From the NCBI RefSeq assembly GCF_001427225.1, contig NZ_LMFH01000006.1:124001-188000 (forward strand): DNA of 64,000 bases, written 5' to 3'. Numbering within the stretch: the first letter of the stretch is position 1; every line of letters begins with the position of its first letter. Of this stretch, positions 1 through 64,000 are shown piece after piece. The DNA comes from Lysobacter sp. Root494. Its GTDB lineage: Bacteria; Pseudomonadota; Gammaproteobacteria; Xanthomonadales; Xanthomonadaceae. The position numbers and the translations under genes were made by a program. The notes beneath the pieces were generated by a model, which was not told the origin of the DNA, did no database searches, and saw nothing but the letters and a program-made list of their open reading frames with translations.

Positions 1-605
1 TCGGCAGGGATTTCGTCGGGGAGAAACCGAGCTGCCTGGTGCTGGGGGACAACATCTTCTACGGGCACGGCCTTACTGAGTTGTTGAAAGGCGCTGCAAT
101 GCGCGACCACGGTGCGACAGTGTTCGGGTACTGGGTCAAGGATCCGCAGCGTTATGGTGTCGCCGAGTTCGATGCAGCGGGCAAGGTCATTGGAATAGAG
201 GAAAAGCCGGCCCAGCCCAGGTCAAATTACGCGGTCACCGGCCTGTATTTCTATGATGGGCGCGCCTCCGGGTTCGCCGCCGGATTGAAACCCTCTTCGC
301 GCGGCGAGCTGGAAATTACCGACCTCAACCGCTGCTATCTCGAAGAAGGATCGCTGCAGCTCGAACGCCTCGGGCGCGGGTTTGCCTGGCTGGATACGGG
401 CACGCACGAATCGCTCATGGAGGCGTCAAGCTACATCGAGACGATCGAGAAGCGACAAGGCCTGCGTGTCTGCTGTCCGGAGGAGATCGCATATCTCAAC
501 GGGTGGATCGACGCAGCCCAGCTCCGCGACCTCGCCAAACCGCTCGCAAAAAACGGCTATGGCCAGTACCTGCTGAGCGTGCTGGAGCACGGGCCGGTCG
601 CATGA
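1..605 (+). CDS. rfbA: Glucose-1-phosphate thymidylyltransferase, 3' part
   Basis: This is the C-terminal two thirds (200 codons seen from position 3) of the enzyme that joins dTTP and glucose-1-phosphate to make dTDP-glucose, the first step of dTDP-L-rhamnose synthesis. The window edge cuts off roughly the first 90 residues, so the nucleotide-binding loop is not visible. The remaining protein has the family's [10 protein letters not shown] stretch, then [26 protein letters not shown] and [10 protein letters not shown], all diagnostic of RmlA/RfbA. The reading frame runs in from the left edge. The stop codon overlaps the start of rfbC in an ATGA arrangement, so the two are translationally coupled in one operon. 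Confidence 0.96.
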
Positions 606-1159
606 AGGTGATCGAAACCGATCTTCCCGGGTGTATCGTCGTCGAGCCACAGGTCTTCGGCGATTCACGCGGGTTTTTCTTCGAATCGTTCAACACCGGG
701 AAGCTTGCCGCGCACGGACTGGAGCCGCGCTTCGTGCAGGGCAATGTTTCGTCCTCGGCGCAGGGCGTGCTGCGCGGGCTTCATTATCAATGGCCCAATC
801 CACAAGGGAAGTATGTCTCGGTCATCGAAGGAGAGGTCTGGGATGTTGCCGTCGACATCCGTCGCGGATCTCCTACCTTCGGCAAATGGACTGCAGTAGT
901 TCTGAGCGCCGGGAACAAGCGTCACTTCTGGATTCCCGAGGGCTTCGCGCACGGCTTCGTGGTATTGAGTGAACGCGCGGTATTCACGTACCTGTGCACT
1001 GCGAGCTACGACGCCAAGGCAGATGCCGGTGTGCGCTGGGACGATCCTGCGTTGGCGATCGACTGGCCTGTCAGTGCTCCGCAGTTGTCGGATAAAGACA
1101 TGCGCGCGCCCCTGCTGTCGGAAATCGCAGAGGGTCGGCTCCCGGTCTACACGGGCTGA
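602..1159 (+). CDS. rfbC: dTDP-4-dehydrorhamnose 3,5-epimerase
   Basis: A 185-residue RmlC-type cupin that epimerises C3 and C5 of dTDP-4-keto-6-deoxyglucose, third step of dTDP-L-rhamnose synthesis. Visible family signatures are [19 protein letters not shown] (His61 is the expected catalytic base), [27 protein letters not shown] and LSDKD near the end. The ATG at 602 was chosen because it overlaps the rfbA stop and the protein then starts [10 protein letters not shown], as usual for the family; the frame is open further upstream but only inside rfbA. It lies between rfbA and rfbD, the usual rml order. Confidence 0.97.
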
Positions 1160-1164
1160 CCCTC

Positions 1165-2049
1165 ATGAAGATCCTTCTGCTCGGCGGCAATGGCCAGGTC
1201 GGCTACGAGCTCCAGCGCAGCCTTGCGCCGCTCGGTGAGCTCACCGTTGCGACGCGAAGTGGTGAGCTGCCCGATGGCGGCACGGGCGAGATTCTGGATC
1301 TATACATGCCGGACACCTTCGCGTCCCTGATCGATCGATTGGCTCCGGACGTAGTGGTGAACGCGACTGCCTACACCGCCGTGGATCGGGCGGAAGACGA
1401 ACCGGAGCTGGCCTTCCAGGCGAATGCGGACGCGCCAGCCGAACTCGCGCGCCTCTGTGCCGGGCGCGGGACGTTCTTGGTGCATTACTCCACCGACTAC
1501 GTCTTCGATGGAAGCGCAGATACGCCTTATCGCGAAGACCATCCAACCGCTCCGCTCGGCGTCTACGGCGCCAGCAAACTGGAAGGGGAACGGCGCATCC
1601 AGGCGAGTGGCGCGACGCATCTGATTCTTCGCACCGCATGGGTCTATGCCACGCGGGGAAGCAACTTCCTGCAGACGATGCTGCGACTGGGTGCCGAGCG
1701 CGAAGAATTGCGGGTAGTCGCCGACCAGCGCGGTTGTCCGACGCCAGCCTGGTTGATCGCCGATGTCACGGCACGAATCCTGCGGGATGGCCTGAAGCAA
1801 TCCGGCGTTCGCCATCTTGTCGCCAGCGGCGAAACGACGTGGCATGGTTTCGCTGATGAAATCTTCAGGCAGGGGCATGCGCGAGGGCTGATTCCGCGGC
1901 TGCCGCGGGTGCTCCCCATCAACACGTCCGACTATCCGGCCCGTGCGCGCCGGCCCGCCTATTCGGTGCTGGACACGCAGCTGCTACGCAGCGAGTACCA
2001 CGTCACATTGCCTGACTGGCGTTCCGCGCTCGCAACAACGCTCGCCTGA
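1165..2049 (+). CDS. rfbD: dTDP-4-dehydrorhamnose reductase
   Basis: A 294-residue short-chain dehydrogenase-type protein that reduces dTDP-4-keto-L-rhamnose to dTDP-L-rhamnose, the last step of the pathway that supplies rhamnose for O-antigen or exopolysaccharide. The N-terminal LLGGNGQVGYEL is the nucleotide-binding glycine motif; NATAYTAVDRAE, STDYVFDG and the catalytic Tyr/Lys pair in VYGASKLEGE follow; RPAYSVLD is typical near the C-terminus. It begins five bases after the rfbC stop, so rfbACD is one transcription unit. I see no clear terminator after it. Confidence 0.97.
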   Translation: MKILLLGGNGQVGYELQRSLAPLGELTVATRSGELPDGGTGEILDLYMPDTFASLIDRLAPDVVVNATAYTAVDRAEDEPELAFQANADAPAELARLCAGRGTFLVHYSTDYVFDGSADTPYREDHPTAPLGVYGASKLEGERRIQASGATHLILRTAWVYATRGSNFLQTMLRLGAEREELRVVADQRGCPTPAWLIADVTARILRDGLKQSGVRHLVASGETTWHGFADEIFRQGHARGLIPRLPRVLPINTSDYPARARRPAYSVLDTQLLRSEYHVTLPDWRSALATTLA

Positions 2050-2175
2050 ATCTTTCGTTTTCCGTTGTCCCCGCCAGCGATGCTAGGCTTGCGGCGGGGT
2101 AGGTTCGGGCTGAAAAGCCGGCGTGCAATGCGCTGGGTGCCCGGGCTGATTTTGATTGGGAAACGGGGAGCGAAC

Positions 2176-4164
2176 GTGAAAGGAATAGCAACGTTACTGG
2201 CGTGTGCGGCTGCACTTGCGGCCACGCCCGGGACAGCCGCAGTGAATGTCGAGGCCTACGTCAAGAAGGACGGCTTCGAGGACATCAAGTTGTCGCCCAC
2301 GGGCGAGTACTACGCGGCGACGGTTCCAAGGGAGGATCGCACGATCCTGGTAGTCATCCGGCGCTCCGACAACAAGCCCAGCGGCGTTGTCGCCGGAGAG
2401 CGCAATAGCGTCATTGCCGACTTCGACTGGGTCAGTCCCGATCGCGTGATCGTCAGCCTTGCCGAGAAATTCGGCAACCTCGCCCGTCCGCAGTTGACCG
2501 GCGAACTCTATGGTGTCGATGCAGCTACCGGTTCTGGCGAGATGCTGGTCGGCCAAAGGCTGCAGGGCGCCGGCCTCGGGACAAAGATCCAGCCGAAAAA
2601 AGTCGAGCGAGTGGCTGCCTTCCTGACCGACGACCTGCCGCAGGACGGGAAGAACGTCATCATCGCCGTCATGCCGTTTTCGGGCGACCCATTCACACGC
2701 GCCGAGAAGATGGATGCCTACTCGGGCCGCCGCCATCCGGTAGCACGCGCACCGGTCCGGAATGCGGATTTCACTACCGATAACGCAGGAGTCGTGCGGT
2801 TCGCTTCAGGGTTCGGAGCTGACAACATCCGCAAGCTCTATTACCGCCAGGGCGATGGAGCGGAATGGGAACTCATTTCCGACGAGGCCGTCACGCATCG
2901 CCACGAATCGCCGATCGGCTTCTCCGCCGATAACCGCACGGCCTACCTGCAAGCCGAGCAAGAGACTGGCCCCGATGCCATCATCACCCTGGACCTGGCC
3001 ACGCGAAGCCGCAAGGAGCTCCTGCGGGACGATGACAGCGATCCTTATCGCATCATCTATCGCAATGGAACCCGCGTCCCGGTCGGTGCCTTCTTCATGG
3101 ATGGCAAGCCGCGAACCGGTTTCTTCGATGAAAAATCGTCGGAAGCGGTCCTCTATCGCAGCCTGCAAGCTGCGTTCGGCGGAGATTCCGTCCGAATCAC
3201 ATCCCAGACGAGCGATGGCCGCCTGGCCCTGGTGCAGGTCTCGAGCGACCGGAATCCTGGTGATTTCTACGTCTTCGACGTCCAGGCCAAGAAGGCATCC
3301 CACCTGCTGAGCCGGAGCAGCTGGTTCGATCCGGAGAAAACGGCAGCGACGGAGCCGCTACAACTCAAGGCCCGCGATGGTTTGACGTTGCACGGGTATC
3401 TGACGCTGCCCAAGGGTTCGGGCGGCAAGAACCTGCCGATGGTCGTGATGCCGCATGGCGGGCCCTTCGGAGTCCAGGACACGTGGGGTTTTGATCCCGA
3501 CGCGCAGATGTTGGCCGAAGCGGGCTATGCCGTGCTCAGGCTCAATTACCGAGGCTCGGCAGGCTATGGCGCTGCGTTCATGCACGCGGGCGCGCGCGAA
3601 TGGGGCCTGAAAATGCAGGACGACCTGACCGATGCGACGCGCTGGGCGACCACGCAGGGAATCGCGGACGCCAGTCGCATCTGCATATACGGAGGCAGCT
3701 ATGGCGGATATGCGTCGTTGATGGGGGTAGCGAAGGAACCTTCGCTTTACAAATGCGCCGTGGGTTACGTCGGCGTCTATGACCTTCCGACCATGCACAC
3801 CGAGGGCGACATCCAGCGGCGCGGCTCCGGTGAGACTTACATCCGCGAATGGATCGGTGATCGCGAGGCGCTGGGCGCTACGTCGCCCAATCGCATGGCT
3901 GATCGAATAAAGGTGCCGGTATTCCTCGCGGCGGGCGGCGAAGACGAGCGCGCGCCGATCAAGCACAGCGAGATGATGGAAAAGGCGCTGCGGAATGCAG
4001 GAGTGCCGGTGGAAACGCTCTACTACAAGACGGAAGGCCACGGTTTCTACCTGGAAGAACATCGCCGTGAGTACTACACGCGGCTGCTTTCATTCCTGGC
4101 GCGGCACCTGGGAGGCGCGGTCGCCACGGCTGCCTCCGGTGCTCCTGCCGCGAGGGGCAAGTAA
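2176..4164 (+). CDS. S9 family serine peptidase, exported (copy 1)
   Basis: A prolyl-oligopeptidase-type peptidase of 662 residues, probably periplasmic, that releases short peptides. The chosen start is the GTG at 2176 with GGGGAG just upstream; it gives a signal peptide (KGIATLLACAAALAATPGTAA) and the same length as the next gene. The frame is open back to 2065, but that extension would bury the signal peptide. A beta-propeller-like N-terminal half is followed by the alpha/beta-hydrolase domain: nucleophile Ser508 in YGGSYGGY, Asp590 in GGEDERAP and His622 in GHGFY. It directly abuts its paralogue. The specificity (dipeptidyl versus acylaminoacyl) cannot be read from sequence. Confidence 0.9.
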   Translation: MKGIATLLACAAALAATPGTAAVNVEAYVKKDGFEDIKLSPTGEYYAATVPREDRTILVVIRRSDNKPSGVVAGERNSVIADFDWVSPDRVIVSLAEKFGNLARPQLTGELYGVDAATGSGEMLVGQRLQGAGLGTKIQPKKVERVAAFLTDDLPQDGKNVIIAVMPFSGDPFTRAEKMDAYSGRRHPVARAPVRNADFTTDNAGVVRFASGFGADNIRKLYYRQGDGAEWELISDEAVTHRHESPIGFSADNRTAYLQAEQETGPDAIITLDLATRSRKELLRDDDSDPYRIIYRNGTRVPVGAFFMDGKPRTGFFDEKSSEAVLYRSLQAAFGGDSVRITSQTSDGRLALVQVSSDRNPGDFYVFDVQAKKASHLLSRSSWFDPEKTAATEPLQLKARDGLTLHGYLTLPKGSGGKNLPMVVMPHGGPFGVQDTWGFDPDAQMLAEAGYAVLRLNYRGSAGYGAAFMHAGAREWGLKMQDDLTDATRWATTQGIADASRICIYGGSYGGYASLMGVAKEPSLYKCAVGYVGVYDLPTMHTEGDIQRRGSGETYIREWIGDREALGATSPNRMADRIKVPVFLAAGGEDERAPIKHSEMMEKALRNAGVPVETLYYKTEGHGFYLEEHRREYYTRLLSFLARHLGGAVATAASGAPAARGK

Positions 4165-6153
4165 ATGAGGTCTTCGATGATCAAGCTTCTTTTGGCGATT
4201 CTTAGCCTGGCTCTTTCGACTGGCGTGGCTTCGGCCGCTCCGTCGATCGGGGATTTCGTCCGTCATCCGACCTACAGCGGGGTCAAGATATCGCCGAATG
4301 GCGATTACCTCGCCATGACGGTCGACCAGGGCGAACTGGATGTACTGACCGTCCTGCGTACCAGCGACCTTCGTGTGTTGAAGGTTAATCAACTGCCGGA
4401 TAAAAGTGTCGGCGATTTCTACTGGGTCGGGCCTGAGCGGCTGATGTTCAATTCCGTGCAGAAGTTCGGGCGCTTCGCACGGCCGTTCGCCACGGGGGAG
4501 TGGTATGGGGTCAATGCCGACGGCAGCAAGCCGCGCCCGTTGATCTTCTATGGCACGCGCGACGTGACCGAAAAAGGCAAGCAGGTCGGAAACGAGTCCT
4601 TTTCGCTGCTGGATACGCTTCGCGACGACGATGTCAACGTGATCATGTCGGTGAGCTATCCGCGCTCGAACGATGGCGCGGGCACGGAAGTGGTCATGCT
4701 GGATACCCTGACTGGCCGCAGGAAATCGCTCGGCCGCGCGCCGCGCGAAAACTGCGAGATCGCGCTGGACGCCGGCAAGGCCGTCCGCTTCGCGGTCTGT
4801 TACGACGATGAAGATGCCGAGGGCAGGTTCGATTCCCACAGTGAGCTATACCGGCGTGGCGATGACGGAAAGTGGACGCTCGTCAACAGTTCCAGGACAT
4901 CGGGAACGCGACTGAGCGTATTGGGTACATCCGGTGACGGCCGCGTATATGCGACTCGCAGCGACGGCAAGGCACCAGAAGCCCTGGGTACCATCGATAC
5001 GGCGACGGGCGAGTTCAAGGAGTTGTTTCGCGATCCAGTATCCGAGCCAGCGAGGTACATCACATCGACCGACAACGATACGATTCTCGGCGTAGTCACC
5101 GAGGCCGGCGCACCGCATGTGGCGCTCGTCGATGAGCAGCATCCCGATGCCGGGATCTACGCATCGCTGGCCGCTGCGTTCCCCGGGCAGATGGTCGATT
5201 TCTCCAGTGCGACGCGCGATGGGAAGAAGATCGTTGTCTCGGTAAGCAGCGACAGAAACCCGGGAGAGCTTTATCTCTACGATCGCGATACGGGGAAGGC
5301 GCGGTTCCTGATGCAGGGCCGGCAATGGCTGGATGCGAAGGAAATGGCCAGCGTCAAGCCATTTTCCCTGACCACGCGCGATGGCCTGAAGATCTATGGA
5401 TACCTGACAATTCCGCATGGCTCCAATGGCAAGAACCTGCCGATGATCGTCAACGTCCACGGCGGACCGATGGGGCCGCGTGACAACTGGGGATTCAATT
5501 GGGAGACGCAGCTGCTTGCCAGCCGCGGTTACCTTGTCATGCAGGTCAACTACCGTGGCTCGGGCGGTTTCGGCAAGGCGTTCCAGGACATGGCTTACGG
5601 CCAATGGGCCGACGGCATCATGAATGACGTCATAGATGCGACGAGATGGACGATCGCCGAAGGTTATGCCGACAAGGATCGCGTCTGCATCTACGGGGGC
5701 AGCTTCGGTGGCTATGCGTCACTGATGGCGCCTGCGCGTGAGCAGACGCTCTTCAAGTGCGCATTCGGCTATGTAGGCGCCTACGACGCCAACGTGCAGA
5801 TGACGAAAAGCGATACCAGCAAGCGCGAAAGCGGGCGCAAGTACCTCAGGCGCGCACTGGGCGAAACTGAAACGGAGCGCGATCGTGTGATGCCGGTGAA
5901 CCACGCCGACAAGATCAGGATTCCGGTGTATCTGGCCGCAGGTGCTCGCGATCCGCGGTGCCCGCCGGAAAACACCGAAGCGATGAACAAGGCTTTGATA
6001 GCGGCTGGCAATCCACCGGAAGGCATGATCATCCAGGCTGGAGAAATGCACGGGTTCTACAAGGAAGAGAGCAACCTCAAGCTGTATACGGAGATGCTTG
6101 ATTTCTTCGATCGCCACATCGGTGCACGAAAGCCAGCGCAGGCAGGCCTGTAG
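4165..6153 (+). CDS. S9 family serine peptidase, exported (copy 2)
   Basis: A second 662-residue S9 peptidase, clearly a paralogue of the gene before it: both share the KISPNG/KLSPTG start of the propeller, SSDRNPG, a DGL.(L/I).GYLT linker, HGGP, LNYRGS/VNYRGS and the catalytic strands. Catalytic residues are Ser513 (YGGSFGGYASLM), Asp596 (GARDPRCPP) and His629 (EMHGFY). The N-terminus has a signal peptide ending near GVASAA. Its ATG follows the preceding TAA with no gap, and AGGGG inside the end of copy 1 serves as ribosome binding site; ATG at 4177 is an alternative start. The unit ends at a strong terminator. Confidence 0.92.
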   Translation: MRSSMIKLLLAILSLALSTGVASAAPSIGDFVRHPTYSGVKISPNGDYLAMTVDQGELDVLTVLRTSDLRVLKVNQLPDKSVGDFYWVGPERLMFNSVQKFGRFARPFATGEWYGVNADGSKPRPLIFYGTRDVTEKGKQVGNESFSLLDTLRDDDVNVIMSVSYPRSNDGAGTEVVMLDTLTGRRKSLGRAPRENCEIALDAGKAVRFAVCYDDEDAEGRFDSHSELYRRGDDGKWTLVNSSRTSGTRLSVLGTSGDGRVYATRSDGKAPEALGTIDTATGEFKELFRDPVSEPARYITSTDNDTILGVVTEAGAPHVALVDEQHPDAGIYASLAAAFPGQMVDFSSATRDGKKIVVSVSSDRNPGELYLYDRDTGKARFLMQGRQWLDAKEMASVKPFSLTTRDGLKIYGYLTIPHGSNGKNLPMIVNVHGGPMGPRDNWGFNWETQLLASRGYLVMQVNYRGSGGFGKAFQDMAYGQWADGIMNDVIDATRWTIAEGYADKDRVCIYGGSFGGYASLMAPAREQTLFKCAFGYVGAYDANVQMTKSDTSKRESGRKYLRRALGETETERDRVMPVNHADKIRIPVYLAAGARDPRCPPENTEAMNKALIAAGNPPEGMIIQAGEMHGFYKEESNLKLYTEMLDFFDRHIGARKPAQAGL

Positions 6154-6176
6154 TTCGAAAGGGAAAACAACAACGA

Positions 6177-6205
6177 AACGGCGCCAATCGGCGCCGTTTT
6201 TTTTT
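6177..6205 (+). terminator. Rho-independent terminator of the S9 peptidase pair
   Basis: A perfect 8-base stem ACGGCGCC / GGCGCCGT (6178-6185 and 6190-6197) with loop AATC is followed by a run of nine T. It lies 24 bases after the peptidase stop and 23 bases before the convergent POT gene end. Confidence 0.93.
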
Positions 6206-6227
6206 CTGAAGAGGTTTCAAAAGGGCA

Positions 6228-8180
6228 CTACCTGATGCCGTGCATCATCCGTCGCAGCAGCGGTGACACCAGGAATGCAGCGGCGGCACAGCCGATGCCC
6301 AGCCACATCAACAGGGTGAACAGATCGGCGTACTTCGCGGCGGCTTCGGCGATGTTCATCGTTTCGCCTTCGGGCACTTCGATCGCGGCAAGTTTTCCAA
6401 GCAGGGCCGCCAGCGTTTCGGAGAATGCCGTGGCGAGGAACCAGGTACCCATCATCAGGCTCACCACGCGTGGCACCGAGAGTTGCGTCACGGCTGACAG
6501 CCCAACGGGGTAGAGGCACATCTCGCCCAACTCAAGCAGCAGGTAGGCGAGCACCAGCCACCACACGCTGGCCATTTCGCCACTCGCGCCGGCCTGCTGA
6601 GCTGCCCATACCAAAGGCAGGAAGCTGAGGCCGGCGAAGAGCAGGCCCATTGCGGACTTCGTCGGTTTGGAAGGATCGAGCCCACGCTTGTCGAGCCACA
6701 CCCAGATCACGGCGAACATCGGTGCAAGTAGCACGATGAACAGCGCGCCCAGGTAGGTGAGCGAACCGGCGGTCTGCGGCAGCACCAGTGCATCGTGAAG
6801 CAGCGCGACCAGCATGGAGGCAACGGAGAACAGGAAGAATGCCTTGGGCGTGGTCGAGGCGGGATTCCGGTCCGAAATGGCCGAAGCGACCATGAAGGAA
6901 ATCGGCGCCAGCAACAGCGCGATGATCGACCAGGGCCACGGCGTGCCTTCGCGTACGACTAGCGAAGGAATGAGGTCCTTGCCCATCAGGCGATCGTTGA
7001 ACGTCACCCACGAGCCGTAGGTCTGCTCGTACAGCGTGTAGAACACCAGCGCGGCGAAGATCAGCACCATCATCGCGCCCATGCGCTGCGCCTCGACCTT
7101 CGTGCAGCCACGCGTCACGAAACCCGCGTACCAGAAGCCGACGACGAGGAACACGACCGACATCAGTACCAGCGCCAGCGTGGCTTCCCCGACGAAGAAG
7201 TCGAGCACGCCGTAGCGCTGAGACAGCCAGATCAACACCAGGCCAACGCCCGTAAAACCGATCAGCGAAGGCGCGTAGTGCATCAGCGGCTGCTTGGTTG
7301 CATCGTTGCGACGCCACCCGTGCCACATCGTCCATACGATGCCCGCCAATGCCATCACGACGATGTAGTAAGTCCAGCGGATCGTCGACGGCGATAGTTG
7401 GAGCGACGTCACCGCATCCATCAACCACGCGACGGGTAGCAGTCCCAGCAGCGCCAGCGCATAGATGGTCCATTCGCGGCCACGGCCCAAGGGGCGCGGC
7501 GGTTCGGCCACGCCACGCAGGTACTTGCGGCCCCACAGGAATTGGACGAGGCCGAGCAGCATGCCGATGCCGGCGGCGCCGAAACCGTACTTCCAGCCGT
7601 ACTGCTGCCCGAGATAGCCGCACACGATCGAGGCGAACAGCGCACCGAGATTGATGCCGGCCACGAAGAGCGAGAATCCCGAATCGCGGCGCGGATCGTT
7701 TTCCTCGTACAGCCGCCCTACGATCGTCGACACGTTCGGCTTCAGGAATCCAACACCCATGATGATCAGCGACAACGACAGGTAGAAGATCTTCAATGCG
7801 CCTTCGTCGCGCGTGACCACGCCATTTGCCAACGTGGCCGCATGGCCTTCGAATGCCATGCCGGCGTGACCCGCCACGAGCAGCAAGCCGCCGAAGATCA
7901 CCGCCTTGCGCATGCCGAGGAAGCGATCCGCAAGTAGCCCGCCGATCACCGGCACGCAGTACACGAGCCCGCCGTAGGCGCCGAGCACATCCAGTCCCGC
8001 GCGGTCCCCGAACTTGTGGTGCTGCAGCAGGTACAGCAGGAGCAGCGCCTTCATTCCGTAGAACGAAAAGCGTTCCCACATCTCGGTGAAGAAACAGACG
8101 TAGACGCCCTTGGGATGGCCGAGGAAATCGTCCCGCGCAGCGATGGCGCGGGAAGGCGTGGCGGTGGTAATGGCGGACAC
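6228..8180 (-). CDS. POT/PTR family proton-dependent peptide transporter
   Basis: An inner-membrane major-facilitator protein (about 650 residues, a dozen or more hydrophobic segments) that imports di- and tripeptides with protons. The N-terminal ExxER signature is present (FFTEMWERFSFYGMKALLLLYL begins the first helix), as are GLLADRFLGMRKAV, GFLKPNVSTIVG and NLGALFASI. I chose the GTG at 8178-8180: it is preceded by GGGG and gives the short N-terminus (SAITTATPS...DDFLGHPKG) usual for Xanthomonad homologues; an ATG at 8210 and an ATG at 8288 are upstream alternatives. It is divergent from the OPT transporter (128 bp apart) and faces the S9 peptidases, which suggests a shared role in peptide use. 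Confidence 0.93.
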   Translation of the reverse strand: MSAITTATPSRAIAARDDFLGHPKGVYVCFFTEMWERFSFYGMKALLLLYLLQHHKFGDRAGLDVLGAYGGLVYCVPVIGGLLADRFLGMRKAVIFGGLLLVAGHAGMAFEGHAATLANGVVTRDEGALKIFYLSLSLIIMGVGFLKPNVSTIVGRLYEENDPRRDSGFSLFVAGINLGALFASIVCGYLGQQYGWKYGFGAAGIGMLLGLVQFLWGRKYLRGVAEPPRPLGRGREWTIYALALLGLLPVAWLMDAVTSLQLSPSTIRWTYYIVVMALAGIVWTMWHGWRRNDATKQPLMHYAPSLIGFTGVGLVLIWLSQRYGVLDFFVGEATLALVLMSVVFLVVGFWYAGFVTRGCTKVEAQRMGAMMVLIFAALVFYTLYEQTYGSWVTFNDRLMGKDLIPSLVVREGTPWPWSIIALLLAPISFMVASAISDRNPASTTPKAFFLFSVASMLVALLHDALVLPQTAGSLTYLGALFIVLLAPMFAVIWVWLDKRGLDPSKPTKSAMGLLFAGLSFLPLVWAAQQAGASGEMASVWWLVLAYLLLELGEMCLYPVGLSAVTQLSVPRVVSLMMGTWFLATAFSETLAALLGKLAAIEVPEGETMNIAEAAAKYADLFTLLMWLGIGCAAAAFLVSPLLRRMMHGIR

Positions 8181-8308
8181 GGAAGACCCCGGGAGCGGAC
8201 GCGCGTCCATGCGCAAAACGTGGCGCGAGTATAGCCAGCGTGCCAAGCGCGGCGCCGGAGGCGCGACCGGTCTGCGATACTCCGCCAACCTCGAACAGGG
8301 ACAGCCAT

Positions 8309-10315
8309 GTGAATACCCGACCGCAACCTGCCGCCGCGCCGCGTACCGAGCTGACGGTCCGTGGCCTCGTCCTCGGCGTCATCATCACCGTCGCCTTTAC
8401 CGCCGCGAACGTGTTCTTCGGGCTCAAGGCGGGCCTGACCTTCGCGACGTCGATCCCCGCTGCCGTCATCTCGATGGCATTGCTGCGCAGGTTCCGCGAT
8501 TCGACGATCCAGGAAAACAACATCGTCCAGACCGTCGCCTCCGCGGCGGGCACGCTGTCTTCGATCATCTTTGTCCTGCCAGGCCTGGTGATGATCGGGT
8601 GGTGGACCGGCTTCCCGTACTGGATCTCCTTTGCGATCTGCGCGCTGGGCGGCATCCTCGGCGTGATGTATTCGATCCCGCTGCGCCGCGCGCTGGTGAC
8701 GAATTCCGAACTGCCGTATCCCGAAGGCGTCGCGTGTGCCGAGGTGCTCAAGGTAGGCAGTCCGGACGAAAGCCTTAGCAGTGCCGGAAACGTCGAAGAG
8801 AGTCGCGCGGGCCTGATGGCCGTCGTGTGGGGTTCGATCGTCGCGGCAAGCTTCGCGGTGATCGTCGCCACGCGCGTGTTCGCCAGCGACGTCGCCGCCT
8901 ATTTTCGCGTCGGTGACAAGGGCTCGGTGACGGGCTTCGACTTCAACCTGTCGATGGCGCTGTTCGCCGTCGGCCATCTCGTCGGCCTGTGGGTGGGCGT
9001 GGCGATGCTGCTGGGCGCGATCATCGGCTGGGCCTGGGGCGTGCCGCATTACTCGGCGCTCGCCGCCACCGCCGGTGCGGCCGCGGATCTCGCGCAGGCG
9101 ACCTGGAGCACGAAGGTGCGCTTCGTCGGCGCAGGCACCATCGGCGTTGCTGCGATCTGGACGCTGGGCAAGCTGGTGAAGCCGGTGATCAGTGGCCTGG
9201 CTTCCGCGATGGCCGCTTCACGCGTGCGCAAGAGCGGCCAGATGGACACGCTGCCGCGCACCGAACACGACATTCCGATCGGCCTCGTCGGCATCATCAT
9301 GCTGGCCTGCTTCCTGCCGATCGCGTGGCTGCTGGGCCACCTGAGCGTGCAGAGCGGACTCGGCGACCACATGTGGACGCTGGTCGTCGGTGGCCTGATC
9401 TACTGCGTGGTGATGGGCTTCCTCGTGTCGGCCGTATGCGGCTACATGGCGGGCCTGATCGGTTCCTCGAACAGCCCGCTATCGGGTATCGGCATCCTCG
9501 TCGTCATCGGTGCGGCGCTGCTGCTCGTGTTCGGCATCAAGCCGCTGATGGCGCCGGGCAACGAGAAGGGACTGGTCGCATTCGCGCTGCTGGTGACATC
9601 GGTGGTGTTCACCATCGCCGCGATCGCCAACAACAACCTGCAGGACCTGAAGACCGGCCAGCTCGTCGACGCGACACCGGCCAAGCAGCAATGGGCATTG
9701 GTGATCGGCGTGATCGCGGGTGCGGCGATCATTCCGCCGATCCTCGACCTGCTCAATCACGCCTACGGTTTCGCGGGTACGCCGGGAGCGGATCCGTCGA
9801 AGGCGCTAGCGGCACCACAGGCCGGCCTGATCTCGGCGCTGGCGCAGGGCGTGATCCAGAACAACATCGACTGGAGCCTCATCCGCATCGGCGGAATGAT
9901 CGGCATCGTGCTGATCGTGGTCGACGAAGTGCTGCGCCGGACGACGAAGTCGGCGCACCTCTCGCCACTCGCCGTTGGCCTCGGCATCTACCTGCCGACG
10001 TCGGCGACGCTGATGGTGGTGGTCGGTGCACTCGCCGGTTCGTTCTACGATCGTCGCGCCGAACGTACGAAGAAGCCCGAGTCCGCCAAACAGCTCGGCG
10101 TCCTGCTTGCTTCCGGCATGATCGTCGGCGAGGGCCTGCTCGGCGTACTGATCGCGGCGATCGTGGCGTTCTCCGGGATGGACGCGCCGCTGGCGCTGGT
10201 CGGTCCGGAGTTCGCGAACGCAGCCGTATGGATTGGCGGCATCGCGTTCGTCGTCGCGATGGTCGTGCTGTACCGCTGGATCGAAGGCGTGGCGCGCCGC
10301 ACCGCGGACGCCTGA
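8309..10315 (+). CDS. OPT family oligopeptide transporter
   Basis: An inner-membrane transporter of 668 residues with many hydrophobic segments. The family signatures near the start are ELTVRGLVLGVIITVAFTAANVFFGLKAGLTF and later SIPAAVISM, ENNIVQTVASAAGTLSS and PYPEGVACAEVL, which define bacterial OPT proteins (uptake of small oligopeptides or metal-peptide chelates). The GTG at 8309 is preferred: CAGGGACA lies 8 bases upstream and the protein then starts NTRPQPAAAPRTELTVRG. An in-frame ATG at 8240 would extend it into the POT promoter region. The last third carries NNNLQDLKTGQLVDATP, again typical of the family. It is followed about 115 bp later by a third S9 peptidase on the same strand. 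Confidence 0.93.
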   Translation: MNTRPQPAAAPRTELTVRGLVLGVIITVAFTAANVFFGLKAGLTFATSIPAAVISMALLRRFRDSTIQENNIVQTVASAAGTLSSIIFVLPGLVMIGWWTGFPYWISFAICALGGILGVMYSIPLRRALVTNSELPYPEGVACAEVLKVGSPDESLSSAGNVEESRAGLMAVVWGSIVAASFAVIVATRVFASDVAAYFRVGDKGSVTGFDFNLSMALFAVGHLVGLWVGVAMLLGAIIGWAWGVPHYSALAATAGAAADLAQATWSTKVRFVGAGTIGVAAIWTLGKLVKPVISGLASAMAASRVRKSGQMDTLPRTEHDIPIGLVGIIMLACFLPIAWLLGHLSVQSGLGDHMWTLVVGGLIYCVVMGFLVSAVCGYMAGLIGSSNSPLSGIGILVVIGAALLLVFGIKPLMAPGNEKGLVAFALLVTSVVFTIAAIANNNLQDLKTGQLVDATPAKQQWALVIGVIAGAAIIPPILDLLNHAYGFAGTPGADPSKALAAPQAGLISALAQGVIQNNIDWSLIRIGGMIGIVLIVVDEVLRRTTKSAHLSPLAVGLGIYLPTSATLMVVVGALAGSFYDRRAERTKKPESAKQLGVLLASGMIVGEGLLGVLIAAIVAFSGMDAPLALVGPEFANAAVWIGGIAFVVAMVVLYRWIEGVARRTADA

Positions 10316-10430
10316 AACACCTGAGTTTGCAAGATCAGGGCCGCGAACCGCGGTCTTGACCTCCGGCCTTTGCGGACAGCAGGGGCGCCCGCCTACCATC
10401 GGGCCCTCGCTGTCCGCCTCCGGAGTCCTG

Positions 10431-12506
10431 ATGAAACTGCGTTTCGCCGTCCTCTCGCTGCTGATCGCCGCGGCCCTGCCGAGCTTCGATGCCGCCGCCG
10501 CGCGCGGCTTCGAAGCCCGCGATCTCGCCAAACTCGATCGTGTTTCCGCGCCGACGCTGTCGCCGAACGGCCGCATGCTGGTGTTCGCCAGGCGGGTCGT
10601 CGATTTCGATGCCAACAAGTCGTCCACCTCGTTGTGGATCGAAGACCTGTTCGCGCGCGATGCGGCGCCGCCGAAGCGATTGACGCCGGAAGGCTGGAAC
10701 GTCAACTCGCCGACGTTCTCACACGACGGTTCGACCGTGTACTTCCTCAGTGCGAAGTCGGGTTCGATGCAGCTTTATTCGATCCCCTCGCGCGGTGGCG
10801 AGCCGGTGCGGCTGACCGATATCCCGGGTGACGTCGGCAGCTACAAGCTCTCGCCTGATGGCAAGCGCGTGGCGTTCAGCACCGAAGCATTCGTCGATTG
10901 CGGCAGCGATCTTGCCTGCAGTCCCAAGCGCATGCAGGAACGCAGCAAGCTGAAGAACAGCGGCGTCGTGTTCGATCGCATGTTCATCCGTCACTGGGAC
11001 GCGTGGAATGACGGACGCCTCAACCGCGTGTTCGTCACCGAACTTGGCAATGGCAAGACGATGGCGAAGTCGGCCACGCTCGTCGGCGCGGACGTGCTGG
11101 GCGACGTGCCGTCCCGGCCGTTCGGCGACCAGAGCGAATACGAATGGTCGCCCGACGGAAAGCAGCTCGTGCTGAGCGCGCGCAAGGCGGACCGCCAGGA
11201 GCCGTGGTCGACGAATTTCGATCTGTATCTCGTCAACGCGGACGGCAGCGGCAACGCGAAGAACCTCACCGCATCGAATCCGGCCTGGGACACGACGCCG
11301 GTCTTCAGCGCGGACGGCAAGACGCTTTACTACCGCGCGATGAAGCGGCCGGGCTTCGAAGCGGATCGCTTCGGCCTGATGGCGATGGATCTCGCATCTG
11401 GCCAGGCACGTGAACTCGCGCCGCGCTGGGATGCATCGGCGAATGGCATCACGCTGTCGGAGGATGGCAAGCGCATCTACACGACGGCGCAGGAACTCGG
11501 CCAGGATCCGTTGTTCGCGGTCTCGATCGGCAATGGCGAAGTGAGCAACGTGTCGGGTTCGCAGGGCTCGGTGTCGGCGTTCGCGCTGGCGGGTCCGACG
11601 CTGGCCTTTACCCGCGCGACGATCAAGACCGGCGACCAGGTGTTCGTGACCAATCCGGACGGCACCACTCCGCAGCGTGCGATCACGCCGAGCGCGAGCG
11701 AGATGCTGCCTGATGTCAGCTTCGGCGATTACGAACAATTCAAGTTCGTAGGCTGGAACAACGAGACCGTGCACGGTTACGTTGTCAAGCCATGGAATTA
11801 CCAGGAAGGCAGGAAATATCCGGTCGCCTTCCTGATCCACGGCGGCCCGCAGGGCAGCTTCGGCAATGGCTGGAGCTATCGCTGGAATCCGCAGACGTAT
11901 GCGGGGCAGGGCTATGCGGTGGTGATGATCGATTTCCACGGCTCGACCGGCTATGGCCAGGCGTTCACCGATGCAATCAGCCAGCACTGGGGCGATCGCC
12001 CGCTGGAAGACCTGCAGAAAGGCTGGGCTGCGGCGCAGCAGAAGTATTCGTTCCTCGATGGCGACAAGACCTGCGCGCTAGGCGCCAGCTACGGCGGCTT
12101 CATGGTCAACTGGATCGCGGGCAACTGGAACCAACCATGGAAGTGTCTGGTGAGCCACGACGGCGTATTCGAGAACCAGGCGATGGGATACGCGACCGAG
12201 GAGCTCTGGTTCAGCGAATGGGAAAACGGCGGCACGCCGTTCGAGAATCCCAAGGGCTACCAGAAGTTCAATCCGGCCAATCACGTGGACCAGTTCCACG
12301 TACCGATGCTGGTGATCCATGGGCAGCAGGATTTCCGCATCCCGGTGGAGCAGGGCATCGCGTTGTTCAGCGCGTTGCAGCGCAAGGGCGTGGAGTCGAA
12401 GTTCCTCTACTTCCCTGACGAAAACCATTGGGTGCTGAAGCCGCAGAATTCGGTGCAGTGGCATGACACCGTCAATGGCTGGCTGAAGCAGCACATCGGG
12501 CAATAA
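10431..12506 (+). CDS. S9 family prolyl oligopeptidase-type peptidase, exported
   Basis: A 691-residue exported serine peptidase of the dipeptidyl-peptidase/acylaminoacyl-peptidase group. The ATG at 10431 has GGAG six bases upstream and opens a signal peptide (KLRFAVLSLLIAAALP, cleavage near DAAAA). An N-terminal WD/TolB-like propeller (SPNGRM, SHDGST, SPDGKRVAF, SPDGKQLVL, SADGKTLYYR repeats) precedes the hydrolase domain with Ser553 (GASYGGFM), Asp634 (GQQDFRIP) and His666 (ENHWV). It is not a close copy of the two peptidases at 2-6 kb: the propeller and nucleophile surroundings differ. The gene ends at a clear terminator. Confidence 0.93.
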   Translation: MKLRFAVLSLLIAAALPSFDAAAARGFEARDLAKLDRVSAPTLSPNGRMLVFARRVVDFDANKSSTSLWIEDLFARDAAPPKRLTPEGWNVNSPTFSHDGSTVYFLSAKSGSMQLYSIPSRGGEPVRLTDIPGDVGSYKLSPDGKRVAFSTEAFVDCGSDLACSPKRMQERSKLKNSGVVFDRMFIRHWDAWNDGRLNRVFVTELGNGKTMAKSATLVGADVLGDVPSRPFGDQSEYEWSPDGKQLVLSARKADRQEPWSTNFDLYLVNADGSGNAKNLTASNPAWDTTPVFSADGKTLYYRAMKRPGFEADRFGLMAMDLASGQARELAPRWDASANGITLSEDGKRIYTTAQELGQDPLFAVSIGNGEVSNVSGSQGSVSAFALAGPTLAFTRATIKTGDQVFVTNPDGTTPQRAITPSASEMLPDVSFGDYEQFKFVGWNNETVHGYVVKPWNYQEGRKYPVAFLIHGGPQGSFGNGWSYRWNPQTYAGQGYAVVMIDFHGSTGYGQAFTDAISQHWGDRPLEDLQKGWAAAQQKYSFLDGDKTCALGASYGGFMVNWIAGNWNQPWKCLVSHDGVFENQAMGYATEELWFSEWENGGTPFENPKGYQKFNPANHVDQFHVPMLVIHGQQDFRIPVEQGIALFSALQRKGVESKFLYFPDENHWVLKPQNSVQWHDTVNGWLKQHIGQ

Positions 12507-12525
12507 GCGTTGGACTGAAACTAAG

Positions 12526-12556
12526 AAGGGCGGAGCTGCGGCTTCGCCCTTTTTTG
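12526..12556 (+). terminator. Rho-independent terminator after the third S9 peptidase
   Basis: Stem AAGGGCG (12526-12532) pairs with CGCCCTT (12545-12551), with an inner AGC/GCT pairing and loop TGCG, followed by a T-rich tail TTTTTTGTTTTT. It also separates this gene from the convergent effector gene. Confidence 0.88.
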
Positions 12557-12607
12557 TTTTTCAGTAGCTGAAGGGATGCTGGTCGCGACGCCAGTTCTTT
12601 CGCCGTG

Positions 12608-13762
12608 TCATGGCAAGGCAACGGCGTGTCGTTGCCGCTCGGGCTGCATCGGTTGGGCGGGCGCTTCAGCAGGCGATTGCAGTTGCTGCGAGCTGGTTTC
12701 GATCGACTGCGCCACAGCCTGTCCTTTGTCGATCCCGACGATGCGATGACCGGCACTTTCCAGCGGCCCTTCGACCGCGAACAGCGTGCCGTTTGCACCC
12801 CCGACCACGTGGTCGATGCGGTGTAGCCCACCTTGCTGCGCCTTCACCGCCAGGCTGCCGGCCGCGTTGCGGTATTCGTCCTCGCTGCGGAACCCGAGGG
12901 TTTCCCTGTTGATCCCCTTCAGCCCATTGAGCGCTTCATTGAACAGGCGGTGCTGCGGGTGCGCGGGATTCGCGACGGAGCCATGAGCCGCAAGCTGTTG
13001 TGCTTCGATCACCGAGTCCATGCCGTGGATCGCGATTCCATGCATCAGAGCGCTTCCTGGAATCAGCGATTTCCAGCCACGCACGGGATGTGGGTCCGGA
13101 AGTTCGATCCTGTGACCCAGAGCGTCAGGCATGACGCCGCGGGTAAGCAGATTGTGCTCTTGCAGCGAAGTAACAATTTCGTTTGTCACGCTGTAGTGGC
13201 GAATCTGGCCGTTCCCCATCAATTCGCGCCGTACGGCAACCGTGTCGAAACCGAGATGTTCGATGGTGTTTGTATGAAGCCCCGCCGAGTTGAACGTTAC
13301 TGCGGGTGCAGCAGTTGCCAGAGCGCCTGCAGTAGCCAGCCCGCCACCTAGCGAGTGGCCTGTGAGAACCACGTTGTTACCAAACGCGCGGTGCGTTTTT
13401 CTGGCGAGATCGATAGCTTGTTCGTACTGGACGTCGCGCAGCCCCGCTCCTTGCCGAATATTGTGTTTCCAGTCCTCAGCTTCGTCGCTACCGCGGAAGG
13501 CGAGTACATAGTGGTTATTGCCATCTGTATAAAGTCTCGCCCGAAAACCGGTATGCGAATTTTCCAGATCTGACAGCCGAATTTTGAAGGCAGCAAGCTG
13601 TTCGGCTGCTACTGGTGACCAGTTGTCTATAAGCGAGCCAGATTCTTCGTATGTGTCTGCATTGATTCGTGCCAGAACCGAGTCCATCGGTTGCGGATCG
13701 ACACCTCGAATGGCATCGGCAAATGCATCGTTAGGGTCTGCGTCGGAAGTTCGTGCGCTCAT
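12608..13762 (-). CDS. Putative T4SS antibacterial effector: lipase with XVIPCD
   Basis: A 384-residue protein in two parts. Residues about 30-250 look like a class-3-type lipase/phospholipase: GFRARLY, YVLAFRGSDEAEDW and the nucleophile elbow VVLTGHSLGG (Ser137); a HGIAIHGMD stretch may supply the histidine. Residues about 264-361 match the Xanthomonas VirD4-interacting conserved domain: NPAHPQHRLFNEAL, then GLHRIDHVV, then FAVEG, and a glutamine-rich tail (SSQQLQS, PAQPMQPERQ). In Xanthomonas and relatives this C-terminal domain directs toxins to the antibacterial type IV secretion system. There is no signal peptide, as expected. AAGGA lies upstream of the ATG. An exported ankyrin protein lies 34 bp upstream in the same operon and is the likely immunity protein. 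Effector activity is inferred. Confidence 0.85.
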   Translation of the reverse strand: MSARTSDADPNDAFADAIRGVDPQPMDSVLARINADTYEESGSLIDNWSPVAAEQLAAFKIRLSDLENSHTGFRARLYTDGNNHYVLAFRGSDEAEDWKHNIRQGAGLRDVQYEQAIDLARKTHRAFGNNVVLTGHSLGGGLATAGALATAAPAVTFNSAGLHTNTIEHLGFDTVAVRRELMGNGQIRHYSVTNEIVTSLQEHNLLTRGVMPDALGHRIELPDPHPVRGWKSLIPGSALMHGIAIHGMDSVIEAQQLAAHGSVANPAHPQHRLFNEALNGLKGINRETLGFRSEDEYRNAAGSLAVKAQQGGLHRIDHVVGGANGTLFAVEGPLESAGHRIVGIDKGQAVAQSIETSSQQLQSPAEAPAQPMQPERQRHAVALP

Positions 13763-13796
13763 GTTCTCAATCCTTTGGAACTGGCCTACACGTTGG

Positions 13797-14543
13797 CTAT
13801 TGATGTGGATCGTTAACTGGTATTCCGTGCCGCGTTAGCCACTCACGAACGGAAATTCGGTTGCGCCGCGCGGGCTCATTCAAGAGTTCGGGATCAGCCA
13901 TGAACAGGTAATCCTGGAACGTAGCCGCCTGCGCGTTCGTAGCTCGCGGATTTGCCCCTGATTCAAGCAGGGCACGCGTACGCTCGAAATCATTGACGAG
14001 TGCAGCCTTGTGCAGGGGTGTATCGCCGACGTTATCGGCGATGTTGAGATCGGCTCCGGCTGCGAGCAGCGCCTCAATCTGTGCTGTACGTCGAGCAGCG
14101 ATGGCGATGAAAAGAGGCGTCTGCCCGTCTCGGTTTCGCAAATCTGGCGAAATGCGGCGACCCAGCAGCGCTGTCAGGTATCGCGAGTCCTCTGCCATCG
14201 CAGCGGTATGCATGACGGTGTATCCATCCATGCCTTGATGCGCAGGATCAGCTCCGGCTTCAAGCAGTGAAGTCAGACCAGGCAAGCTGCCGTTGAGGAC
14301 AGCCCATTGCAAAAGGGTGATGCCTTCATCGCCCGTCACTTCGACAGTGCTGGGAGTTGCAAGGCGACTAATTCTGTCTCTATCGCCATCCGCAACTGCT
14401 TTTGCGAGTTCAACAACGCGGGTGTCGGGAAACACTTCGTGCACATCAACCTTGTGCTTCAACAGGTCCTCCTTGGCGCATCCGGGGCCGGCGAGACCGG
14501 CTAGCAGTACGAGAAAAATCTTGCGCAATGCGATGGGTCGCAT
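13797..14543 (-). CDS. Exported ankyrin-repeat protein, probable immunity protein
   Basis: A 248-residue protein with an N-terminal signal (ALRKIFLVLLAGLAG) and Cys22 in GPGC, an imperfect lipobox, so it may be a lipoprotein or a plain periplasmic protein. Residues about 60-210 form roughly four ankyrin repeats: GITLLQWAVLNGSLPGL..LLEAGAD, DGYTVMHTAAM, DGQTPLFIAIAARRTAQIEALLAAGADLN and GDTPLHKAALVNDFERTRALLESGAN. It lies directly upstream of the XVIPCD lipase. Immunity proteins for T4SS effectors are usually exported to the periplasm, where incoming toxin acts, so I infer that it binds and blocks that lipase. The base composition of this pair looks less GC-rich than its neighbours. Confidence 0.8.
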   Translation of the reverse strand: MRPIALRKIFLVLLAGLAGPGCAKEDLLKHKVDVHEVFPDTRVVELAKAVADGDRDRISRLATPSTVEVTGDEGITLLQWAVLNGSLPGLTSLLEAGADPAHQGMDGYTVMHTAAMAEDSRYLTALLGRRISPDLRNRDGQTPLFIAIAARRTAQIEALLAAGADLNIADNVGDTPLHKAALVNDFERTRALLESGANPRATNAQAATFQDYLFMADPELLNEPARRNRISVREWLTRHGIPVNDPHQ

Positions 14544-14644
14544 GGTGTCGTCCGATGACAGCGTGGCGTGAGGTTAGCCGAGTTCCGTTCCGGTGCTCAA
14601 GAGGCAAGTCCATGGGCCTGGAAAGTCTGACTCGTTCTGATAGG

Positions 14645-14670
14645 AAAACGCCCCGGCTCAGCCGGGGCGT
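14645..14670 (-). terminator. Rho-independent terminator of the SdrD-like gene
   Basis: A perfect 10-base stem ACGCCCCGGC / GCCGGGGCGT with a three-base loop; on the minus strand it is followed by TTTT. It lies 24 bases past the stop of the secreted SdrD-like gene and insulates it from the ankyrin gene downstream. Confidence 0.88.
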
Positions 14671-14693
14671 CCTGTACGACGTGATGTTGTTGA

Positions 14694-15584
14694 TCAATAG
14701 CCGCTGTAGAACGTCCTGCGACAAGGCGTTGCCGACACGATCAATGCGCCGTTGTTCAACTGGTCCAGCCAGTTCTTCAGCATTTCCTGGTTGGCTCGCT
14801 GCGGGTGGCCGGCCGGCGTGGACGGATAGGCGGCGAGCGATGCATCCGCATCGTCGAGCAACTCGCCGATGGTGCAGTTGCAGGGAAGGAAGAATGAGTC
14901 CGCGTTTACGTAAGCCGCCTCCACATTGAGTGTCATCGCAGCCAGATGCGAGGACAGCTTGTAGGCCATGTTTACCGCGGTGCTGCCGAGCAGCCAGGTG
15001 CGGAAACTGCCGTAATCGGCCGGATCGAACGCATTGCCATTCGCATCGACCAGGTTGAGGCTCGACAACAGGCCCAGTTCGGGTGCATTGCTCGGCGGAT
15101 CGCCGTCATTCAACTTGGCCAGGCCGTTCTGGTTGCTCCAGAAGCCGGGCGTGCGTCCGCCGCTCCCCTTCTTGCAGTAGTTGCCGAACTTGATGGTGAG
15201 GGTCTGGCATGCGATCACGCTGACGTCCTTCGGGTTGACCGGTACGCCTCCGACGCGCGGCGCAGTCTGTACCCAGTTGGTTTCGACCGGCGTGGCTTCG
15301 AGCACCGAATAGCCGGCGCCGCCCGCCAAGCCGGTCCAGGTAGCCGTCGAGTTGCGCGTGGAATCGATACCCGGCCCGGTGAGTGTCATCGGCCAGCCGG
15401 ACAGCCACGGTTCGCCGGTATCGCGAACTCCGTTGGCATTGGCGTCGTAGAACTTCTTGGCCACGATCGAACCCGTGGTCGTCTGCGCGAAGACCGGCGC
15501 GGCAAAGAGGCCGGCCGTCAGCAGGGTGAGGACAGACAGCGATACAGCCGCGGCAGGCCGCGGGCGGTGACGTGCGATTTTCAT
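14694..15584 (-). CDS. Secreted protein with SdrD B-like domain, function unknown
   Basis: A 296-residue protein with a clear signal peptide (long hydrophobic core, cleavage after VFA before QTTTG). Residues about 38-135 resemble an SdrD/Cna B-type fold: GSIVAKKFYDANANGVRDTGEPWLSGW is the calcium-site-like start of such domains, followed by a G-x-Y-x-V-x-E strand pattern. After this comes YCKKGSGGRTPGFWSNQNG, a TPGFW motif found in many secreted proteins of unknown role, then an alpha-helical C-terminal half with paired cysteines (PCNC). Divergent from the small DRR-repeat gene. I do not recognise a function; it may be a surface or extracellular structural protein. Confidence 0.75.
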   Translation of the reverse strand: MKIARHRPRPAAAVSLSVLTLLTAGLFAAPVFAQTTTGSIVAKKFYDANANGVRDTGEPWLSGWPMTLTGPGIDSTRNSTATWTGLAGGAGYSVLEATPVETNWVQTAPRVGGVPVNPKDVSVIACQTLTIKFGNYCKKGSGGRTPGFWSNQNGLAKLNDGDPPSNAPELGLLSSLNLVDANGNAFDPADYGSFRTWLLGSTAVNMAYKLSSHLAAMTLNVEAAYVNADSFFLPCNCTIGELLDDADASLAAYPSTPAGHPQRANQEMLKNWLDQLNNGALIVSATPCRRTFYSGY

Positions 15585-15793
15585 TGGAAGCCTCTCGTTC
15601 TGTGAGGCTCCCGCATCCGACGCGCGTCGTACCGCATGAATGGAGCCGTTGCCTACTTACCAGAACGGATGTGTTCGCCGGCTTGATGTTTCCGACTGGG
15701 GATTTGGCCGGATGGAGTGCCTCGGCGGCCCGGCTTGACGGAACCCGACAGCAGGCGGAAGCTCGGCCGTGGGCATGCTCGGGGGAGCAATCC

Positions 15794-15967
15794 ATGGCTG
15801 ACAATCCTGGCGACAACGCGCCTTATCGCGGTCCGGAACGGCGCAAGGAAAACGAGCGCCGGCAGGGACATGATCGACGCGACATGATCCGGTTCGAACC
15901 CGACAAGAACGATCGCCGCAGCGGCAAGGACCGGCGCAAACGCACCGGTTGGGACAACGTCCGCTGA
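15794..15967 (+). CDS. Small basic DRR-repeat protein, unknown function
   Basis: A 57-residue, highly charged protein made almost only of Arg, Asp, Glu, Lys and Gly: GPERRKENERRQG, HDRRD and NDRRSGKDRRKR. The ATG at 15794 is preceded by a strong GGGGGAG at a spacing of 6, so I prefer it to the longer open frame upstream. No signal peptide or hydrophobic segment. The spacing of the RR pairs suggests an extended or RNA/nucleotide-binding peptide, but no function can be assigned. It stands alone between divergent and convergent neighbours, ending 23 bases before the ybdD-like gene on the other strand. Confidence 0.65.
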   Translation: MADNPGDNAPYRGPERRKENERRQGHDRRDMIRFEPDKNDRRSGKDRRKRTGWDNVR

Positions 15968-15990
15968 CAAGGCGGAACGCACGGTCGAGC

Positions 15991-16206
15991 TCAGCAGCAG
16001 CGCGACCGTCCTTTGCCATAACGCGCTTCCATCCGCTCGCGGAAGAATTCGTCGCGCGTCATAGGCGCGTGCTCGGGATGCGCGCGGCGCACGTGGTCCA
16101 GGTATACGTCGTAGTCGGGAATGCCGATCGCCAGCCGTGCCGTCTGGGCGCTCGCGCGCCACCAGCGCGCGAGCAGGTCCAGGGTAAAGCGGCCGGCGTT
16201 GGTCAT
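15991..16206 (-). CDS. YbdD/YjiX family small protein
   Basis: A 71-residue member of the family that regularly follows cstA-type genes (E. coli ybdD, yjiX). Visible features are the RWWRASAQTARLAIGIPDYDVYLDHVRRAHPEHAPMTRDEFF core and the C-terminal double cysteine (RSRCC). Its ATG lies about ten bases after the cstA stop; GAGG overlapping that stop is the ribosome binding site, and either of two consecutive ATGs (16209 or 16206) could be used. The longer open frame is a shadow of cstA. The family's role is thought to be tied to the peptide/pyruvate transporter encoded next to it, but the mechanism is unknown to me. Confidence 0.9.
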   Translation of the reverse strand: MTNAGRFTLDLLARWWRASAQTARLAIGIPDYDVYLDHVRRAHPEHAPMTRDEFFRERMEARYGKGRSRCC

Positions 16207-16216
16207 CATCGCGGCC

Positions 16217-18277
16217 TCAGGGCGCCACTGCGTCGACCGCGACATAGTCGCTTTCCTTCGACGTCGGCGCATTGTTGCTGCGTGCGGCCAGCGCGGCCCG
16301 GATGCCGAAGAACACCGTGGCCACGACGACCGCAACGAACAGCGCGCACAGGCCCGCGTCGATGTAGTTGTTCAGAATCACGCGCGACATGTCCTCCATC
16401 GACTTTGCCGGTGCCAGTACCTCGCCACGCGCTGCGGCGTCGGCGAACTTGCGTGCATTCGCGATGAAGCCGATCTTCGGGTCCTCGTGGAAAAGCTTCT
16501 GCCAGCCGGCGACCAGCGTGCACACCAGCAGCCACGCGGTCGGGATCAGTGGAATCCAGAGGAATTTCTCGCGCTTCATCTTCACCATCACCACGCTGCA
16601 GAACACCAGCGCGATGCCCGCGAGCATCTGGTTGGCGATGCCGAACAGCGGCCACAGCGTGTTGATGCCGCCGAGCGGATCGACAACGCCCTGGTACAGG
16701 AAGTAGCCCCACAGCGCGACCGCGATCGCGGTGCAGGTCAGGTTGGCCGCCCAGCTCTCGGTGCGACGGAACGGTTCGTAGGCCAGACCCACGAGTTCCT
16801 GGATCATGAAGCGGGCAACGCGCGTGCCGGCGTCGATCGTGGTCAGGATGAAGAGCGCTTCGAACAGGATCGCGTAGTGGTACCAGAAGGCCATCATGCC
16901 TTCGCCCGGTATCAGGCCGTGCAGGATCTGCGCCATGCCCACGGCGAGCGTCGGTGCGCCGCCGGTGCGCGAGAGGATGGTGGTTTCGCCGATCTCCTTC
17001 GCGGTTGCGGCGAGCATGTCGGGCGTGACGACGAAGCCCAGGTTGGAAACCGCCGTCGCCGCCGACTCCACCGTGGTGCCGAGCAGCGCGGCGGGTGCAT
17101 TCATCGAGAAGTACACGCCCGGGTCGAGTACGCAGGCAGCGATCAGCGCCATGATCGCGACGAACGCTTCCATCAGCATGCCGCCGTAACCAACGACCGG
17201 GATGTCCGCTTCGCTGGAGATCAGCTTTGGCGTGGTGCCGGAGGAAATCAGCGCATGGAATCCCGACACCGAGCCGCACGCGATCGTGATGAAGAGGAAC
17301 GGGAACAGACTGCCGGCGAATACGGGCCCGGTGCCATCGATGAACTTCGTGACCGCGGGCATCTTCAGCTCGGGCATCGCGAAGATGATCGCAACCGCCA
17401 GCGCGAGGATCGTGCCGATCTTGAGGAACGTGGAGAGATAGTCGCGCGGCGCCAGCAGGAACCACACGGGCAGCACCGCGGCGATGAAGCCGTAACCGAT
17501 CATCAGCCACGCCAGCATCGTGCCCTTGAGATGGAACATCGGCGCCCAGGCTTCGCTCGTGGCGACCTTGCCGCCGGCCCAGATAGCGAGCAGCAGCAGG
17601 ACGAAGCCGATGACCGAGACTTCGAGGATACGACCCGGACGGAAGTGGCGCAGGTACAGCCCCATCAGGATCGCGATCGGAATGGTCATTGCGACGGTGA
17701 AGGTGCCCCAGGGGCTGTCCGCCAGCGCCTTCACCACGACCAGCGCGAGCACGGCGAGCAGGATCACCATGATCATGAGGATGCCGATCATCGACACCAC
17801 GCCTGCGGTCGGGCCCATCTCCGCGCGGATCATCTCGCCGAGTGATTTGCCGTCGCGGCGCGTGGAGAAGAACAGCACCAGCATGTCCTGCACCGCACCG
17901 GCGAGGACGACACCGAAGAGGATCCATAGAGTGCCGGGCAGGAAGCCCATCTGCGCGGCGAGTACCGGCCCGACCAGCGGTCCTGCACCTGCAATCGCGG
18001 CGAAGTGATGACCGAAGACGATGCTCTTCGGAGTCGGCACGAAATCGAGGCCATCGTTGCGGCGCCACGCAGGGGTCGCACGCGAGGGATCGATCACCAG
18101 CGCGTTTCGCGCGATGTACAGGCCGTAGAAACGGAATGCGATGGTGAATATCGAGGCCGAAGCGACCACCAGCCAGATCGCGTTGATCGTTTCGCCGCGA
18201 TGCAGGGCGATCGCGCCAAGACAGAATGCAGCTACGACCGCCAGCGCGGCCCAGCCCAGCCAGGACAATGGTTTCAT
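16217..18277 (-). CDS. cstA: Carbon starvation protein CstA (peptide/pyruvate transporter)
   Basis: A 686-residue polytopic inner-membrane protein of the CstA family, which takes up peptides or pyruvate when carbon is scarce. Signatures: DFVPTPKSIVFGHHFAAIAGAGPLVGPVLAAQMGFLPG in the first third, AGAVQDMLVLFFSTRRDGKSLGEM and, further on, a GSVSGFHALISSGTTPK stretch. The ATG at 18277 is supported by GGAGGG five bases upstream; the open frame extends a further 14 codons without such a site. It forms an operon with the ybdD-like gene. In this window it adds to the group of peptide-use genes at 2-12 kb. Confidence 0.95.
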   Translation of the reverse strand: MKPLSWLGWAALAVVAAFCLGAIALHRGETINAIWLVVASASIFTIAFRFYGLYIARNALVIDPSRATPAWRRNDGLDFVPTPKSIVFGHHFAAIAGAGPLVGPVLAAQMGFLPGTLWILFGVVLAGAVQDMLVLFFSTRRDGKSLGEMIRAEMGPTAGVVSMIGILMIMVILLAVLALVVVKALADSPWGTFTVAMTIPIAILMGLYLRHFRPGRILEVSVIGFVLLLLAIWAGGKVATSEAWAPMFHLKGTMLAWLMIGYGFIAAVLPVWFLLAPRDYLSTFLKIGTILALAVAIIFAMPELKMPAVTKFIDGTGPVFAGSLFPFLFITIACGSVSGFHALISSGTTPKLISSEADIPVVGYGGMLMEAFVAIMALIAACVLDPGVYFSMNAPAALLGTTVESAATAVSNLGFVVTPDMLAATAKEIGETTILSRTGGAPTLAVGMAQILHGLIPGEGMMAFWYHYAILFEALFILTTIDAGTRVARFMIQELVGLAYEPFRRTESWAANLTCTAIAVALWGYFLYQGVVDPLGGINTLWPLFGIANQMLAGIALVFCSVVMVKMKREKFLWIPLIPTAWLLVCTLVAGWQKLFHEDPKIGFIANARKFADAAARGEVLAPAKSMEDMSRVILNNYIDAGLCALFVAVVVATVFFGIRAALAARSNNAPTSKESDYVAVDAVAP

Positions 18278-18386
18278 GGCACCCTCCGAGTGGATCGTCG
18301 AAGGGTCTACCCTTGCCATGCCGGGGTCAATGCGCAGTGCGCAATGCCGCCTTCGACTTTGGTCGCATACGTGGAGCCGGTCGCAG

Positions 18387-19388
18387 TTACAACCACTTGG
18401 CGCGCTTGAACATCCCGTAGAGCACCACGCAGATCGCGACCATCACCCCGATCAGGATCCAGTAGCTGTAACGGCCGGCCAGTTCGGGCATGTGGGCGAA
18501 GTTCATGCCGTACCAGCTTGCGATCAGTGTCGGTGCGGCCAGCAACGCGGCCCAGGCGCCGAGGCGCTTCACGGTTTCGCCCTGCTGCACAGTTACCAGC
18601 GACAGGTTCACCGTCATCGCCGCCGTGAGCATCTCGCGCAGGGTGTCGGTGGTTTCGTTGAGCCGCACGGTATGGTCGTGAACGTCGCGGAAGTAGAGCT
18701 GGATTTCTTCATCGATCAGCGTCGAACGCGCACGCGCGAGCTGGCCCAGGATGTCCTGCAGCGGCGACACCGCCATGCGCAGGCGGGTGAGTTCGCGCTT
18801 GAGGTCATAGAGCTTGTGTACCGTGTCCCTGCGGAACTCCTCGGAGAAGACGTCCTGCTCGAGTTCGTTCAGTTCATGCGTGAACTCGTCGACGATGGGC
18901 AGGTAGTTGTCGACCGCCATGTCCAGCACGGAGTAGAGCGCCGCTCCCGGACCGTGCCGGAGCAGGTCGGGTTCGCGTTCCATGCGCGCGCGCGCCGGCG
19001 CGTAGCTGCTGGAAGCGCCATGGCGCACCGTGACGAGGTAGCGTGGCCCGACGAAGATATGCGTCTCGCCGAAACGGATGTGGCTGTCGACTGTCTGGGC
19101 GGTATGGATGGCGATGAAGAGCGAATTGCCGTACGCCTCGACCTTGGGCCGCTGGTGCGCGTTATGCGCGTCCTCGACGGCGAGGTCGTGAAGGCCGAAT
19201 TCTTCCTGCAGCTTGTCGAGGATGCTTTCGTCCGGCTCGTACAGGCCGACCCAGACGAAGCTGCCGTCGTCGACCGCGAGCACGTCGCTGATCGCATCGA
19301 GGCTGATGTCGCGGCGTTCGCCGTCGCGGCCGTAGGCCACGCAATTGACGACGCACTGGGGCAGCGTTGGATCCTTCATGCGCGGCAT
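18387..19388 (-). CDS. corA: CorA-type magnesium/cobalt transporter
   Basis: A 333-residue inner-membrane channel for magnesium (also cobalt and nickel). A soluble N-terminal alpha/beta domain is followed by a long helix and two C-terminal membrane helices; the diagnostic YGMNF motif sits at the end of the first helix (IASWYGMNFAHMPEL), and the C-terminus KRAKWL is basic, as in CorA. The ATG at 19388 has GGAAGG four bases upstream; an ATG nine bases later lacks such a site, and the open frame further upstream reads across into the neighbouring region. Not to be confused with CorC, encoded 1.4 kb away. Confidence 0.95.
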   Translation of the reverse strand: MPRMKDPTLPQCVVNCVAYGRDGERRDISLDAISDVLAVDDGSFVWVGLYEPDESILDKLQEEFGLHDLAVEDAHNAHQRPKVEAYGNSLFIAIHTAQTVDSHIRFGETHIFVGPRYLVTVRHGASSSYAPARARMEREPDLLRHGPGAALYSVLDMAVDNYLPIVDEFTHELNELEQDVFSEEFRRDTVHKLYDLKRELTRLRMAVSPLQDILGQLARARSTLIDEEIQLYFRDVHDHTVRLNETTDTLREMLTAAMTVNLSLVTVQQGETVKRLGAWAALLAAPTLIASWYGMNFAHMPELAGRYSYWILIGVMVAICVVLYGMFKRAKWL

Positions 19389-19533
19389 CGTGCCTTCCGC
19401 GGCTTCCGGCAGCAAGCCGCCTTGCGGCTGGTGCCTCGTCCACAAGCTTTGCCTTGTAGCGGAGCATGCCCGGTGCCCTGCGATGATCGCCCGCCCGGGC
19501 GAACGAGCCGGACAGGCTGGCTGCAAACGTTCC

Positions 19534-20772
19534 TCAGCGCGAGGGAGTGCCGCGCCAGAACACCCACGCAACCGCCGCATGAACCGGCAACAGCAATGCG
19601 ATCCAGTGCAGATTGGCTTGCGGCTCGGCACTGACCCATCGTACGAGCAGCCCCGCCACCGCGCACAACGCGATCACTTGCGCAACGCGCGCGGCCCATC
19701 GTCCGGGTGCGCGTCCCCGGATCGTCCGCCACGCGCCCGGCAGCGCGAACCACGCCAGAGGGTTGAGCACGAACAGGTTGTGGTTCGCCCAAGCCATCAC
19801 ATGCGCGGTACCGAACCACAGAAACAGCAGGAGCGCACCGATGAAACCGGCAACCAGCCAGAACGGAAGCAGGATCGCGCCGAGTACGCGCGACCCCGCG
19901 TTGCGTTGGCCCATCCATGCAATGGCAATCGCGATCGCGATGCCCCACAGGCCCCACAACCACCAGCGCAATGCGTGGGCGTTGGGCTCGGGGGCTATGC
20001 GATGGGGCAGGATCTCCTCGCGCTCGTGCACCAGCAGGCGGCCTTCGCCATTCTTTGCTTCGACGAGAATGTCGGCGAGGCGGCGCGGCACGAAGGCCTG
20101 CTCCCACATCGTCATCGGCTGGTCCGCGGCAGGCCCGAGGCCGATGTCGAATCCCAGCCACATCCATGGGGCGGGCGAGGCCAGCCGCAACGCTTCGTCG
20201 CGCCAGCTCAGGCCTTGCGAACGCCCAACCACTTGCTTCTGCAAGCCACCCGCGAGCGCGCGATCGATGGCGTCGCGCACACGCGTCGAGCAGTTGTCCC
20301 GGAAGTAGTCGTAACGATAGAAGGCGTTTTCCGGCCGCGCGTTCTCGGCCAGAGCCGTCGCGATTTCACGCGCCTGCGCGGCTTCGAGATCGAGCCACAA
20401 CACGCTCACGCCGCGGCCTTCCGCGCGATAGAGGACGAGATCGTCCGCATACGGCACGGCGGCGAGGCGATAACGCATGTCGCCGCGAACGAAGCGGCTG
20501 ACGAAGTCCGGTTCGGTCGGATCGAAGAAGCCGAAGTTGTAGGAAATGGTTTCGCCCGTGTCCGGATCAGCCACCAACACCGAATCGTGGCCGAAACGCT
20601 CCCAGAAGATTTCACCGGGCTCCATCATCATGATGCCGATGCGCGGCACGGTTTGCGTGGTCGTGGGAGTTACGGCCGAGGGCTGCGATACAACCGTCGG
20701 CGGCGCGATGTCCGCCTGAGCCAGGGCGGCCATCGGGAAGGCGCAGAGCAGGGCCAGCAGGAGCCACCGCAT
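19534..20772 (-). CDS. DUF4105 (Lnb-type) membrane protein
   Basis: A 412-residue protein with a signal peptide/anchor (RWLLLALLCAFPMAALA), a periplasmic domain, and several C-terminal membrane helices. The periplasmic domain is DUF4105: MMMEPGEIFWERFGHDSVLV with His62, and YDYFRDNCSTRVRDAID with Cys161, the conserved His and Cys of the family. DUF4105 includes Lnb, recently linked to N-acylation of lipoproteins in Bacteroides. In E. coli the gene after corC is lnt, which does that job; here DUF4105 takes the place. An alternative ATG at 20829 would overlap the corC end by 8 bases and add 19 residues. Family assignment is firm; acyltransferase activity is inference. Confidence 0.85.
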   Translation of the reverse strand: MRWLLLALLCAFPMAALAQADIAPPTVVSQPSAVTPTTTQTVPRIGIMMMEPGEIFWERFGHDSVLVADPDTGETISYNFGFFDPTEPDFVSRFVRGDMRYRLAAVPYADDLVLYRAEGRGVSVLWLDLEAAQAREIATALAENARPENAFYRYDYFRDNCSTRVRDAIDRALAGGLQKQVVGRSQGLSWRDEALRLASPAPWMWLGFDIGLGPAADQPMTMWEQAFVPRRLADILVEAKNGEGRLLVHEREEILPHRIAPEPNAHALRWWLWGLWGIAIAIAIAWMGQRNAGSRVLGAILLPFWLVAGFIGALLLFLWFGTAHVMAWANHNLFVLNPLAWFALPGAWRTIRGRAPGRWAARVAQVIALCAVAGLLVRWVSAEPQANLHWIALLLPVHAAVAWVFWRGTPSR

Positions 20773-20821
20773 CACCGCGTTCGCCCTTCTCCGCGCGGCG
20801 GCGGGGAAGGGGAGGGTGTCG

Positions 20822-21709
20822 TTACGCATCGCCGAGCACGTCGACGTGAAAAGCGTGCACGCGCCGTGCATCGGCGGCAGAAACACGGAACACGAAACGG
20901 CCCAGCGCGAGCTCCTCGCCGGATTCCGGCAGATGCCCGATCGCCGCCGTTACCAGGCCGCCGATCGTGTCGTATTCGTCGTCGTCGAAGTTGGCATCGA
21001 AGCGCTCGTTGAAGTCGGCGATAGGCGTGAGCGCATCGACCACGAACAGGCCATCGGCCTGCGCGCGCATCAGGGCCTGCGGGTCCTCGGCTTCGTCATG
21101 TTCGTCATCGATGTCACCGACGATCTGCTCCAGCACGTCCTCGATCGTGACCAGGCCGGCCACGCCGCCGTGCTCGTCGATCACGATCGCCATGTGGTTG
21201 CGCGACTGGCGGAACTCGCGCAGCAGCACGTTGAGGCGCTTGGATTCGGGGATCAGCACGGCCGGCCGCAGCAGCGAGTGGATGCTGGCGGGGCCGTTGT
21301 CGGCAACGACGCCGCGTAGAAGGTCCTTGGCCAGCAGGATGCCGAGCACCTCGTCCTTGTCCTCGCCGTGCACCGGGAAGCGCGAGTGGCCGGATTCGAC
21401 CACGCGCTTCATCAGCTGCAGCAGCGATTCGTCGGCGGGCAGGGCAACCATCTGTGCGCGGGGGATCATCACGTCGCCGACGGTGAGGTCGGACACGGCG
21501 ATCGCGCCTTCCATCATTCGCAGGGTGTCGGCGGCAATCAGGCCGTCGGCCTGGGCATCGCGCAGCAGCTCGACCAGATCCTCGCGGGTACTGGGCTCGC
21601 CGGACAGCATCGTGCTGATGCGTTCCAGCCAGCCACGCCGGCGCTCCTGATGGCGTTCCTGGAGGCGGTCCTGGTAATCCTGGGGGGTACTACTGTCGTC
21701 CTCGGACAT
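20822..21709 (-). CDS. corC: CorC (YbeX) CBS-domain protein
   Basis: A 295-residue cytoplasmic protein with a pair of CBS domains (VGDVMIPRAQMVALP, GHSRFPVHGEDKDEVLGILLAKDLL; then the VIDEHGGVAGLVTIEDVLEQIVGDI signature) and a C-terminal CorC/HlyC domain with FDDDEYDTIGGLV and LPESGEEL. The family is associated with magnesium/cobalt efflux and with ribosome maturation. It has no N-terminal membrane domain, as in YbeX. It lies in the phoH-ybeY-corC locus, but a histone-like gene of opposite strand separates it from ybeY; downstream it is closely followed by the DUF4105 gene. Confidence 0.95.
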   Translation of the reverse strand: MSEDDSSTPQDYQDRLQERHQERRRGWLERISTMLSGEPSTREDLVELLRDAQADGLIAADTLRMMEGAIAVSDLTVGDVMIPRAQMVALPADESLLQLMKRVVESGHSRFPVHGEDKDEVLGILLAKDLLRGVVADNGPASIHSLLRPAVLIPESKRLNVLLREFRQSRNHMAIVIDEHGGVAGLVTIEDVLEQIVGDIDDEHDEAEDPQALMRAQADGLFVVDALTPIADFNERFDANFDDDEYDTIGGLVTAAIGHLPESGEELALGRFVFRVSAADARRVHAFHVDVLGDA

Positions 21710-21867
21710 GGTGTTTCGGCATCGCCCGGGGGCTGGGCGGACCCGGGAAGTCTAGCGCGGAAGCGGGGGCAGACGCTGACAGGTTCCAAGCGGCCAGCCG
21801 CGAGGTTCACGGGAAGATGGCGGGGCGATGCCGATAATGGCCGTCGGGCCCACTCGGAGACAGCGAC

Positions 21868-22569
21868 ATGCCCGAGAAAAGCACAATCCGGCGCGCGCAG
21901 CAGGACAGACGCGAAGGCAAGGCACCCAGCACCCAGGCTGGCGAATTTGTCCACGAGGAAATCGACCACATCCGCGAAGGCAAGCACGGCGCGCGTTCGA
22001 CCAAGCAGGCGATCGCGATCGGCCTGTCCAAGGCGCGGCGCGCGGGCGTCGACCTGCCGCCGCCGAAGAAGGGCGAGGCTTCCGAAGAGACGCGACGCAA
22101 GGCCGAGCGTGATGTCGAGGCGGGCACTGGACGGAAACGGGCTTCGAAGAAGACCGCGGCGAAGAAGGCCGCTCCGCGGAAGGCGGCTTCGAAGAAGAGC
22201 CCCGCCACGAAGAAGAGCGCCACCAGGAAGACCGCTGCGAAGAAATCGACTGCGCGTAAGGCCCCGGCCCGGAAGAGCGCACCTCGCAAGAGCGCAAGCA
22301 AGCGAGCGGCCCCGTCGAAGACCCGCTCGCGCGCAACCACCAAGGCGCTCAAGCGCGAAGGCCGCTCCGCGGCGAGCCGCTCGGCACTGTCGAAGCAGGC
22401 GAAAACAGCGGCTCGCAAACGCACCGCTTCTGATCGGTCGGCGGCTGCCAGGAAGGCTGTACGGACGAAGGGTGCGGAAGCCCGTTCCGAAGCCGCACGC
22501 AAGGCGGCCCGTACGCGAGCGCGGCACGAAGGCCGTACCCGGCACAACGGAGCCGCAGCTCACCCCTGA
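21868..22569 (+). CDS. Histone H1-like lysine/alanine-rich protein with DUF6496-type N-terminus
   Basis: A 233-residue, very basic protein. Residues 1-75 form a conserved head (AQQDRREGKAPSTQAGEFVHEEI, IREGKHGARSTKQAIAIGLSKARRAGV, LPPPKKGE) of the DUF6496 type. The rest is a repetitive K/A/R/S tail (AAKKAAPRKAASKKS, KSAPRKSASKRAAP) resembling histone H1 C-terminal tails and AlgP. Such proteins are thought to bind DNA and compact the nucleoid. It lies opposite in strand to ybeY and corC and so interrupts that locus. The tail length in such proteins often varies between strains because of repeats. Cellular role is inferred from composition only. Confidence 0.85.
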   Translation: MPEKSTIRRAQQDRREGKAPSTQAGEFVHEEIDHIREGKHGARSTKQAIAIGLSKARRAGVDLPPPKKGEASEETRRKAERDVEAGTGRKRASKKTAAKKAAPRKAASKKSPATKKSATRKTAAKKSTARKAPARKSAPRKSASKRAAPSKTRSRATTKALKREGRSAASRSALSKQAKTAARKRTASDRSAAARKAVRTKGAEARSEAARKAARTRARHEGRTRHNGAAAHP

Positions 22570-22582
22570 CGTTGCAAAGTCG

Positions 22583-22608
22583 TCATTCCCGCTTATGCCG
22601 GAATCCAT
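22583..22608. repeat. REP-like palindrome, single degenerate copy
   Basis: GTCATTCCCGC, then a short loop, then a matching CGGAATCCA half. It is a degenerate version of the palindrome found at 30281-30305 and lies just after the histone-like gene in otherwise empty sequence (22570-22757). Confidence 0.6.
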
Positions 22609-22757
22609 GACGCTGCCGTGGGTGGTCATTGCAGCTCAAGCTGTGCGCAAGCATGTGGGCGTCGACTCATGACGAGTGCGGTCGATCGGCCGGGCAGGCG
22701 CAAGTCCGGCGATTCCAATGGCGACGTTTGTCGAGCGGAACAGCATCCCGTCAGTGG

Positions 22758-23240
22758 TCAGGCGATGACGTAAGGATCCTCGATCCCCAAGCCCGCCAGG
22801 ATCTCGCGCTCCAGCTGCTCCATGCAGATCGCGTCGGCTTCGTTCTCGTGGTCCCAGCCGAGCAGGTGCAGGGCGCCGTGCACGGTCAGATGCGCGTAAT
22901 GGTCGACGATCGACTTCTTCTGCTCCTTGGCTTCCCGCGCTACCACGGGGGCGCAGATCACCAGGTCGCCCAGCAGCGGCAGCTTCACGCCATCGGGCAG
23001 GCCGTCGGGTAATTCCGCCGGAAAGCTCAGCACGTTGGTCGCGTAGTCCTTGCCGCGGTAGTGCCGGTTGAGCGCCCGTGCTTCCTTGGTGCCGACGATG
23101 CGGACCGCAAGGTCAGCCTCGCGGATCCGGCTGTGCAGCGCGGCCGCCACCCACTTGCGGAAACTCACGGCGGACGGAACGCCGGTGCGCGGCACGGCGT
23201 AGGTAACGGTGACATCGAGACGAACCGGGCCGACGGTCAT
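22758..23240 (-). CDS. ybeY: Endoribonuclease YbeY
   Basis: A 160-residue metal-dependent endoribonuclease that takes part in 16S rRNA 3'-end maturation and ribosome quality control. The zinc-binding signature HGxLHLxGxDH is present as VHGALHLLGWDHENEAD, preceded by RGKDYATNVLSFP. The ATG at 23240 gives the normal length; AGGAC lies nine bases upstream. The frame remains open further upstream, into the end of phoH. It follows phoH by 40 bases in the same operon, the usual arrangement. Confidence 0.96.
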   Translation of the reverse strand: MTVGPVRLDVTVTYAVPRTGVPSAVSFRKWVAAALHSRIREADLAVRIVGTKEARALNRHYRGKDYATNVLSFPAELPDGLPDGVKLPLLGDLVICAPVVAREAKEQKKSIVDHYAHLTVHGALHLLGWDHENEADAICMEQLEREILAGLGIEDPYVIA

Positions 23241-23280
23241 GCTGGGAAGTCCTGTCGAAAAGTAATGAGGGAACCCTGGC

Positions 23281-24267
23281 TCAGGAAGCCGGCCCGGTCT
23301 GCGCATCCGTGGCATCGCGCGCATCGTAGGCATTGACGATGCGCGCGACCAGCGGATGGCGGACGACGTCGCGCGATTCGAAGAAGGTGAAGCTGATTCC
23401 GTTGACGTTGCGCAGTACCTCGAGCGCGTCCTTCAACCCCGACTTCTGGTGTTTGGGAAGGTCGATCTGGGTCATGTCGCCGGTCACCACGGCTGTGCTG
23501 CCGAAGCCGATGCGGGTCAGGAACATCTTCATCTGCTCGATCGTGGTGTTCTGCGCTTCGTCGAGGATCACATAGGCGTCGTTAAGCGTGCGTCCGCGCA
23601 TGTAGGCCAGCGGCGCGATCTCGATGACGTTTTTCTCGAGCAGCTTCACCACCTTTTCCACGCCCAACATCTCGTACAGCGCGTCGTAGAGCGGACGCAG
23701 GTACGGATCGACTTTCTGGGTGAGATCGCCAGGCAGGAAGCCGAGCTTCTCGCCGGCTTCCACCGCCGGCCGTACGAGGATCAGGCGTTGAACGCGCGAC
23801 TCATTCAGCGCTTCGACCGCCATCGCGACGGCGAGGAACGTCTTGCCCGTGCCCGCAGGACCGATGCCGAAATTGATGTCGTGGGTGGCGATCGCGTGCA
23901 GGTACCTGGCCTGGTTCGCGCCGCGCGCGCGCAGGGTGCCGCGCTTGACCCGGATGGTGACTTCCTGCGGTTCGATGTCGTCGGCGACGGTTTCGTCCGC
24001 GTCGTATTCGGTGAGGTGCAGGTGAATGTCGGGCTCGGTCAGTGTCGTGTCGCCCGCTTCGCTCCACAGCTCGCGCAGCAGCCGTTCGGCCTTGTTGACC
24101 GAGGTGTCCGGACCATCGACACGGAACACATTGCCGCGATTGGCGATCTCCACGCCGAGGCGCAATTCGATCATGCGCAGATGGCTGTCGAAGGGGCCGG
24201 TGAGGTTGGCCAGGCGCTCGGCCTCGGGTGGATCGAGGGCGAATTCGGAAACGGTGCGTGAGGGCAT
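23281..24267 (-). CDS. phoH: PhoH-like ATPase (YbeZ)
   Basis: A 328-residue cytoplasmic P-loop ATPase of the PhoH/YbeZ type, which works with YbeY in RNA metabolism. The N-terminal KH-like segment (RLGVEIANRGNVFRVDG) is followed by the Walker A motif GPAGTGKTFLA, then RPAVEAGEKLGFLPGD, the Walker B region YVILDEAQNTT and VVTGDMTQIDLP. I chose the ATG at 24267; a GTG at 24318 would add 17 residues. Normally miaB lies close upstream; here about 6 kb of other genes intervene. Confidence 0.95.
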   Translation of the reverse strand: MPSRTVSEFALDPPEAERLANLTGPFDSHLRMIELRLGVEIANRGNVFRVDGPDTSVNKAERLLRELWSEAGDTTLTEPDIHLHLTEYDADETVADDIEPQEVTIRVKRGTLRARGANQARYLHAIATHDINFGIGPAGTGKTFLAVAMAVEALNESRVQRLILVRPAVEAGEKLGFLPGDLTQKVDPYLRPLYDALYEMLGVEKVVKLLEKNVIEIAPLAYMRGRTLNDAYVILDEAQNTTIEQMKMFLTRIGFGSTAVVTGDMTQIDLPKHQKSGLKDALEVLRNVNGISFTFFESRDVVRHPLVARIVNAYDARDATDAQTGPAS

Positions 24268-24650
24268 CTGGGCTGTCAGGGTGGGGCGCCTAGGCAGAGG
24301 GGAAGCTTGCGCCTGCACCAGCGTTTTCGCAAAGCCGGAGTGATCGACACGTCCGCGCTGAGTAGCGTGTTGCAGTACGACTGCCGACGTCGAGTGTCGC
24401 GTGCGCCAAGCGGCTGTGGACCTCCGAAATCACTACGCATGGATGCGGGTGAGAGCGTTGTGATTCCCGCAGGTGACCGCGATGCGCTGATGCGAAGTGC
24501 CTGGTCGCCTGGTTGGTGATCGGCGCCTCATGCGCGGGTACCGGCCGGTCCTGCGCGGTATGACGGATCACGTCCCGTCAGCGTGCGCGTCGGACGCCGT
24601 TTGTCGGATGCCCCTTGCAAATAATTGATTGAACAATTAATTAGTCCTTC
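24268..24650. other. Intergenic region between divergent phoH and tetR
   Basis: 383 bases without a convincing gene; short open frames lack family features. It must hold the promoters of both phoH and the TetR gene. The last 50 bases are strikingly AT-rich compared with the rest and contain the palindrome listed separately. Confidence 0.6.
24622..24639. promoter_or_regulatory. Candidate TetR operator
   Basis: Inverted repeat TAATTG-N6-CAATTA in an AT-rich island, twelve bases before the start of the TetR gene. The location and symmetry suit autoregulation of the regulator and its efflux operon. No known matching consensus was compared. Confidence 0.55.
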
Positions 24651-25337
24651 GTGGCCAGTCCTCGAGCTCCAGCGCCGTCGCGCCCCGCCAAACGCGCCAA
24701 GGTCCCCCGCAAGCGCACTCCAGGCCGTCCGACCGGCGACAGCCCCGACCTGCGCGCCCGCCTGCTGGACGCCGCCATCGCCTGCTTCACCCACGACGGC
24801 ATTGCCGCCACTTCGTTGCGCGCCATCGCGACCGAAGGCGCGGTCACGCCTGCGCTGCTGCACTACTACTTCGGTGATAAGAACCAGCTGGTTGACGCGC
24901 TCGTCGCCGAGCGGCTGCTACCCGTACTCGCCGAGATGCGCGGCGTCGTGGAAGGCGCCAGCGACGACGTCACGGCGCTGATCGCCGGGTTTGTCCGCAA
25001 GATGAGCGAAATGATCGAGCGACATCCCTGGTGGCCGGCGCTGTGGGTGCGCGAAGTGCTGTGCGAGGGCGGCGTGCTGCGTGAACTCGTCATCTCGCGC
25101 GTCGGCCCACAGATTCCGCAATTGCTTGCAACACGCTTCGCCGAAGCACAACAGCAGGGACGGCTGAATCCGAATCTCGATCCGCGGCTGCTGGTGGTAT
25201 CGCTGATCGGGCTCACGTTGTTTCCCGCTGCGGGTGCGCCGATCTGGCGCGGCATCTTCAATGCCGGCGACATCGATGCCGTGAACATCCGCGATCACGC
25301 GATCGCGTTGCTCGATCACGGGGTGCAGGTCAGCTGA
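24651..25337 (+). CDS. TetR family regulator (CecR-like) of the adjacent efflux operon
   Basis: A 228-residue repressor. The N-terminal helix-turn-helix domain is clear: RARLLDAAIACFTHDGIAATSLRAIATEGAVTPALLHYYFGDKNQLVDAL. The C-terminal ligand domain contains HPWWPALWVREVLCEGGVLREL, as in TetR proteins that sit next to HlyD-ABC exporters (E. coli CecR with ybhGFSR has the same gene order). The start is GTG at 24651; no good ribosome binding site is visible, and the first 20 residues are Pro/Arg/Ala-rich, so the true start could be further downstream. The adaptor gene follows ten bases after its stop. The inducer is unknown. Confidence 0.88.
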   Translation: MASPRAPAPSRPAKRAKVPRKRTPGRPTGDSPDLRARLLDAAIACFTHDGIAATSLRAIATEGAVTPALLHYYFGDKNQLVDALVAERLLPVLAEMRGVVEGASDDVTALIAGFVRKMSEMIERHPWWPALWVREVLCEGGVLRELVISRVGPQIPQLLATRFAEAQQQGRLNPNLDPRLLVVSLIGLTLFPAAGAPIWRGIFNAGDIDAVNIRDHAIALLDHGVQVS

Positions 25338-25347
25338 CGGAGGCTCC

Positions 25348-26298
25348 ATGGTTTCGAAGCGACACATGCTGCTGGTCACGTTCGCATTCGTGCTGTGCGG
25401 CTGCGATGAGGCACCGCCGCAGGCATTGGGAACGCTCGAATACGACCGCATCACCCTGCCCGCACCGGCGGCCGAACGCATCGTCGAAATCAGCGTGCAC
25501 GAAGGGCAAAAGGTCACGGCTGGCCAATCGCTGCTCAAGCTCGAACCTACGCGAGTCGAGTCGACCACCATCGCCGCACGCCAGGAAGCGCAGCGCCAGC
25601 GCGAAGCCCTGCAGGAGCTCGAAGCCGGTGCGCGCAGCGAAACCATCGCACAGGCCCGCGCGCAACTTGCGGCCGCGCAGGCGCAGGCGCGCGATGCACG
25701 CGCGTACTACGCCCGTGTGCAGCCGCTGGGCGTGCGAAAACTGATCGCCGCCGCGGACGTCGATCGCGCCCGCGCTGCCGCAAGCAGCGCCGCTGCGCAG
25801 GTGCGTACGACGCAGGCGGCGTTGGCAGAACTCGAAAACGGCACGCGACCGGAACGCATCGCGCAAGGCGAAGCGGCCGCGCGGGCCGCCGAAGCGCAGG
25901 CCAGCGCGCAACAGGTCACGCTCGACAAACTCAATGTTGTCGCTCCGCGCGCCGGGCGTGTCGATTCATTGCCGTACCGGCTAGGCGACCAGGCGCCGGT
26001 CGGCGCGCCGCTGGCGATTCTTCTGGCCGGCGAGGCACCGTATGCGCGCGTGTATGTGCCGGAACCCATTCGCGTAAACGTCAAAGTGGGACAGAAGGCG
26101 CGCGTCTTCATCGAAGGGCGCGACGAAGCCGTTACCGGCACCGTACGCATGGTTCGAAGCGAACCCAGCTTCACGCCGTACTACGCCCTCATCGGCGAGG
26201 ACGCCGCGCGACTGAGCTATCTCGCAGAAATCCAGCTCGACAAGGCGGCCGGCGAACTGCCGGCAGGATTGCCGGTGCGCGTCGAATTCGAGCCATGA
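25348..26298 (+). CDS. HlyD family periplasmic adaptor (YbhG-like), lipoprotein
   Basis: A 316-residue membrane-fusion protein that links an inner-membrane ABC exporter to the outer membrane. The lipobox is FVLCGC with Cys near residue 19. Domain order: biotinyl-lipoyl strand (PAAERIVEISVHEGQKVTAGQSLLKLEPT), a long alanine/glutamine-rich coiled coil (about residues 75-190), then the second lipoyl half (VVAPRAGRVDSLPYRLGDQAPVG) and a beta-barrel (VRMVRSEPSFTPYYAL). GGAGG lies five bases before the ATG. Its stop overlaps the start of the ATPase gene. Confidence 0.93.
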   Translation: MVSKRHMLLVTFAFVLCGCDEAPPQALGTLEYDRITLPAPAAERIVEISVHEGQKVTAGQSLLKLEPTRVESTTIAARQEAQRQREALQELEAGARSETIAQARAQLAAAQAQARDARAYYARVQPLGVRKLIAAADVDRARAAASSAAAQVRTTQAALAELENGTRPERIAQGEAAARAAEAQASAQQVTLDKLNVVAPRAGRVDSLPYRLGDQAPVGAPLAILLAGEAPYARVYVPEPIRVNVKVGQKARVFIEGRDEAVTGTVRMVRSEPSFTPYYALIGEDAARLSYLAEIQLDKAAGELPAGLPVRVEFEP

Positions 26299-27248
26299 AC
26301 ACCGCGGCCGATGACGCGATCCGTGCGCGTGGACTGACCAAGCAGTTCGGCAGCCTGGTCGCTGTCGATCATGTCGATCTCACCGTGCCGAAGGCGCATG
26401 TCTACGGCTTTCTCGGCCCGAACGGTTCCGGCAAGACCACCACCATCCGCATGCTGTGCGGTCTGCTTGCACCAACCTCCGGTGATATCGAAGTTCTGGG
26501 CCTGCGCATTCCCGAACAATCCGAAGCGCTGCTGCGCCGGATCGGCTACATGACGCAGAAGTTCTCGCTGTTCGAAGATCTCAGCGTGCGCGAGAACCTG
26601 GAATTCCTTGCGGCCGTGCAGGACATTCCGAAGGCGCGCGCCGCACGCCGCATCGACGAAGTCGTCCAGCGCTATCACTTCGAGGACCGGCAGAAGCAGC
26701 TCGCTGGCACCATGAGCGGCGGGCAGAAGCAGCGTCTTGCGCTCGCCGGGGCCGTGATCCATGAGCCCGAGCTGCTGTTCCTAGATGAGCCCACCAGCGC
26801 CGTGGATCCAGAGTCGCGTCGCGACTTCTGGGAAAAACTCTTCGAACTGGCAGATGCCGGCACTACGATTCTCGTTTCGACGCACTACATGGACGAGGCC
26901 GAGCGATGCCATCGCATCGCGATCCTCGACCAGGGCGCGCTCGTCGCCGACGGAACGCCCGCCCAGCTCACGGGTGAACTCGACGGCCGCACGCTGCTGG
27001 TGACTGCAGCCCAGCCGCGTCGCGCGCAGGCGTTGTTGCTGCAGCAGGATGGAGTGATCAGTGTCGCGCAGATCGGTAACACGCTGCGCGTCCTCACCGA
27101 AGCCGATGGTGGCGCCGCGGCACGATTGCACTCGGCGTTATCGGACGCGGGCGTACAGGGTGGAGTATCGCCCGTGCATGCCAACCTGGAAGACGTTTTC
27201 GTCGCGGCCACGCGCGGGCGCGAAGACGCACGGGCACATGCCGCATGA
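26295..27248 (+). CDS. ABC exporter ATP-binding protein
   Basis: A 317-residue ATPase for the exporter. Walker A is GPNGSGKTTT, the Q-loop region is GYMTQKFSLFEDLSVRENL, the signature is MSGGQKQRLALA, Walker B is LLFLDEPTSAVD, and the H-loop is STHYMDEAERC. It is a single-domain ATPase, whereas E. coli YbhF is a tandem fusion. The C-terminal 80 residues are the usual extension of drug/antibiotic exporter ATPases. It overlaps the genes before and after it by four bases (ATGA), so the cassette is translationally coupled. Confidence 0.95.
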   Translation: MNTAADDAIRARGLTKQFGSLVAVDHVDLTVPKAHVYGFLGPNGSGKTTTIRMLCGLLAPTSGDIEVLGLRIPEQSEALLRRIGYMTQKFSLFEDLSVRENLEFLAAVQDIPKARAARRIDEVVQRYHFEDRQKQLAGTMSGGQKQRLALAGAVIHEPELLFLDEPTSAVDPESRRDFWEKLFELADAGTTILVSTHYMDEAERCHRIAILDQGALVADGTPAQLTGELDGRTLLVTAAQPRRAQALLLQQDGVISVAQIGNTLRVLTEADGGAAARLHSALSDAGVQGGVSPVHANLEDVFVAATRGREDARAHAA

Positions 27249-28354
27249 ACTGGCGCAGGCTCGGCGCGATCATGCTGAAGGAGTTGCGGCAGATGCGCCG
27301 CGACCGCATCACGCTGGCGATGATCGTCGGCATTCCGGTGATGCAGCTGGTGCTGTTCGGTTACGCGATCAACCTCAACCTGCGCGGTCTCGACGCCGTG
27401 ATCGTCGACCAGGCGGGAACCGGCGCGTCGCGCGCACTGGTGATGGACCTGCTTGCGACCGGCGTCATCCGCCCGACGAGCGAGGCGGCTACGCCGCAGG
27501 AAGCGATGGAGCTGCTCCGGCGCGGGCGCATCAGCGTGGGTGTCGTCGTCCCCGCCGATTTCGAACGAAGGCGCGCCGAAGGCCGCGAAGCCGTGCAGGT
27601 GCTGGTCGATGGCAGCGACACCGTCGTGCAGAGCGCGGCCATCCAGCTGGCGCAGATGCCGCTCGACAGTTCCTCGTACGTTGCACAGCTCACCGGTGCG
27701 CGCGAAACAACGCCGCGACAGATCAGCGTGGTCGCCTTCTACAACCCGGAACGCCGTTCCGCGGTGAACATCGTGCCAGGGCTGATCGGCGTGATCCTGA
27801 CGATGACGATGGTGCTGTTCACCGGCGTCGCCATCGTGCGCGAACGCGAGCGCGGCAACATGGAGTTGCTGATCGCCACGCCACTGAGCCGCAGCGAACT
27901 GATGATCGGCAAGGTGCTGCCCTATGCGGCGATCGGCCTGATCCAGACCACGGTCGTGCTTGCACTGGGGCTGACCTTGTTCAAGGTGCCGATCCGCGGC
28001 AGTGCGCTTGACGTCTACCTCGCCGCGGTGCTGCTGATCCTCGCCAACCTCACCTTGGGCCTGCTGATTTCGACGAAGGCGAAGTCGCAGTTCCAGGCGA
28101 TGCAGATGACGTTCTTCGTCTTCCTGCCGTCGATCCTGCTGTCCGGCTTCATGTTTCCGTTTGCCGGCATGCCGCGCATCGTGCAGTGGATCGCCGAAAT
28201 CCTGCCGCTCACGCATTTCCTGCGCCTGATTCGCGGCGTGATGCTGCGCGGCGCCGGATTGTTCGAACTGTGGCCGGACGTCCTGGCGCTGATAGCGTTC
28301 ACCGCTGTGATGATGACGCTGGCGATCAGCCGCTTCCGCAAGCGCCTGGATTGA
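27245..28354 (+). CDS. ABC-2 type exporter permease (YbhS/YbhR-like)
   Basis: A 369-residue inner-membrane permease: one N-terminal helix (AMIVGIPVMQLVLFGYAIN), a periplasmic loop of about 150 residues, then five C-terminal helices with VRERERGNMELLIATPLSRSELMIGK, the conserved coupling segment of ABC-2 proteins, and FFVFLPSILLSGFMFPF. Only one permease gene is present, so the exporter is probably a homodimer, unlike the YbhS/YbhR pair. Substrate unknown; small toxic compounds are likely from family and from the TetR gene at the head of the operon. Confidence 0.93.
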   Translation: MNWRRLGAIMLKELRQMRRDRITLAMIVGIPVMQLVLFGYAINLNLRGLDAVIVDQAGTGASRALVMDLLATGVIRPTSEAATPQEAMELLRRGRISVGVVVPADFERRRAEGREAVQVLVDGSDTVVQSAAIQLAQMPLDSSSYVAQLTGARETTPRQISVVAFYNPERRSAVNIVPGLIGVILTMTMVLFTGVAIVRERERGNMELLIATPLSRSELMIGKVLPYAAIGLIQTTVVLALGLTLFKVPIRGSALDVYLAAVLLILANLTLGLLISTKAKSQFQAMQMTFFVFLPSILLSGFMFPFAGMPRIVQWIAEILPLTHFLRLIRGVMLRGAGLFELWPDVLALIAFTAVMMTLAISRFRKRLD

Positions 28355-28451
28355 TCCGGCTGCGGCATGACGCCCGATCCTGCAAGGCGGTTCGCTTGCA
28401 CCCGGCTGCCCACTTGTCCAAAGTCGCCGGATTCGGACATGGAGGCGGGAC

Positions 28452-30116
28452 ATGGGCGCGATCAACCGGGCACTTGCAGCGGCGTTTCTGGGAATGTTGG
28501 CGACCACGCCGGCACTGGCGGAAGTAACCGTGCTGACCGCCGCGCGCATCCACACCATGGATACGGCGCTCCCGCGAGCGGAGGCGATGGCCTTCGACGA
28601 AAACGGACGCATCCTCGCCATTGGCGATGCGAAGGAATTGCGCAAGCGTTATCCAGCTGCCCGTCGGCTCGATGTAGGCGATGCAACCGTGATCCCGGGT
28701 TTGATCGATGCCCACGCGCACGTGTCCGGCCTGGGCATGACGCATCTCACCGCCGATCTCGTCGGCACGGGCAGCAAGGATGAGGTGTTGCGACGGCTGC
28801 GCGAATTCGCAGCGACATTGCCTAAGGAAGCCTGGCTGATCGGCCATGGTTGGGACCAGAATGACTGGACCGACAAGCGCTTTCCCAGCGCCGCTGATCT
28901 GGATGTCGCGTTCCCCGACAGGCCGGTCTGGCTGGAGCGTGTCGATGGCCATGCCGGATGGGCGAACACCGCCGCGATGCGCGCGGTGAGGCGCGACCTC
29001 AAAGGCAACTGGCAGCCCGACGGCGGACGCATCGAGCGCGATGCGAAAGGAAATCCGACCGGCATCCTGGTCGACGCCGCGATGGATATCGTCAACGATG
29101 CACGCCCGCCGCTGGATGAAGCCACGGCTGAGCGTGCCCTCGTGCTAGGCATGCGCGATGCAGTCGAACACGGTCTCACCGGCGTGCACGATGCCGGCAT
29201 TCCGCTGACGGAACTCGATCGCTATCGCCGCCTGGCCGACCGCGGAGAGATGCCGCTGCGCATCACCGCGATGGCCGCGGGCGATGGCGATGCGCTCGAC
29301 AAGCTCTGTCATGACGGCCTGTACCGGCATCCTTCCGGACGCCTGCAGATGCGCACGGTCAAGCTCTACGCGGATGGCGCGCTGGGCAGTCGCGGTGCTG
29401 CGTTGCTGGCCGATTACAGCGACGATCACGACAATCGCGGATTGATGCTGAGCTCGCCCGCCGACCTGTTTCGTATCGCCGCCAAGGCGAAGGGGTGCGG
29501 CGTGCAGGTCGCGACGCACGCGATCGGCGATCGTGGCAATCACGAAGTTCTGCAGGCATATGCGCACGCGCTCGGCGCGGACGTGGCAGGCGACCACCGA
29601 TGGCGCATCGAGCACGCGCAAGTGCTCGCCCCGGCGGATCTTTCGCGGCTTGCGCAGATGCACGTGATCGCCTCGATGCAGCCGACCCACGCGACCAGCG
29701 ACATGCCATGGGCGCAGGATCGGATTGGGCCGGAGCGCATCGTTGGCGCCTATGCGTGGCGTCAGTTGCGCGACAGCGGAGCGCGATTGGCGCTGGGTTC
29801 GGATTTCCCGGTCGAATCCGTCGATCCGCGCCTTGGCCTGTACGCCGCCGCGACGCGCACTGATGCCGAAGGCAAGCCGGCCGGCGGCTGGATGCCGCAG
29901 GAAAAGCTGACCGCATTCGAAGCGCTGCGAGGCTTTACGCTCGATGCGGCCCATGCCGGATTTTCCGAGGACGAAGTCGGCAGTCTTGCTGTCGGCAAGC
30001 GCGCGGACTTCGTTGTAATCGCGGAAGATCCGTTGGCGATCGACCCGGCGCAGCTGCGCAATCTCACCGTGCAAGCGACGTATGTCGATGGCGAGGCGGT
30101 GTATCGCAGGAAGTAG
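28452..30116 (+). CDS. Exported YtcJ-like amidohydrolase
   Basis: A 554-residue metal-dependent amidohydrolase with a signal peptide (NRALAAAFLGMLATTPALA). Family marks: an N-terminal composite domain (TVLTAARIHTMD), metal ligands in VIPGLIDAHAHVSG, KLYADGALGSRGA, ATHAIGDRG, RIEHAQV, SMQPTHATSDM and LALGSDFPVE, and the C-terminal GSLAVGKRADFVVI. GGAGG precedes the ATG. YtcJ-type enzymes cleave N-acyl or formamide bonds; the substrate is not predictable. It is 97 bp downstream of the exporter cassette on the same strand, possibly cotranscribed. Confidence 0.9.
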   Translation: MGAINRALAAAFLGMLATTPALAEVTVLTAARIHTMDTALPRAEAMAFDENGRILAIGDAKELRKRYPAARRLDVGDATVIPGLIDAHAHVSGLGMTHLTADLVGTGSKDEVLRRLREFAATLPKEAWLIGHGWDQNDWTDKRFPSAADLDVAFPDRPVWLERVDGHAGWANTAAMRAVRRDLKGNWQPDGGRIERDAKGNPTGILVDAAMDIVNDARPPLDEATAERALVLGMRDAVEHGLTGVHDAGIPLTELDRYRRLADRGEMPLRITAMAAGDGDALDKLCHDGLYRHPSGRLQMRTVKLYADGALGSRGAALLADYSDDHDNRGLMLSSPADLFRIAAKAKGCGVQVATHAIGDRGNHEVLQAYAHALGADVAGDHRWRIEHAQVLAPADLSRLAQMHVIASMQPTHATSDMPWAQDRIGPERIVGAYAWRQLRDSGARLALGSDFPVESVDPRLGLYAAATRTDAEGKPAGGWMPQEKLTAFEALRGFTLDAAHAGFSEDEVGSLAVGKRADFVVIAEDPLAIDPAQLRNLTVQATYVDGEAVYRRK

Positions 30117-30136
30117 TAGGCGCGCGATCCGGCTTG

Positions 30137-30220
30137 CGCTTTGTAGAGCCGAGCTTTCTGGGTCGCCTTTAGCTTCGTATTCCCGGAAAAGAGTAACGGC
30201 ACGCTTCGCTCTACAAAGCG
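30137..30220. repeat. Inverted-repeat element with 13-bp ends
   Basis: CGCTTTGTAGAGC at 30137-30149 is matched by its exact reverse complement GCTCTACAAAGCG at 30208-30220, with 58 bases between. The inner sequence encodes nothing recognisable. The GTAG-containing arm resembles the heads of REP/SMAG-type elements of Xanthomonads. Confidence 0.55.
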
Positions 30221-30266
30221 AGTCCAATCGGCTGACGTCCCAAGGGACTGGTGAGTTGGCGGTGCA

Positions 30267-30381
30267 TTTGCCGTTGCCCGTCATTCCCGCGAAAGCGGGA
30301 ATCCAGTGTCTTTCGCAGACAAAATACTCAAGGCAGAGTCGCTGGCTTCCCGCTTCCGCGAGAATCACGAGCAACGGCAAA
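30267..30381. repeat. BIME-like pair of inverted REP palindromes
   Basis: The left unit (30267-30307) holds a perfect palindrome ATTCCCGC-GAAA-GCGGGAAT. The right unit (30343-30381) is an imperfect copy in reverse orientation; the two share about 40 bases including TTTGCCGTTGC at the outer ends. The whole 115-bp block can therefore fold as one long hairpin. It lies between the convergent ends of the amidohydrolase gene and miaB. Confidence 0.7.
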
Positions 30382-30435
30382 GCGCAGAGGCAAAAGAGAA
30401 AGGCAGCGGAGTGCTATGAAGCGCTGCTTCAAACC

Positions 30436-31857
30436 TCATGCCGCCGCTTCGTCAGCCGCCACCACGCGCCCACGCAACGAGTTGCTCATCGCCTCGGTAA
30501 TCGCCACGTCGATGAACTGGCCGACCAACCGCGGATGCCCCGCGAAATTCACCGACCGCATGTTCTCGGTCTTGCCGGTGAGTTCGTTCGGATCCTTCTT
30601 CGACGGACCTTCGACCAGCACCTTCTGCACGCTGCCGACCATCGCATCGCTGATCTCACGCGCCTTGACGTTGATCGTCGCCTGCAAGCGCGACAGCCGC
30701 GCGTGCTTCTCTTCGCTGCTCACGGTGTCTTCAAGGTCCGCCGCGGGCGTGCCTGGGCGGCGCGAGTAGATGAAGGAGAACGACTGGTCGAAGCCGACGT
30801 CCTCGATCAGCTTCATCGTCTTCTCGAAGTCGGCGTCTGTTTCACCGGGAAAGCCGACGATGAAGTCCGATGAGATCGAGATATCCGGACGCACCGCCCG
30901 CAGCTTGCGGATCTTCTGCTTGAACTCCAGCGCGGTGTAGCCGCGTTTCATCGCGGCGAGCACGCGGTCGCTGCCGGCCTGTACGGGTAGGTGCAGGAAA
31001 TTGGCGAGCTTGGGGACGTCGCGATAGGCCTCGACCAGCGAGTCGGAGAACTCCAGCGGGTGCGAGGTGGTGAAGCGGATGCGGCCGATGCCTTCGATCT
31101 CGGCGATCGCACGGATGAGCAGACCGAGGTCTGCGACTTCGCCCTCGCCATAAGGACCGCGATAGGCGTTGACGTTCTGCCCGAGCAGGTTGACCTCGCG
31201 CACGCCCTGCGCGGCGAGGTCGGCGACTTCGACCAGCACGTCCTCGAACGGCCGGCTGATCTCCTCGCCGCGGGTATAGGGCACCACGCAGAACGAGCAG
31301 TACTTGCTGCAGCCTTCCATGATCGAGACGAAGGCCGACGGGCCTTCGGCGCGTGGCTCGGGGAGACGGTCGAACTTTTCGATCTCGGGGAAGCTGATGT
31401 CGACCTGCGGCAGGCCGGTCTCGCGCTTGGCCTGGATGAGTTCGGGCAGGCGATGCAGGGTCTGCGGGCCGAAGACCAGGTCGACGTACGGCGCGCGCTT
31501 GATGATCGCTTCGCCTTCCTGCGATGCAACGCAACCGCCCACGCCGATCACGACTGGCTTGCCGCCTTGCTTGACCCCGTTCTCCTTGAGCAACCTCCAG
31601 CGGCCGAGCTGGCTGAAGACCTTCTCCTGCGCCTTCTCGCGGATCGAGCAGGTGTTGATCAGGATGACGTCGGCTTCCTCGACGTTCGTCGTCAACTCGA
31701 GGCCGTCGCTGGCGGCGAGCACGTCGGCCATCTTCGCCGAGTCGTACTCGTTCATCTGGCAGCCGTGGGTCTCGATGAAGAGCTTGCCGCGAAGGGACGG
31801 GAGCTGCTCGGAGGAAGCGGAGTCGAGCGCGTCCGCCGCAGGGATCTGGTTGGTCAT
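30436..31857 (-). CDS. miaB: tRNA-2-methylthio-N6-dimethylallyladenosine synthase
   Basis: A 473-residue radical-SAM methylthiotransferase that adds a methylthio group to i6A37 of tRNAs. It has the N-terminal UPF0004 domain with cysteines in [22 protein letters not shown] and [11 protein letters not shown] (one iron-sulfur cluster), the radical-SAM motif [18 protein letters not shown] (second cluster), LGQNVNAY, and a C-terminal TRAM domain ([19 protein letters not shown]). No good ribosome binding site is visible before the ATG. In many relatives it heads the phoH operon; here it is separated from phoH by the exporter and amidohydrolase genes. Confidence 0.97.
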
Positions 31858-32023
31858 TGGCTTTGGTATCCGGGAGGGCGGCGGTTACTCCGCACCGGGG
31901 CGCGCATTGTAGCGACCGCTGACAGGGGTCGCCGGAGAGGCCGATGGCCGAAACGCGATCCGCGTCGCGTTCATACAAATCAACGACTTGTAAAGCATTT
32001 CCAATGAGGGGATAGTCCGCCGC

Positions 32024-32956
32024 ATGATGGGGATCAGGGGAATTCTGGTAGCTGCGATCGCGCTGGCATCGATGCCTGCGTGGGCGGGCACTGTTTACCG
32101 CTGCGAAAGTCCTGATGGCGGTCGTGCATACGCCAGCAAGAAGGTGAAGGGCGCGGTTTGCGTGGTTGCGGGCCAGTACACGGGCAACGAACGCCGCGCA
32201 CAACCCACGATGACAGGTCCCAGTGCGGGCACGGCGACACCCGCGAGCCCCGTGGCCGGTTCCCCAGCCCTGATCGAAGCATCGACATCGGAGCCGGCTG
32301 CCGCTGATGTGCCGCAAGTTTCTCCGGCGGGAAACGGCAAGCGCCTGGTGCGCGGCCAGGTCTACTCCTACATCAAGGATGGCGTGCGGGTGTACAGCAG
32401 CAAGCCGCCACGTGGCGTCGCGGGCGCGACGGCGATGCGCACCATCAAATACAGTTTCATGGAAACGTGCTACGCGTGTAGCGCACTTCCCGGGGTGAAC
32501 TTCGGCAAGCTCCGGCTGAATACCGAGGCCTATCGCAGTGAAATCGCGGCCGCTGCCACGCAATTCGGCGTGGAAGAGGCGATCGTCCGGGCGATCATCC
32601 ACGCCGAGTCGGCCTACAACGTCAATGCGATGTCCCGCGTGGGTGCGCAGGGCCTGATGCAGCTGATGCCTGCCACGGCCCGCCGCTTCGGCGTCACCAA
32701 CGCATTCGATCCCGCGCAGAACATCCGCGGCGGCGTGCAATACCTGGGCTGGCTGCTCAAGCGCTTCAACGGCGACCTCAAGCTCGCCGCCGCTGGCTAC
32801 AACGCCGGCGAAGGCGCGGTCGACAAGTACAAGGGCGTGCCTCCGTACGCCGAAACCCAGCGCTACGTGCAGCGCGTGGCGGTGCTTGCGGATCGTTACC
32901 GCGGTGCCTCGACCTCCCTCGCTTCGGCGGGAACGGCCGCTGCCGGCTCGCGCTGA
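32024..32956 (+). CDS. Exported lytic transglycosylase (SLT domain)
   Basis: A 310-residue periplasmic enzyme that cleaves the glycan strand of peptidoglycan. After the signal peptide (GILVAAIALASMPAWA) comes a DUF4124-like segment (TVYRCESPDGGRAYAS), a Pro/Ala-rich linker and a second similar segment (GQVYSYIKDGVRVYSSKPP). The SLT domain spans about residues 172-290: catalytic Glu195 in HAESAYN, GAQGLMQLMPATA, then AAAGYNAGEGAVDKYKGVPPYAET. GAGGGG lies upstream of the double ATG. The DUF4124/SLT combination is common in Xanthomonads. Confidence 0.93.
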   Translation: MMGIRGILVAAIALASMPAWAGTVYRCESPDGGRAYASKKVKGAVCVVAGQYTGNERRAQPTMTGPSAGTATPASPVAGSPALIEASTSEPAAADVPQVSPAGNGKRLVRGQVYSYIKDGVRVYSSKPPRGVAGATAMRTIKYSFMETCYACSALPGVNFGKLRLNTEAYRSEIAAAATQFGVEEAIVRAIIHAESAYNVNAMSRVGAQGLMQLMPATARRFGVTNAFDPAQNIRGGVQYLGWLLKRFNGDLKLAAAGYNAGEGAVDKYKGVPPYAETQRYVQRVAVLADRYRGASTSLASAGTAAAGSR

Positions 32957-33022
32957 GCGCCGATCAACCGGCAAAAAGCGGCTCTGCGTTCCGAATCCAG
33001 CGGCTGTTCGGGTTTCGCCGGA

Positions 33023-33052
33023 TTGTCGGGCCATTCACCGTTCCGTTACACT
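33023..33052 (+). promoter_or_regulatory. Candidate sigma-70 promoter of petABC
   Basis: TTGTCG at 33023-33028 and TACACT at 33047-33052 with an 18-base spacer, about 88 bases before the petA start. The same two hexamers with the same spacing precede tRNA-Val at 62063-62092. Confidence 0.5.
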
Positions 33053-33139
33053 TCGCCGTCTTTTTCAGCCGCGAGCCTTCGCCAGTGGCGTCGGCCTGCG
33101 ATGAACTTCGTTTTTCAAGCTTTTGCGGAGTAGTGCCGG

Positions 33140-33772
33140 ATGGCCAACCAAGGGGACAGCCCCGTCAATGAGGGCCGCCGCCGTTTCCTGACAACGACAA
33201 CCGCCGTGGTCGGCGCGGTCGGTGCGGGGTTTGCGGCGGTACCGTTCATCAAGTCGTGGAATCCGAGCGCACGGGCGAAACTCGCCGGTGCTCCGGTCAC
33301 TGCCGACATCACCGGCCTGGTCGAAGGCCAGCGCCTGATCCTGGAATGGCGCGGTCAGCCGATCTGGATCGTCAAGCGCTCCCAGGCGATCCTCACGGCG
33401 TTGCCGACGCTGGATGGCCGCCTGCGCGATCCCAAGTCGGACAACGCCGACCAGCAGCCTGACTACATCAAGAAGGCGAACCCCGAACTGCGCTCGCTGA
33501 AGCCGGAAATCTCCGTGCTCGTCGGCCTGTGTACGCACTTGGGTTGCTCGCCGGAGCTGAAGGCGGAAATCCGTCCCGAACCGTTCGATCCGGAATGGAA
33601 GGGCGGTTACTTCTGCCCCTGCCACAAGTCGCGCTTCGACATGGCCGGCCGCGTGTTCCAGGGCGTGCCCGCACCGACGAACCTCAAGGTTCCGCCGCAC
33701 TACTACGAAAACGACACCACGATCATCATCGGTGTTGATCCCTCGTCGTCGAACAGCGCGGGAGCCGCATAA
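33140..33772 (+). CDS. petA: Ubiquinol-cytochrome c reductase iron-sulfur (Rieske) subunit
   Basis: A 210-residue Rieske protein of the cytochrome bc1 complex, which passes electrons from ubiquinol to cytochrome c1. It starts with a twin-arginine type signal/anchor (NEGRRRFLTTTTAVVGAVGAG). The 2Fe-2S ligands are Cys131 and His133 in CTHLGC and Cys159 and His162 in CPCHKSRFD; Cys136 and Cys161 form the stabilising disulfide. It is the first gene of petABC, three bases ahead of petB. Confidence 0.98.
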   Translation: MANQGDSPVNEGRRRFLTTTTAVVGAVGAGFAAVPFIKSWNPSARAKLAGAPVTADITGLVEGQRLILEWRGQPIWIVKRSQAILTALPTLDGRLRDPKSDNADQQPDYIKKANPELRSLKPEISVLVGLCTHLGCSPELKAEIRPEPFDPEWKGGYFCPCHKSRFDMAGRVFQGVPAPTNLKVPPHYYENDTTIIIGVDPSSSNSAGAA

Positions 33773-33775
33773 GTC

Positions 33776-35035
33776 ATGGCGAACATCATTTCCCGCCTGT
33801 CGGTCGGCATGACCAACTGGGTCAACGCACGCGCGCCGGGCCTGTCCCCCGTCTACAAGAAGCACATGACGGAGTACTACGCGCCGAAGAACTTCAATTT
33901 CTGGTACATCTTCGGCGTGCTGTCGATCGTGGTTCTGGCCAACCAGATCCTGACCGGCATCTTCCTCACGATGCATTTCAAGCCGAGCGCGACGGAAGCC
34001 TTCGCGTCGGTCGAATACATCATGCGCGACGTCGAGTGGGGCTGGCTGATCCGCTACATGCACAGCACCGGCGCCTCGCTGTTCTTCATCGTCGTCTACA
34101 TCCACATGTTCCGCGGCCTGATGTACGGCTCGTACAAGAAGCCGCGCGAGCTGGTGTGGATCATCGGCATGCTCATCTACCTCGTGCTGATGGCCGAAGC
34201 CTTCATGGGCTACGTGTTGCCGTGGGGCCAGATGTCGTTCTGGGGCGCGAAGGTGATCATCTCGCTGTTCGGCGCGATCCCCGTCATCGGCAACGGCCTG
34301 ACGGAGTGGATCATGGGCGACTACCTGCCGTCCGACGCCACGCTCAACCGGTTCTTCGCCCTGCACGTGATCGCGCTGCCGCTTGTCCTGCTGCTGCTGG
34401 TCGTGCTGCACATCGGCGCGCTGCACGAAGTGGGTTCGAACAACCCCGACGGCGTCGAGATCAAGAAGGGTCCGAAGGGCAACCGCTGGTCGCCGACCGC
34501 GCCGGCCGACGGCATCCCGTTCCATCCGTACTACACGGTGAAGGACACCTTCTACATGGGTGCGTTCCTCGTGCTGGCGGCCTTCATCATCTTCTTCGCG
34601 CCTGCGTTCGGTGGCTGGTTCCTCGAGCACGACAACTTCACCGAGGCCAACCGCCTGGTGACGCCGGAGCACATCAAGCCGGTGTGGTACTACACGCCGT
34701 ACTACGCGATGTTGCGCGTGATTCCGCACAAGCTGTCGGGCGTGCTGGTGATGTTCGGTGCGATCGCGGTGCTGTTCCTGATCCCGTGGCTCGACCGTTC
34801 GCCGGTGAAGTCGGTCCGCTATCGCGGCTGGATCACCAAGGCGATGCTCGCACTGCTCGCGATCTGCTTCGTGTGGCTGGGAAAGATCGGCTCCGGCCCG
34901 GGGACCGACCCGGTCGAAACCATCATCGGCCGCGTGCTGACCTTCCTGTATTTCGCTTTCTTCATCACCATGCCGCTGTGGTCCGCTATCGACAAGACCA
35001 AGCCGGTACCGGAACGGGTGACGACGCATGACTAA
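33776..35035 (+). CDS. petB: Cytochrome b of the bc1 complex
   Basis: A 419-residue membrane protein with about nine helices. Hallmarks are the haem-ligand regions RYMHSTGASLFFIVVYIHMFRGL and FFALHVIALPLVLLLLVVLHIGALHEVGSNNP, the Qo-site region LPWGQMSFWGAKVI, and the PEHIKPVWYYTPYYAMLR motif (the PEWY equivalent is PVWY). It is the full-length fused form (b6 plus subunit IV), as in proteobacteria. It overlaps petC by eight bases. Confidence 0.98.
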   Translation: MANIISRLSVGMTNWVNARAPGLSPVYKKHMTEYYAPKNFNFWYIFGVLSIVVLANQILTGIFLTMHFKPSATEAFASVEYIMRDVEWGWLIRYMHSTGASLFFIVVYIHMFRGLMYGSYKKPRELVWIIGMLIYLVLMAEAFMGYVLPWGQMSFWGAKVIISLFGAIPVIGNGLTEWIMGDYLPSDATLNRFFALHVIALPLVLLLLVVLHIGALHEVGSNNPDGVEIKKGPKGNRWSPTAPADGIPFHPYYTVKDTFYMGAFLVLAAFIIFFAPAFGGWFLEHDNFTEANRLVTPEHIKPVWYYTPYYAMLRVIPHKLSGVLVMFGAIAVLFLIPWLDRSPVKSVRYRGWITKAMLALLAICFVWLGKIGSGPGTDPVETIIGRVLTFLYFAFFITMPLWSAIDKTKPVPERVTTHD

Positions 35036-35774
35036 GAATTTCGTCCGCACCCTGGCCGGCCTCGCCGCGGGTCTGCTGGTCTCGGTTTCCGCATTCGCCA
35101 GCGAAGGCGGGAACCTGATGCACGCAGGGACCGACCTGGGCGACCGCGCGTCCCTGCAGCGCGGCGCCGCGCTCTACATGAACTACTGCTCGGGCTGCCA
35201 CTCGCTCAAGTACATGCGTTACTCGCGCATGGCCGACGATCTCGGCCTGAGCGAAGAAGAGGTGATGCAGAACCTCAACTTCACCGGCGCCAAGTACGGG
35301 GAGCAGGTCTTGGTCAGCCTCAGCGAGGACGATGCCAAGAAGTGGTTCGGCAAGATGCCGCCGGATCTCAGCCTGATCGGCCGCGTGCGTGGCAGTGACT
35401 GGATCTATACCTACCTGAAGTCGTTCTACCTGGACGAGTCGCGTCCGCTGGGCTGGAACAACAAGCTGTTCCCGAACGCCTCGATGCCCAACCCGCTGTG
35501 GCAACAGCAGGGCCTGCAGCACGCCGAATACGGTGAGCCCGACAAGGCCACCGGCGATCGTCCGGTGCACGGCCTGAAGATCACCACGCCGGGCACGCAG
35601 ACGCCGGAACAGTTCGACCAGTCGGTCCGCGACATCACCACGTTCCTCGAGTACGCAGGCGAACCGGCCGCGCTCAAGCGCGAGAAGCTGGGCGTGTGGG
35701 TGATCCTGTTCCTGGTCGCCTTCACCCTGCTGGCCTACATGCTGAAGAACGAATACTGGAAGGACGTCCACTAA
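35028..35774 (+). CDS. petC: Cytochrome c1 of the bc1 complex
   Basis: A 248-residue c-type cytochrome with a signal peptide (LAGLAAGLLVSVSAFA), a haem-binding CSGCH motif followed by SLKYMRYSRMADDLG, PPDLSLIGRVRG, and a C-terminal membrane anchor (LGVWVILFLVAFTLLAYML). The start lies inside the end of petB. It accepts electrons from the Rieske subunit and passes them to soluble or membrane cytochrome c. A hairpin follows 18 bases after the stop. Confidence 0.98.
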   Translation: MTKNFVRTLAGLAAGLLVSVSAFASEGGNLMHAGTDLGDRASLQRGAALYMNYCSGCHSLKYMRYSRMADDLGLSEEEVMQNLNFTGAKYGEQVLVSLSEDDAKKWFGKMPPDLSLIGRVRGSDWIYTYLKSFYLDESRPLGWNNKLFPNASMPNPLWQQQGLQHAEYGEPDKATGDRPVHGLKITTPGTQTPEQFDQSVRDITTFLEYAGEPAALKREKLGVWVILFLVAFTLLAYMLKNEYWKDVH

Positions 35775-35792
35775 GCGCCTCCAACCTCCAGA

Positions 35793-35815
35793 CGCCCGGC
35801 CCAGTGCCGGGCGTT
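35793..35815 (+). terminator. Probable terminator after petC
   Basis: Nine-base stem ACGCCCGGC / GCCGGGCGT with loop CCAGT, followed by a weak T-containing tail (TCTGCTTCT). Termination may be partial. Confidence 0.6.
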
Positions 35816-35952
35816 CTGCTTCTGGTGCCTCCGGGGGGCGACTTTTTTAAACAGGGACGCTAGTCTCGGGAACCTAGGCGACCGCCCACAGGGGGTGGCG
35901 CGTCCTGAGGCCGGCGGGAGGCGCCGGTCGAAACCGAATGCGGGAGCAATCG

Positions 35953-36591
35953 ATGATGGCGGCGAGTCCACGTATGCGTAATGCCCTGACCCTGTTTTCG
36001 TCCAACGACTGCGTACTGTGCCATCGCGTGCGGCTGGTGCTGGCGGCGAAGGGAGTCACCTACGACCTGATACCGGTCGATCCGCAGAATCCGCCGGAAG
36101 ACCTGGTCGACCTCAACCCCTACCACTCGGTGCCGACGCTGGTTGAGCGCGACCTCGTCCTGTACGCCGCCAGCGTGGTCAGCGAATACCTCGACGAGCG
36201 CTATCCGCATCCTCCCCTGATGCCGGTGGATCCGTTGTCGCGCGCGCGCCTGCGCCTGGCGATGCTGCGCCTAGAGCACGACTGGGTGCCGCAGGTGCAG
36301 GCGATCCAGCTCGGCAACAAGGTGCAGGCCGAAGCCGGCCGCAAGCGCCTCAAGGAGCTGCTGACGGCCTCGGTGCCGCTGTTCAAGGCCAGCAAGTTCT
36401 TCCTCAACCCGGAAATGAGCCTGGCCGATTGCGCGATGGCCCCGATCATCTGGCGCCTGCCGGCGCTGGGCGTGCCGCTGCCGAAGGACGGCAAGGTGAT
36501 CGAGGACTACGGCAACCGCATCTTCCGTAACCCCGGTTTTACCCGAAGCCTTACCGATGCCGAACGCAAGCTGCGCGACCTGCCGGCCTGA
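35953..36591 (+). CDS. sspA: Stringent starvation protein A (GST-fold)
   Basis: A 212-residue GST-fold protein that binds RNA polymerase in related bacteria and alters transcription during starvation. It has the thioredoxin-like half (TLFSSNDCVLCHRVRLVLAAKGV, NPYHSVPTLVERDLVLYAASVVSEYLDERYP) and the all-helical half (LLTASVPLFKASKFFLNPEMSLADCAMAPIIWRLP). I prefer the ATG at 35953 because CGGGAG lies six bases before it; that same CGGGAG would be inside the gene if the ATG at 35938 were used. Next to petABC, as in many gamma- and betaproteobacteria. Confidence 0.94.
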   Translation: MMAASPRMRNALTLFSSNDCVLCHRVRLVLAAKGVTYDLIPVDPQNPPEDLVDLNPYHSVPTLVERDLVLYAASVVSEYLDERYPHPPLMPVDPLSRARLRLAMLRLEHDWVPQVQAIQLGNKVQAEAGRKRLKELLTASVPLFKASKFFLNPEMSLADCAMAPIIWRLPALGVPLPKDGKVIEDYGNRIFRNPGFTRSLTDAERKLRDLPA

Positions 36592-36613
36592 TCGCCTCAA
36601 ACATGCCACCAGA

Positions 36614-36643
36614 AAGGGCCCGGGAATCCGGGCCCTTCGCTTT
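36614..36643 (+). terminator. Rho-independent terminator between sspA and sspB
   Basis: Ten-base stem AAGGGCCCGG / CCGGGCCCTT with loop GAAT and tail CGCTTT, 22 bases after the sspA stop. It implies separate or reduced transcription of sspB. Confidence 0.8.
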
Positions 36644-36695
36644 CCGGCCGCAGGCGCGGCGCTACACTTCCCGCATGACAGAAGAAAGCAACGCC

Positions 36696-37163
36696 ATGAC
36701 CAGCCATCGCCCGTACCTGTTGCGGGCGCTGTACGAATGGATTGCCGATAACGGCATGACCCCGCACCTGCTGGTCGATGCCACCCGCCCGCATGTCCAG
36801 GTTCCGGTGCACGCGGTGAAGGACGGACGCATCGTCCTGAACGTCGCCGAGCGAGCGGTGGCAGGACTGCAGATGAGCAACGACGTGATCCGCTTCAGTG
36901 CCCGCTTTGGCGGCGTCAGCCATGCGGTCTCGGTGCCGGTTTCAGCCGTGCTGGCGATCTACGCGCGCGAAACGGGGCAGGGCATGGCCTTGCCGGAAGA
37001 CACGCTGGCCGACGCCTCGGACGAAGCGGACGTTGAGATCGAAACCGAGGACGGTGAAGTCGTGCAAGGACCGCTCAGCGTGGTTTCCGACGATCCCTAC
37101 GACGGCGACGATCCGCCCACGCCGACACCTCGTCGAAGCGGGCACCTGCGCGTCGTGAAATAA
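36696..37163 (+). CDS. sspB: ClpXP protease specificity-enhancing factor SspB
   Basis: A 155-residue adaptor that binds ssrA-tagged peptides and delivers them to ClpXP. The N-terminus RPYLLRALYEWIADNGMTPHLLVDA and the substrate-groove strand IRFSARFGGVSHAVSVPVSAVLAIYA are diagnostic; the acidic linker and the C-terminal HLRVVK form the ClpX-binding tail. The start at 36696 is chosen over the ATG at 36675: GAAGAAAG lies in front of it, and a TACACT at 36663-36668 would place the RNA start near 36675. Confidence 0.94.
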   Translation: MTSHRPYLLRALYEWIADNGMTPHLLVDATRPHVQVPVHAVKDGRIVLNVAERAVAGLQMSNDVIRFSARFGGVSHAVSVPVSAVLAIYARETGQGMALPEDTLADASDEADVEIETEDGEVVQGPLSVVSDDPYDGDDPPTPTPRRSGHLRVVK

Positions 37164-37180
37164 CGCGCTGACTGAACGCT

Positions 37181-37504
37181 TCAGTGCAGCTGCGCTGTCG
37201 ATGGCATTACCGGGCCACTGAACGAAACCAGCCGATCGCCTCGTAATACCAGTCGGCCGATATGCCGGTCCTCGCCGTTATGCGAGTAGTCGAAACGAAA
37301 GGTGCGCTCGAATCCCAGCCACCCGCTTTCCTGGCGATATACGCGCAGGCCGATTGCATGGACGCTCTGATCCAGCCATTGCACGCCGGCAATGCGACAG
37401 GCATCACGTCCGAGCGCTTCGGCGCGCTCGGCTGCGGCGCGGCTGGCGTTCCAGAACGCGAACGCCATCGCAGACACGATCATCAGTACGATTAGAGTCG
37501 GCAT
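37181..37504 (-). CDS. DUF3301 family small membrane protein
   Basis: A 107-residue protein with one N-terminal membrane helix (TLIVLMIVSAMAFAFW) and a soluble part with QWLDQSVHAIGLRVYRQESGWLGFERTFRFDYSHNGEDRHIGRLVLRG, the hallmark of DUF3301. The larger open frame upstream is a shadow of the FHA gene, and no strong ribosome binding site is visible. Function unknown. It converges on sspB and is divergent from the FHA gene. Confidence 0.85.
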   Translation of the reverse strand: MPTLIVLMIVSAMAFAFWNASRAAAERAEALGRDACRIAGVQWLDQSVHAIGLRVYRQESGWLGFERTFRFDYSHNGEDRHIGRLVLRGDRLVSFSGPVMPSTAQLH

Positions 37505-37571
37505 CGATCCAAGGGAGTGGCGCAGAATACGGGCCACAAGTTTACGTTCGCCGGGGGAGGGCGGCGTGCCA

Positions 37572-38360
37572 ATGAAGCTGGTTTTTCCGGGTGGTGAACA
37601 TCCGCAGGTGTTGCTGGGTCCAGGCGTGAACCGCGTGGGCTCGGATCCGCAATCCAATATCGTGCTCGATACGCCTGGCGTGCTGCCCCAGCACTGCCAG
37701 CTGCATGTGAGCGCGACGGGCGTGATGCTCGAAGTGCCCGTGGGCACGACGGTGAGCGTCAACGGGCGCCACGTCGATGGCCTGATCGCATTGCGTCCGG
37801 GCGACACCGTCACGTTCGACCATGTCCTGGCGCGGCTCGCCGCGGTCGATGCGGTCTCCGCGCGAACCAGCGATGACGCCGCGCCAGGTTATCCGCGCGC
37901 GGCCAATGACGATCCAGGCGTCACCGCGGTGCGCCAGGTTATCCCGATGTACGTGCTGCGCGGCGTCACCGGCGGGGCCTTCGGACGCAGCTATCCGCTG
38001 CAGGGTCCGATCACGATCGGCCGCTCGCCCGAATGCGACATCCACATCAACGATCCCGGGTTGTCGCGCATCCACGCGCGCCTGGTGCCGGGCGAGGACG
38101 GCGTCCAGCTCGAAGACCTCAATTCAACCAACGGCTGCTTCCTCAACGATCGCCGAGTGATCAAGGAAAAGGCCCGCGTCGGGGACGAAATCGGCTTCGA
38201 CAAGCTGCGCTTCCGCCTGTCAGGCGCCGCCGCGCAGGAACCGGTGCATATCCAGGCGACGAAGGTCGCGCAGACGCCGCGTGGTGGCATCTGGCTTTGG
38301 GGCGGACTGGCGATTGCAATCGCCGCGGCCGTGATCACCATCGTACTCAGCAGCGGCTGA
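37572..38360 (+). CDS. Membrane protein with two FHA domains
   Basis: A 262-residue protein. A first, degenerate FHA-like domain (residues about 1-95: GVNRVGSDPQSNIVLDTPGVLPQHCQLHV, VSVNGRHV) is followed by a Pro/Asp linker and a second, canonical FHA domain (about 130-225: ITIGRSPECDIHINDPGLSRIHARLV, LEDLNSTNGCFLNDRRV). FHA domains bind phosphothreonine. One C-terminal membrane helix (WLWGGLAIAIAAAVITIVL) anchors it with the FHA domains in the cytoplasm. No kinase gene is in the window. The ATG at 37572 is chosen since GGGGGAGG lies upstream, though at a long spacing. Confidence 0.85.
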   Translation: MKLVFPGGEHPQVLLGPGVNRVGSDPQSNIVLDTPGVLPQHCQLHVSATGVMLEVPVGTTVSVNGRHVDGLIALRPGDTVTFDHVLARLAAVDAVSARTSDDAAPGYPRAANDDPGVTAVRQVIPMYVLRGVTGGAFGRSYPLQGPITIGRSPECDIHINDPGLSRIHARLVPGEDGVQLEDLNSTNGCFLNDRRVIKEKARVGDEIGFDKLRFRLSGAAAQEPVHIQATKVAQTPRGGIWLWGGLAIAIAAAVITIVLSSG

Positions 38361-38382
38361 TCGCTTCACCGCGTCGAAATAC

Positions 38383-38408
38383 AAGGGCAGGCCGCAAGCC
38401 TGCCCTTT
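38383..38408. terminator. Bidirectional terminator between FHA gene and nadC
   Basis: Ten-base stem AAGGGCAGGC / GCCTGCCCTT with loop CGCAA between two convergent genes; T-rich on both sides. Confidence 0.75.
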
Positions 38409-38426
38409 GTCGTTTGCGACCACGGC

Positions 38427-39329
38427 TCAGCCGGACGGTGGCAGTCCCAACTTCAACGACAGGTCGATCGCGTGCACGTGCTTGGTCAGGCCGCCGATCG
38501 AAATGAAATCCACGCCATCCTCGGCAATCGATCGCAACGTGGTCATGTCGACACCGCCGGAGACTTCGAGCGGGATGGCGCCATTGAACGGAGCCGCATG
38601 GGCGATGCGCACGGCCTCGCGTCGCGTCGCGGCATCGAAGTCGTCAATCAGGATCCGATCGCAGCCTTCGCGCAGGGCTTCCGCCAGCTGCGCCAGCGTT
38701 TCCACTTCAACGATCAGCGGCAACGAAGGATGCATCGCCCGCGCCGAGCGGATCGCGGCGGTAAGGGAGCCTGCGGCGCGAACATGGTTTTCCTTGAGCA
38801 TCACCGCGTCATGGAGGCCCATGCGATGGTTGACGCCACCGCCCACGCGCACGGCGTACTTCTGCGCGAGGCGAAGGCCAGGAATCGTCTTGCGCGTATC
38901 GAGGATCCGCGTGCCGGTGCCGCGGATGGCATCGACGTACGTCGCCGTCACGGTAGCGGTGCCCGAGAGCGTCTGCAGGAAGTTGAGCGAAGTACGTTCG
39001 GCGCTCACCAGCGCGCGCGCGCGCCCTTGCAACGTGGCCAGCACGCTGCCCTTGCGCACGCAATCGCCTTCCTTCACGCGCCAGTCGATCCGGACATCCG
39101 GATCGAGCGCGCGATGGCACGCGTCGAACCAGGGACGGCCGCAAACGACGCTGTCTTCCTTGCAGAGCAGATAGGCACTGTCGGCGGCATCCGGCAACAG
39201 GGTCGCGGTCACGTCGCCGGTACCAATGTCTTCCGCCAGCGCGCGCGCCACGTCGGCCTGGATCACCTCGGGCGGAGGCGGCAGGAACTCGTCACCCGTA
39301 GCTGCATCTTTCAAGAACACATCACTCAT
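38427..39329 (-). CDS. nadC: Nicotinate-nucleotide pyrophosphorylase
   Basis: A 300-residue quinolinate phosphoribosyltransferase of NAD synthesis. Signatures: ARALAEDIGTGDVTATLLP, SAERTSLNFLQTLSGTAT, ILDTRKTIPGLRLAQKYAVRVGGGVNHRMGLHDAVMLKENH, VEVETLAQL, ILIDDF and LEVSGGV. It is preceded by, and overlaps by four bases with, the Trm112-like gene. nadA and nadB are not in the window. Confidence 0.97.
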   Translation of the reverse strand: MSDVFLKDAATGDEFLPPPPEVIQADVARALAEDIGTGDVTATLLPDAADSAYLLCKEDSVVCGRPWFDACHRALDPDVRIDWRVKEGDCVRKGSVLATLQGRARALVSAERTSLNFLQTLSGTATVTATYVDAIRGTGTRILDTRKTIPGLRLAQKYAVRVGGGVNHRMGLHDAVMLKENHVRAAGSLTAAIRSARAMHPSLPLIVEVETLAQLAEALREGCDRILIDDFDAATRREAVRIAHAAPFNGAIPLEVSGGVDMTTLRSIAEDGVDFISIGGLTKHVHAIDLSLKLGLPPSG

Positions 39330-39595
39330 GCCGGCGGGAACCTTTCGATCTGCGCCGTAGGGATCGCCTCCTCGGCAAGCAGCACGGGAATGCCGTCATC
39401 GACGCGGTACAGCGTCTTGCGGTCGCGCGTCACCAGCGCTTCGCGCAGAGGCTCCGATTGCGGACTGCCGTCCGCGCGCACGATGCCGCCCACGGCGATC
39501 GCGTTGTTCGCAGCCTGCAGGCCACGGCTGTCGAGCAGGCTCAGCGGCTGGCGGGTGGTGGGACAGACGAGGAGATCGAGCAGCTTGCGGTCCAT
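39326..39595 (-). CDS. Trm112-like (YcaR/UPF0434 type) small protein
   Basis: An 89-residue protein of the Trm112 family with the start MDRKLLDLLVCPTTRQPLSL and the end DGIPVLLAEEA, characteristic of the group. Only one cysteine of the usual zinc-binding set remains, so it may not bind zinc. Members of the family are small partners of methyltransferases or of unknown role in bacteria. Its stop overlaps the nadC start (ATGA), so the two are coupled. It is divergent from purE, 85 bases away. Confidence 0.88.
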   Translation of the reverse strand: MDRKLLDLLVCPTTRQPLSLLDSRGLQAANNAIAVGGIVRADGSPQSEPLREALVTRDRKTLYRVDDGIPVLLAEEAIPTAQIERFPPA

Positions 39596-39680
39596 ATCGA
39601 CAGAGTCCGGGGCGATGAAGGCGAGGCAGAAGGCCGGTAGAATAATCTTTTAAGAGCGGCGTTCGCCGCCGGGATCCGTC

Positions 39681-40196
39681 ATGGCAGCAACTGAGGCACC
39701 TGTCGCCGGGAACGCGCTCGTCGGCATCGTCATGGGCTCGCGTTCCGACTGGGAAACGATGCAGCACGCTGCGGCGCGGCTCGAAGCATTGGGCATTCCG
39801 CACGAGGTCCGCGTGGTTTCCGCGCACCGTACGCCCGACGTTCTTTTCTCCTATGCCGAAGCCGCCGCCGGGCGCGGCCTGCGCGCGATCATTGCGGGCG
39901 CCGGCGGCGCGGCGCATCTTCCGGGCATGCTGGCGTCCAAGACCGCGGTGCCGGTGCTGGGAGTACCGGTGCAAAGCAAGGCGCTCAACGGCATCGATTC
40001 GCTGCTGTCGATCGTGCAGATGCCCGCTGGCATTCCGGTGGCGACGTTCGCGATCGGCAATGCAGGCGCGGCGAATGCAGGTCTGTTCGCCGCCGCGATG
40101 CTGGTCCATGAGTTTCCCGGAGTCGGTGCCGCACTCGACGCCTTCCGCGCGAAGCAGACCGATGACGTGATCGCGAACGACGATCCTCGTAAATGA
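39681..40196 (+). CDS. purE: N5-carboxyaminoimidazole ribonucleotide mutase
   Basis: A 171-residue PurE that moves the carboxyl group from N5-CAIR to CAIR in purine synthesis. Diagnostic stretches: [93 protein letters not shown]. The ATG follows GGGAT. purK follows on the same strand ten bases later. Confidence 0.97.
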
Positions 40197-40206
40197 GTTG
40201 CACGCG

Positions 40207-41352
40207 ATGACGACGGTAGGGATTCTCGGCGGCGGCCAGCTCGCCCGCATGATGGCGCTGTCCGGCGCTCCGCTCGGCCTGCGCTTCCTGGTGATGGATA
40301 CCGTCGCCGATGCCTGTGCGGGTCAGTTCGCGCCGATGATCGTCGGCGACTGGCGCGACGAGAATGCACTGGGGGAATTCGCTTCGAGAGTCGATGTCGC
40401 GACGTTCGACTTCGAGAATGTTCCCGCCGAGTCCGCGCAGTGGCTCGCCGACCGCATCCCGGTATTCCCGCAACCACGTGCGCTCGCGATCGCACAGGAT
40501 CGCCTGGCCGAAAAGACGCTGTTCCGCGAACTCGGCATTCCCGTGCCGGAGTTCGCCGCGGTCGCTTCGCGCGAAGAACTCGATGCCGCCATCGCCCAGC
40601 TCGGCACGCCATGCATCCTCAAGACACGCCGCCTCGGGTATGACGGCAAGGGGCAGTTCCGGATCAAGTCGCCCGGTGATGCTGCTGCGGCATGGGATGC
40701 GCTCGGTGCGCAGGCGACGACGGTCGGTCTCATCCTCGAAGGTTTCGTCACATTCGAGCGCGAACTCAGCGTGGTGGCGGTGCGCGGCCGTGATGGCGAA
40801 TTCCGCACCTGGCCGCTGACGGAAAACTGGCACGTCGATGGCGTGCTTTCGGCGAGCCTCGCGCCCGCGAAAACCGATGCCGCGCTGGCGCAAACCGCTT
40901 TCGCGCACGCGAGGAAACTCGCGGAGGCGCTCGACTACGTCGGCGTGTTCGCGCTGGAGCTGTTCTGCCGCGATGGCGTGCTGCTCGCCAACGAGCTCGC
41001 ACCACGCGTGCACAACTCGGGCCACTGGACGATCGAAGGCAGCGAAACCTCGCAATTCCAGAACCATCTTCGCGCCGTGCTCGGCTTGCCCCTCGGCAGC
41101 ACGCGGATGGTCGGCCTGGCCTGCATGCTCAACTGGATCGGCGAAATGCCCGACGCGAACGCAGTACTGGACGAAGCGGGTGGACACTGGCACGACTACG
41201 GCAAGGAAGCGCGCTCCGGACGCAAGGTTGGGCATGCGACCCTGCGCGCGGATTCCCCGGAAGAGCTTGCGGGAACGCTGCAGCAGGTCGGCAGGGTATT
41301 GGCCCGTGAGGACCAGGTGGCGCCCGTGGTCGAGGCCTTGCGCGGCAGCTGA
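40207..41352 (+). CDS. purK: N5-carboxyaminoimidazole ribonucleotide synthase
   Basis: A 381-residue ATP-grasp enzyme that carboxylates AIR; its product is used by PurE, encoded just upstream. It has the N-terminal TVGILGGGQLARMMALSG, FDFENVP, QDRLAEKTLFRELGIPVPEF, KTRRLGYDGKGQF and the NELAPRVHNSGHWTIEGSETSQFQNHLRAVLG block. The ATG at 40207 is preferred over a TTG three codons earlier. No clear terminator follows. Confidence 0.97.
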   Translation: MTTVGILGGGQLARMMALSGAPLGLRFLVMDTVADACAGQFAPMIVGDWRDENALGEFASRVDVATFDFENVPAESAQWLADRIPVFPQPRALAIAQDRLAEKTLFRELGIPVPEFAAVASREELDAAIAQLGTPCILKTRRLGYDGKGQFRIKSPGDAAAAWDALGAQATTVGLILEGFVTFERELSVVAVRGRDGEFRTWPLTENWHVDGVLSASLAPAKTDAALAQTAFAHARKLAEALDYVGVFALELFCRDGVLLANELAPRVHNSGHWTIEGSETSQFQNHLRAVLGLPLGSTRMVGLACMLNWIGEMPDANAVLDEAGGHWHDYGKEARSGRKVGHATLRADSPEELAGTLQQVGRVLAREDQVAPVVEALRGS

Positions 41353-41489
41353 ATAGGCGGAGCTTCCATGCGGCGCTCCGGTGTGGGACCTGCTGAACGC
41401 CCACACTGGCCGGAGCCGCCCGGAACGGCCGTTGTCGCAGGCGAGATTCGCCTTCCTGGGGTCAGGTCAGTGCGCCGCGACCTTCACGC

Positions 41490-44117
41490 ATGAACGTGCC
41501 AATTGAAGACTGCCTGTCGGCAACGGCGGTGGCGGCCCAGCTGCAGCGGGTGCTCGGTAGCGCTGCCTTCGTCAATGCGCCGATCCTGAGCCGCTTCCTG
41601 CGTTATGTCGTCGAACGTTCACTGGCACGCGACGGCTGCGCATTGAAGGAATACACGCTCGGGGTCGAGGTATTCGGCCGCGGCCCCGATTTCGATCCGC
41701 GCATCGACACCATCGTGCGCACGCACGCCCGCCGCCTGCGGGCGCGGCTCGAGGACTACTACCGCGACGCCGGTCGCGGCGATCCGATCCTGATCGAAGT
41801 GCCCAAGGGGCATTACGTACCCCTGGTGCGCGTTCTCGTCGAACCTGACGAAAGCCGTGCGACGGCGACGCAATCTCCCGCGGCTCCGGCGATCCGCACC
41901 CAACGGCGAATACAGTTGCCCGCGCCGCGCGCGGCATTGGTGGGCCGCAGCTCGGAACTCGAAGAGTTGCGCTCGCTGCTGCAACACGATCCGGTGCGTC
42001 TGCTCACCATCACCGGCGCCGGCGGCAGCGGCAAGACACGGTTGGCCTTGCAGGCGGCGTGGGACAGTAGCGGCGCATTCGATCGTGGGGCGATATTCGT
42101 ATCGCTTGCCGCCGTGGACGATGCGACGGGAATGGCCACCGTGATCGCGTGCGCGCTTGGCGTCAGCCAGGGAGGCGGGCGCGACCTCGAAGTCGCGATC
42201 GCCGATCACCTGCGCCGCGAAGTGACGCAGCCCACCCTCCTGTTGCTGGACAACTGCGAGCGGATAGCGAGCGCGGCTTCGCTGATCGGCGAATGGCTCG
42301 ATGCATGCCCGCAGTTGAAGGTGCTTGCGACCAGCCGCGCGGCGTTGCGCATCTACGGCGAGCACGAATATCCATTGGCCCCGTTGCCGGTGCCCTGCTG
42401 CGAACCACTACCACCGCTTGAAGAGCTGGCCGGGAACCCGGCCGTCGCGTTGTTCCTGCAACGCGCCGCCGCTTCCGCGCGCAACAGCGAGCTGACGGCT
42501 GAAAACGCGCAGGCCATCGCCGAGTTGTGCCGTCGTCTCGACGGCCTGCCTCTGTCGATCGAACTCGTATCCGCGCAGGCCGGAAATCTCACTCCCGCCG
42601 CAATGCTTGCGCGCTTCAGTGGTCACCTGGATTTGCCCGCGCACATCGCGCGCGACGTCCCCGAGCGCCAGCGCACGCTCCGGCGCACGATGGACTGGAG
42701 CTACGAACTGCTGGACGAATCCGAGCGCGTGTTGTTCCGCAGGCTGGCGGTATTCGTCAACGGCTTCACCGCGGAGGCCGTGGAGGCGGTCGGCAACACC
42801 TCGGGCGATCTTGAAGCCGACGCCGATGCCGCCTTGCAGGGCCTCGTCGCGAAGAACTTCATCGTTCCGCTGCGCAGCGAGGACGAACCGCGCTACACCA
42901 TGCTCGAGTCCATCCGCGAATACGGTAAGGAGCGCCTGGCCGCCAGCAGCGAAGAGGCCGATGTGCGCCGCGCGCATGCCGCCTACTGCCTGGTCCTGGC
43001 GGAGGAGGGCAACGGTACGCTCTCGCAGGTCGAACGCGAGAACTGGCTGGCGCGTTGCGATATCGAACACGACAACTTCCTCGCCGCGCTGTCGTGCCTG
43101 TTGCGTCGTGGCGATACTGCGTGGGCGCTTCGCATGGGCGTCGCACTGTTTCCTTATTGGGAGCGCCGCGAGCACATCGTCGAAGCCGATCGGCAGCTGC
43201 GCGCGATCCTCGACAAATGCGGCGCGCATGCGGATCGCTCGTTGCTGGTGAAGCTGCTCAACTGCGCAGGCGCGATCGCGAGCATGCGCGAACAGTTCGA
43301 CGAATGCTGGCGGCTGAACGAAGACGCGCTCGCCATCAGCCGCGAAGCCGGAGATGCGCGCGGCATCGCGGCGAGCCTGAATTCACTCGCTGTCCACCGC
43401 CAGTTCGCGGGTGACCTGGTCGGCGCGCGTTCCTGTTACGAACAGACGCTGGAGGCGTGCCGCGGAATCGGCGAAGGGAAGGAAATCGCGGGTGCGCTCA
43501 GCAACCTCGCCAAAAACGACCTGCTGCTCGGCAATCACGAAACGGCACGCATCCACCTCCAGGAAGCGCTGGAGCTGTTCCGCGCCGAGGGTGATCCGCT
43601 GCTGGTCGCCTGGTGCCTCAACCATCTCGGCGATGTCGCAGCCGCCACCGATGATGCGGATGAGGCCGACCGCCTCTATCGCGAGAGCGAAACGATGTTC
43701 CGAAGCGCCGGCGATGCCTGGGGCATCGCGCGCTGTTCGACGGATCGCGGGCATCTCGCGATGGCGCGAAGTGATCTCGATGAAGCCGGCGCGCGTTTTG
43801 TCGATGCGTTGATGTTGTTCCGGCAACTGCGGCACCGGCGCGGCATCGCCATCCTCCTGGAAGGCTGCGCGCAGCTCGCCGCGCTGCGGGGGCGTGCAGA
43901 AGAGGCGCTGGTGATGGCTGGTGCGGCGAAGCAGCTGCGCGACACCATCTCGATACCCGGCCGTTCGTTGCAGCAGGCGCGCCTGGAAGAAGCGCTTGCG
44001 CCGATACGGCGCGATATCGATCCGCAGATCGCCAAGGGTTATGGCTTGCAGGGCGCTTCGATGCCGCTGGAAACAGCGATCAACTATGCGCTGGCAGCGG
44101 TGCGGCCAGCGCGTTAG
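41490..44117 (+). CDS. STAND ATPase regulator with N-terminal helix-rich domain and TPR-like tail
   Basis: An 875-residue cytoplasmic protein. Residues about 10-115 (LSRFLRYVVERSL, LKEYTLGVEVFGRGPDFDPRIDTIVRTHARRLRARL, LIEVPKGHYVPLV) form a domain seen at the start of many winged-helix or adenylate-cyclase-like regulators. Residues about 148-420 are an NB-ARC/STAND module: P-loop GAGGSGKT (176-183), Walker B LLLLDNC (250-256), LATSR (279-283), LCRRLDGLPLSIEL. Residues about 520-875 are TPR-like helical pairs (NSLAVHRQFAGDLVGARSCYEQTLE, LNHLGDVAAATDDADEADRLYRES). Such proteins act as ligand-triggered switches. Neither the signal nor the target genes can be seen. Confidence 0.85.
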   Translation: MNVPIEDCLSATAVAAQLQRVLGSAAFVNAPILSRFLRYVVERSLARDGCALKEYTLGVEVFGRGPDFDPRIDTIVRTHARRLRARLEDYYRDAGRGDPILIEVPKGHYVPLVRVLVEPDESRATATQSPAAPAIRTQRRIQLPAPRAALVGRSSELEELRSLLQHDPVRLLTITGAGGSGKTRLALQAAWDSSGAFDRGAIFVSLAAVDDATGMATVIACALGVSQGGGRDLEVAIADHLRREVTQPTLLLLDNCERIASAASLIGEWLDACPQLKVLATSRAALRIYGEHEYPLAPLPVPCCEPLPPLEELAGNPAVALFLQRAAASARNSELTAENAQAIAELCRRLDGLPLSIELVSAQAGNLTPAAMLARFSGHLDLPAHIARDVPERQRTLRRTMDWSYELLDESERVLFRRLAVFVNGFTAEAVEAVGNTSGDLEADADAALQGLVAKNFIVPLRSEDEPRYTMLESIREYGKERLAASSEEADVRRAHAAYCLVLAEEGNGTLSQVERENWLARCDIEHDNFLAALSCLLRRGDTAWALRMGVALFPYWERREHIVEADRQLRAILDKCGAHADRSLLVKLLNCAGAIASMREQFDECWRLNEDALAISREAGDARGIAASLNSLAVHRQFAGDLVGARSCYEQTLEACRGIGEGKEIAGALSNLAKNDLLLGNHETARIHLQEALELFRAEGDPLLVAWCLNHLGDVAAATDDADEADRLYRESETMFRSAGDAWGIARCSTDRGHLAMARSDLDEAGARFVDALMLFRQLRHRRGIAILLEGCAQLAALRGRAEEALVMAGAAKQLRDTISIPGRSLQQARLEEALAPIRRDIDPQIAKGYGLQGASMPLETAINYALAAVRPAR

Positions 44118-44126
44118 CACTCCGTA

Positions 44127-44399
44127 TCAGCGGTACTTGTCCGGATCCAGCATGCCCCGCACGGCCGACACGCGATCTGCCGGTACGCCGAGCTTGCGTG
44201 CATGGTCGCGGATCAGGTCCTCGTTCGGCGAGAAGTAGATGCAGTAGATCTTGTCGTCGGTGACATAGCTGTGCATCCACTGGATGTCCGGTCCAAGCTC
44301 GCCAAGCACGGCGAGCGATTTTTCCGAGACGTCGCGCAGTTCGTCCTGCGACAGGCGCCCGGCCCCGGGGATTTCACGTTCGATCACGAATTGCGGCAT
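44127..44399 (-). CDS. DUF4242 family protein
   Basis: A 90-residue protein: MPQFVIEREIPGAGRLSQDELRD, then WMHSYVTDDKIYCIYFSPNEDLIRDHARKLGVPADRVSAVRGMLDP, the full DUF4242 pattern. A family member from Streptomyces is described as nickel-binding, but most are uncharacterised. It ends nine bases from the convergent STAND gene and has GGAGAGGGAC before its ATG. It may form a functional pair with the STAND regulator; this is only a guess from position. Confidence 0.85.
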   Translation of the reverse strand: MPQFVIEREIPGAGRLSQDELRDVSEKSLAVLGELGPDIQWMHSYVTDDKIYCIYFSPNEDLIRDHARKLGVPADRVSAVRGMLDPDKYR

Positions 44400-44623
44400 G
44401 TCCCTCTCCTGCTGGACCGTATGGCCCTGTTGAAGTCGGCCCGACTATAGGCCTGCACTGGGCAGGGCTGGACGTGACATCCCAGGGTTCACCGTGAAGC
44501 CCCGGGAATCCCTTCCGTGTCACCTCGACATCGCGCGAGTTTGTCCGCCGCTGCATGCGGCCGGGCACATGGGTCAGGTGTCCCGGCCAGCATCCCCTGC
44601 TGGCCCGGAACTGGAGAACCGCC

Positions 44624-45181
44624 ATGCGTATCCGTTCACTCGCGATTGCCGCGCTTTCGCTATCCCTGGGATGGCTTCCGATCCAATCCTTCGCCCACGA
44701 TTCCGGGGGCGCCTACGACGAGGAAGAGCTCACGCCGGAAGCGCGGCAGCAATTGGCTGCACTGCGTTCCGCTACGGCCCCGTACCACGACTTCAGCGCC
44801 GCAACGGCGCCGGGTTCGGGCCCGTGGGAAGTCCCGCTGACCTTGTGCATGTCAGCACCCGAAGGCGGCATGGGTTACCACTACGCGAACCTCGCCAATT
44901 TCGGCGTCCACGACCCGGCGCGTCCGCAACTGCTCATCTACGAGCCGCAGAAGAACGGCTCAATGCAGCTGGTGGCGGTCGAGTACATCTTTATCGATGG
45001 CGGCGACCACCCCAACGAGGCGGATACGCCCGAGCCGCCGCCGATGTTCGGCCAGCACTTCCACTACGTCGGCGCGCCCTTCGATCTGTGGGGCCTGCAT
45101 GCCTGGGTGTGGCGCAACAATCCGTCGGGTCTTTTTGCCGACTGGAACCCCAATGTGAGCTGTAAGTACGGGGTTCAGTAG
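44624..45181 (+). CDS. Secreted protein of unknown function
   Basis: A 185-residue protein with a signal peptide (IRSLAIAALSLSLGWLPIQSFA). The mature part has EELTPEARQQLAALRSATAPYHDFSAATA, then a beta-rich region with PQLLIYEPQKNGSMQLVAVEYIF and a histidine/aromatic-rich stretch PPPMFGQHFHYVGAPFDLWGLHAWVWRNNPSGLFADWNPNVSC. The histidines could bind metal. GGAG lies seven bases before the chosen ATG; the longer open frame upstream lacks a signal. I do not recognise a characterised family. The gene stands alone and ends at a strong terminator. Confidence 0.8.
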   Translation: MRIRSLAIAALSLSLGWLPIQSFAHDSGGAYDEEELTPEARQQLAALRSATAPYHDFSAATAPGSGPWEVPLTLCMSAPEGGMGYHYANLANFGVHDPARPQLLIYEPQKNGSMQLVAVEYIFIDGGDHPNEADTPEPPPMFGQHFHYVGAPFDLWGLHAWVWRNNPSGLFADWNPNVSCKYGVQ

Positions 45182-45203
45182 TGCGCATTGACCGCGTCAT
45201 GCG

Positions 45204-45229
45204 AAAACGGCCGGAAATCCGGCCGTTTT
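45204..45229. terminator. Bidirectional terminator
   Basis: Eleven-base perfect stem AAAACGGCCGG / CCGGCCGTTTT with loop AAAT and a CTTT tail, between convergent genes. The stem is identical to that of the terminator after the TonB receptor. Confidence 0.9.
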
Positions 45230-45235
45230 CTTTCG

Positions 45236-45739
45236 TCAGGCCTGCCTCGGCGCGAGCCGTCTCATTCTCAGCACCAGCACGATCGAGTAGGTGAGGTAGT
45301 AGCCGATCAGCGCCGCGGCGAAGCCGAGCGTAAGCGGACTCGCGCCCGTGGCCGCCTGCGACTGCATGAAACCGCCGTGCAGGAACCGCCATGCCAGACG
45401 CGCGATGAGCAGCAATGAGAGTGCACCGCCGATCCACGGGTTCGGCAGATAGCTGCGTTGCCCATCAACCAGGTCGACGCTCGTCAGCGACACGCCGTAA
45501 AAGCCGAGTCCCAGGCCGACGACGAATCCCGCAGTGACCGCCCAAGCCGCGTGCGGAACGAAGATGCCAGCGAGCACTAACGACACCAGCACCAGCGAAA
45601 GCAGCCCGATGCGAACCACGGTTCGCCGCGGTTGCCACGGCTGGCGCCCGAACTGGCGCCGGATGCGCCGGTAGTACATCCAGCCGATTCCGGCAGTGAA
45701 GGCGTAGGGGAGCAGGGCGGGGAGCGCGGTGGCGGCCAT
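45236..45739 (-). CDS. Small multi-pass membrane protein, unknown
   Basis: A 167-residue protein with about four membrane helices (LPALLPYAFTAGIGWMYY, IGLLSLVLVSLVLAGIFV, AWAVTAGFVVGLGLGFYGVSL, GFAAALIGYYLTYSIVLVL) and a basic loop after the first (RRIRRQFGRQPWQPRR). No family is recognised with confidence. Single gene, convergent with the secreted protein gene and sharing its terminator. Confidence 0.75.
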   Translation of the reverse strand: MAATALPALLPYAFTAGIGWMYYRRIRRQFGRQPWQPRRTVVRIGLLSLVLVSLVLAGIFVPHAAWAVTAGFVVGLGLGFYGVSLTSVDLVDGQRSYLPNPWIGGALSLLLIARLAWRFLHGGFMQSQAATGASPLTLGFAAALIGYYLTYSIVLVLRMRRLAPRQA

Positions 45740-45828
45740 GGCCGGGTTCCTGTCGGGTTCGCGGCAGCTTATTCGCTCGGGAGTGCGCGGCTAGGTGCCA
45801 AAGGTCAGATTCGGCAAAACGACACTCG

Positions 45829-45859
45829 AAAAGCAGAACGGCCGGTTGCCCGGCCGTTC
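45829..45859 (-). terminator. Terminator of sodB
   Basis: Ten-base stem GAACGGCCGG / CCGGCCGTTC with a four-base loop, followed on the minus strand by CTGCTTTTC, 29 bases past the sodB stop. Confidence 0.8.
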
Positions 45860-45887
45860 CAATGTCACTTCGATCGCGCGTATGCGA

Positions 45888-46466
45888 TCAGCGCATGTTC
45901 GAAGCGACGAAGTCCCAGTTCACCAGGTTCCAGAACGCTTCGACGTACTTAGGACGCGCATTGCGGTAGTCGATGTAGTAGGCGTGCTCCCAGACGTCGC
46001 AGGTCAGCAGCGCGGTGTCCTCACCCGTCAGCGGAGTGCCGGCATTCGAGGTGCTCACCAGCGCGAGCGAGCCGTCCGGACGCTGCACCAGCCAGCCCCA
46101 GCCCGAACCGAACGTGCCGATCGACAGCTTGGAAAACTCTTCCTTGAACTTGGCGAAGTCACCGAAGGCCTTGTTGATCGCGTCCGCCACCTTGCCGGTC
46201 GGCTCGCCGCCGCCATTAGGCTTCATGCAGTTCCAGTAGAAGGTGTGGTTCCACACCTGCGCGGCATTGTTGAACATGCCGCCCTGCGCCTTGCGGATGA
46301 TCTCTTCCAGCGGCATCGCTTCGAACTCGGTGCCCGCGATCATGTTGTTGAGGTTCGTAACGTACGTCTGGTGGTGCTTGCCGTAGTGGAAGTCGAGCGT
46401 TTCCGCGGAGATGTGCGGCTCGAGTGCGCTGCGATCGTAAGGAAGCGGGGGCAGTTCGATGGCCAT
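45888..46466 (-). CDS. sodB: Superoxide dismutase, iron type
   Basis: A 192-residue cytoplasmic enzyme that turns superoxide into oxygen and peroxide. Metal ligands are His27, His74, Asp157 and His161 ([43 protein letters not shown]), matching E. coli SodB positions shifted by one. Gln70 in NNAAQVWNH is the outer-sphere glutamine of iron-type enzymes. It is divergent from grxD, with a palindrome between them, which suggests coordinate control by iron or oxidative stress. Confidence 0.97.
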
Positions 46467-46549
46467 GGCTGGCTCCTTGCTGGCTTGTTGAGTGGCTGGA
46501 AGCGGGGAGGGTGCCGGCGCGCCGTGGGCGGCGGCGGGGTGAAAGCTTT

Positions 46550-46565
46550 TACAATACGCATTGTA
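46550..46565. promoter_or_regulatory. Palindrome / possible dual -10 between sodB and grxD
   Basis: TACAAT-ACGC-ATTGTA is a perfect inverted repeat with 6-base arms. Each arm reads as a near-consensus -10 box (TACAAT) on its own strand, so it could be an overlapping divergent promoter or an operator over one. No good -35 box was seen on either side. Confidence 0.5.
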
Positions 46566-46649
46566 TCCCCACGTTCAGCTGGTCGGTCCTCACGGTCCGG
46601 CGACGCGCCATTCCACGTGCGTCCACGCAGCCCTTGCAGGAGTAGTTCC

Positions 46650-46970
46650 ATGTCTGTCATTGAGCGGATCCAGGCCGAAGTCGAAGGCCATCCGATCGTC
46701 CTTTTCATGAAGGGCACTGCCCAGTTCCCCATGTGCGGTTTCTCCAGTCGTACCGTGCAGGCGCTGAAGGCGGCCGGTGCGAGCCAGCTGCACACGATCA
46801 ACGTGCTGGAAGATCCCGAAGTGCGCGCCAACCTGCCGCGTTATTCGAACTGGCCCACGTTCCCGCAGCTTTTCATCAACGGCGAACTGATCGGCGGTTG
46901 CGACATCACCATGGAGCTGTTCGAGTCGGGCGAACTGGCCCGGATGATCAGCGAAGCCCAGCAGCAGTGA
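46650..46970 (+). CDS. grxD: Monothiol glutaredoxin (Grx4 type)
   Basis: A 106-residue CGFS glutaredoxin that carries 2Fe-2S clusters for iron-sulfur delivery and iron sensing. Active-site Cys29 is in FPMCGFSSR; WPTFPQLFINGELIGGCDI is the glutathione/cluster binding region. AGGAG lies seven bases before the ATG at 46650; the large open frame upstream is a shadow. Its stop overlaps the next start (GTGA), coupling it to the SDR gene. Confidence 0.97.
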   Translation: MSVIERIQAEVEGHPIVLFMKGTAQFPMCGFSSRTVQALKAAGASQLHTINVLEDPEVRANLPRYSNWPTFPQLFINGELIGGCDITMELFESGELARMISEAQQQ

Positions 46971-47725
46971 GCGATGCGGCCGCGCCGGCTTCTGATCCGG
47001 CATTGCCCGATCCGGCATTGAAGGATCGCGTCATCCTGGTGACCGGCGCGCACGGTGGCCTCGGGGCCGCTGCGAGCGTGGCCTGCGCACGCGCGGGCGC
47101 GACGGTGGTCCTGCTGGGTCGCAAGGTGCCGAAGTTGAATCGCATCTATGACGCGGTTGCGGCGGCCGGTCCCGAACCGCTGCTGTATCCGCTGGATCTC
47201 GAAGGCGCTTCCGCCGACGACTACGCGGAGATGGCCGAGCGCATCGGATCCGAACTCGGCCGTCTCGACGGCGTGCTGCATTGCGCCGCCAACTTCGCTG
47301 GGCTGACGCCGTTGTTGCAGACCGATCCCGCGGCGTTCGCACGCGCTATCCACGTCAACCTGACGGCGCGCTGGTGGCTGACCCAGGCGTGCCTGCCGCT
47401 GCTGGCGAAGGCCGGGGATGCGGCGGTCGTCTTCGTCCTCGATGACATCGCGCGGGTCGGCAATGCGTTTTGGGGCGGATACGGCCTGGCGCAGCACGCA
47501 CTCTCCGGACTGGTGGGAATGCTCCAGTCCGAACTCGCGGGTTCGAAAATCCGCATCTCGGGCTTGCAGCCCGGACCGATGCGGACTCCGCTTCGGGCCA
47601 AGGCGTATGTCGAAGAAGGCGACCGCGCCGCGCGCGACCCCGAGGCTTACGCAGAAGCCTGCGTTACGCTGCTGTCCCCGGCGGGCGCCGCCCATCGTGG
47701 CCGGATCTGGACGCCTGCAGCCTGA
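46967..47725 (+). CDS. Short-chain dehydrogenase-like protein (YciK-like), active site altered
   Basis: A 252-residue Rossmann-fold protein. The NAD(P) site TGAHGGLGAA is intact, as are HCAAN and the VNLTARWW helix, and the overall match is to the YciK branch of the SDR family. Of the catalytic residues the Tyr is present (Tyr172 in GGYGLAQHAL), but the Lys expected four residues later is Gln176 and the Ser expected 13 residues earlier is Asp. It may therefore be a non-catalytic or differently working member. The GTG start overlaps the grxD stop, so it belongs to the grxD operon; the MarC-family gene follows two bases after its stop. Confidence 0.88.
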   Translation: MSDAAAPASDPALPDPALKDRVILVTGAHGGLGAAASVACARAGATVVLLGRKVPKLNRIYDAVAAAGPEPLLYPLDLEGASADDYAEMAERIGSELGRLDGVLHCAANFAGLTPLLQTDPAAFARAIHVNLTARWWLTQACLPLLAKAGDAAVVFVLDDIARVGNAFWGGYGLAQHALSGLVGMLQSELAGSKIRISGLQPGPMRTPLRAKAYVEEGDRAARDPEAYAEACVTLLSPAGAAHRGRIWTPAA

Positions 47726-47727
47726 CG

Positions 47728-48327
47728 ATGACGATCGCTTCCGCCGCCCTGTTGTTGTTCCTCATCCTGGATCCGCTGGGAAACATTCCGGTGTTCCTCA
47801 GCCTGTTGCGTGGCCTGCCGCAGCAACGGCAACGCATCGTGCTGGCGCGCGAGATGCTGATCGCGCTGGCCGTGCTGATGATGTTCCTGTGGGGCGGCAA
47901 GTACGCGCTTGAACTGATGCATCTGCGCCAGGAATCGGTTTCGATCGCGGGCGGTATCGTCCTGTTCCTGATCGGTATCCGGATGATCTTCCCGCCGCCG
48001 GAAGGGCTGATGGGCGAACTGCCCGACGGCGAGCCTTTCATCGTCCCCATGGCTATCCCCCTGGTGGCCGGACCCTCGGGCATGGCGGCGGTCATGCTGA
48101 TGGGCAGCAACGACCCCGAACGCCTGGCCGACTGGAGCCTCGCCCTCATGCTGGCGTGGGGCGCGACCGCGGCGATCCTCTTCAGCGCGACCTATCTTTA
48201 CAAGTGGCTCGGAACCCGTGTGCTGACCGCGGTCGAGCGCCTGATGGGCATGCTGCTGGTGGCCATCTCCGTGCAGATGTTCCTGGATGGCCTCGGGACG
48301 TACCTGCAGATCGCTCCCGGCGCCTGA
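47728..48327 (+). CDS. MarC family (UPF0056) membrane protein
   Basis: A 199-residue inner-membrane protein with about six helices. Typical features: LFLILDPLGNIPVFLSLL, GGKYALELMHLRQESVSIAGGIVLFLIGIRMIF and FIVPMAIPLVAGPSGMAAVMLM. The family was once linked to antibiotic resistance, a link not supported later; the transported substrate is unknown. It closes the grxD-SDR-marC operon. A 7-base hairpin without T tract follows. Confidence 0.92.
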   Translation: MTIASAALLLFLILDPLGNIPVFLSLLRGLPQQRQRIVLAREMLIALAVLMMFLWGGKYALELMHLRQESVSIAGGIVLFLIGIRMIFPPPEGLMGELPDGEPFIVPMAIPLVAGPSGMAAVMLMGSNDPERLADWSLALMLAWGATAAILFSATYLYKWLGTRVLTAVERLMGMLLVAISVQMFLDGLGTYLQIAPGA

Positions 48328-48375
48328 CTCTTTCAGCATCAGCCGGCCGCGAGAAGGGTGCCGGCTGTCACGGGT

Positions 48376-48439
48376 TTGACATCCATCCGCCATAGGATGG
48401 GTTAAACTGGCGTTAACCCGGCCGGGGGCACGGCCGGGT
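48376..48439 (+). promoter_or_regulatory. Structured leader / regulatory region upstream of TonB receptor
   Basis: TTGACA at 48376 is followed by three consecutive inverted repeats: CCATCC..GGATGG (48383-48400), GGGTTAA..TTAACCC (48399-48419) and ACCCGGCCG..CGGCCGGGT (48416-48439). The second shares bases with both others, so the last two stems cannot form together. No -10 with good spacing is evident, so the function (operator, attenuator or RNA switch) is open. Confidence 0.5.
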
Positions 48440-48532
48440 CAGGGGCACCCAAATAAGCATTCGATATGAGGCCGGCTGGATGCAGGCCCGTCGTGCTTGT
48501 CACCGTTTCTTCATCTCGAGGCATCCCATCAA

Positions 48533-51500
48533 ATGACTCAATCCAATCGCGTCCGCATGTCGAAGCTCACGCTTGGCCTGCTTGCTGTCCTTGCCACTGC
48601 GCCTGCATTTGCACAGAGCACCTCCGCCGGCGTTGGCGGTCGGGTTATCGGTGCCAACGGCCAACCCGTCGCCGGGGCCGAAGTCACGATCACCCATGCC
48701 GAGTCCGGCACAGTCAGCCGGGCCATTACGGATGCGGATGGCCGCTATAACGCTCGCGGCTTGCGCGTCGGCGGGCCGTACACGATCACGATCAACAAGG
48801 CAGGCTCCGGTTCGACCAGTCAGGACGGGGTCTACCTCAACCTCGACAAGGTGAACCAGGTTGATGCCTCGCTGAACGCCGACGTCACCACGCTGCAAGC
48901 CGTCCAGGCCGTCGCAGCTGCCGGCTCGGAAGTGTTCAGTGCGACCAAGATGGGCGCTGGCTCGAACGTCACCAGGGCGCAGATCGAAGCTTTCCCCTCG
49001 ATCGAGCGCAGCCTTCAGGATTACGCTCGTCTCGATCCCCGCGTCACGCAGACCGACAAGTCGCGCAACGAGATCTCGGTCGGCGGCCAGAATCCCCGCT
49101 ATAACGCCATCCGCGTGGACGGCATCAGCACCAACGATGCCTTCGGCCTGGAATCGAACGGCCTGCCGACGCCGAAGCAGCCGTTCTCGATGGATGCGAT
49201 CCAGGAAATCGCCGTGGACGTCGCGAATTACGACGTCACCATCTCCGGTGGCACTGGCGGCGTGATCAACGCGGTAACCAAGTCGGGTACCAACGAGTTC
49301 CATGGCTCGGTGTACGGGCTCTACCGTGACAACTCGATGGTCCGCGAGAATGAGGACGGCAGCGACTTCTCCGGCTTCGAAGATGAAACCACGTACGGCA
49401 TGACCTTCGGCGGCCCGCTCGTCAAAGACAAGCTCTTCTTCTTCCTGAACTACGAAAAGTATGAGCAGGCAGCTGCGGCGCCGACCTTCGGCCCGATCGG
49501 CTCGGGTGCTTCCAATATCGTCGACATTACCGACACCGACATCGCCGACCTCAACCGCATCGCCCAGACCTACGGTTTCAGCGCTGGTCAGTACGCGGTC
49601 AGCGGTGCGGACACGACCAGCGAGGAATACGGCCTCAAGATCGACTGGAACATCACGGACAGCCAGCGCTTCAGCCTCCGGTATGGCACCTCGGACCAGA
49701 GCGTCGCGCAGTTCCCCGACTTCTTCCCGGACATGATCGCACTGGATACCCATGCGTATCAGCGCGATTACAAGTTCGACACGTATACCGCACAGCTGTT
49801 CAGCGACTGGAGCGACGTGTTCTCGACCGAGGCGAAGGTCTCATATCGTGACTACTCCGCAGTGCGTACCCCAAGCACCAATCTGCCGGAAGTCGAGGTT
49901 GAGTTCGGCGACAACAGCGTGATCTTCGGGACCGAGGAAAACACGCACGTCAACGTGCTCGAGACCGAGACCTGGAACGCCTTCTTCGCCGGCAATCTGT
50001 TCCTCGGCGACCACACCGTGAAGTTCGGCTTCGACTACGAAGACAACGACATCTACAACCTCTTCGGCCGTCGTACCAATGGCGTTTATGTGTTCGACAG
50101 CGCTGCCGACTTCGAGGCGGGCCGTCCGAGCTCTTACCGTTTGTTCTATCCGGCCGGTGGCAACCTCGACAACATGGCCGCCATCTGGGGCCTGAAGAAC
50201 CTCGGCGTGTTCGTGCAGGACTCCTGGGCTGTCAACTACAACCTGACGCTCACCTTTGGCCTGCGTTGGGACAAGCCGATGGTCGATGGCACGCCGACCT
50301 TCAACCAGGCGGCATTCAATGCCTTCGGGTTCGACAACAGTGCCACGATCGACGGCAACGATCTGATCGAGCCGCGCTTCGGGTTCAACTACACCTTCGA
50401 CAGCGATCGCCCGATGCAGTTGCGCGGTGGTATCGGTCTGTTCCAGGGCGCGTCTGCCAACGTCTGGCTGTCGAACCCGTTCACCAACACCGGCTTTGGT
50501 TACATCGACTACAACCTTTCGAGTGGCTTTCCGGAAACGGCTCCCTGCATGCAGACGGGCCAGCGCTGCTTCAGCGCCGATCCATCCGCGCAGATCGATC
50601 TGATTCCCGCAGGCTCGCGCACGGGTACCCAGTCGATCGACTTCGTCGACCCCGACCTGGGCCAGCCGTCGGTGTGGAAGGCCAACCTTGCGTTCGACCA
50701 CGAACTGCCATGGTGGGGCGTCGTTGGCGCGGCCGAACTCGTGCTGACTTCGGTCAAGGAAGGCATCTACTACCAGCACCTCAACCTGGGTGCACCCACG
50801 GGAGTCGGCCAGGACGGTCGCCTGATGTACTGGAACGCCAACGGCTACGATCCGGCGAACTGGAATGCCTCGGGCAATAATCCCAACGGTGCGGGCGTCC
50901 GCAATCGCAGGGACGCCATCTCGGCCTTCAGCGACGCCATCATCGCCCGCCCGACGAGCAAGGGCGAGTCGCAGCAGCTGACCCTGTCCTTGAACAAGCC
51001 GTTCAACAATGGCCACTGGTCGTGGATGGCGGCGTACACCTACACCAACGCGAACGAAGTCAGTCCGCTGACCAGTTCTACCTCGGGTTCCCAGTGGGGC
51101 AACCTCAACACGTTCAATCCGAACGAAGAGGTCTCGGCGCGCTCCAGTTACGAGATCCGGGATCGCTTCAGTGCCGCGGTCAGTTGGAAGCAGGCATTCT
51201 TCGGCGACTACAACACGACCGTGTCGACATTTTTCGAAAGCCGCAGCGGCCGTCCGTACAGCTACACCTACGACAACGATGCCAACGGCGACAGCCGCTT
51301 CGGCAACGACCTGCTGTACATCCCGTCGGCGCCCGGCGACGTACTCTTCGGCTCGCCGGCGGAAGAGGCAGCGTTCTGGGAATTCGTCAACAGCAACGAT
51401 TACCTGTCCCAACACCGTGGACAGGTCGCCGAGCGCAATGGCGCCACCTCGCCGTGGGTCAACCAGTTCGACGTGCGCATCTCGCAGGAACTTCCTGGCT

Positions 51501-51748
51501 TCATGAACGGCCACAAGTCGGAGATCTGGCTCGACATCCTCAACATCGGCAACATGCTCAACAAGGATTGGGGGCAGATCGAGGAAGTGGCGTTCCCAGG
51601 TAATCGCGGCATCGTGGAGTATGGCGGCATCGATCCCACCACCGGCAAGTACGTGTACCGCTTCAACAGCCCGGACCAACTGCGCATCTACGACGATCGC
51701 GGTATTTCGCGCTGGGCGTTGCAGGTTGGATTCCGTTACAAGTTCTGA
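48533..51748 (+). CDS. Oar-like TonB-dependent outer-membrane receptor
   Basis: A 1071-residue outer-membrane protein. Signal peptide (SKLTLGLLAVLATAPAFA), an N-terminal carboxypeptidase-regulatory-like beta-sandwich (GVGGRVIGANGQPVAGAEVTITH, YNARGLRVGGPYTITINKAG), a plug (IEAFPSIERSLQDYARLDP, NAIRVDGISTNDAFGLESNG, GGTGGVINAVTKSGTNEFHG) and a large barrel ending in an aromatic residue (VGFRYKF). This is the Oar type, abundant in Xanthomonads, associated with uptake or export of large substrates and, in Myxococcus, with development. The ATG at 48533 is preferred, with an ATG at 48557 possible. The substrate is unknown. Confidence 0.93.
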   Translation: MTQSNRVRMSKLTLGLLAVLATAPAFAQSTSAGVGGRVIGANGQPVAGAEVTITHAESGTVSRAITDADGRYNARGLRVGGPYTITINKAGSGSTSQDGVYLNLDKVNQVDASLNADVTTLQAVQAVAAAGSEVFSATKMGAGSNVTRAQIEAFPSIERSLQDYARLDPRVTQTDKSRNEISVGGQNPRYNAIRVDGISTNDAFGLESNGLPTPKQPFSMDAIQEIAVDVANYDVTISGGTGGVINAVTKSGTNEFHGSVYGLYRDNSMVRENEDGSDFSGFEDETTYGMTFGGPLVKDKLFFFLNYEKYEQAAAAPTFGPIGSGASNIVDITDTDIADLNRIAQTYGFSAGQYAVSGADTTSEEYGLKIDWNITDSQRFSLRYGTSDQSVAQFPDFFPDMIALDTHAYQRDYKFDTYTAQLFSDWSDVFSTEAKVSYRDYSAVRTPSTNLPEVEVEFGDNSVIFGTEENTHVNVLETETWNAFFAGNLFLGDHTVKFGFDYEDNDIYNLFGRRTNGVYVFDSAADFEAGRPSSYRLFYPAGGNLDNMAAIWGLKNLGVFVQDSWAVNYNLTLTFGLRWDKPMVDGTPTFNQAAFNAFGFDNSATIDGNDLIEPRFGFNYTFDSDRPMQLRGGIGLFQGASANVWLSNPFTNTGFGYIDYNLSSGFPETAPCMQTGQRCFSADPSAQIDLIPAGSRTGTQSIDFVDPDLGQPSVWKANLAFDHELPWWGVVGAAELVLTSVKEGIYYQHLNLGAPTGVGQDGRLMYWNANGYDPANWNASGNNPNGAGVRNRRDAISAFSDAIIARPTSKGESQQLTLSLNKPFNNGHWSWMAAYTYTNANEVSPLTSSTSGSQWGNLNTFNPNEEVSARSSYEIRDRFSAAVSWKQAFFGDYNTTVSTFFESRSGRPYSYTYDNDANGDSRFGNDLLYIPSAPGDVLFGSPAEEAAFWEFVNSNDYLSQHRGQVAERNGATSPWVNQFDVRISQELPGFMNGHKSEIWLDILNIGNMLNKDWGQIEEVAFPGNRGIVEYGGIDPTTGKYVYRFNSPDQLRIYDDRGISRWALQVGFRYKF

Positions 51749-51769
51749 TCAGCGGAACCCCTGCGATGG

Positions 51770-51801
51770 AAAACGGCCGGAGCGATCCGGCCGTTTTCTT
51801 T
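51770..51801 (+). terminator. Terminator after the TonB receptor
   Basis: Eleven-base perfect stem AAAACGGCCGG / CCGGCCGTTTT with loop AGCGAT and tail CTTTT. Confidence 0.92.
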
Positions 51802-51861
51802 TGAAGGGCGGGCTGCGTTAGAGTCTGTGAGTAGCCTTGCCTGAAGTGCATAGAGAAGAGA

Positions 51862-53253
51862 ATGAATTCGATATTGGAAGCCATCGACACGACACTGCCG
51901 ACAGTAAACACCCATATCTACCCGCGGGGTGGGCTGGACGTGCTGTCGCGTTCGGAAGTCGCACGGCTTCGCGATGCATCAGCAGGAGGCATGCACGAGT
52001 TGTTGCGCCGTTGCGCGCTGGCAGTGCTGACGAGCGGCAGCGCTTCGGATGATCCGCGCGCCGCGCGCGAGTTGTACCCGAACTTCGATATTCAGGTGCA
52101 GCAACAGGATCGCGGCGTACGCATCGATCTGACCAATGCACCTGCCATGGCGTTCGTCGATGGCGAGATCATTCAGGGCGTGGCCGAGTTGCTATTCGCC
52201 GCGGTGCGCGATCTCGCCTATATCGCGATCGAGCTGGAACAGGAAGGCGGCAGGGACCTGAGCACCAGCGAAGGCATCACCGACTCCGTGTTCGGCTTGC
52301 TACGGAACGCACGCCTGCTGCGGCCGGCCGATCCGAACCTCGTCGTCTGCTGGGGTGGTCATTCGATTTCGCGAGAGGAGTACGTCTATACGAAACAGGT
52401 CGGTTACGAGCTCGGCCTGCGGGGCCTGGACATCTGCACTGGCTGCGGTCCCGGCGCAATGAAGGGACCCATGAAGGGCGCGACCATCGCGCATGCAAAG
52501 CAGCGCAAGCGCCACACACGCTACATCGGCATTACCGAGCCCGGCATCATCGCCGCCGAATCGCCGAACCCCATCGTCAACCACCTGGTGATCATGCCCG
52601 ACATCGAAAAGCGCCTGGAGGCGTTCGTCCGGCTTGGCCATGGGATCATCGTTTTTCCTGGCGGGGTAGGCACCGCGGAGGAAATCCTCTATCTGCTCGG
52701 GATCCTGCTGCGCGAAGAAAACGCAGGCCTGCCGTTCCCGCTGATCTTCACCGGGCCCACGACCTCGGCTCCTTACTTCGAGCAGATCGATCGTTTCATA
52801 CGCCTTACCCTCGGCGAGGAAGCGACGCGTCGCTACCAGATCATCACGGGCGACAGCGTCGAAGTAGCTAAACGCATGACCTCGGGCATCCGGAAGGTCC
52901 GCGAATACCGCATTGCGCAGAAGGATTCGTTCTTCTTCAACTGGTCAATCGAGATTCCGCAGGAATTCCAGCAGCCCTTCGTCCCCAGTCACGAGGCAAT
53001 GGCGGCTCTCGATCTGCACCATGGCCGCAAGGCGCACGAACTTGCCGCCGATCTGCGGCGCGCGTTCTCAGGCATCGTTGCAGGCAACGTCAAGGAAGAT
53101 GGAATGCGCCGGATCGAGGAACGTGGCCCGTTCGAGATCCACGGAGACGCAGACATCATGCATTCGCTGGATGCGCTGCTACGTGCATTTGTTGAGCAGC
53201 GCCGCATGAAGATTGCGGGGGAGTACAAGCCTTGCTATCGCGTCGTGGCCTAA
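51862..53253 (+). CDS. ppnN: Nucleotide 5'-monophosphate nucleosidase PpnN
   Basis: A 463-residue enzyme of the PpnN (YgdH) type, which cleaves purine and pyrimidine nucleoside monophosphates to base and ribose phosphate; the E. coli enzyme is stimulated by (p)ppGpp. The central LOG-like domain has WGGHSISREEY, GCGPGAMKGPMKGA and the FPGGVGTAEE signature; the N- and C-terminal domains (YPRGGLDVLSRSEV; FNWSIEIPQEFQQPF) are those specific to PpnN. Single gene between two terminator/convergent boundaries. Confidence 0.95.
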   Translation: MNSILEAIDTTLPTVNTHIYPRGGLDVLSRSEVARLRDASAGGMHELLRRCALAVLTSGSASDDPRAARELYPNFDIQVQQQDRGVRIDLTNAPAMAFVDGEIIQGVAELLFAAVRDLAYIAIELEQEGGRDLSTSEGITDSVFGLLRNARLLRPADPNLVVCWGGHSISREEYVYTKQVGYELGLRGLDICTGCGPGAMKGPMKGATIAHAKQRKRHTRYIGITEPGIIAAESPNPIVNHLVIMPDIEKRLEAFVRLGHGIIVFPGGVGTAEEILYLLGILLREENAGLPFPLIFTGPTTSAPYFEQIDRFIRLTLGEEATRRYQIITGDSVEVAKRMTSGIRKVREYRIAQKDSFFFNWSIEIPQEFQQPFVPSHEAMAALDLHHGRKAHELAADLRRAFSGIVAGNVKEDGMRRIEERGPFEIHGDADIMHSLDALLRAFVEQRRMKIAGEYKPCYRVVA

Positions 53254-53259
53254 ACGAGC

Positions 53260-53673
53260 TCAGCGGTTGCAATCGGCGTCGCCGCTCCAGGTGGGCTTGC
53301 TGTCGAGGTTCGAGACCGACAGGTCACCACAACGATCGCTTGCTTGTTTGCCCCCCGACGTGCGCGTCATCCGGAACCTGTAGCTCGTCGCCGTCGGGGC
53401 GCTTATCTGTTCATACGTGTAAAAATCAGCAGTAGGAGTGCTCGGGTATGTGCCTGAGCCGCAGCCAGCCCCCGAGCAATTGGCGTACGAAGGGTTTTCG
53501 GCGCGCCAGCGTTCCAATGCCAAACGGTATTCCCCAATCGCGCGTACCGCTTCGGCCCGTCGCCCCTTGCGGCTCTGCTCCAGATAATTCGGGATAGCTA
53601 TGGCCGCCAAGACTGCGATTACGAGCACCACGGTCATTAATTCAATCAGCGTGAAACCGCGTTGCATGCGCAT
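53260..53673 (-). CDS. pilE: Type IV pilin-like protein PilE
   Basis: A 137-residue pilin-like protein. The prepilin site is MRMQRG|FTLIE with Glu5, followed by the hydrophobic spine LMTVVLVIAVLAAIAIPNYLEQSRKGRRAEAVRAIGEY, typical of PilE minor pilins, and a C-terminal disulfide-like pair (RCGDLS..DADCN). In most Xanthomonads pilE follows the fimT-pilV-pilW-pilX-pilY1 operon on the same strand; here it is divergent from fimT. It ends six bases from ppnN. Confidence 0.92.
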   Translation of the reverse strand: MRMQRGFTLIELMTVVLVIAVLAAIAIPNYLEQSRKGRRAEAVRAIGEYRLALERWRAENPSYANCSGAGCGSGTYPSTPTADFYTYEQISAPTATSYRFRMTRTSGGKQASDRCGDLSVSNLDSKPTWSGDADCNR

Positions 53674-53850
53674 GGCCTGATCCCAATTTGACGTTGAAAT
53701 TGAAGTTCAGGTGATGGTAGCACTGGCCGGCTGCCTGCAAAGAAGGCAGTGCTCTGCGCCCATCGCCCCCCCGCGACCATTCGTCCGGTGAAGCTTGCGG
53801 GGCTTGGGTTCCTCTCTCAAAGTCTCGCGAGCTAAGTCTGGGGTAACGAC

Positions 53851-54420
53851 GTGCGCTCAAGAAGCTTCAAGGGGTTCACTCTGGTGGAGTTGATGGTCAC
53901 GCTGGCGGTCATCGCCATCCTCGCAGCGACCGCGGCCCCCTCGTTACGTGAGTTCTTCGAGCGTTATCGCCTTCGCGGAGCGGTCGAAGATGTTTTGACC
54001 GTGTTTGCAACTGCGAGGCAGGGAGCAGTCAAGGCTGACCGCAACGTCAAGGTCAAGTTCTCCAGCGACACAAGCGATTGGTGCGTCGGTGGTATCCAGC
54101 AGGCCGATCCTGCTGCGGGTGAACTGGCTCCTGTCGATCCAGCCCCGTGTGCCTGCGAAACAGCGCCCGATACTTGCCTGGTAAGTGCACAGCGCCTGGT
54201 CGCCGCCGCAGATGGTCGGGGAGTCACGATGGCTTCGGGGGGGGCAACAATCACGTTTGACAGCAAGAACGGGACACTTACACCACTGAGCCCGGCAAGC
54301 GTGACGTTTCTCTCAAGTACCGGAAGGTATGGCCTGGAAGTCCAGATCTCTCCGCTCGGTCAGGCTCGGGCATGCCGTCCAGCCAGCAAGGATCCATTCC
54401 CCGGATATCCCACATGCTGA
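53851..54420 (+). CDS. fimT: Minor pilin / pseudopilin FimT (GspH-type)
   Basis: A 189-residue pilin-like protein with cleavage site KG|FTLVE, a hydrophobic helix (LMVTLAVIAILAATAAPSLREFFERYRLRGAV) and a GspH/FimT domain (VLTVFATARQGAVKADRNVKVKF). The start is GTG at 53851 with GGGG upstream. It contains four cysteines in DPAPCACETAPDTCL. Related FimT proteins bind DNA in natural transformation. First gene of a four-gene operon with overlapping ends; the next gene starts inside its last codons. Confidence 0.9.
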   Translation: MRSRSFKGFTLVELMVTLAVIAILAATAAPSLREFFERYRLRGAVEDVLTVFATARQGAVKADRNVKVKFSSDTSDWCVGGIQQADPAAGELAPVDPAPCACETAPDTCLVSAQRLVAAADGRGVTMASGGATITFDSKNGTLTPLSPASVTFLSSTGRYGLEVQISPLGQARACRPASKDPFPGYPTC

Positions 54421-55052
54421 AAAAAAACACTCACGGCATTGCACCCCGGGCGCTTCAAGGCTTTACCTTGGTCGAGCTTCTGGTTGCCATGGTGGCGTCC
54501 CTCATAGTTTCGTTTGCTGCGATCAGCTTTTTTCTCTCGCTTGCACGCGCGAATTCTGATGACCTCAAGACGACACGGTTGACCCAGGAACTCCGAGCTC
54601 TCACCGAAGTAATTGGTCGTGAGGTTCGCAGGGCGCGGTATGTCGCTGATCCGATTGCCAATGTCACGCAGTCTGGCGCAGGCACGCCCCCTCAAGTAAA
54701 TGACGGGGTGACGATCAGTGCCACGGGGGACTGTCTTAGTTTGCGGTATGACCAGCCGCCCAGTGAGGGCGGCGGTCAAGTTCAGCGGGCCATCTACCTA
54801 AGTGGCAATCGGATTTTTCTGGCGAGCAGCGGTACTTGTAGCGGCGGCACTGCCATCAGCACGCCCCAAGTCGTGGTAAGTGCACTTTCGTTCGATAACG
54901 ATACGACCGCTCCTTACGACGGCACTTCTTCGGTAGACAGCTTCGTACGTATTCGTGTTGGTGGGCGCCTGGCCCAGGCGACGGGCGACTTGGCAAACCT
55001 GACCAGAACGTTCCAGCAAGATGTCTACATCCGCTCGGGAGAGGTGGACTGA
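54414..55052 (+). CDS. pilW: Minor pilin PilW-like
   Basis: A 212-residue protein with leader of about 16 residues, cleavage ALQG|FTLVE, spine LLVAMVASLIVSFAAISFFLS and a soluble domain with LTQELRALTEVIGREVRRARYVADP, the PilW/PulJ-type pattern. The ATG at 54414 overlaps the fimT stop by seven bases; the open frame runs further upstream inside fimT. It overlaps pilX by one base. Confidence 0.88.
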   Translation: MLKKNTHGIAPRALQGFTLVELLVAMVASLIVSFAAISFFLSLARANSDDLKTTRLTQELRALTEVIGREVRRARYVADPIANVTQSGAGTPPQVNDGVTISATGDCLSLRYDQPPSEGGGQVQRAIYLSGNRIFLASSGTCSGGTAISTPQVVVSALSFDNDTTAPYDGTSSVDSFVRIRVGGRLAQATGDLANLTRTFQQDVYIRSGEVD

Positions 55053-56767
55053 TGAATCACTTTAATGCCAAACCGCGTCAGTCGGGAAACGTGCTCCTGA
55101 TTGTTGTCCTGCTCCTGCTGCTCTCCTCGATGTTTGTGCTTTTCGCGTTGCGAGTGGGTACCTTCGAACAGCGGACCTCGGGCAATGACTATCGAGCCAA
55201 ACTTGTCCAGGAGCTCGCCGATTCCGGCATCCATCAGGCTGCTGAGTACTTTGCGGCTAATCCGACCGTCCGATCCGACACCTCCAAGTGGGAGTTGTGT
55301 GCGACAACCGACACGAGCTTCCCGTGCGGAGCCATCTCGCAGAACAGTGCCGCAGACGCCTCCCTTCCTCGCCGTTCCACCATGTATCGGTTTATTGGTG
55401 GCAGCGGCACCGGATTCGCGGCGCGGCTAATTCCGCTTCCCAGCGCAATTACCTCGACAGGGGGATTCGCCGCAACCCAGCAGGTCGGGGCAGTGATGTG
55501 TCGCATCAAGCGGCCGACGAGTGCTACTTCACCAACTTCCTGCGCGACTAACGATGCGGAAGCTTCATCGATCTGGGCCCTTACCCTGGTGTCCAAGGGC
55601 GGGCTGCCAGACGAAGGATCAAGCGCGACGGCCACACAGACAATCGGTTCCTATGGGATCTTCAATTTCCGGCCGGGTATTCCGCCGGTTGTGGCGTCCG
55701 GATCTGTCGAGGTCGGCGGCGGTCTTCAGATCGTCGCGTCGCCGAATGCGGCTGGTCTAGGTGAGGGGTCCAACATGCCGGTCTCCGTCTGGACGCGGCT
55801 GGAAATGACCAAGAGTGGCACCCCCAACACTTGCTACATGGAAGCGTTCCTGCGCCAGGGTGGCACCAACGCAAGCGGAGGGCCTCAGTACTACGACGGA
55901 ATCGAGGTCTGCCATACCTGCTCGTGTCCAGGGACGGATTCGCTGTCGTACCCCAAGTCTGGCAGTCAGGCGTGCCAAGGCATGGACATAGTGGATATCG
56001 ACAACAACGAGCCCAATGATTGCGCCGTTGCTCCCAATCTCGATATCCGCCGGTCCGAGTTTCCGCCAGACCTATTTGCCTTCGTTTTTGGAAAGCGGGG
56101 CTGGGATGACAACGTTGCAGGAACGGGTGGAGATATCTCCTCCAACAAGGAGTTCAACTTCGCGGAGACCAGACGCGTATCGGAGTGCAAGTTTCCGCAT
56201 CCTGCAACAGGGGTGCAGACCACCGCGACACTTCCTGAAGATACGTGCTATCTGCTGAAGCTTGATCACATCGTTCACATCGGCGACGGTGTGAATGACG
56301 CGGCCGAATGCAGCGCACTAGGAGCGGGTTCACGCGGCATTGTCTGGGTGCATTCGCAACCCATCCAGTCCGGAGGAAGTACGGTCGCCGGAATGGCTGG
56401 ATATGACTGCAACACCACGCTTCGCGGGTTGGATGACTTCGGCACTCCCAGCCACCCGGTGGCGCTGATCTATGACGGCGCCCTGACGCAGGTGCACTTT
56501 AGGCTTTACGGATTACTTTTCGTGAGAGAACCCAATGCCAGCTCGACGCTCGACGCTACGACGGGCGGCAGTGGCGAGCTCGGATTGAACGCGGGAGCCA
56601 CCATCTATGGGGCCGCCGTGGTGCAGGGTCGCATGACGTCTGGCGGCGGCGGCACTGCTGCGATCGTCTTCAACGAGAAAGTGCTCAGCAATCTGGTCAA
56701 TGACCCTGAGTTGCCGCCCGATCCGACATCACTGCCGGGATCGTGGACGGACCGTGTGCGGTACTGA
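55052..56767 (+). CDS. pilX: PilX-like protein, greatly enlarged
   Basis: A 571-residue protein. The N-terminus (RQSGNVLLIVVLLLLLSSMFVLFALRVGTFEQRTSGNDYRAKLVQELADSGIHQAAEYF) is the PilX N-terminal domain, a membrane helix without a classical prepilin glutamate pattern. Usual PilX proteins are about 150-200 residues; here the C-terminal region adds nearly 400 residues rich in Gly, Ser, Thr and Cys (CHTCSCPG, CYMEAF, ECKFPH). The last 100 residues (LNAGATIYGAAVVQGRM) suggest a beta-rich fold. It sits between pilW and pilV and probably forms part of the pilus tip. Confidence 0.82.
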   Translation: MNHFNAKPRQSGNVLLIVVLLLLLSSMFVLFALRVGTFEQRTSGNDYRAKLVQELADSGIHQAAEYFAANPTVRSDTSKWELCATTDTSFPCGAISQNSAADASLPRRSTMYRFIGGSGTGFAARLIPLPSAITSTGGFAATQQVGAVMCRIKRPTSATSPTSCATNDAEASSIWALTLVSKGGLPDEGSSATATQTIGSYGIFNFRPGIPPVVASGSVEVGGGLQIVASPNAAGLGEGSNMPVSVWTRLEMTKSGTPNTCYMEAFLRQGGTNASGGPQYYDGIEVCHTCSCPGTDSLSYPKSGSQACQGMDIVDIDNNEPNDCAVAPNLDIRRSEFPPDLFAFVFGKRGWDDNVAGTGGDISSNKEFNFAETRRVSECKFPHPATGVQTTATLPEDTCYLLKLDHIVHIGDGVNDAAECSALGAGSRGIVWVHSQPIQSGGSTVAGMAGYDCNTTLRGLDDFGTPSHPVALIYDGALTQVHFRLYGLLFVREPNASSTLDATTGGSGELGLNAGATIYGAAVVQGRMTSGGGGTAAIVFNEKVLSNLVNDPELPPDPTSLPGSWTDRVRY

Positions 56768-56781
56768 GCGGAGCAATGCAG

Positions 56782-59040
56782 ATGAAGACAACATCGACGC
56801 CAACTTCGAAACAGGTCGGCTTCTCACTGATCGAAGTATTGATCGCGGTCGTAGTGCTGGCCACCGGATTGCTGGCGCTTTCTGCACTCCAGGGTGCTTT
56901 GGTGCGGAACAGTGCTGATGCGAAAGCGCGATCGCAGGTTGCGATCTATGCGCAATCGCTGGTCGAAGCTGCGAGGCAACAAGGCTATGGTGCGATTCCT
57001 ACTGGTAATCAGCAGGCTCTGTTATCCACGTCCACAGGCAATGCGCTCACTGCTGCAGCGCAGGCAATGGGCGTTTCGACTCTCAGCGAATCTACGACCA
57101 TTGCGGAAATCACGAACGGGTCTTCCAAATACAAGACAATCGATCTTGGATTGCAATGGACAGACGTCACCGGGGCGCCTCGCAACATACATGTCCGCAG
57201 TGTCGTAAGCCCACTGCTGTTGAGCCAGAATCTTCTCAATGAGCTCGACCCTCCGACAGGAGGATCCTACCGGCCTATCGTGCGTCGCCCGTCGCCCGTA
57301 ACCGAGGGCATGATTCCAATTGCAATGGGTGGCGGTGAGGACACTGCGGCAACAAACCCGAAGCCAGAATTGGTGGGCCGCAATAACGATACCTTGGTGT
57401 CGGATACACGTTTCGATCTTCTTACCTTCAATGCCAGCGAGGGCCTTGCAAGCGGATTTGCGCGCTTCGACAAGCGTATCGAGACCGCGATGGTGGGCTG
57501 CACCTGCCAAGCCGGCCTGGACGGTTTTCCCACGGGGGGGAATGCGCCGGAGGTCAACGTTTTGCTGAGGGATAGGGCATATCGGCCGAGCTACTGGGAC
57601 GGCACTCGTTACACCCAGCCAGTTGCAGCGGGTGTTCCAACCCGGAGCCCAGATACGAGCGTCGCGCAGAGCGAGCTTTGCGATGTCTGCTGTCGGGACC
57701 ACGATGATGCGGGGGCGACGGGGCCAAAGTTCAACCCTTGGTCGACGACGCACGCACATTATCTGAACATCGCGGGAAGTCCGGCTACGACAGGTACTTT
57801 CCTTGAGGCCTGTCGCGTGATCAGGGTCGATGGAATTTGGCGCGTCACGCCTGACCCCAAGGTGCAGGACATCGCTCTGCTCCCGACGCAGGTGTACCCG
57901 TCAACAACTGGGTCCACAACTGCGCCTTCCGACAATAACGCGGCCACCTCAGCGTTGGTATCCGAGGCCGGAAAGACGAACTACGTAACCTTCGCTTACG
58001 ACTTCATCAAACAGTTCTTTTACGACAAGACCGCGTTGGACGGGGCTGCGTTGGCGAACATGCAGAGTGCGGCAGGCCTTAATAATCCCGAATATGTTCC
58101 GATCAAGGCGGGTGATACGCGGTGGTTGCATGCGCGTGCCGTGCTGACGGATTACCTGGAAGCAAGTGCAGTTAGCAAGATCGATAAGGTGATTGACGAT
58201 TGCGAGGGGGTGGACACTGTCGCGCAGGCGCAGTGCGTTCTGCCATACGTGCCGGTAGCGACGGTCAATGCCACAGAGCTGGCAACTTGGCGAGGTCAGG
58301 AAACCAGTGACACCGGCATCGTGCACACGGGAACGCTCGCGCTTCCGACGACGCTCAAGAATTACGCGCAGGCGGCACTGAATCGCTTCGTGTCGGGATT
58401 GGCCTTGGTAGCTCCGATCAGCCCAGAGGACGACGATAATCCGATCAAGGACGAACAGACGTTCGCGTTGGCTTCTGGCACCCGGACCGGGACGTGGCTG
58501 ACCGTAGCGAATCCCGCCGGCATATTGTTCGGAAATGCGACAGATCCCAAACGAGGATTCGCGAATGTTTCTGGGGGCACCAGGTTCCTGATTGAGCTAC
58601 GTGGCTTGCCATACGCGACGGACAATAATGCAGTCAATGACCCGCTGGTCAACGTTGGTTCCACCTCTCCTCAGCCCTGCAATCCGGAAAACGCTTCGCG
58701 CGGAGGTAATCCGTTCGAGTGCACGACGGAGAGCATGAGCGGCGTGACTGTTGCCGTGGGCAGCTTTAACTACCTGAAAGCCGAGAATGGCAACATCAAC
58801 AATCCTTGCACCGGAGGCACTGGCAAGATCGGGCAAGGGCAGGCGGTGTGCAAGGCGTACGCTCTGACTGGAGGTACGTTGGTTTCCGGTACTGCAGGTA
58901 AGCCGTCGGAAGTCAGCCGCGTGATACTTAGTTCCGTGACAGCTGGCGCCACGCATACACTGGTATTCAGTGCAGTATCCGATGTGAACGCAGCACCGGT
59001 ATGCAACGGAGCAGCATTTGCAGGGTGGACGTGCGAGTAA
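56782..59040 (+). CDS. pilV: PilV-like prepilin with very large C-terminal domain
   Basis: A 752-residue protein with a prepilin site QVG|FSLIE and spine VLIAVVVLATGLLALSALQGALVRNSADAKARSQV, the PilV pattern. PilV proteins normally have about 150-190 residues; this one carries some 600 further residues with a cysteine-rich stretch (CTCQAG, CDVCCRDHDDAG) and no recognised domain. The start at 56782 has GGAG eight bases upstream; the ATG at 56776 is too close to that site. No pilY1 gene follows; the operon ends here, 45 bases before tRNA-Asn. Confidence 0.82.
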   Translation: MKTTSTPTSKQVGFSLIEVLIAVVVLATGLLALSALQGALVRNSADAKARSQVAIYAQSLVEAARQQGYGAIPTGNQQALLSTSTGNALTAAAQAMGVSTLSESTTIAEITNGSSKYKTIDLGLQWTDVTGAPRNIHVRSVVSPLLLSQNLLNELDPPTGGSYRPIVRRPSPVTEGMIPIAMGGGEDTAATNPKPELVGRNNDTLVSDTRFDLLTFNASEGLASGFARFDKRIETAMVGCTCQAGLDGFPTGGNAPEVNVLLRDRAYRPSYWDGTRYTQPVAAGVPTRSPDTSVAQSELCDVCCRDHDDAGATGPKFNPWSTTHAHYLNIAGSPATTGTFLEACRVIRVDGIWRVTPDPKVQDIALLPTQVYPSTTGSTTAPSDNNAATSALVSEAGKTNYVTFAYDFIKQFFYDKTALDGAALANMQSAAGLNNPEYVPIKAGDTRWLHARAVLTDYLEASAVSKIDKVIDDCEGVDTVAQAQCVLPYVPVATVNATELATWRGQETSDTGIVHTGTLALPTTLKNYAQAALNRFVSGLALVAPISPEDDDNPIKDEQTFALASGTRTGTWLTVANPAGILFGNATDPKRGFANVSGGTRFLIELRGLPYATDNNAVNDPLVNVGSTSPQPCNPENASRGGNPFECTTESMSGVTVAVGSFNYLKAENGNINNPCTGGTGKIGQGQAVCKAYALTGGTLVSGTAGKPSEVSRVILSSVTAGATHTLVFSAVSDVNAAPVCNGAAFAGWTCE

Positions 59041-59046
59041 GGGTTG

Positions 59047-59076
59047 TTGACGTTAAGGCGAGCGGGGTTGCACAAT
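59047..59076 (+). promoter_or_regulatory. Candidate promoter of tRNA-Asn
   Basis: TTGACG at 59047-59052 and CACAAT at 59071-59076, 18-base spacer, nine bases before the tRNA. Confidence 0.5.
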
Positions 59077-59085
59077 ACGCGCCCC

Positions 59086-59162
59086 GCCCGAATAGCTCAG
59101 CCGGTTAGAGCACTTGACTGTTAATCAGGGGGTCGTTGGTTCGAGTCCAACTTCGGGCGCCA
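59086..59162 (+). tRNA. tRNA-Asn (anticodon GTT)
   Basis: Complete cloverleaf: acceptor GCCCGAA pairs with TTCGGGC, D-arm AGCTCAGCCGGTTAGAG, anticodon loop CTGTTAA with GTT at 59120-59122, T-arm GTTGG-TTCGAGT-CCAAC, discriminator G and encoded CCA. Confidence 0.97.
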
Positions 59163-59172
59163 GATCAAGCAG

Positions 59173-59198
59173 AAAACCCGCCGAAAGGCGGGTTTTTT
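59173..59198 (+). terminator. Terminator after tRNA-Asn
   Basis: Stem AACCCGCC / GGCGGGTT with tetraloop GAAA and a T run (TTTTTT), ten bases after the tRNA. Confidence 0.93.
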
Positions 59199-59251
59199 GT
59201 TGCTACATCTTCGTGTCGGCTCAAGGCATTGGCATTTCGGGCGTTGCTGGT

Positions 59252-59794
59252 CTATTGGCCGTATACGCAGTTCCAGGCGGCGGCTGCCGTGGGTTGTCCC
59301 GGCCGAAGATTGCCAGCGTTGGACAGGACCAGAGTTGTCGCGGATCTAGGGCCGCGCGAGTCGCATAGCGTGAAGGTGACATTTGAGCCCGCGTTGCCGC
59401 CATTTGGTTGAAAGACCAGTCGCGTTCGACCGGTTGTTGTGCGCAAGTGCACGTCATCTGGCAACGCATCCCCGCCACTCAGCCTGGTTTCATTGGGGTC
59501 AGGCGCACGGCTTCCGTTGATGTCTGCGAAGGCGATCCAGCCGGAATCCCAGTTCGTTGATCCACTGCAGAGGCCCGATGACGAGGCCGGACAAATCACC
59601 ACTTCAGTTCCCGCGATGGATGAGTGGCGAACGGCATCTAGCAGGCTGGTCGCAAGCCTTGCGCGGACTGCCCCGGCGTTCGCCGCCGCCCTGGCATGCG
59701 ACCACGCCGGAACAGCAACTGCCAGCAAAATCGCGGCTATTGCCATGACGACCAAAGCTTCGATCAGGGTGAATCCTTTCACAGGGCGGAACAT
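59252..59794 (-). CDS. fimT: Second FimT/GspH-type pseudopilin
   Basis: A 180-residue pilin-like protein: cleavage site PVKG|FTLIE, spine [35 protein letters not shown], then the GspH domain ending with [23 protein letters not shown], a strand pattern typical of FimT. The ATG at 59794 gives a short leader; the longer open frame lies in the uvrB upstream region. It is a paralogue of the fimT at 53.9 kb, on the other strand and across the tRNA, so it has its own promoter. Confidence 0.9.
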
Positions 59795-59947
59795 CGCGGT
59801 CTCCAGGTCTGGGATGCCGCCAGCCTGACTGAGCTGTTCAGGTGCAGCAGCCGGCCTTCTCCCGAACGCTGGGTAGGAAAACCCCGCAGCCGCCCTCATT
59901 ACCGGGACTGGCTAAACTCACTGATTGCCTATCTCCCCCGCAGGCCG

Positions 59948-61978
<2,031 letters not shown>

Positions 61979-62062
61979 GCCGTCGGCCGGAGAACCTGAG
62001 GCAACGCACTTCGGCCCGACACTTCATAACTCATCCCGGCGAGTGGGGGACTGAGGAAAGCC

Positions 62063-62092
62063 TTGTCGCGAGGGCAGCGGCCGGGCTACACT
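62063..62092 (+). promoter_or_regulatory. Candidate promoter of tRNA-Val
   Basis: TTGTCG at 62063-62068 and TACACT at 62087-62092 with an 18-base spacer, 36 bases before the tRNA; identical hexamers and spacing to the petA candidate promoter. Confidence 0.55.
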
Positions 62093-62127
62093 GCGCGCCC
62101 CTTGCAGCGGGGTTGCAGGCTGCAAAC

Positions 62128-62202
62128 GGGCGGTTAGCTCAGCGGTAGAGCACTACCTTGACATGGTAGGGGTCACAGGTTCGAACCCTGTACCGCCCAC
62201 CA
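62128..62202 (+). tRNA. tRNA-Val (anticodon GAC)
   Basis: Acceptor GGGCGGT pairs with ACCGCCC, D-arm AGCTCAGCGGTAGAG, anticodon stem CTACC/GGTAG with loop TTGACAT and GAC at 62160-62162, T-arm CAGG-TTCGAAC-CCTG, discriminator A and encoded CCA. Confidence 0.97.
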
Positions 62203-62265
62203 ATTAATACAACGGCTTGGCCGTTCTTTAATTGTCCGGACCAACCGGTACGGGAAAAAGCACAA

Positions 62266-62291
62266 TGAAACCGCCTCAAGGCGGTTTTTTT
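62266..62291 (+). terminator. Terminator after tRNA-Val
   Basis: Eight-base stem AAACCGCC / GGCGGTTT with loop TCAA, then a T run, 66 bases after the tRNA end. Confidence 0.92.
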
Positions 62292-62575
62292 GTGGCCAGG
62301 GCCAGGTCTCCGTGAGGCGCGTCAGCCTGACTCAAAACAGGTTACGGAACCCGCCGCGCACAAAGCCCGGTCGGTCGCCCTGCGTCCGGAAGCGCCCGGC
62401 CAGCCAGGAACATGGCTCCGCCTGTTCAGCGCTCACGTATCCAAACGGCCACTAAATCCGGACCTTCATTCATCAAGCCAAACTGTGATTTGAGTGTCAT
62501 AGCGGCCTACTGCCGTTTGATCCTCGTCCCGGTGGGCACCAGCATCGTCGGCCTACGCAAAACCGAGGATTTCCG
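62292..62575 (+). other. Intergenic region before the secreted repeat protein
   Basis: 284 bases with no gene I can support; short frames lack features. It should hold the promoter of the gene at 62576, but no convincing -35/-10 pair was found. Confidence 0.55.
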
Positions 62576-64000
62576 ATGCGCCGCTCCTTCAAGCACTTTG
62601 TGCTCACTCTTGGTCTGTCCTGCATGTTCGCCGGGGCGGTACAGGCACAGGAGTGTCCACAACAGGTTCCGGTGCAGGGTGCCCCCGTGCCAGGCCCGTT
62701 GCCGGTCTTTCCCGCCGACAACTGGTGGAACGTCGACATCAGCTCGGCTCCGGTCGATACGGGATCGGCCAGTTACATCTCCTATATCGGAAGTACGCGC
62801 CGCCCGCATCCCGACTTCGGGGGCGAGGAGTCACCGGGAAGCACCGCGATCTATGGATTTCCGTACGTCATCGTGAACGGTTCGCAGCCCAAGCAGGCCG
62901 TGACCTTCGAGTACTGGGACGAAAGCGACGGGGTCGATTCGACCGGCAAGAGTGTTCCGTTCTATCCCATCCCGACCCAGGCGATCACGCAACCGCACTG
63001 GATCGAAGGTGGCGCGGCCGGCAACGTCGACCAGCGTGGCGAGTCCGACCGCCATCTGCTCATCATCGATTGCACCAACCGCTACCTGTACGAGCTCTAC
63101 AACGTCTACTACTCGTCGTCGCAGTCGAAATGGCTTGCCGGCTCCGGCGCGTTCTTCGACATGAAGCGCAACAACCGGCGGCCGGAAGGCTGGACGTCCG
63201 CCGATGCCTCCGGCCTGGCGATCTTCCCGGGGCTGATCCGCTATGACGAAGCCGCCAATTCGGCAGTGCCCGAAATCAACCACGCTTTGCGCGTCACCGT
63301 CCGTGCAACGAACGGCTATGTCTTCCCCGCGTCGCACCGGGCCGGCAGCACGGCCGGTGCGCTGCCATTGGGAGCTCGCCTGCGCCTCAAGCGCAGTGTC
63401 AACGGCGTCGACCCGGCGCTGCGGACCAGCGACCCGATCTCACGGAAGATCTTCCGCGCCATGCAGAAGTACGGATTGATCGTGGCCGACAACGGATCGG
63501 ACATGTACATCTCAGGCACGTTCGATGTGCGCTGGAACAACAGCGTGCTGAACCCGGCGTTCTCCACGCTTTCGGCAAGCGACTTCGAAGTGGTCCAGCT
63601 CGGTTGGAAACCGCCGGCCGCAACCGCCCCGACGCTTAGCTCGGTGAGCGCCAGTCCGAACCCGGTGACCGGTGGCCGGTCGGCTACGGGCACAGTGACC
63701 TTGTCGGCAGTGGCGCCGACAGGCGGCGCGATCGTTGCGCTCGCCAGCGCCAGTAGCGCGTTCTCGGTGCCCGCCAGCGTAACGGTGGCGCAGGGCGCCC
63801 GCAGCGCCAGCTTCCCGATCACCACTGCGGCCACCAGCACGGCGACCACCGGCACGCTGTCGGCGACCTATGCGGGCGTCCGGCAGACGACAGCATTTAC
63901 CGTCAACCCGTCCAGCCAGTCGTTGCCTTCGCTCTCGATCGGCAATGTCGCGATCGGCGAAGGCAATTCCGGCACCAGGACCGCCACGTTTACGGTACGT
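62576..64000 (+). CDS. Secreted multidomain protein, 5' part (Calx-beta at window end)
   Basis: The first 475 residues of a secreted protein that runs off the window. Signal peptide RSFKHFVLTLGLSCMFAGAVQA (ATG at 62576, GAGGA six bases upstream). Residues about 45-345 form a domain beginning FPADNWWNVDISSAPVD, with RPHPDFG, PFYPIPTQAITQPHWIEGG, DRHLLIIDCTNRYLYELYN, DASGLAIFPGLIRYDEA and ISRKIFRAMQKYGLIVADNGSDMYISG, a pattern I know only from uncharacterised secreted proteins. Then comes an Ig-like repeat (SSVSASPNPVTGGRSATGTVTLS) and the start of a Calx-beta domain (LSIGNVAIGEGNSGTRTATFTV). Likely large, repetitive and surface-exposed or extracellular. Confidence 0.8.
   Translation, partial: MRRSFKHFVLTLGLSCMFAGAVQAQECPQQVPVQGAPVPGPLPVFPADNWWNVDISSAPVDTGSASYISYIGSTRRPHPDFGGEESPGSTAIYGFPYVIVNGSQPKQAVTFEYWDESDGVDSTGKSVPFYPIPTQAITQPHWIEGGAAGNVDQRGESDRHLLIIDCTNRYLYELYNVYYSSSQSKWLAGSGAFFDMKRNNRRPEGWTSADASGLAIFPGLIRYDEAANSAVPEINHALRVTVRATNGYVFPASHRAGSTAGALPLGARLRLKRSVNGVDPALRTSDPISRKIFRAMQKYGLIVADNGSDMYISGTFDVRWNNSVLNPAFSTLSASDFEVVQLGWKPPAATAPTLSSVSASPNPVTGGRSATGTVTLSAVAPTGGAIVALASASSAFSVPASVTVAQGARSASFPITTAATSTATTGTLSATYAGVRQTTAFTVNPSSQSLPSLSIGNVAIGEGNSGTRTATFTVR

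Follow-up and report, generated by a model that had tools for sequence, protein, structure and literature searches.

Lnt of E. coli (TIGR00546, PF20154 plus PF00795) has a nitrilase fold and a Glu-Lys-Cys triad. Its gene is essential in E. coli, and loss of Lnt can be tolerated by bacteria that have a single protein of the LolF type. Staphylococcus aureus N-acylates its lipoproteins by a route other than Lnt (accessible text of PMC7387801). This system, LnsA/LnsB, resembles the locus reported here in being a non-Lnt route to lipoprotein N-acylation, and it differs in consisting of two genes at separate places; the two are likened by description. Another route is that of Bacteroides, where a DUF4105 protein was reported as the lipoprotein N-acyltransferase Lnb (accessible text of PMC12994826) and where N-acylation of lipoproteins by Lnb was reported in the accessible parts of both PMC12994826 and PMC11694511. 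As far as its accessible text goes, PMC12994826 (2026) equates DUF4105 with Lnb and describes repeated displacement of DUF4105 proteins by Lnt in three genomic contexts. The same text counts YiiX and TseH as permuted NlpC/P60 proteins, places DUF4105 in the same group, and describes acyl transfer by LRAT from phospholipids to other acceptors. It also reports Salmonella Tox-Act1, which carries a conserved His/Cys pair, as sister clade of DUF4105; Tox-Act1, likened here by that description, differs from the protein studied here in being a secreted toxin with phospholipase activity.

Here we analyse a DUF4105 gene of Lysobacter sp. Root494 that lies in the usual chromosomal position of lnt. The window, that is the whole stretch of DNA that was analysed, comprises 64,000 nt (contig NZ_LMFH01000006.1, positions 124,001 to 188,000) and carries on its minus strand, in this order, phoH/ybeZ, ybeY, corC, the DUF4105 gene (lnb in the following) and corA (Table 1). 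The ATG of lnb at 20829 is located within the 3' end of corC (stop 20824-20822), resulting in an overlap of 8 nt; a second in-frame ATG is present at 20772. The listed corA ORF runs into lnb because the longest start was taken for this ORF. The first-pass annotation of this DNA had compared the cluster with the E. coli order ybeZ-ybeY-ybeX-lnt. This comparison holds for the DUF4105 gene right after corC, but ybeY and corC are separated in the window by a gap of about 1 kb, which contains an opposite-strand ORF (21868-22569). The conserved residues it had named, His62 and Cys161, are correctly numbered if translation starts at 20772; counted from 20829 they become His81 and Cys180, the numbering used throughout this text.

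Table 1. Features of the lnb locus and of the encoded protein (window coordinates)
Feature	Position	Strand	Basis and remarks
lnb-type gene, 431-aa membrane protein	19534..20829	(-)	ORF, Pfam, NCBIfam NF051878
corC/ybeX	20822..21709	(-)	PF03471 + CBS domains
ybeY	22758..23333	(-)	PF02130
phoH/ybeZ	23281..24318	(-)	PF02562
corA, downstream neighbour of lnb	18387..19631	(-)	PF01544
Lnb_N periplasmic domain, residues 67-198	20236..20631	(-)	PF13387; predicted fold like YiiX, TseH
Codon of His81, proposed catalytic His	20587..20589	(-)	Invariant in 49/49 orthologues; 58/58 in wider alignment
Codon of Cys180 (YDYF..NCST), proposed acyl-carrying nucleophile	20290..20292	(-)	Invariant in 49/49 orthologues; 58/58 in wider alignment
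Five C-terminal helices, presumed transmembrane, residues 289-426	19552..19965	(-)	AlphaFold2; PF25221; invariant His343, Asn349, Pro357

The window protein matches both Pfam domains of Bacteroides Lnb in matching order, namely Lnb_N (PF13387, formerly DUF4105) with 62.7 bits (cut-off 22.2) and 5TMH_Lnb (PF25221) with 33.7 bits (cut-off 25.2); among 49 orthologues across the order, the window protein included, PF13387 is matched by all and PF25221 by 47 (E up to 0.001). The NCBIfam model for lipoprotein N-acyltransferase Lnb, NF051878, is likewise matched by 49/49 orthologues, and its alignment with the window protein is collinear, connecting residues 53-378 with positions 20-347 of the 394 in the profile. 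The score of 169 bits is below the curated equivalog cut-off of 550 bits, which is passed by none of the 299 genomes of a phylum sample and by the control Bacteroides ihuae. Judged by its sequence, the window protein is thus a full-length member of the Lnb family, yet not a strict equivalog by the NCBI standard. Compared via profiles, it shares with Bacteroides Lnb (PF13387 plus PF25221; NF051878) the domain order, the conserved His and Cys in the style of permuted NlpC/P60 proteins and the occurrence where lnt is missing; in contrast to the Bacteroides gene, it comes from an order of Gammaproteobacteria and occupies the place of lnt behind corC, and in the window its start lies within the end of corC. 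With E. coli Lnt it has the genomic slot in common, and probably the type of reaction. Neither LNT_N nor CN_hydrolase matches the window protein (E up to 0.01), for which a permuted papain fold with His and Cys is predicted instead.

Sixteen residues are invariant among the 49 orthologues, including Gly80-His81, Asn179-Cys180 and Arg185 and, in the membrane part, the three residues given in Table 1. An AlphaFold2 model calculated from 35 sequences (mean pLDDT 85.6, pTM 0.77) has a helix near the N-terminus (10-35), followed by a mixed alpha/beta domain (approximately 60-280) and by five long helices (289-426). A sequence search found no solved relative (best E 0.2), and Foldseek with the predicted model found no solved structure under E 0.001, the best solved match being TseH with E 0.016 and a probability of 1.00. 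In a VIA-align comparison of the predicted fold of residues 58-277, YiiX ranks first (Z 10.9, 158 residues, 3.8 A), and TseH reaches Z 10.6 over 150 residues at 3.4 A. The domain is therefore predicted to adopt a permuted NlpC/P60 fold like that of YiiX, TseH and LRAT. The solved chains of YiiX and TseH, in contrast to the window protein, comprise about 180 residues without a five-helix membrane domain, and TseH is an antibacterial effector of a T6SS.

The first-pass annotation had suggested that Lnb may replace or supplement Lnt in this lineage and had proposed to search the genome for lnt. A search for LNT_N (PF20154) in the 3.44-Mb assembly, whose listed completeness is 100%, gave no match, while lgt (239.7 bits) and lspA (132.9 bits) are over their cut-offs. 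The first two steps of lipoprotein maturation are thus standard in this genome, whereas nothing but the Lnb-type gene is at hand for the third. The lone TIGR00546 match (C5:512735) reaches 22 bits against a cut-off of 132.9 and belongs to a 265-aa stand-alone amidase (PRK10438, 285 bits, cut-off 249), and was rejected as Lnt. A second DUF4105 protein of the genome (L042:1900-3723) was rejected as Lnb; it combines DUF7844 with Lnb_N, lacks 5TMH_Lnb and does not match NF051878. We also discarded the idea that lnt is hidden through incomplete assembly, given the listed completeness and the lack of LNT_N in 156 of 200 genomes of the order, this one included. A single protein of the LolC/E family is over the cut-off (443.5 bits), so that N-acylation need not be essential in this genome.

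A protein of the window type was found in 98 of 101 genomes sampled from the order, and the synteny count refers to these 98 matching genomes, not to the 200-genome sample mentioned below. We counted corC as directly upstream of lnb when fewer than 450 nt lie between its stop codon and the first Lnb residue of the alignment. This applies to 88/98 genomes, among them that of L238, where CorC spans 2025-2774 and the Lnb sequence runs from 2946. In five further genomes (G082, G055, G028, G090, G095) corC is located 0.5-1.4 kb upstream, and in four, all of genus g45 (G050, G060, G065, G100), it is absent from the 2.8-3.1 kb upstream; in the remaining one (G068) the upstream sequence is too short to place corC. 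No Lnt was detected beside lnb in the stretch examined at any of the 98 loci. A scan of named species genomes gave a consistent picture. Of 567 confirmed relatives, the best 80 (almost all from a single family, as judged by title) comprise, by the first word of the title, 26 Stenotrophomonas, 15 Xanthomonas, 13 Lysobacter, 12 Luteimonas, 8 Pseudoxanthomonas and 6 others, and from these closest named relatives we infer that the sampled order is Lysobacterales/Xanthomonadales. At all of these best 80 of 567 loci corC is upstream of lnb on the same strand (78 times at a distance of 450 nt or less), corA is downstream of lnb in 74/80, and the fetched stretches contain no Lnt (0/80). The position directly after corC, which the first-pass annotation had pointed out, is thus not due to chance.

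The genomes of the order without a window-type protein are G006, G016 and G018, and all three have lnt after corC. Two of them, G006 and G016 of family f6, show the two strongest LNT_N matches of the 200-genome order sample (116-117 bits), and their lnt directly adjoins corC on its downstream side. In this sample Lnb_N, counted together with other DUF4105 proteins, was found in 196/200 genomes; in the fourth Lnb_N-negative genome, G083, the contig ends behind corC with a fragment of Lnb. LNT_N occurs in 44/200 genomes (the two of f6, G018 and 41 others). No genome of the order sample was seen to combine an Lnb gene with an lnt adjacent to corC (Fisher 6e-6, a value that ignores kinship between genomes, counts G018 and is descriptive only). 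With this and with the missing LNT_N, the suggestion that Lnb replaces Lnt fits the Lysobacter genome; the alternative suggestion, supplementation, may apply to the 41 genomes with both LNT_N and Lnb_N. G018 was not accepted as clean evidence for mutual exclusion, as its CorC is 28% identical to that of the window and sits on a CorC-tree branch of about 8 changes per column, and we suspect that it was assigned to the wrong order. Its gene order is miaB-phoH-ybeY-corC-lnt-metK, with miaB and metK recognised by reading of the ORFs, an arrangement reminiscent of Alphaproteobacteria. A search with RF00177 (16S) gave matches in just 3/9 genomes and none in G018 or the Lysobacter genome.

In a class sample of 276 genomes (4 in the order, 272 outside), the Lnb profile (E up to 1e-10) matches 4/4 genomes of the order and 0/272 of the rest, and LNT_N (E up to 1e-5) matches 0/4 and 259/272, respectively; the Fisher value of 1e-66 for the order-versus-class counts ignores kinship between genomes and merely describes the contrast. 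Three of the 13 class genomes outside the order without LNT_N are 0.3-0.4 Mb in size. In the phylum sample, eight of the 299 genomes are matched by profile A1 (E up to 1e-6), and all eight belong to the order. In the A1 searches of class and phylum at most six first-look candidates were scored per genome, so that misses are possible; the phylum search with NF051878 (E up to 1e-10), which matches the identical 8/299 genomes, agrees with the A1 result. With respect to a donor of lnb, no match was obtained outside the order in the phylum samples; coverage of other phyla was confined to the control genomes. At 16 of 20 outgroup lnt loci, selected for long contigs, corC is directly upstream of lnt; no corC was seen at L222, L224, L230 and L231. 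The slot behind corC is therefore the usual slot of lnt, filled by another gene in this order.

The 41 genomes with LNT_N beside Lnb_N deserve separate consideration. We inspected the LNT_N loci of seven of them (L005-L011), four with longer stretches (L044, L101, L102, L103), and found no corC near the accessory genes in the stretch examined. In six of the seven genomes the accessory proteins show Cys-Leu-Asp, in contrast to Cys-(Tyr/Phe)-Glu in 20/20 outgroup Lnt sequences; for G186 (L006, L102) blastp gave no Lnt match. One of the long accessory proteins, that of G189 with 818 aa, nevertheless scores over the cut-off of TIGR00546 (202 bits versus 132.9). Since LNT_N is present in just 5 of 54 genomes of the window's own family and coexists with Lnb_N, these proteins cannot be the general solution of the order, although they may supplement Lnb in the strains concerned.

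In a CorC tree rooted on class outgroups, the lnt-bearing family f6 is placed at the unresolved base. Holding the Lnb rows as a single clade was not rejected (AU p 0.181), which is no proof of a single gain; a single gain of Lnb after f6 had split off is allowed by these data. Two outgroup rows, L228 and L229, fall on the wrong side of the rooted tree on a long branch, and in a CorC tree without outgroups f6 is drawn inside the order.

Taken together, it is very probable that the gene encodes an Lnb-type lipoprotein N-acyltransferase and that it represents an in-place, non-orthologous displacement of Lnt at the corC locus of Lysobacterales/Xanthomonadales. This is suggested by the match of the window protein and all 49 orthologues to the Lnb equivalog model, which the other DUF4105 protein of the genome does not match, by the missing LNT_N next to standard lgt and lspA, by the near-universal presence of the gene in the order, where the Lnb_N-negative genomes have a corC-adjacent lnt or an Lnb fragment, by the opposite distribution of both profiles in the rest of the class, and by the similarity of the predicted fold to YiiX and TseH. 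Counted against it are the score far below the equivalog cut-off, the single LolC/E-family protein over the cut-off, the 41 genomes that contain LNT_N as well, and the Foldseek result without a match under E 0.001. If the enzyme works as the Lnb family suggests, Lgt and LspA would first yield the diacylglyceryl-Cys lipoprotein. The permuted NlpC/P60 domain, anchored by the five helices, would be located at the outer face of the inner membrane, where His81 would activate Cys180; the latter would accept an acyl chain of a phospholipid in thioester linkage and hand it on to the alpha-amino group of the lipoprotein cysteine. The product would be a triacylated lipoprotein for the Lol pathway. Topology, acyl donor, thioester intermediate, substrate and product are all presumed.

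There are several other conceivable explanations. The protein might act on lipoproteins or phospholipids differently, for instance by phospholipase, deacylase or acyl-shifting activity, with the lipoproteins of the order staying diacylated. Its permuted NlpC/P60 relatives include the phospholipase toxin Tox-Act1 and other lipid-acting enzymes, the equivalog cut-off is not reached, just one LolC/E-family protein is over the cut-off in the genome, and for Xanthomonas campestris pv. campestris B100 the accessible text of PMC10368991 gives no Lnt and models diacyl anchors. This explanation nevertheless appears unlikely to us, because the near-universal presence in the lnt slot, the two-domain Lnb architecture and the exclusion with corC-adjacent lnt favour the same job as that of Lnt. 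Tight linkage to corC in the order sample and at all 80 loci of the best 80 of 567 named relatives could also point to an unrelated, corC-linked role, e.g. in membrane homeostasis, so that the place after corC would be a coincidence of operon order. Under such a role the absence of the gene exactly where lnt is present would be unexpected, and lnb is kept in the four g45 genomes without corC upstream; we therefore consider a corC-linked role highly improbable.

Finally, a diverged Lnt encoded elsewhere could do the work, with Lnb being a supplement only. The LNT_N proteins in 44 of the 200 order genomes, such as that of G189, speak for this, but most genomes of the order, including the one analysed here, and nearly all of the window's family lack LNT_N, and the long accessory proteins of six genomes are found away from corC and differ from outgroup Lnt in the residues following the cysteine. 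For the Lysobacter genome this explanation fails unless there is an Lnt without a recognisable LNT_N domain, and we give it next to no credence.

Furlanetto and Divne (2023; PMC10368991) reported, in the accessible part of their paper, that Xanthomonas campestris B100 has no Lnt and modelled its lipoproteins with diacyl anchors. Displacement of Lnt by Lnb predicts triacyl, not diacyl, anchors in Xanthomonas campestris; as far as the accessible text of PMC10368991 goes, this reading names a candidate for the step missed there and turns the assumption into a test by mass spectrometry. Among the open-licence papers listed by our searches we noticed no mass spectrometry of the lipoproteins of the order and, in the accessible passages on DUF4105 and Lnb, no statement that Xanthomonadales use Lnb. 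The terms 'Xanthomon', 'Lysobacter' and 'corC' are all absent from the main text of PMC12994826, figures aside, although the corC loci of the order may be one of its three contexts (Fig 4B). As far as we have seen, the Lnb family and the idea of displacement are thus already in print, and what is added here is how far it reaches across the order, that Lnb and corC-adjacent lnt exclude each other in the samples, and that this conflicts with the assumed diacyl anchors.

The probable in-place swap of lnt for a gene with an unrelated fold extends over the order, with one family, f6, that keeps the older gene. We consider it likely that the order lost Lnt early and has since N-acylated its lipoproteins by means of an Lnb-family thiol enzyme whose gene sits behind corC, that its lipoproteins are consequently triacylated and the diacyl model for lipoprotein transport in Xanthomonas is wrong, and that f6 represents the state before the swap. 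This also matters for Lnt in its role as a drug target: judging from the sampled genomes of the order, the majority of its members would be expected to lack Lnt, the named Stenotrophomonas and Xanthomonas genomes having been checked at the corC locus. If this is true, the lipoproteins of the order would be triacylated by a route that is untouched by Lnt inhibitors.

The Lnb_N domain was matched twice in the genome that contains the window and two to four times in many other genomes of its family. The Lnb membrane domain was not detected in a domain search of the second DUF4105-type protein of the window's own genome. One genome, G037, carries an additional, diverged copy of the Lnb type (locus L095, G037:C240; E 3e-30), and corC was not seen beside this copy. 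Four genomes of genus g45 (G050, G060, G065 and G100; loci L083, L253, L258 and L261) retain lnb, with corC being absent from the approximately 3 kb upstream of the gene.

In the long Lnt-like proteins, none of which is encoded adjacent to corC within the stretches covered, Cys-Tyr-Glu is replaced by Cys-Leu-Asp. A corC-lnt locus together with a divergent CorC was found in G018 (locus L045), which is filed in the order; both the locus and its CorC look foreign to the order, and G018 is possibly a misfiled genome.

Features of the window and of other loci
Feature	Location	Strand	Details
Second DUF4105-type protein of the window's own genome	L042:1900-3723 (contig C5)		DUF7844 + Lnb_N
Gene with X-Tfes/XVIPCD C-terminal domain and lipase-like alpha/beta-hydrolase part	window 12608-14543	-	PF20410, 80 bits
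Lys/Ala/Arg-rich ORF, histone H1-like	window 21868-22569	+	HC2, 28 bits (cut-off of 40 not reached)
Long Lnt-like proteins, six genomes	L005, L007-L011, L044, L101, L103		open frames of ~820-920 aa

Within the window, the histone H1-like ORF sits between ybeY and corC, on the strand opposite to both. The XVIPCD gene is adjoined by an ankyrin-repeat gene, whose product has an N-terminus that, judged by eye, resembles a lipobox. The pair resembles a type IV secretion effector with antibacterial action and the lipoprotein that confers immunity to it; if so read, the putative immunity lipoprotein would be a substrate of the lipoprotein acylation pathway at issue here.
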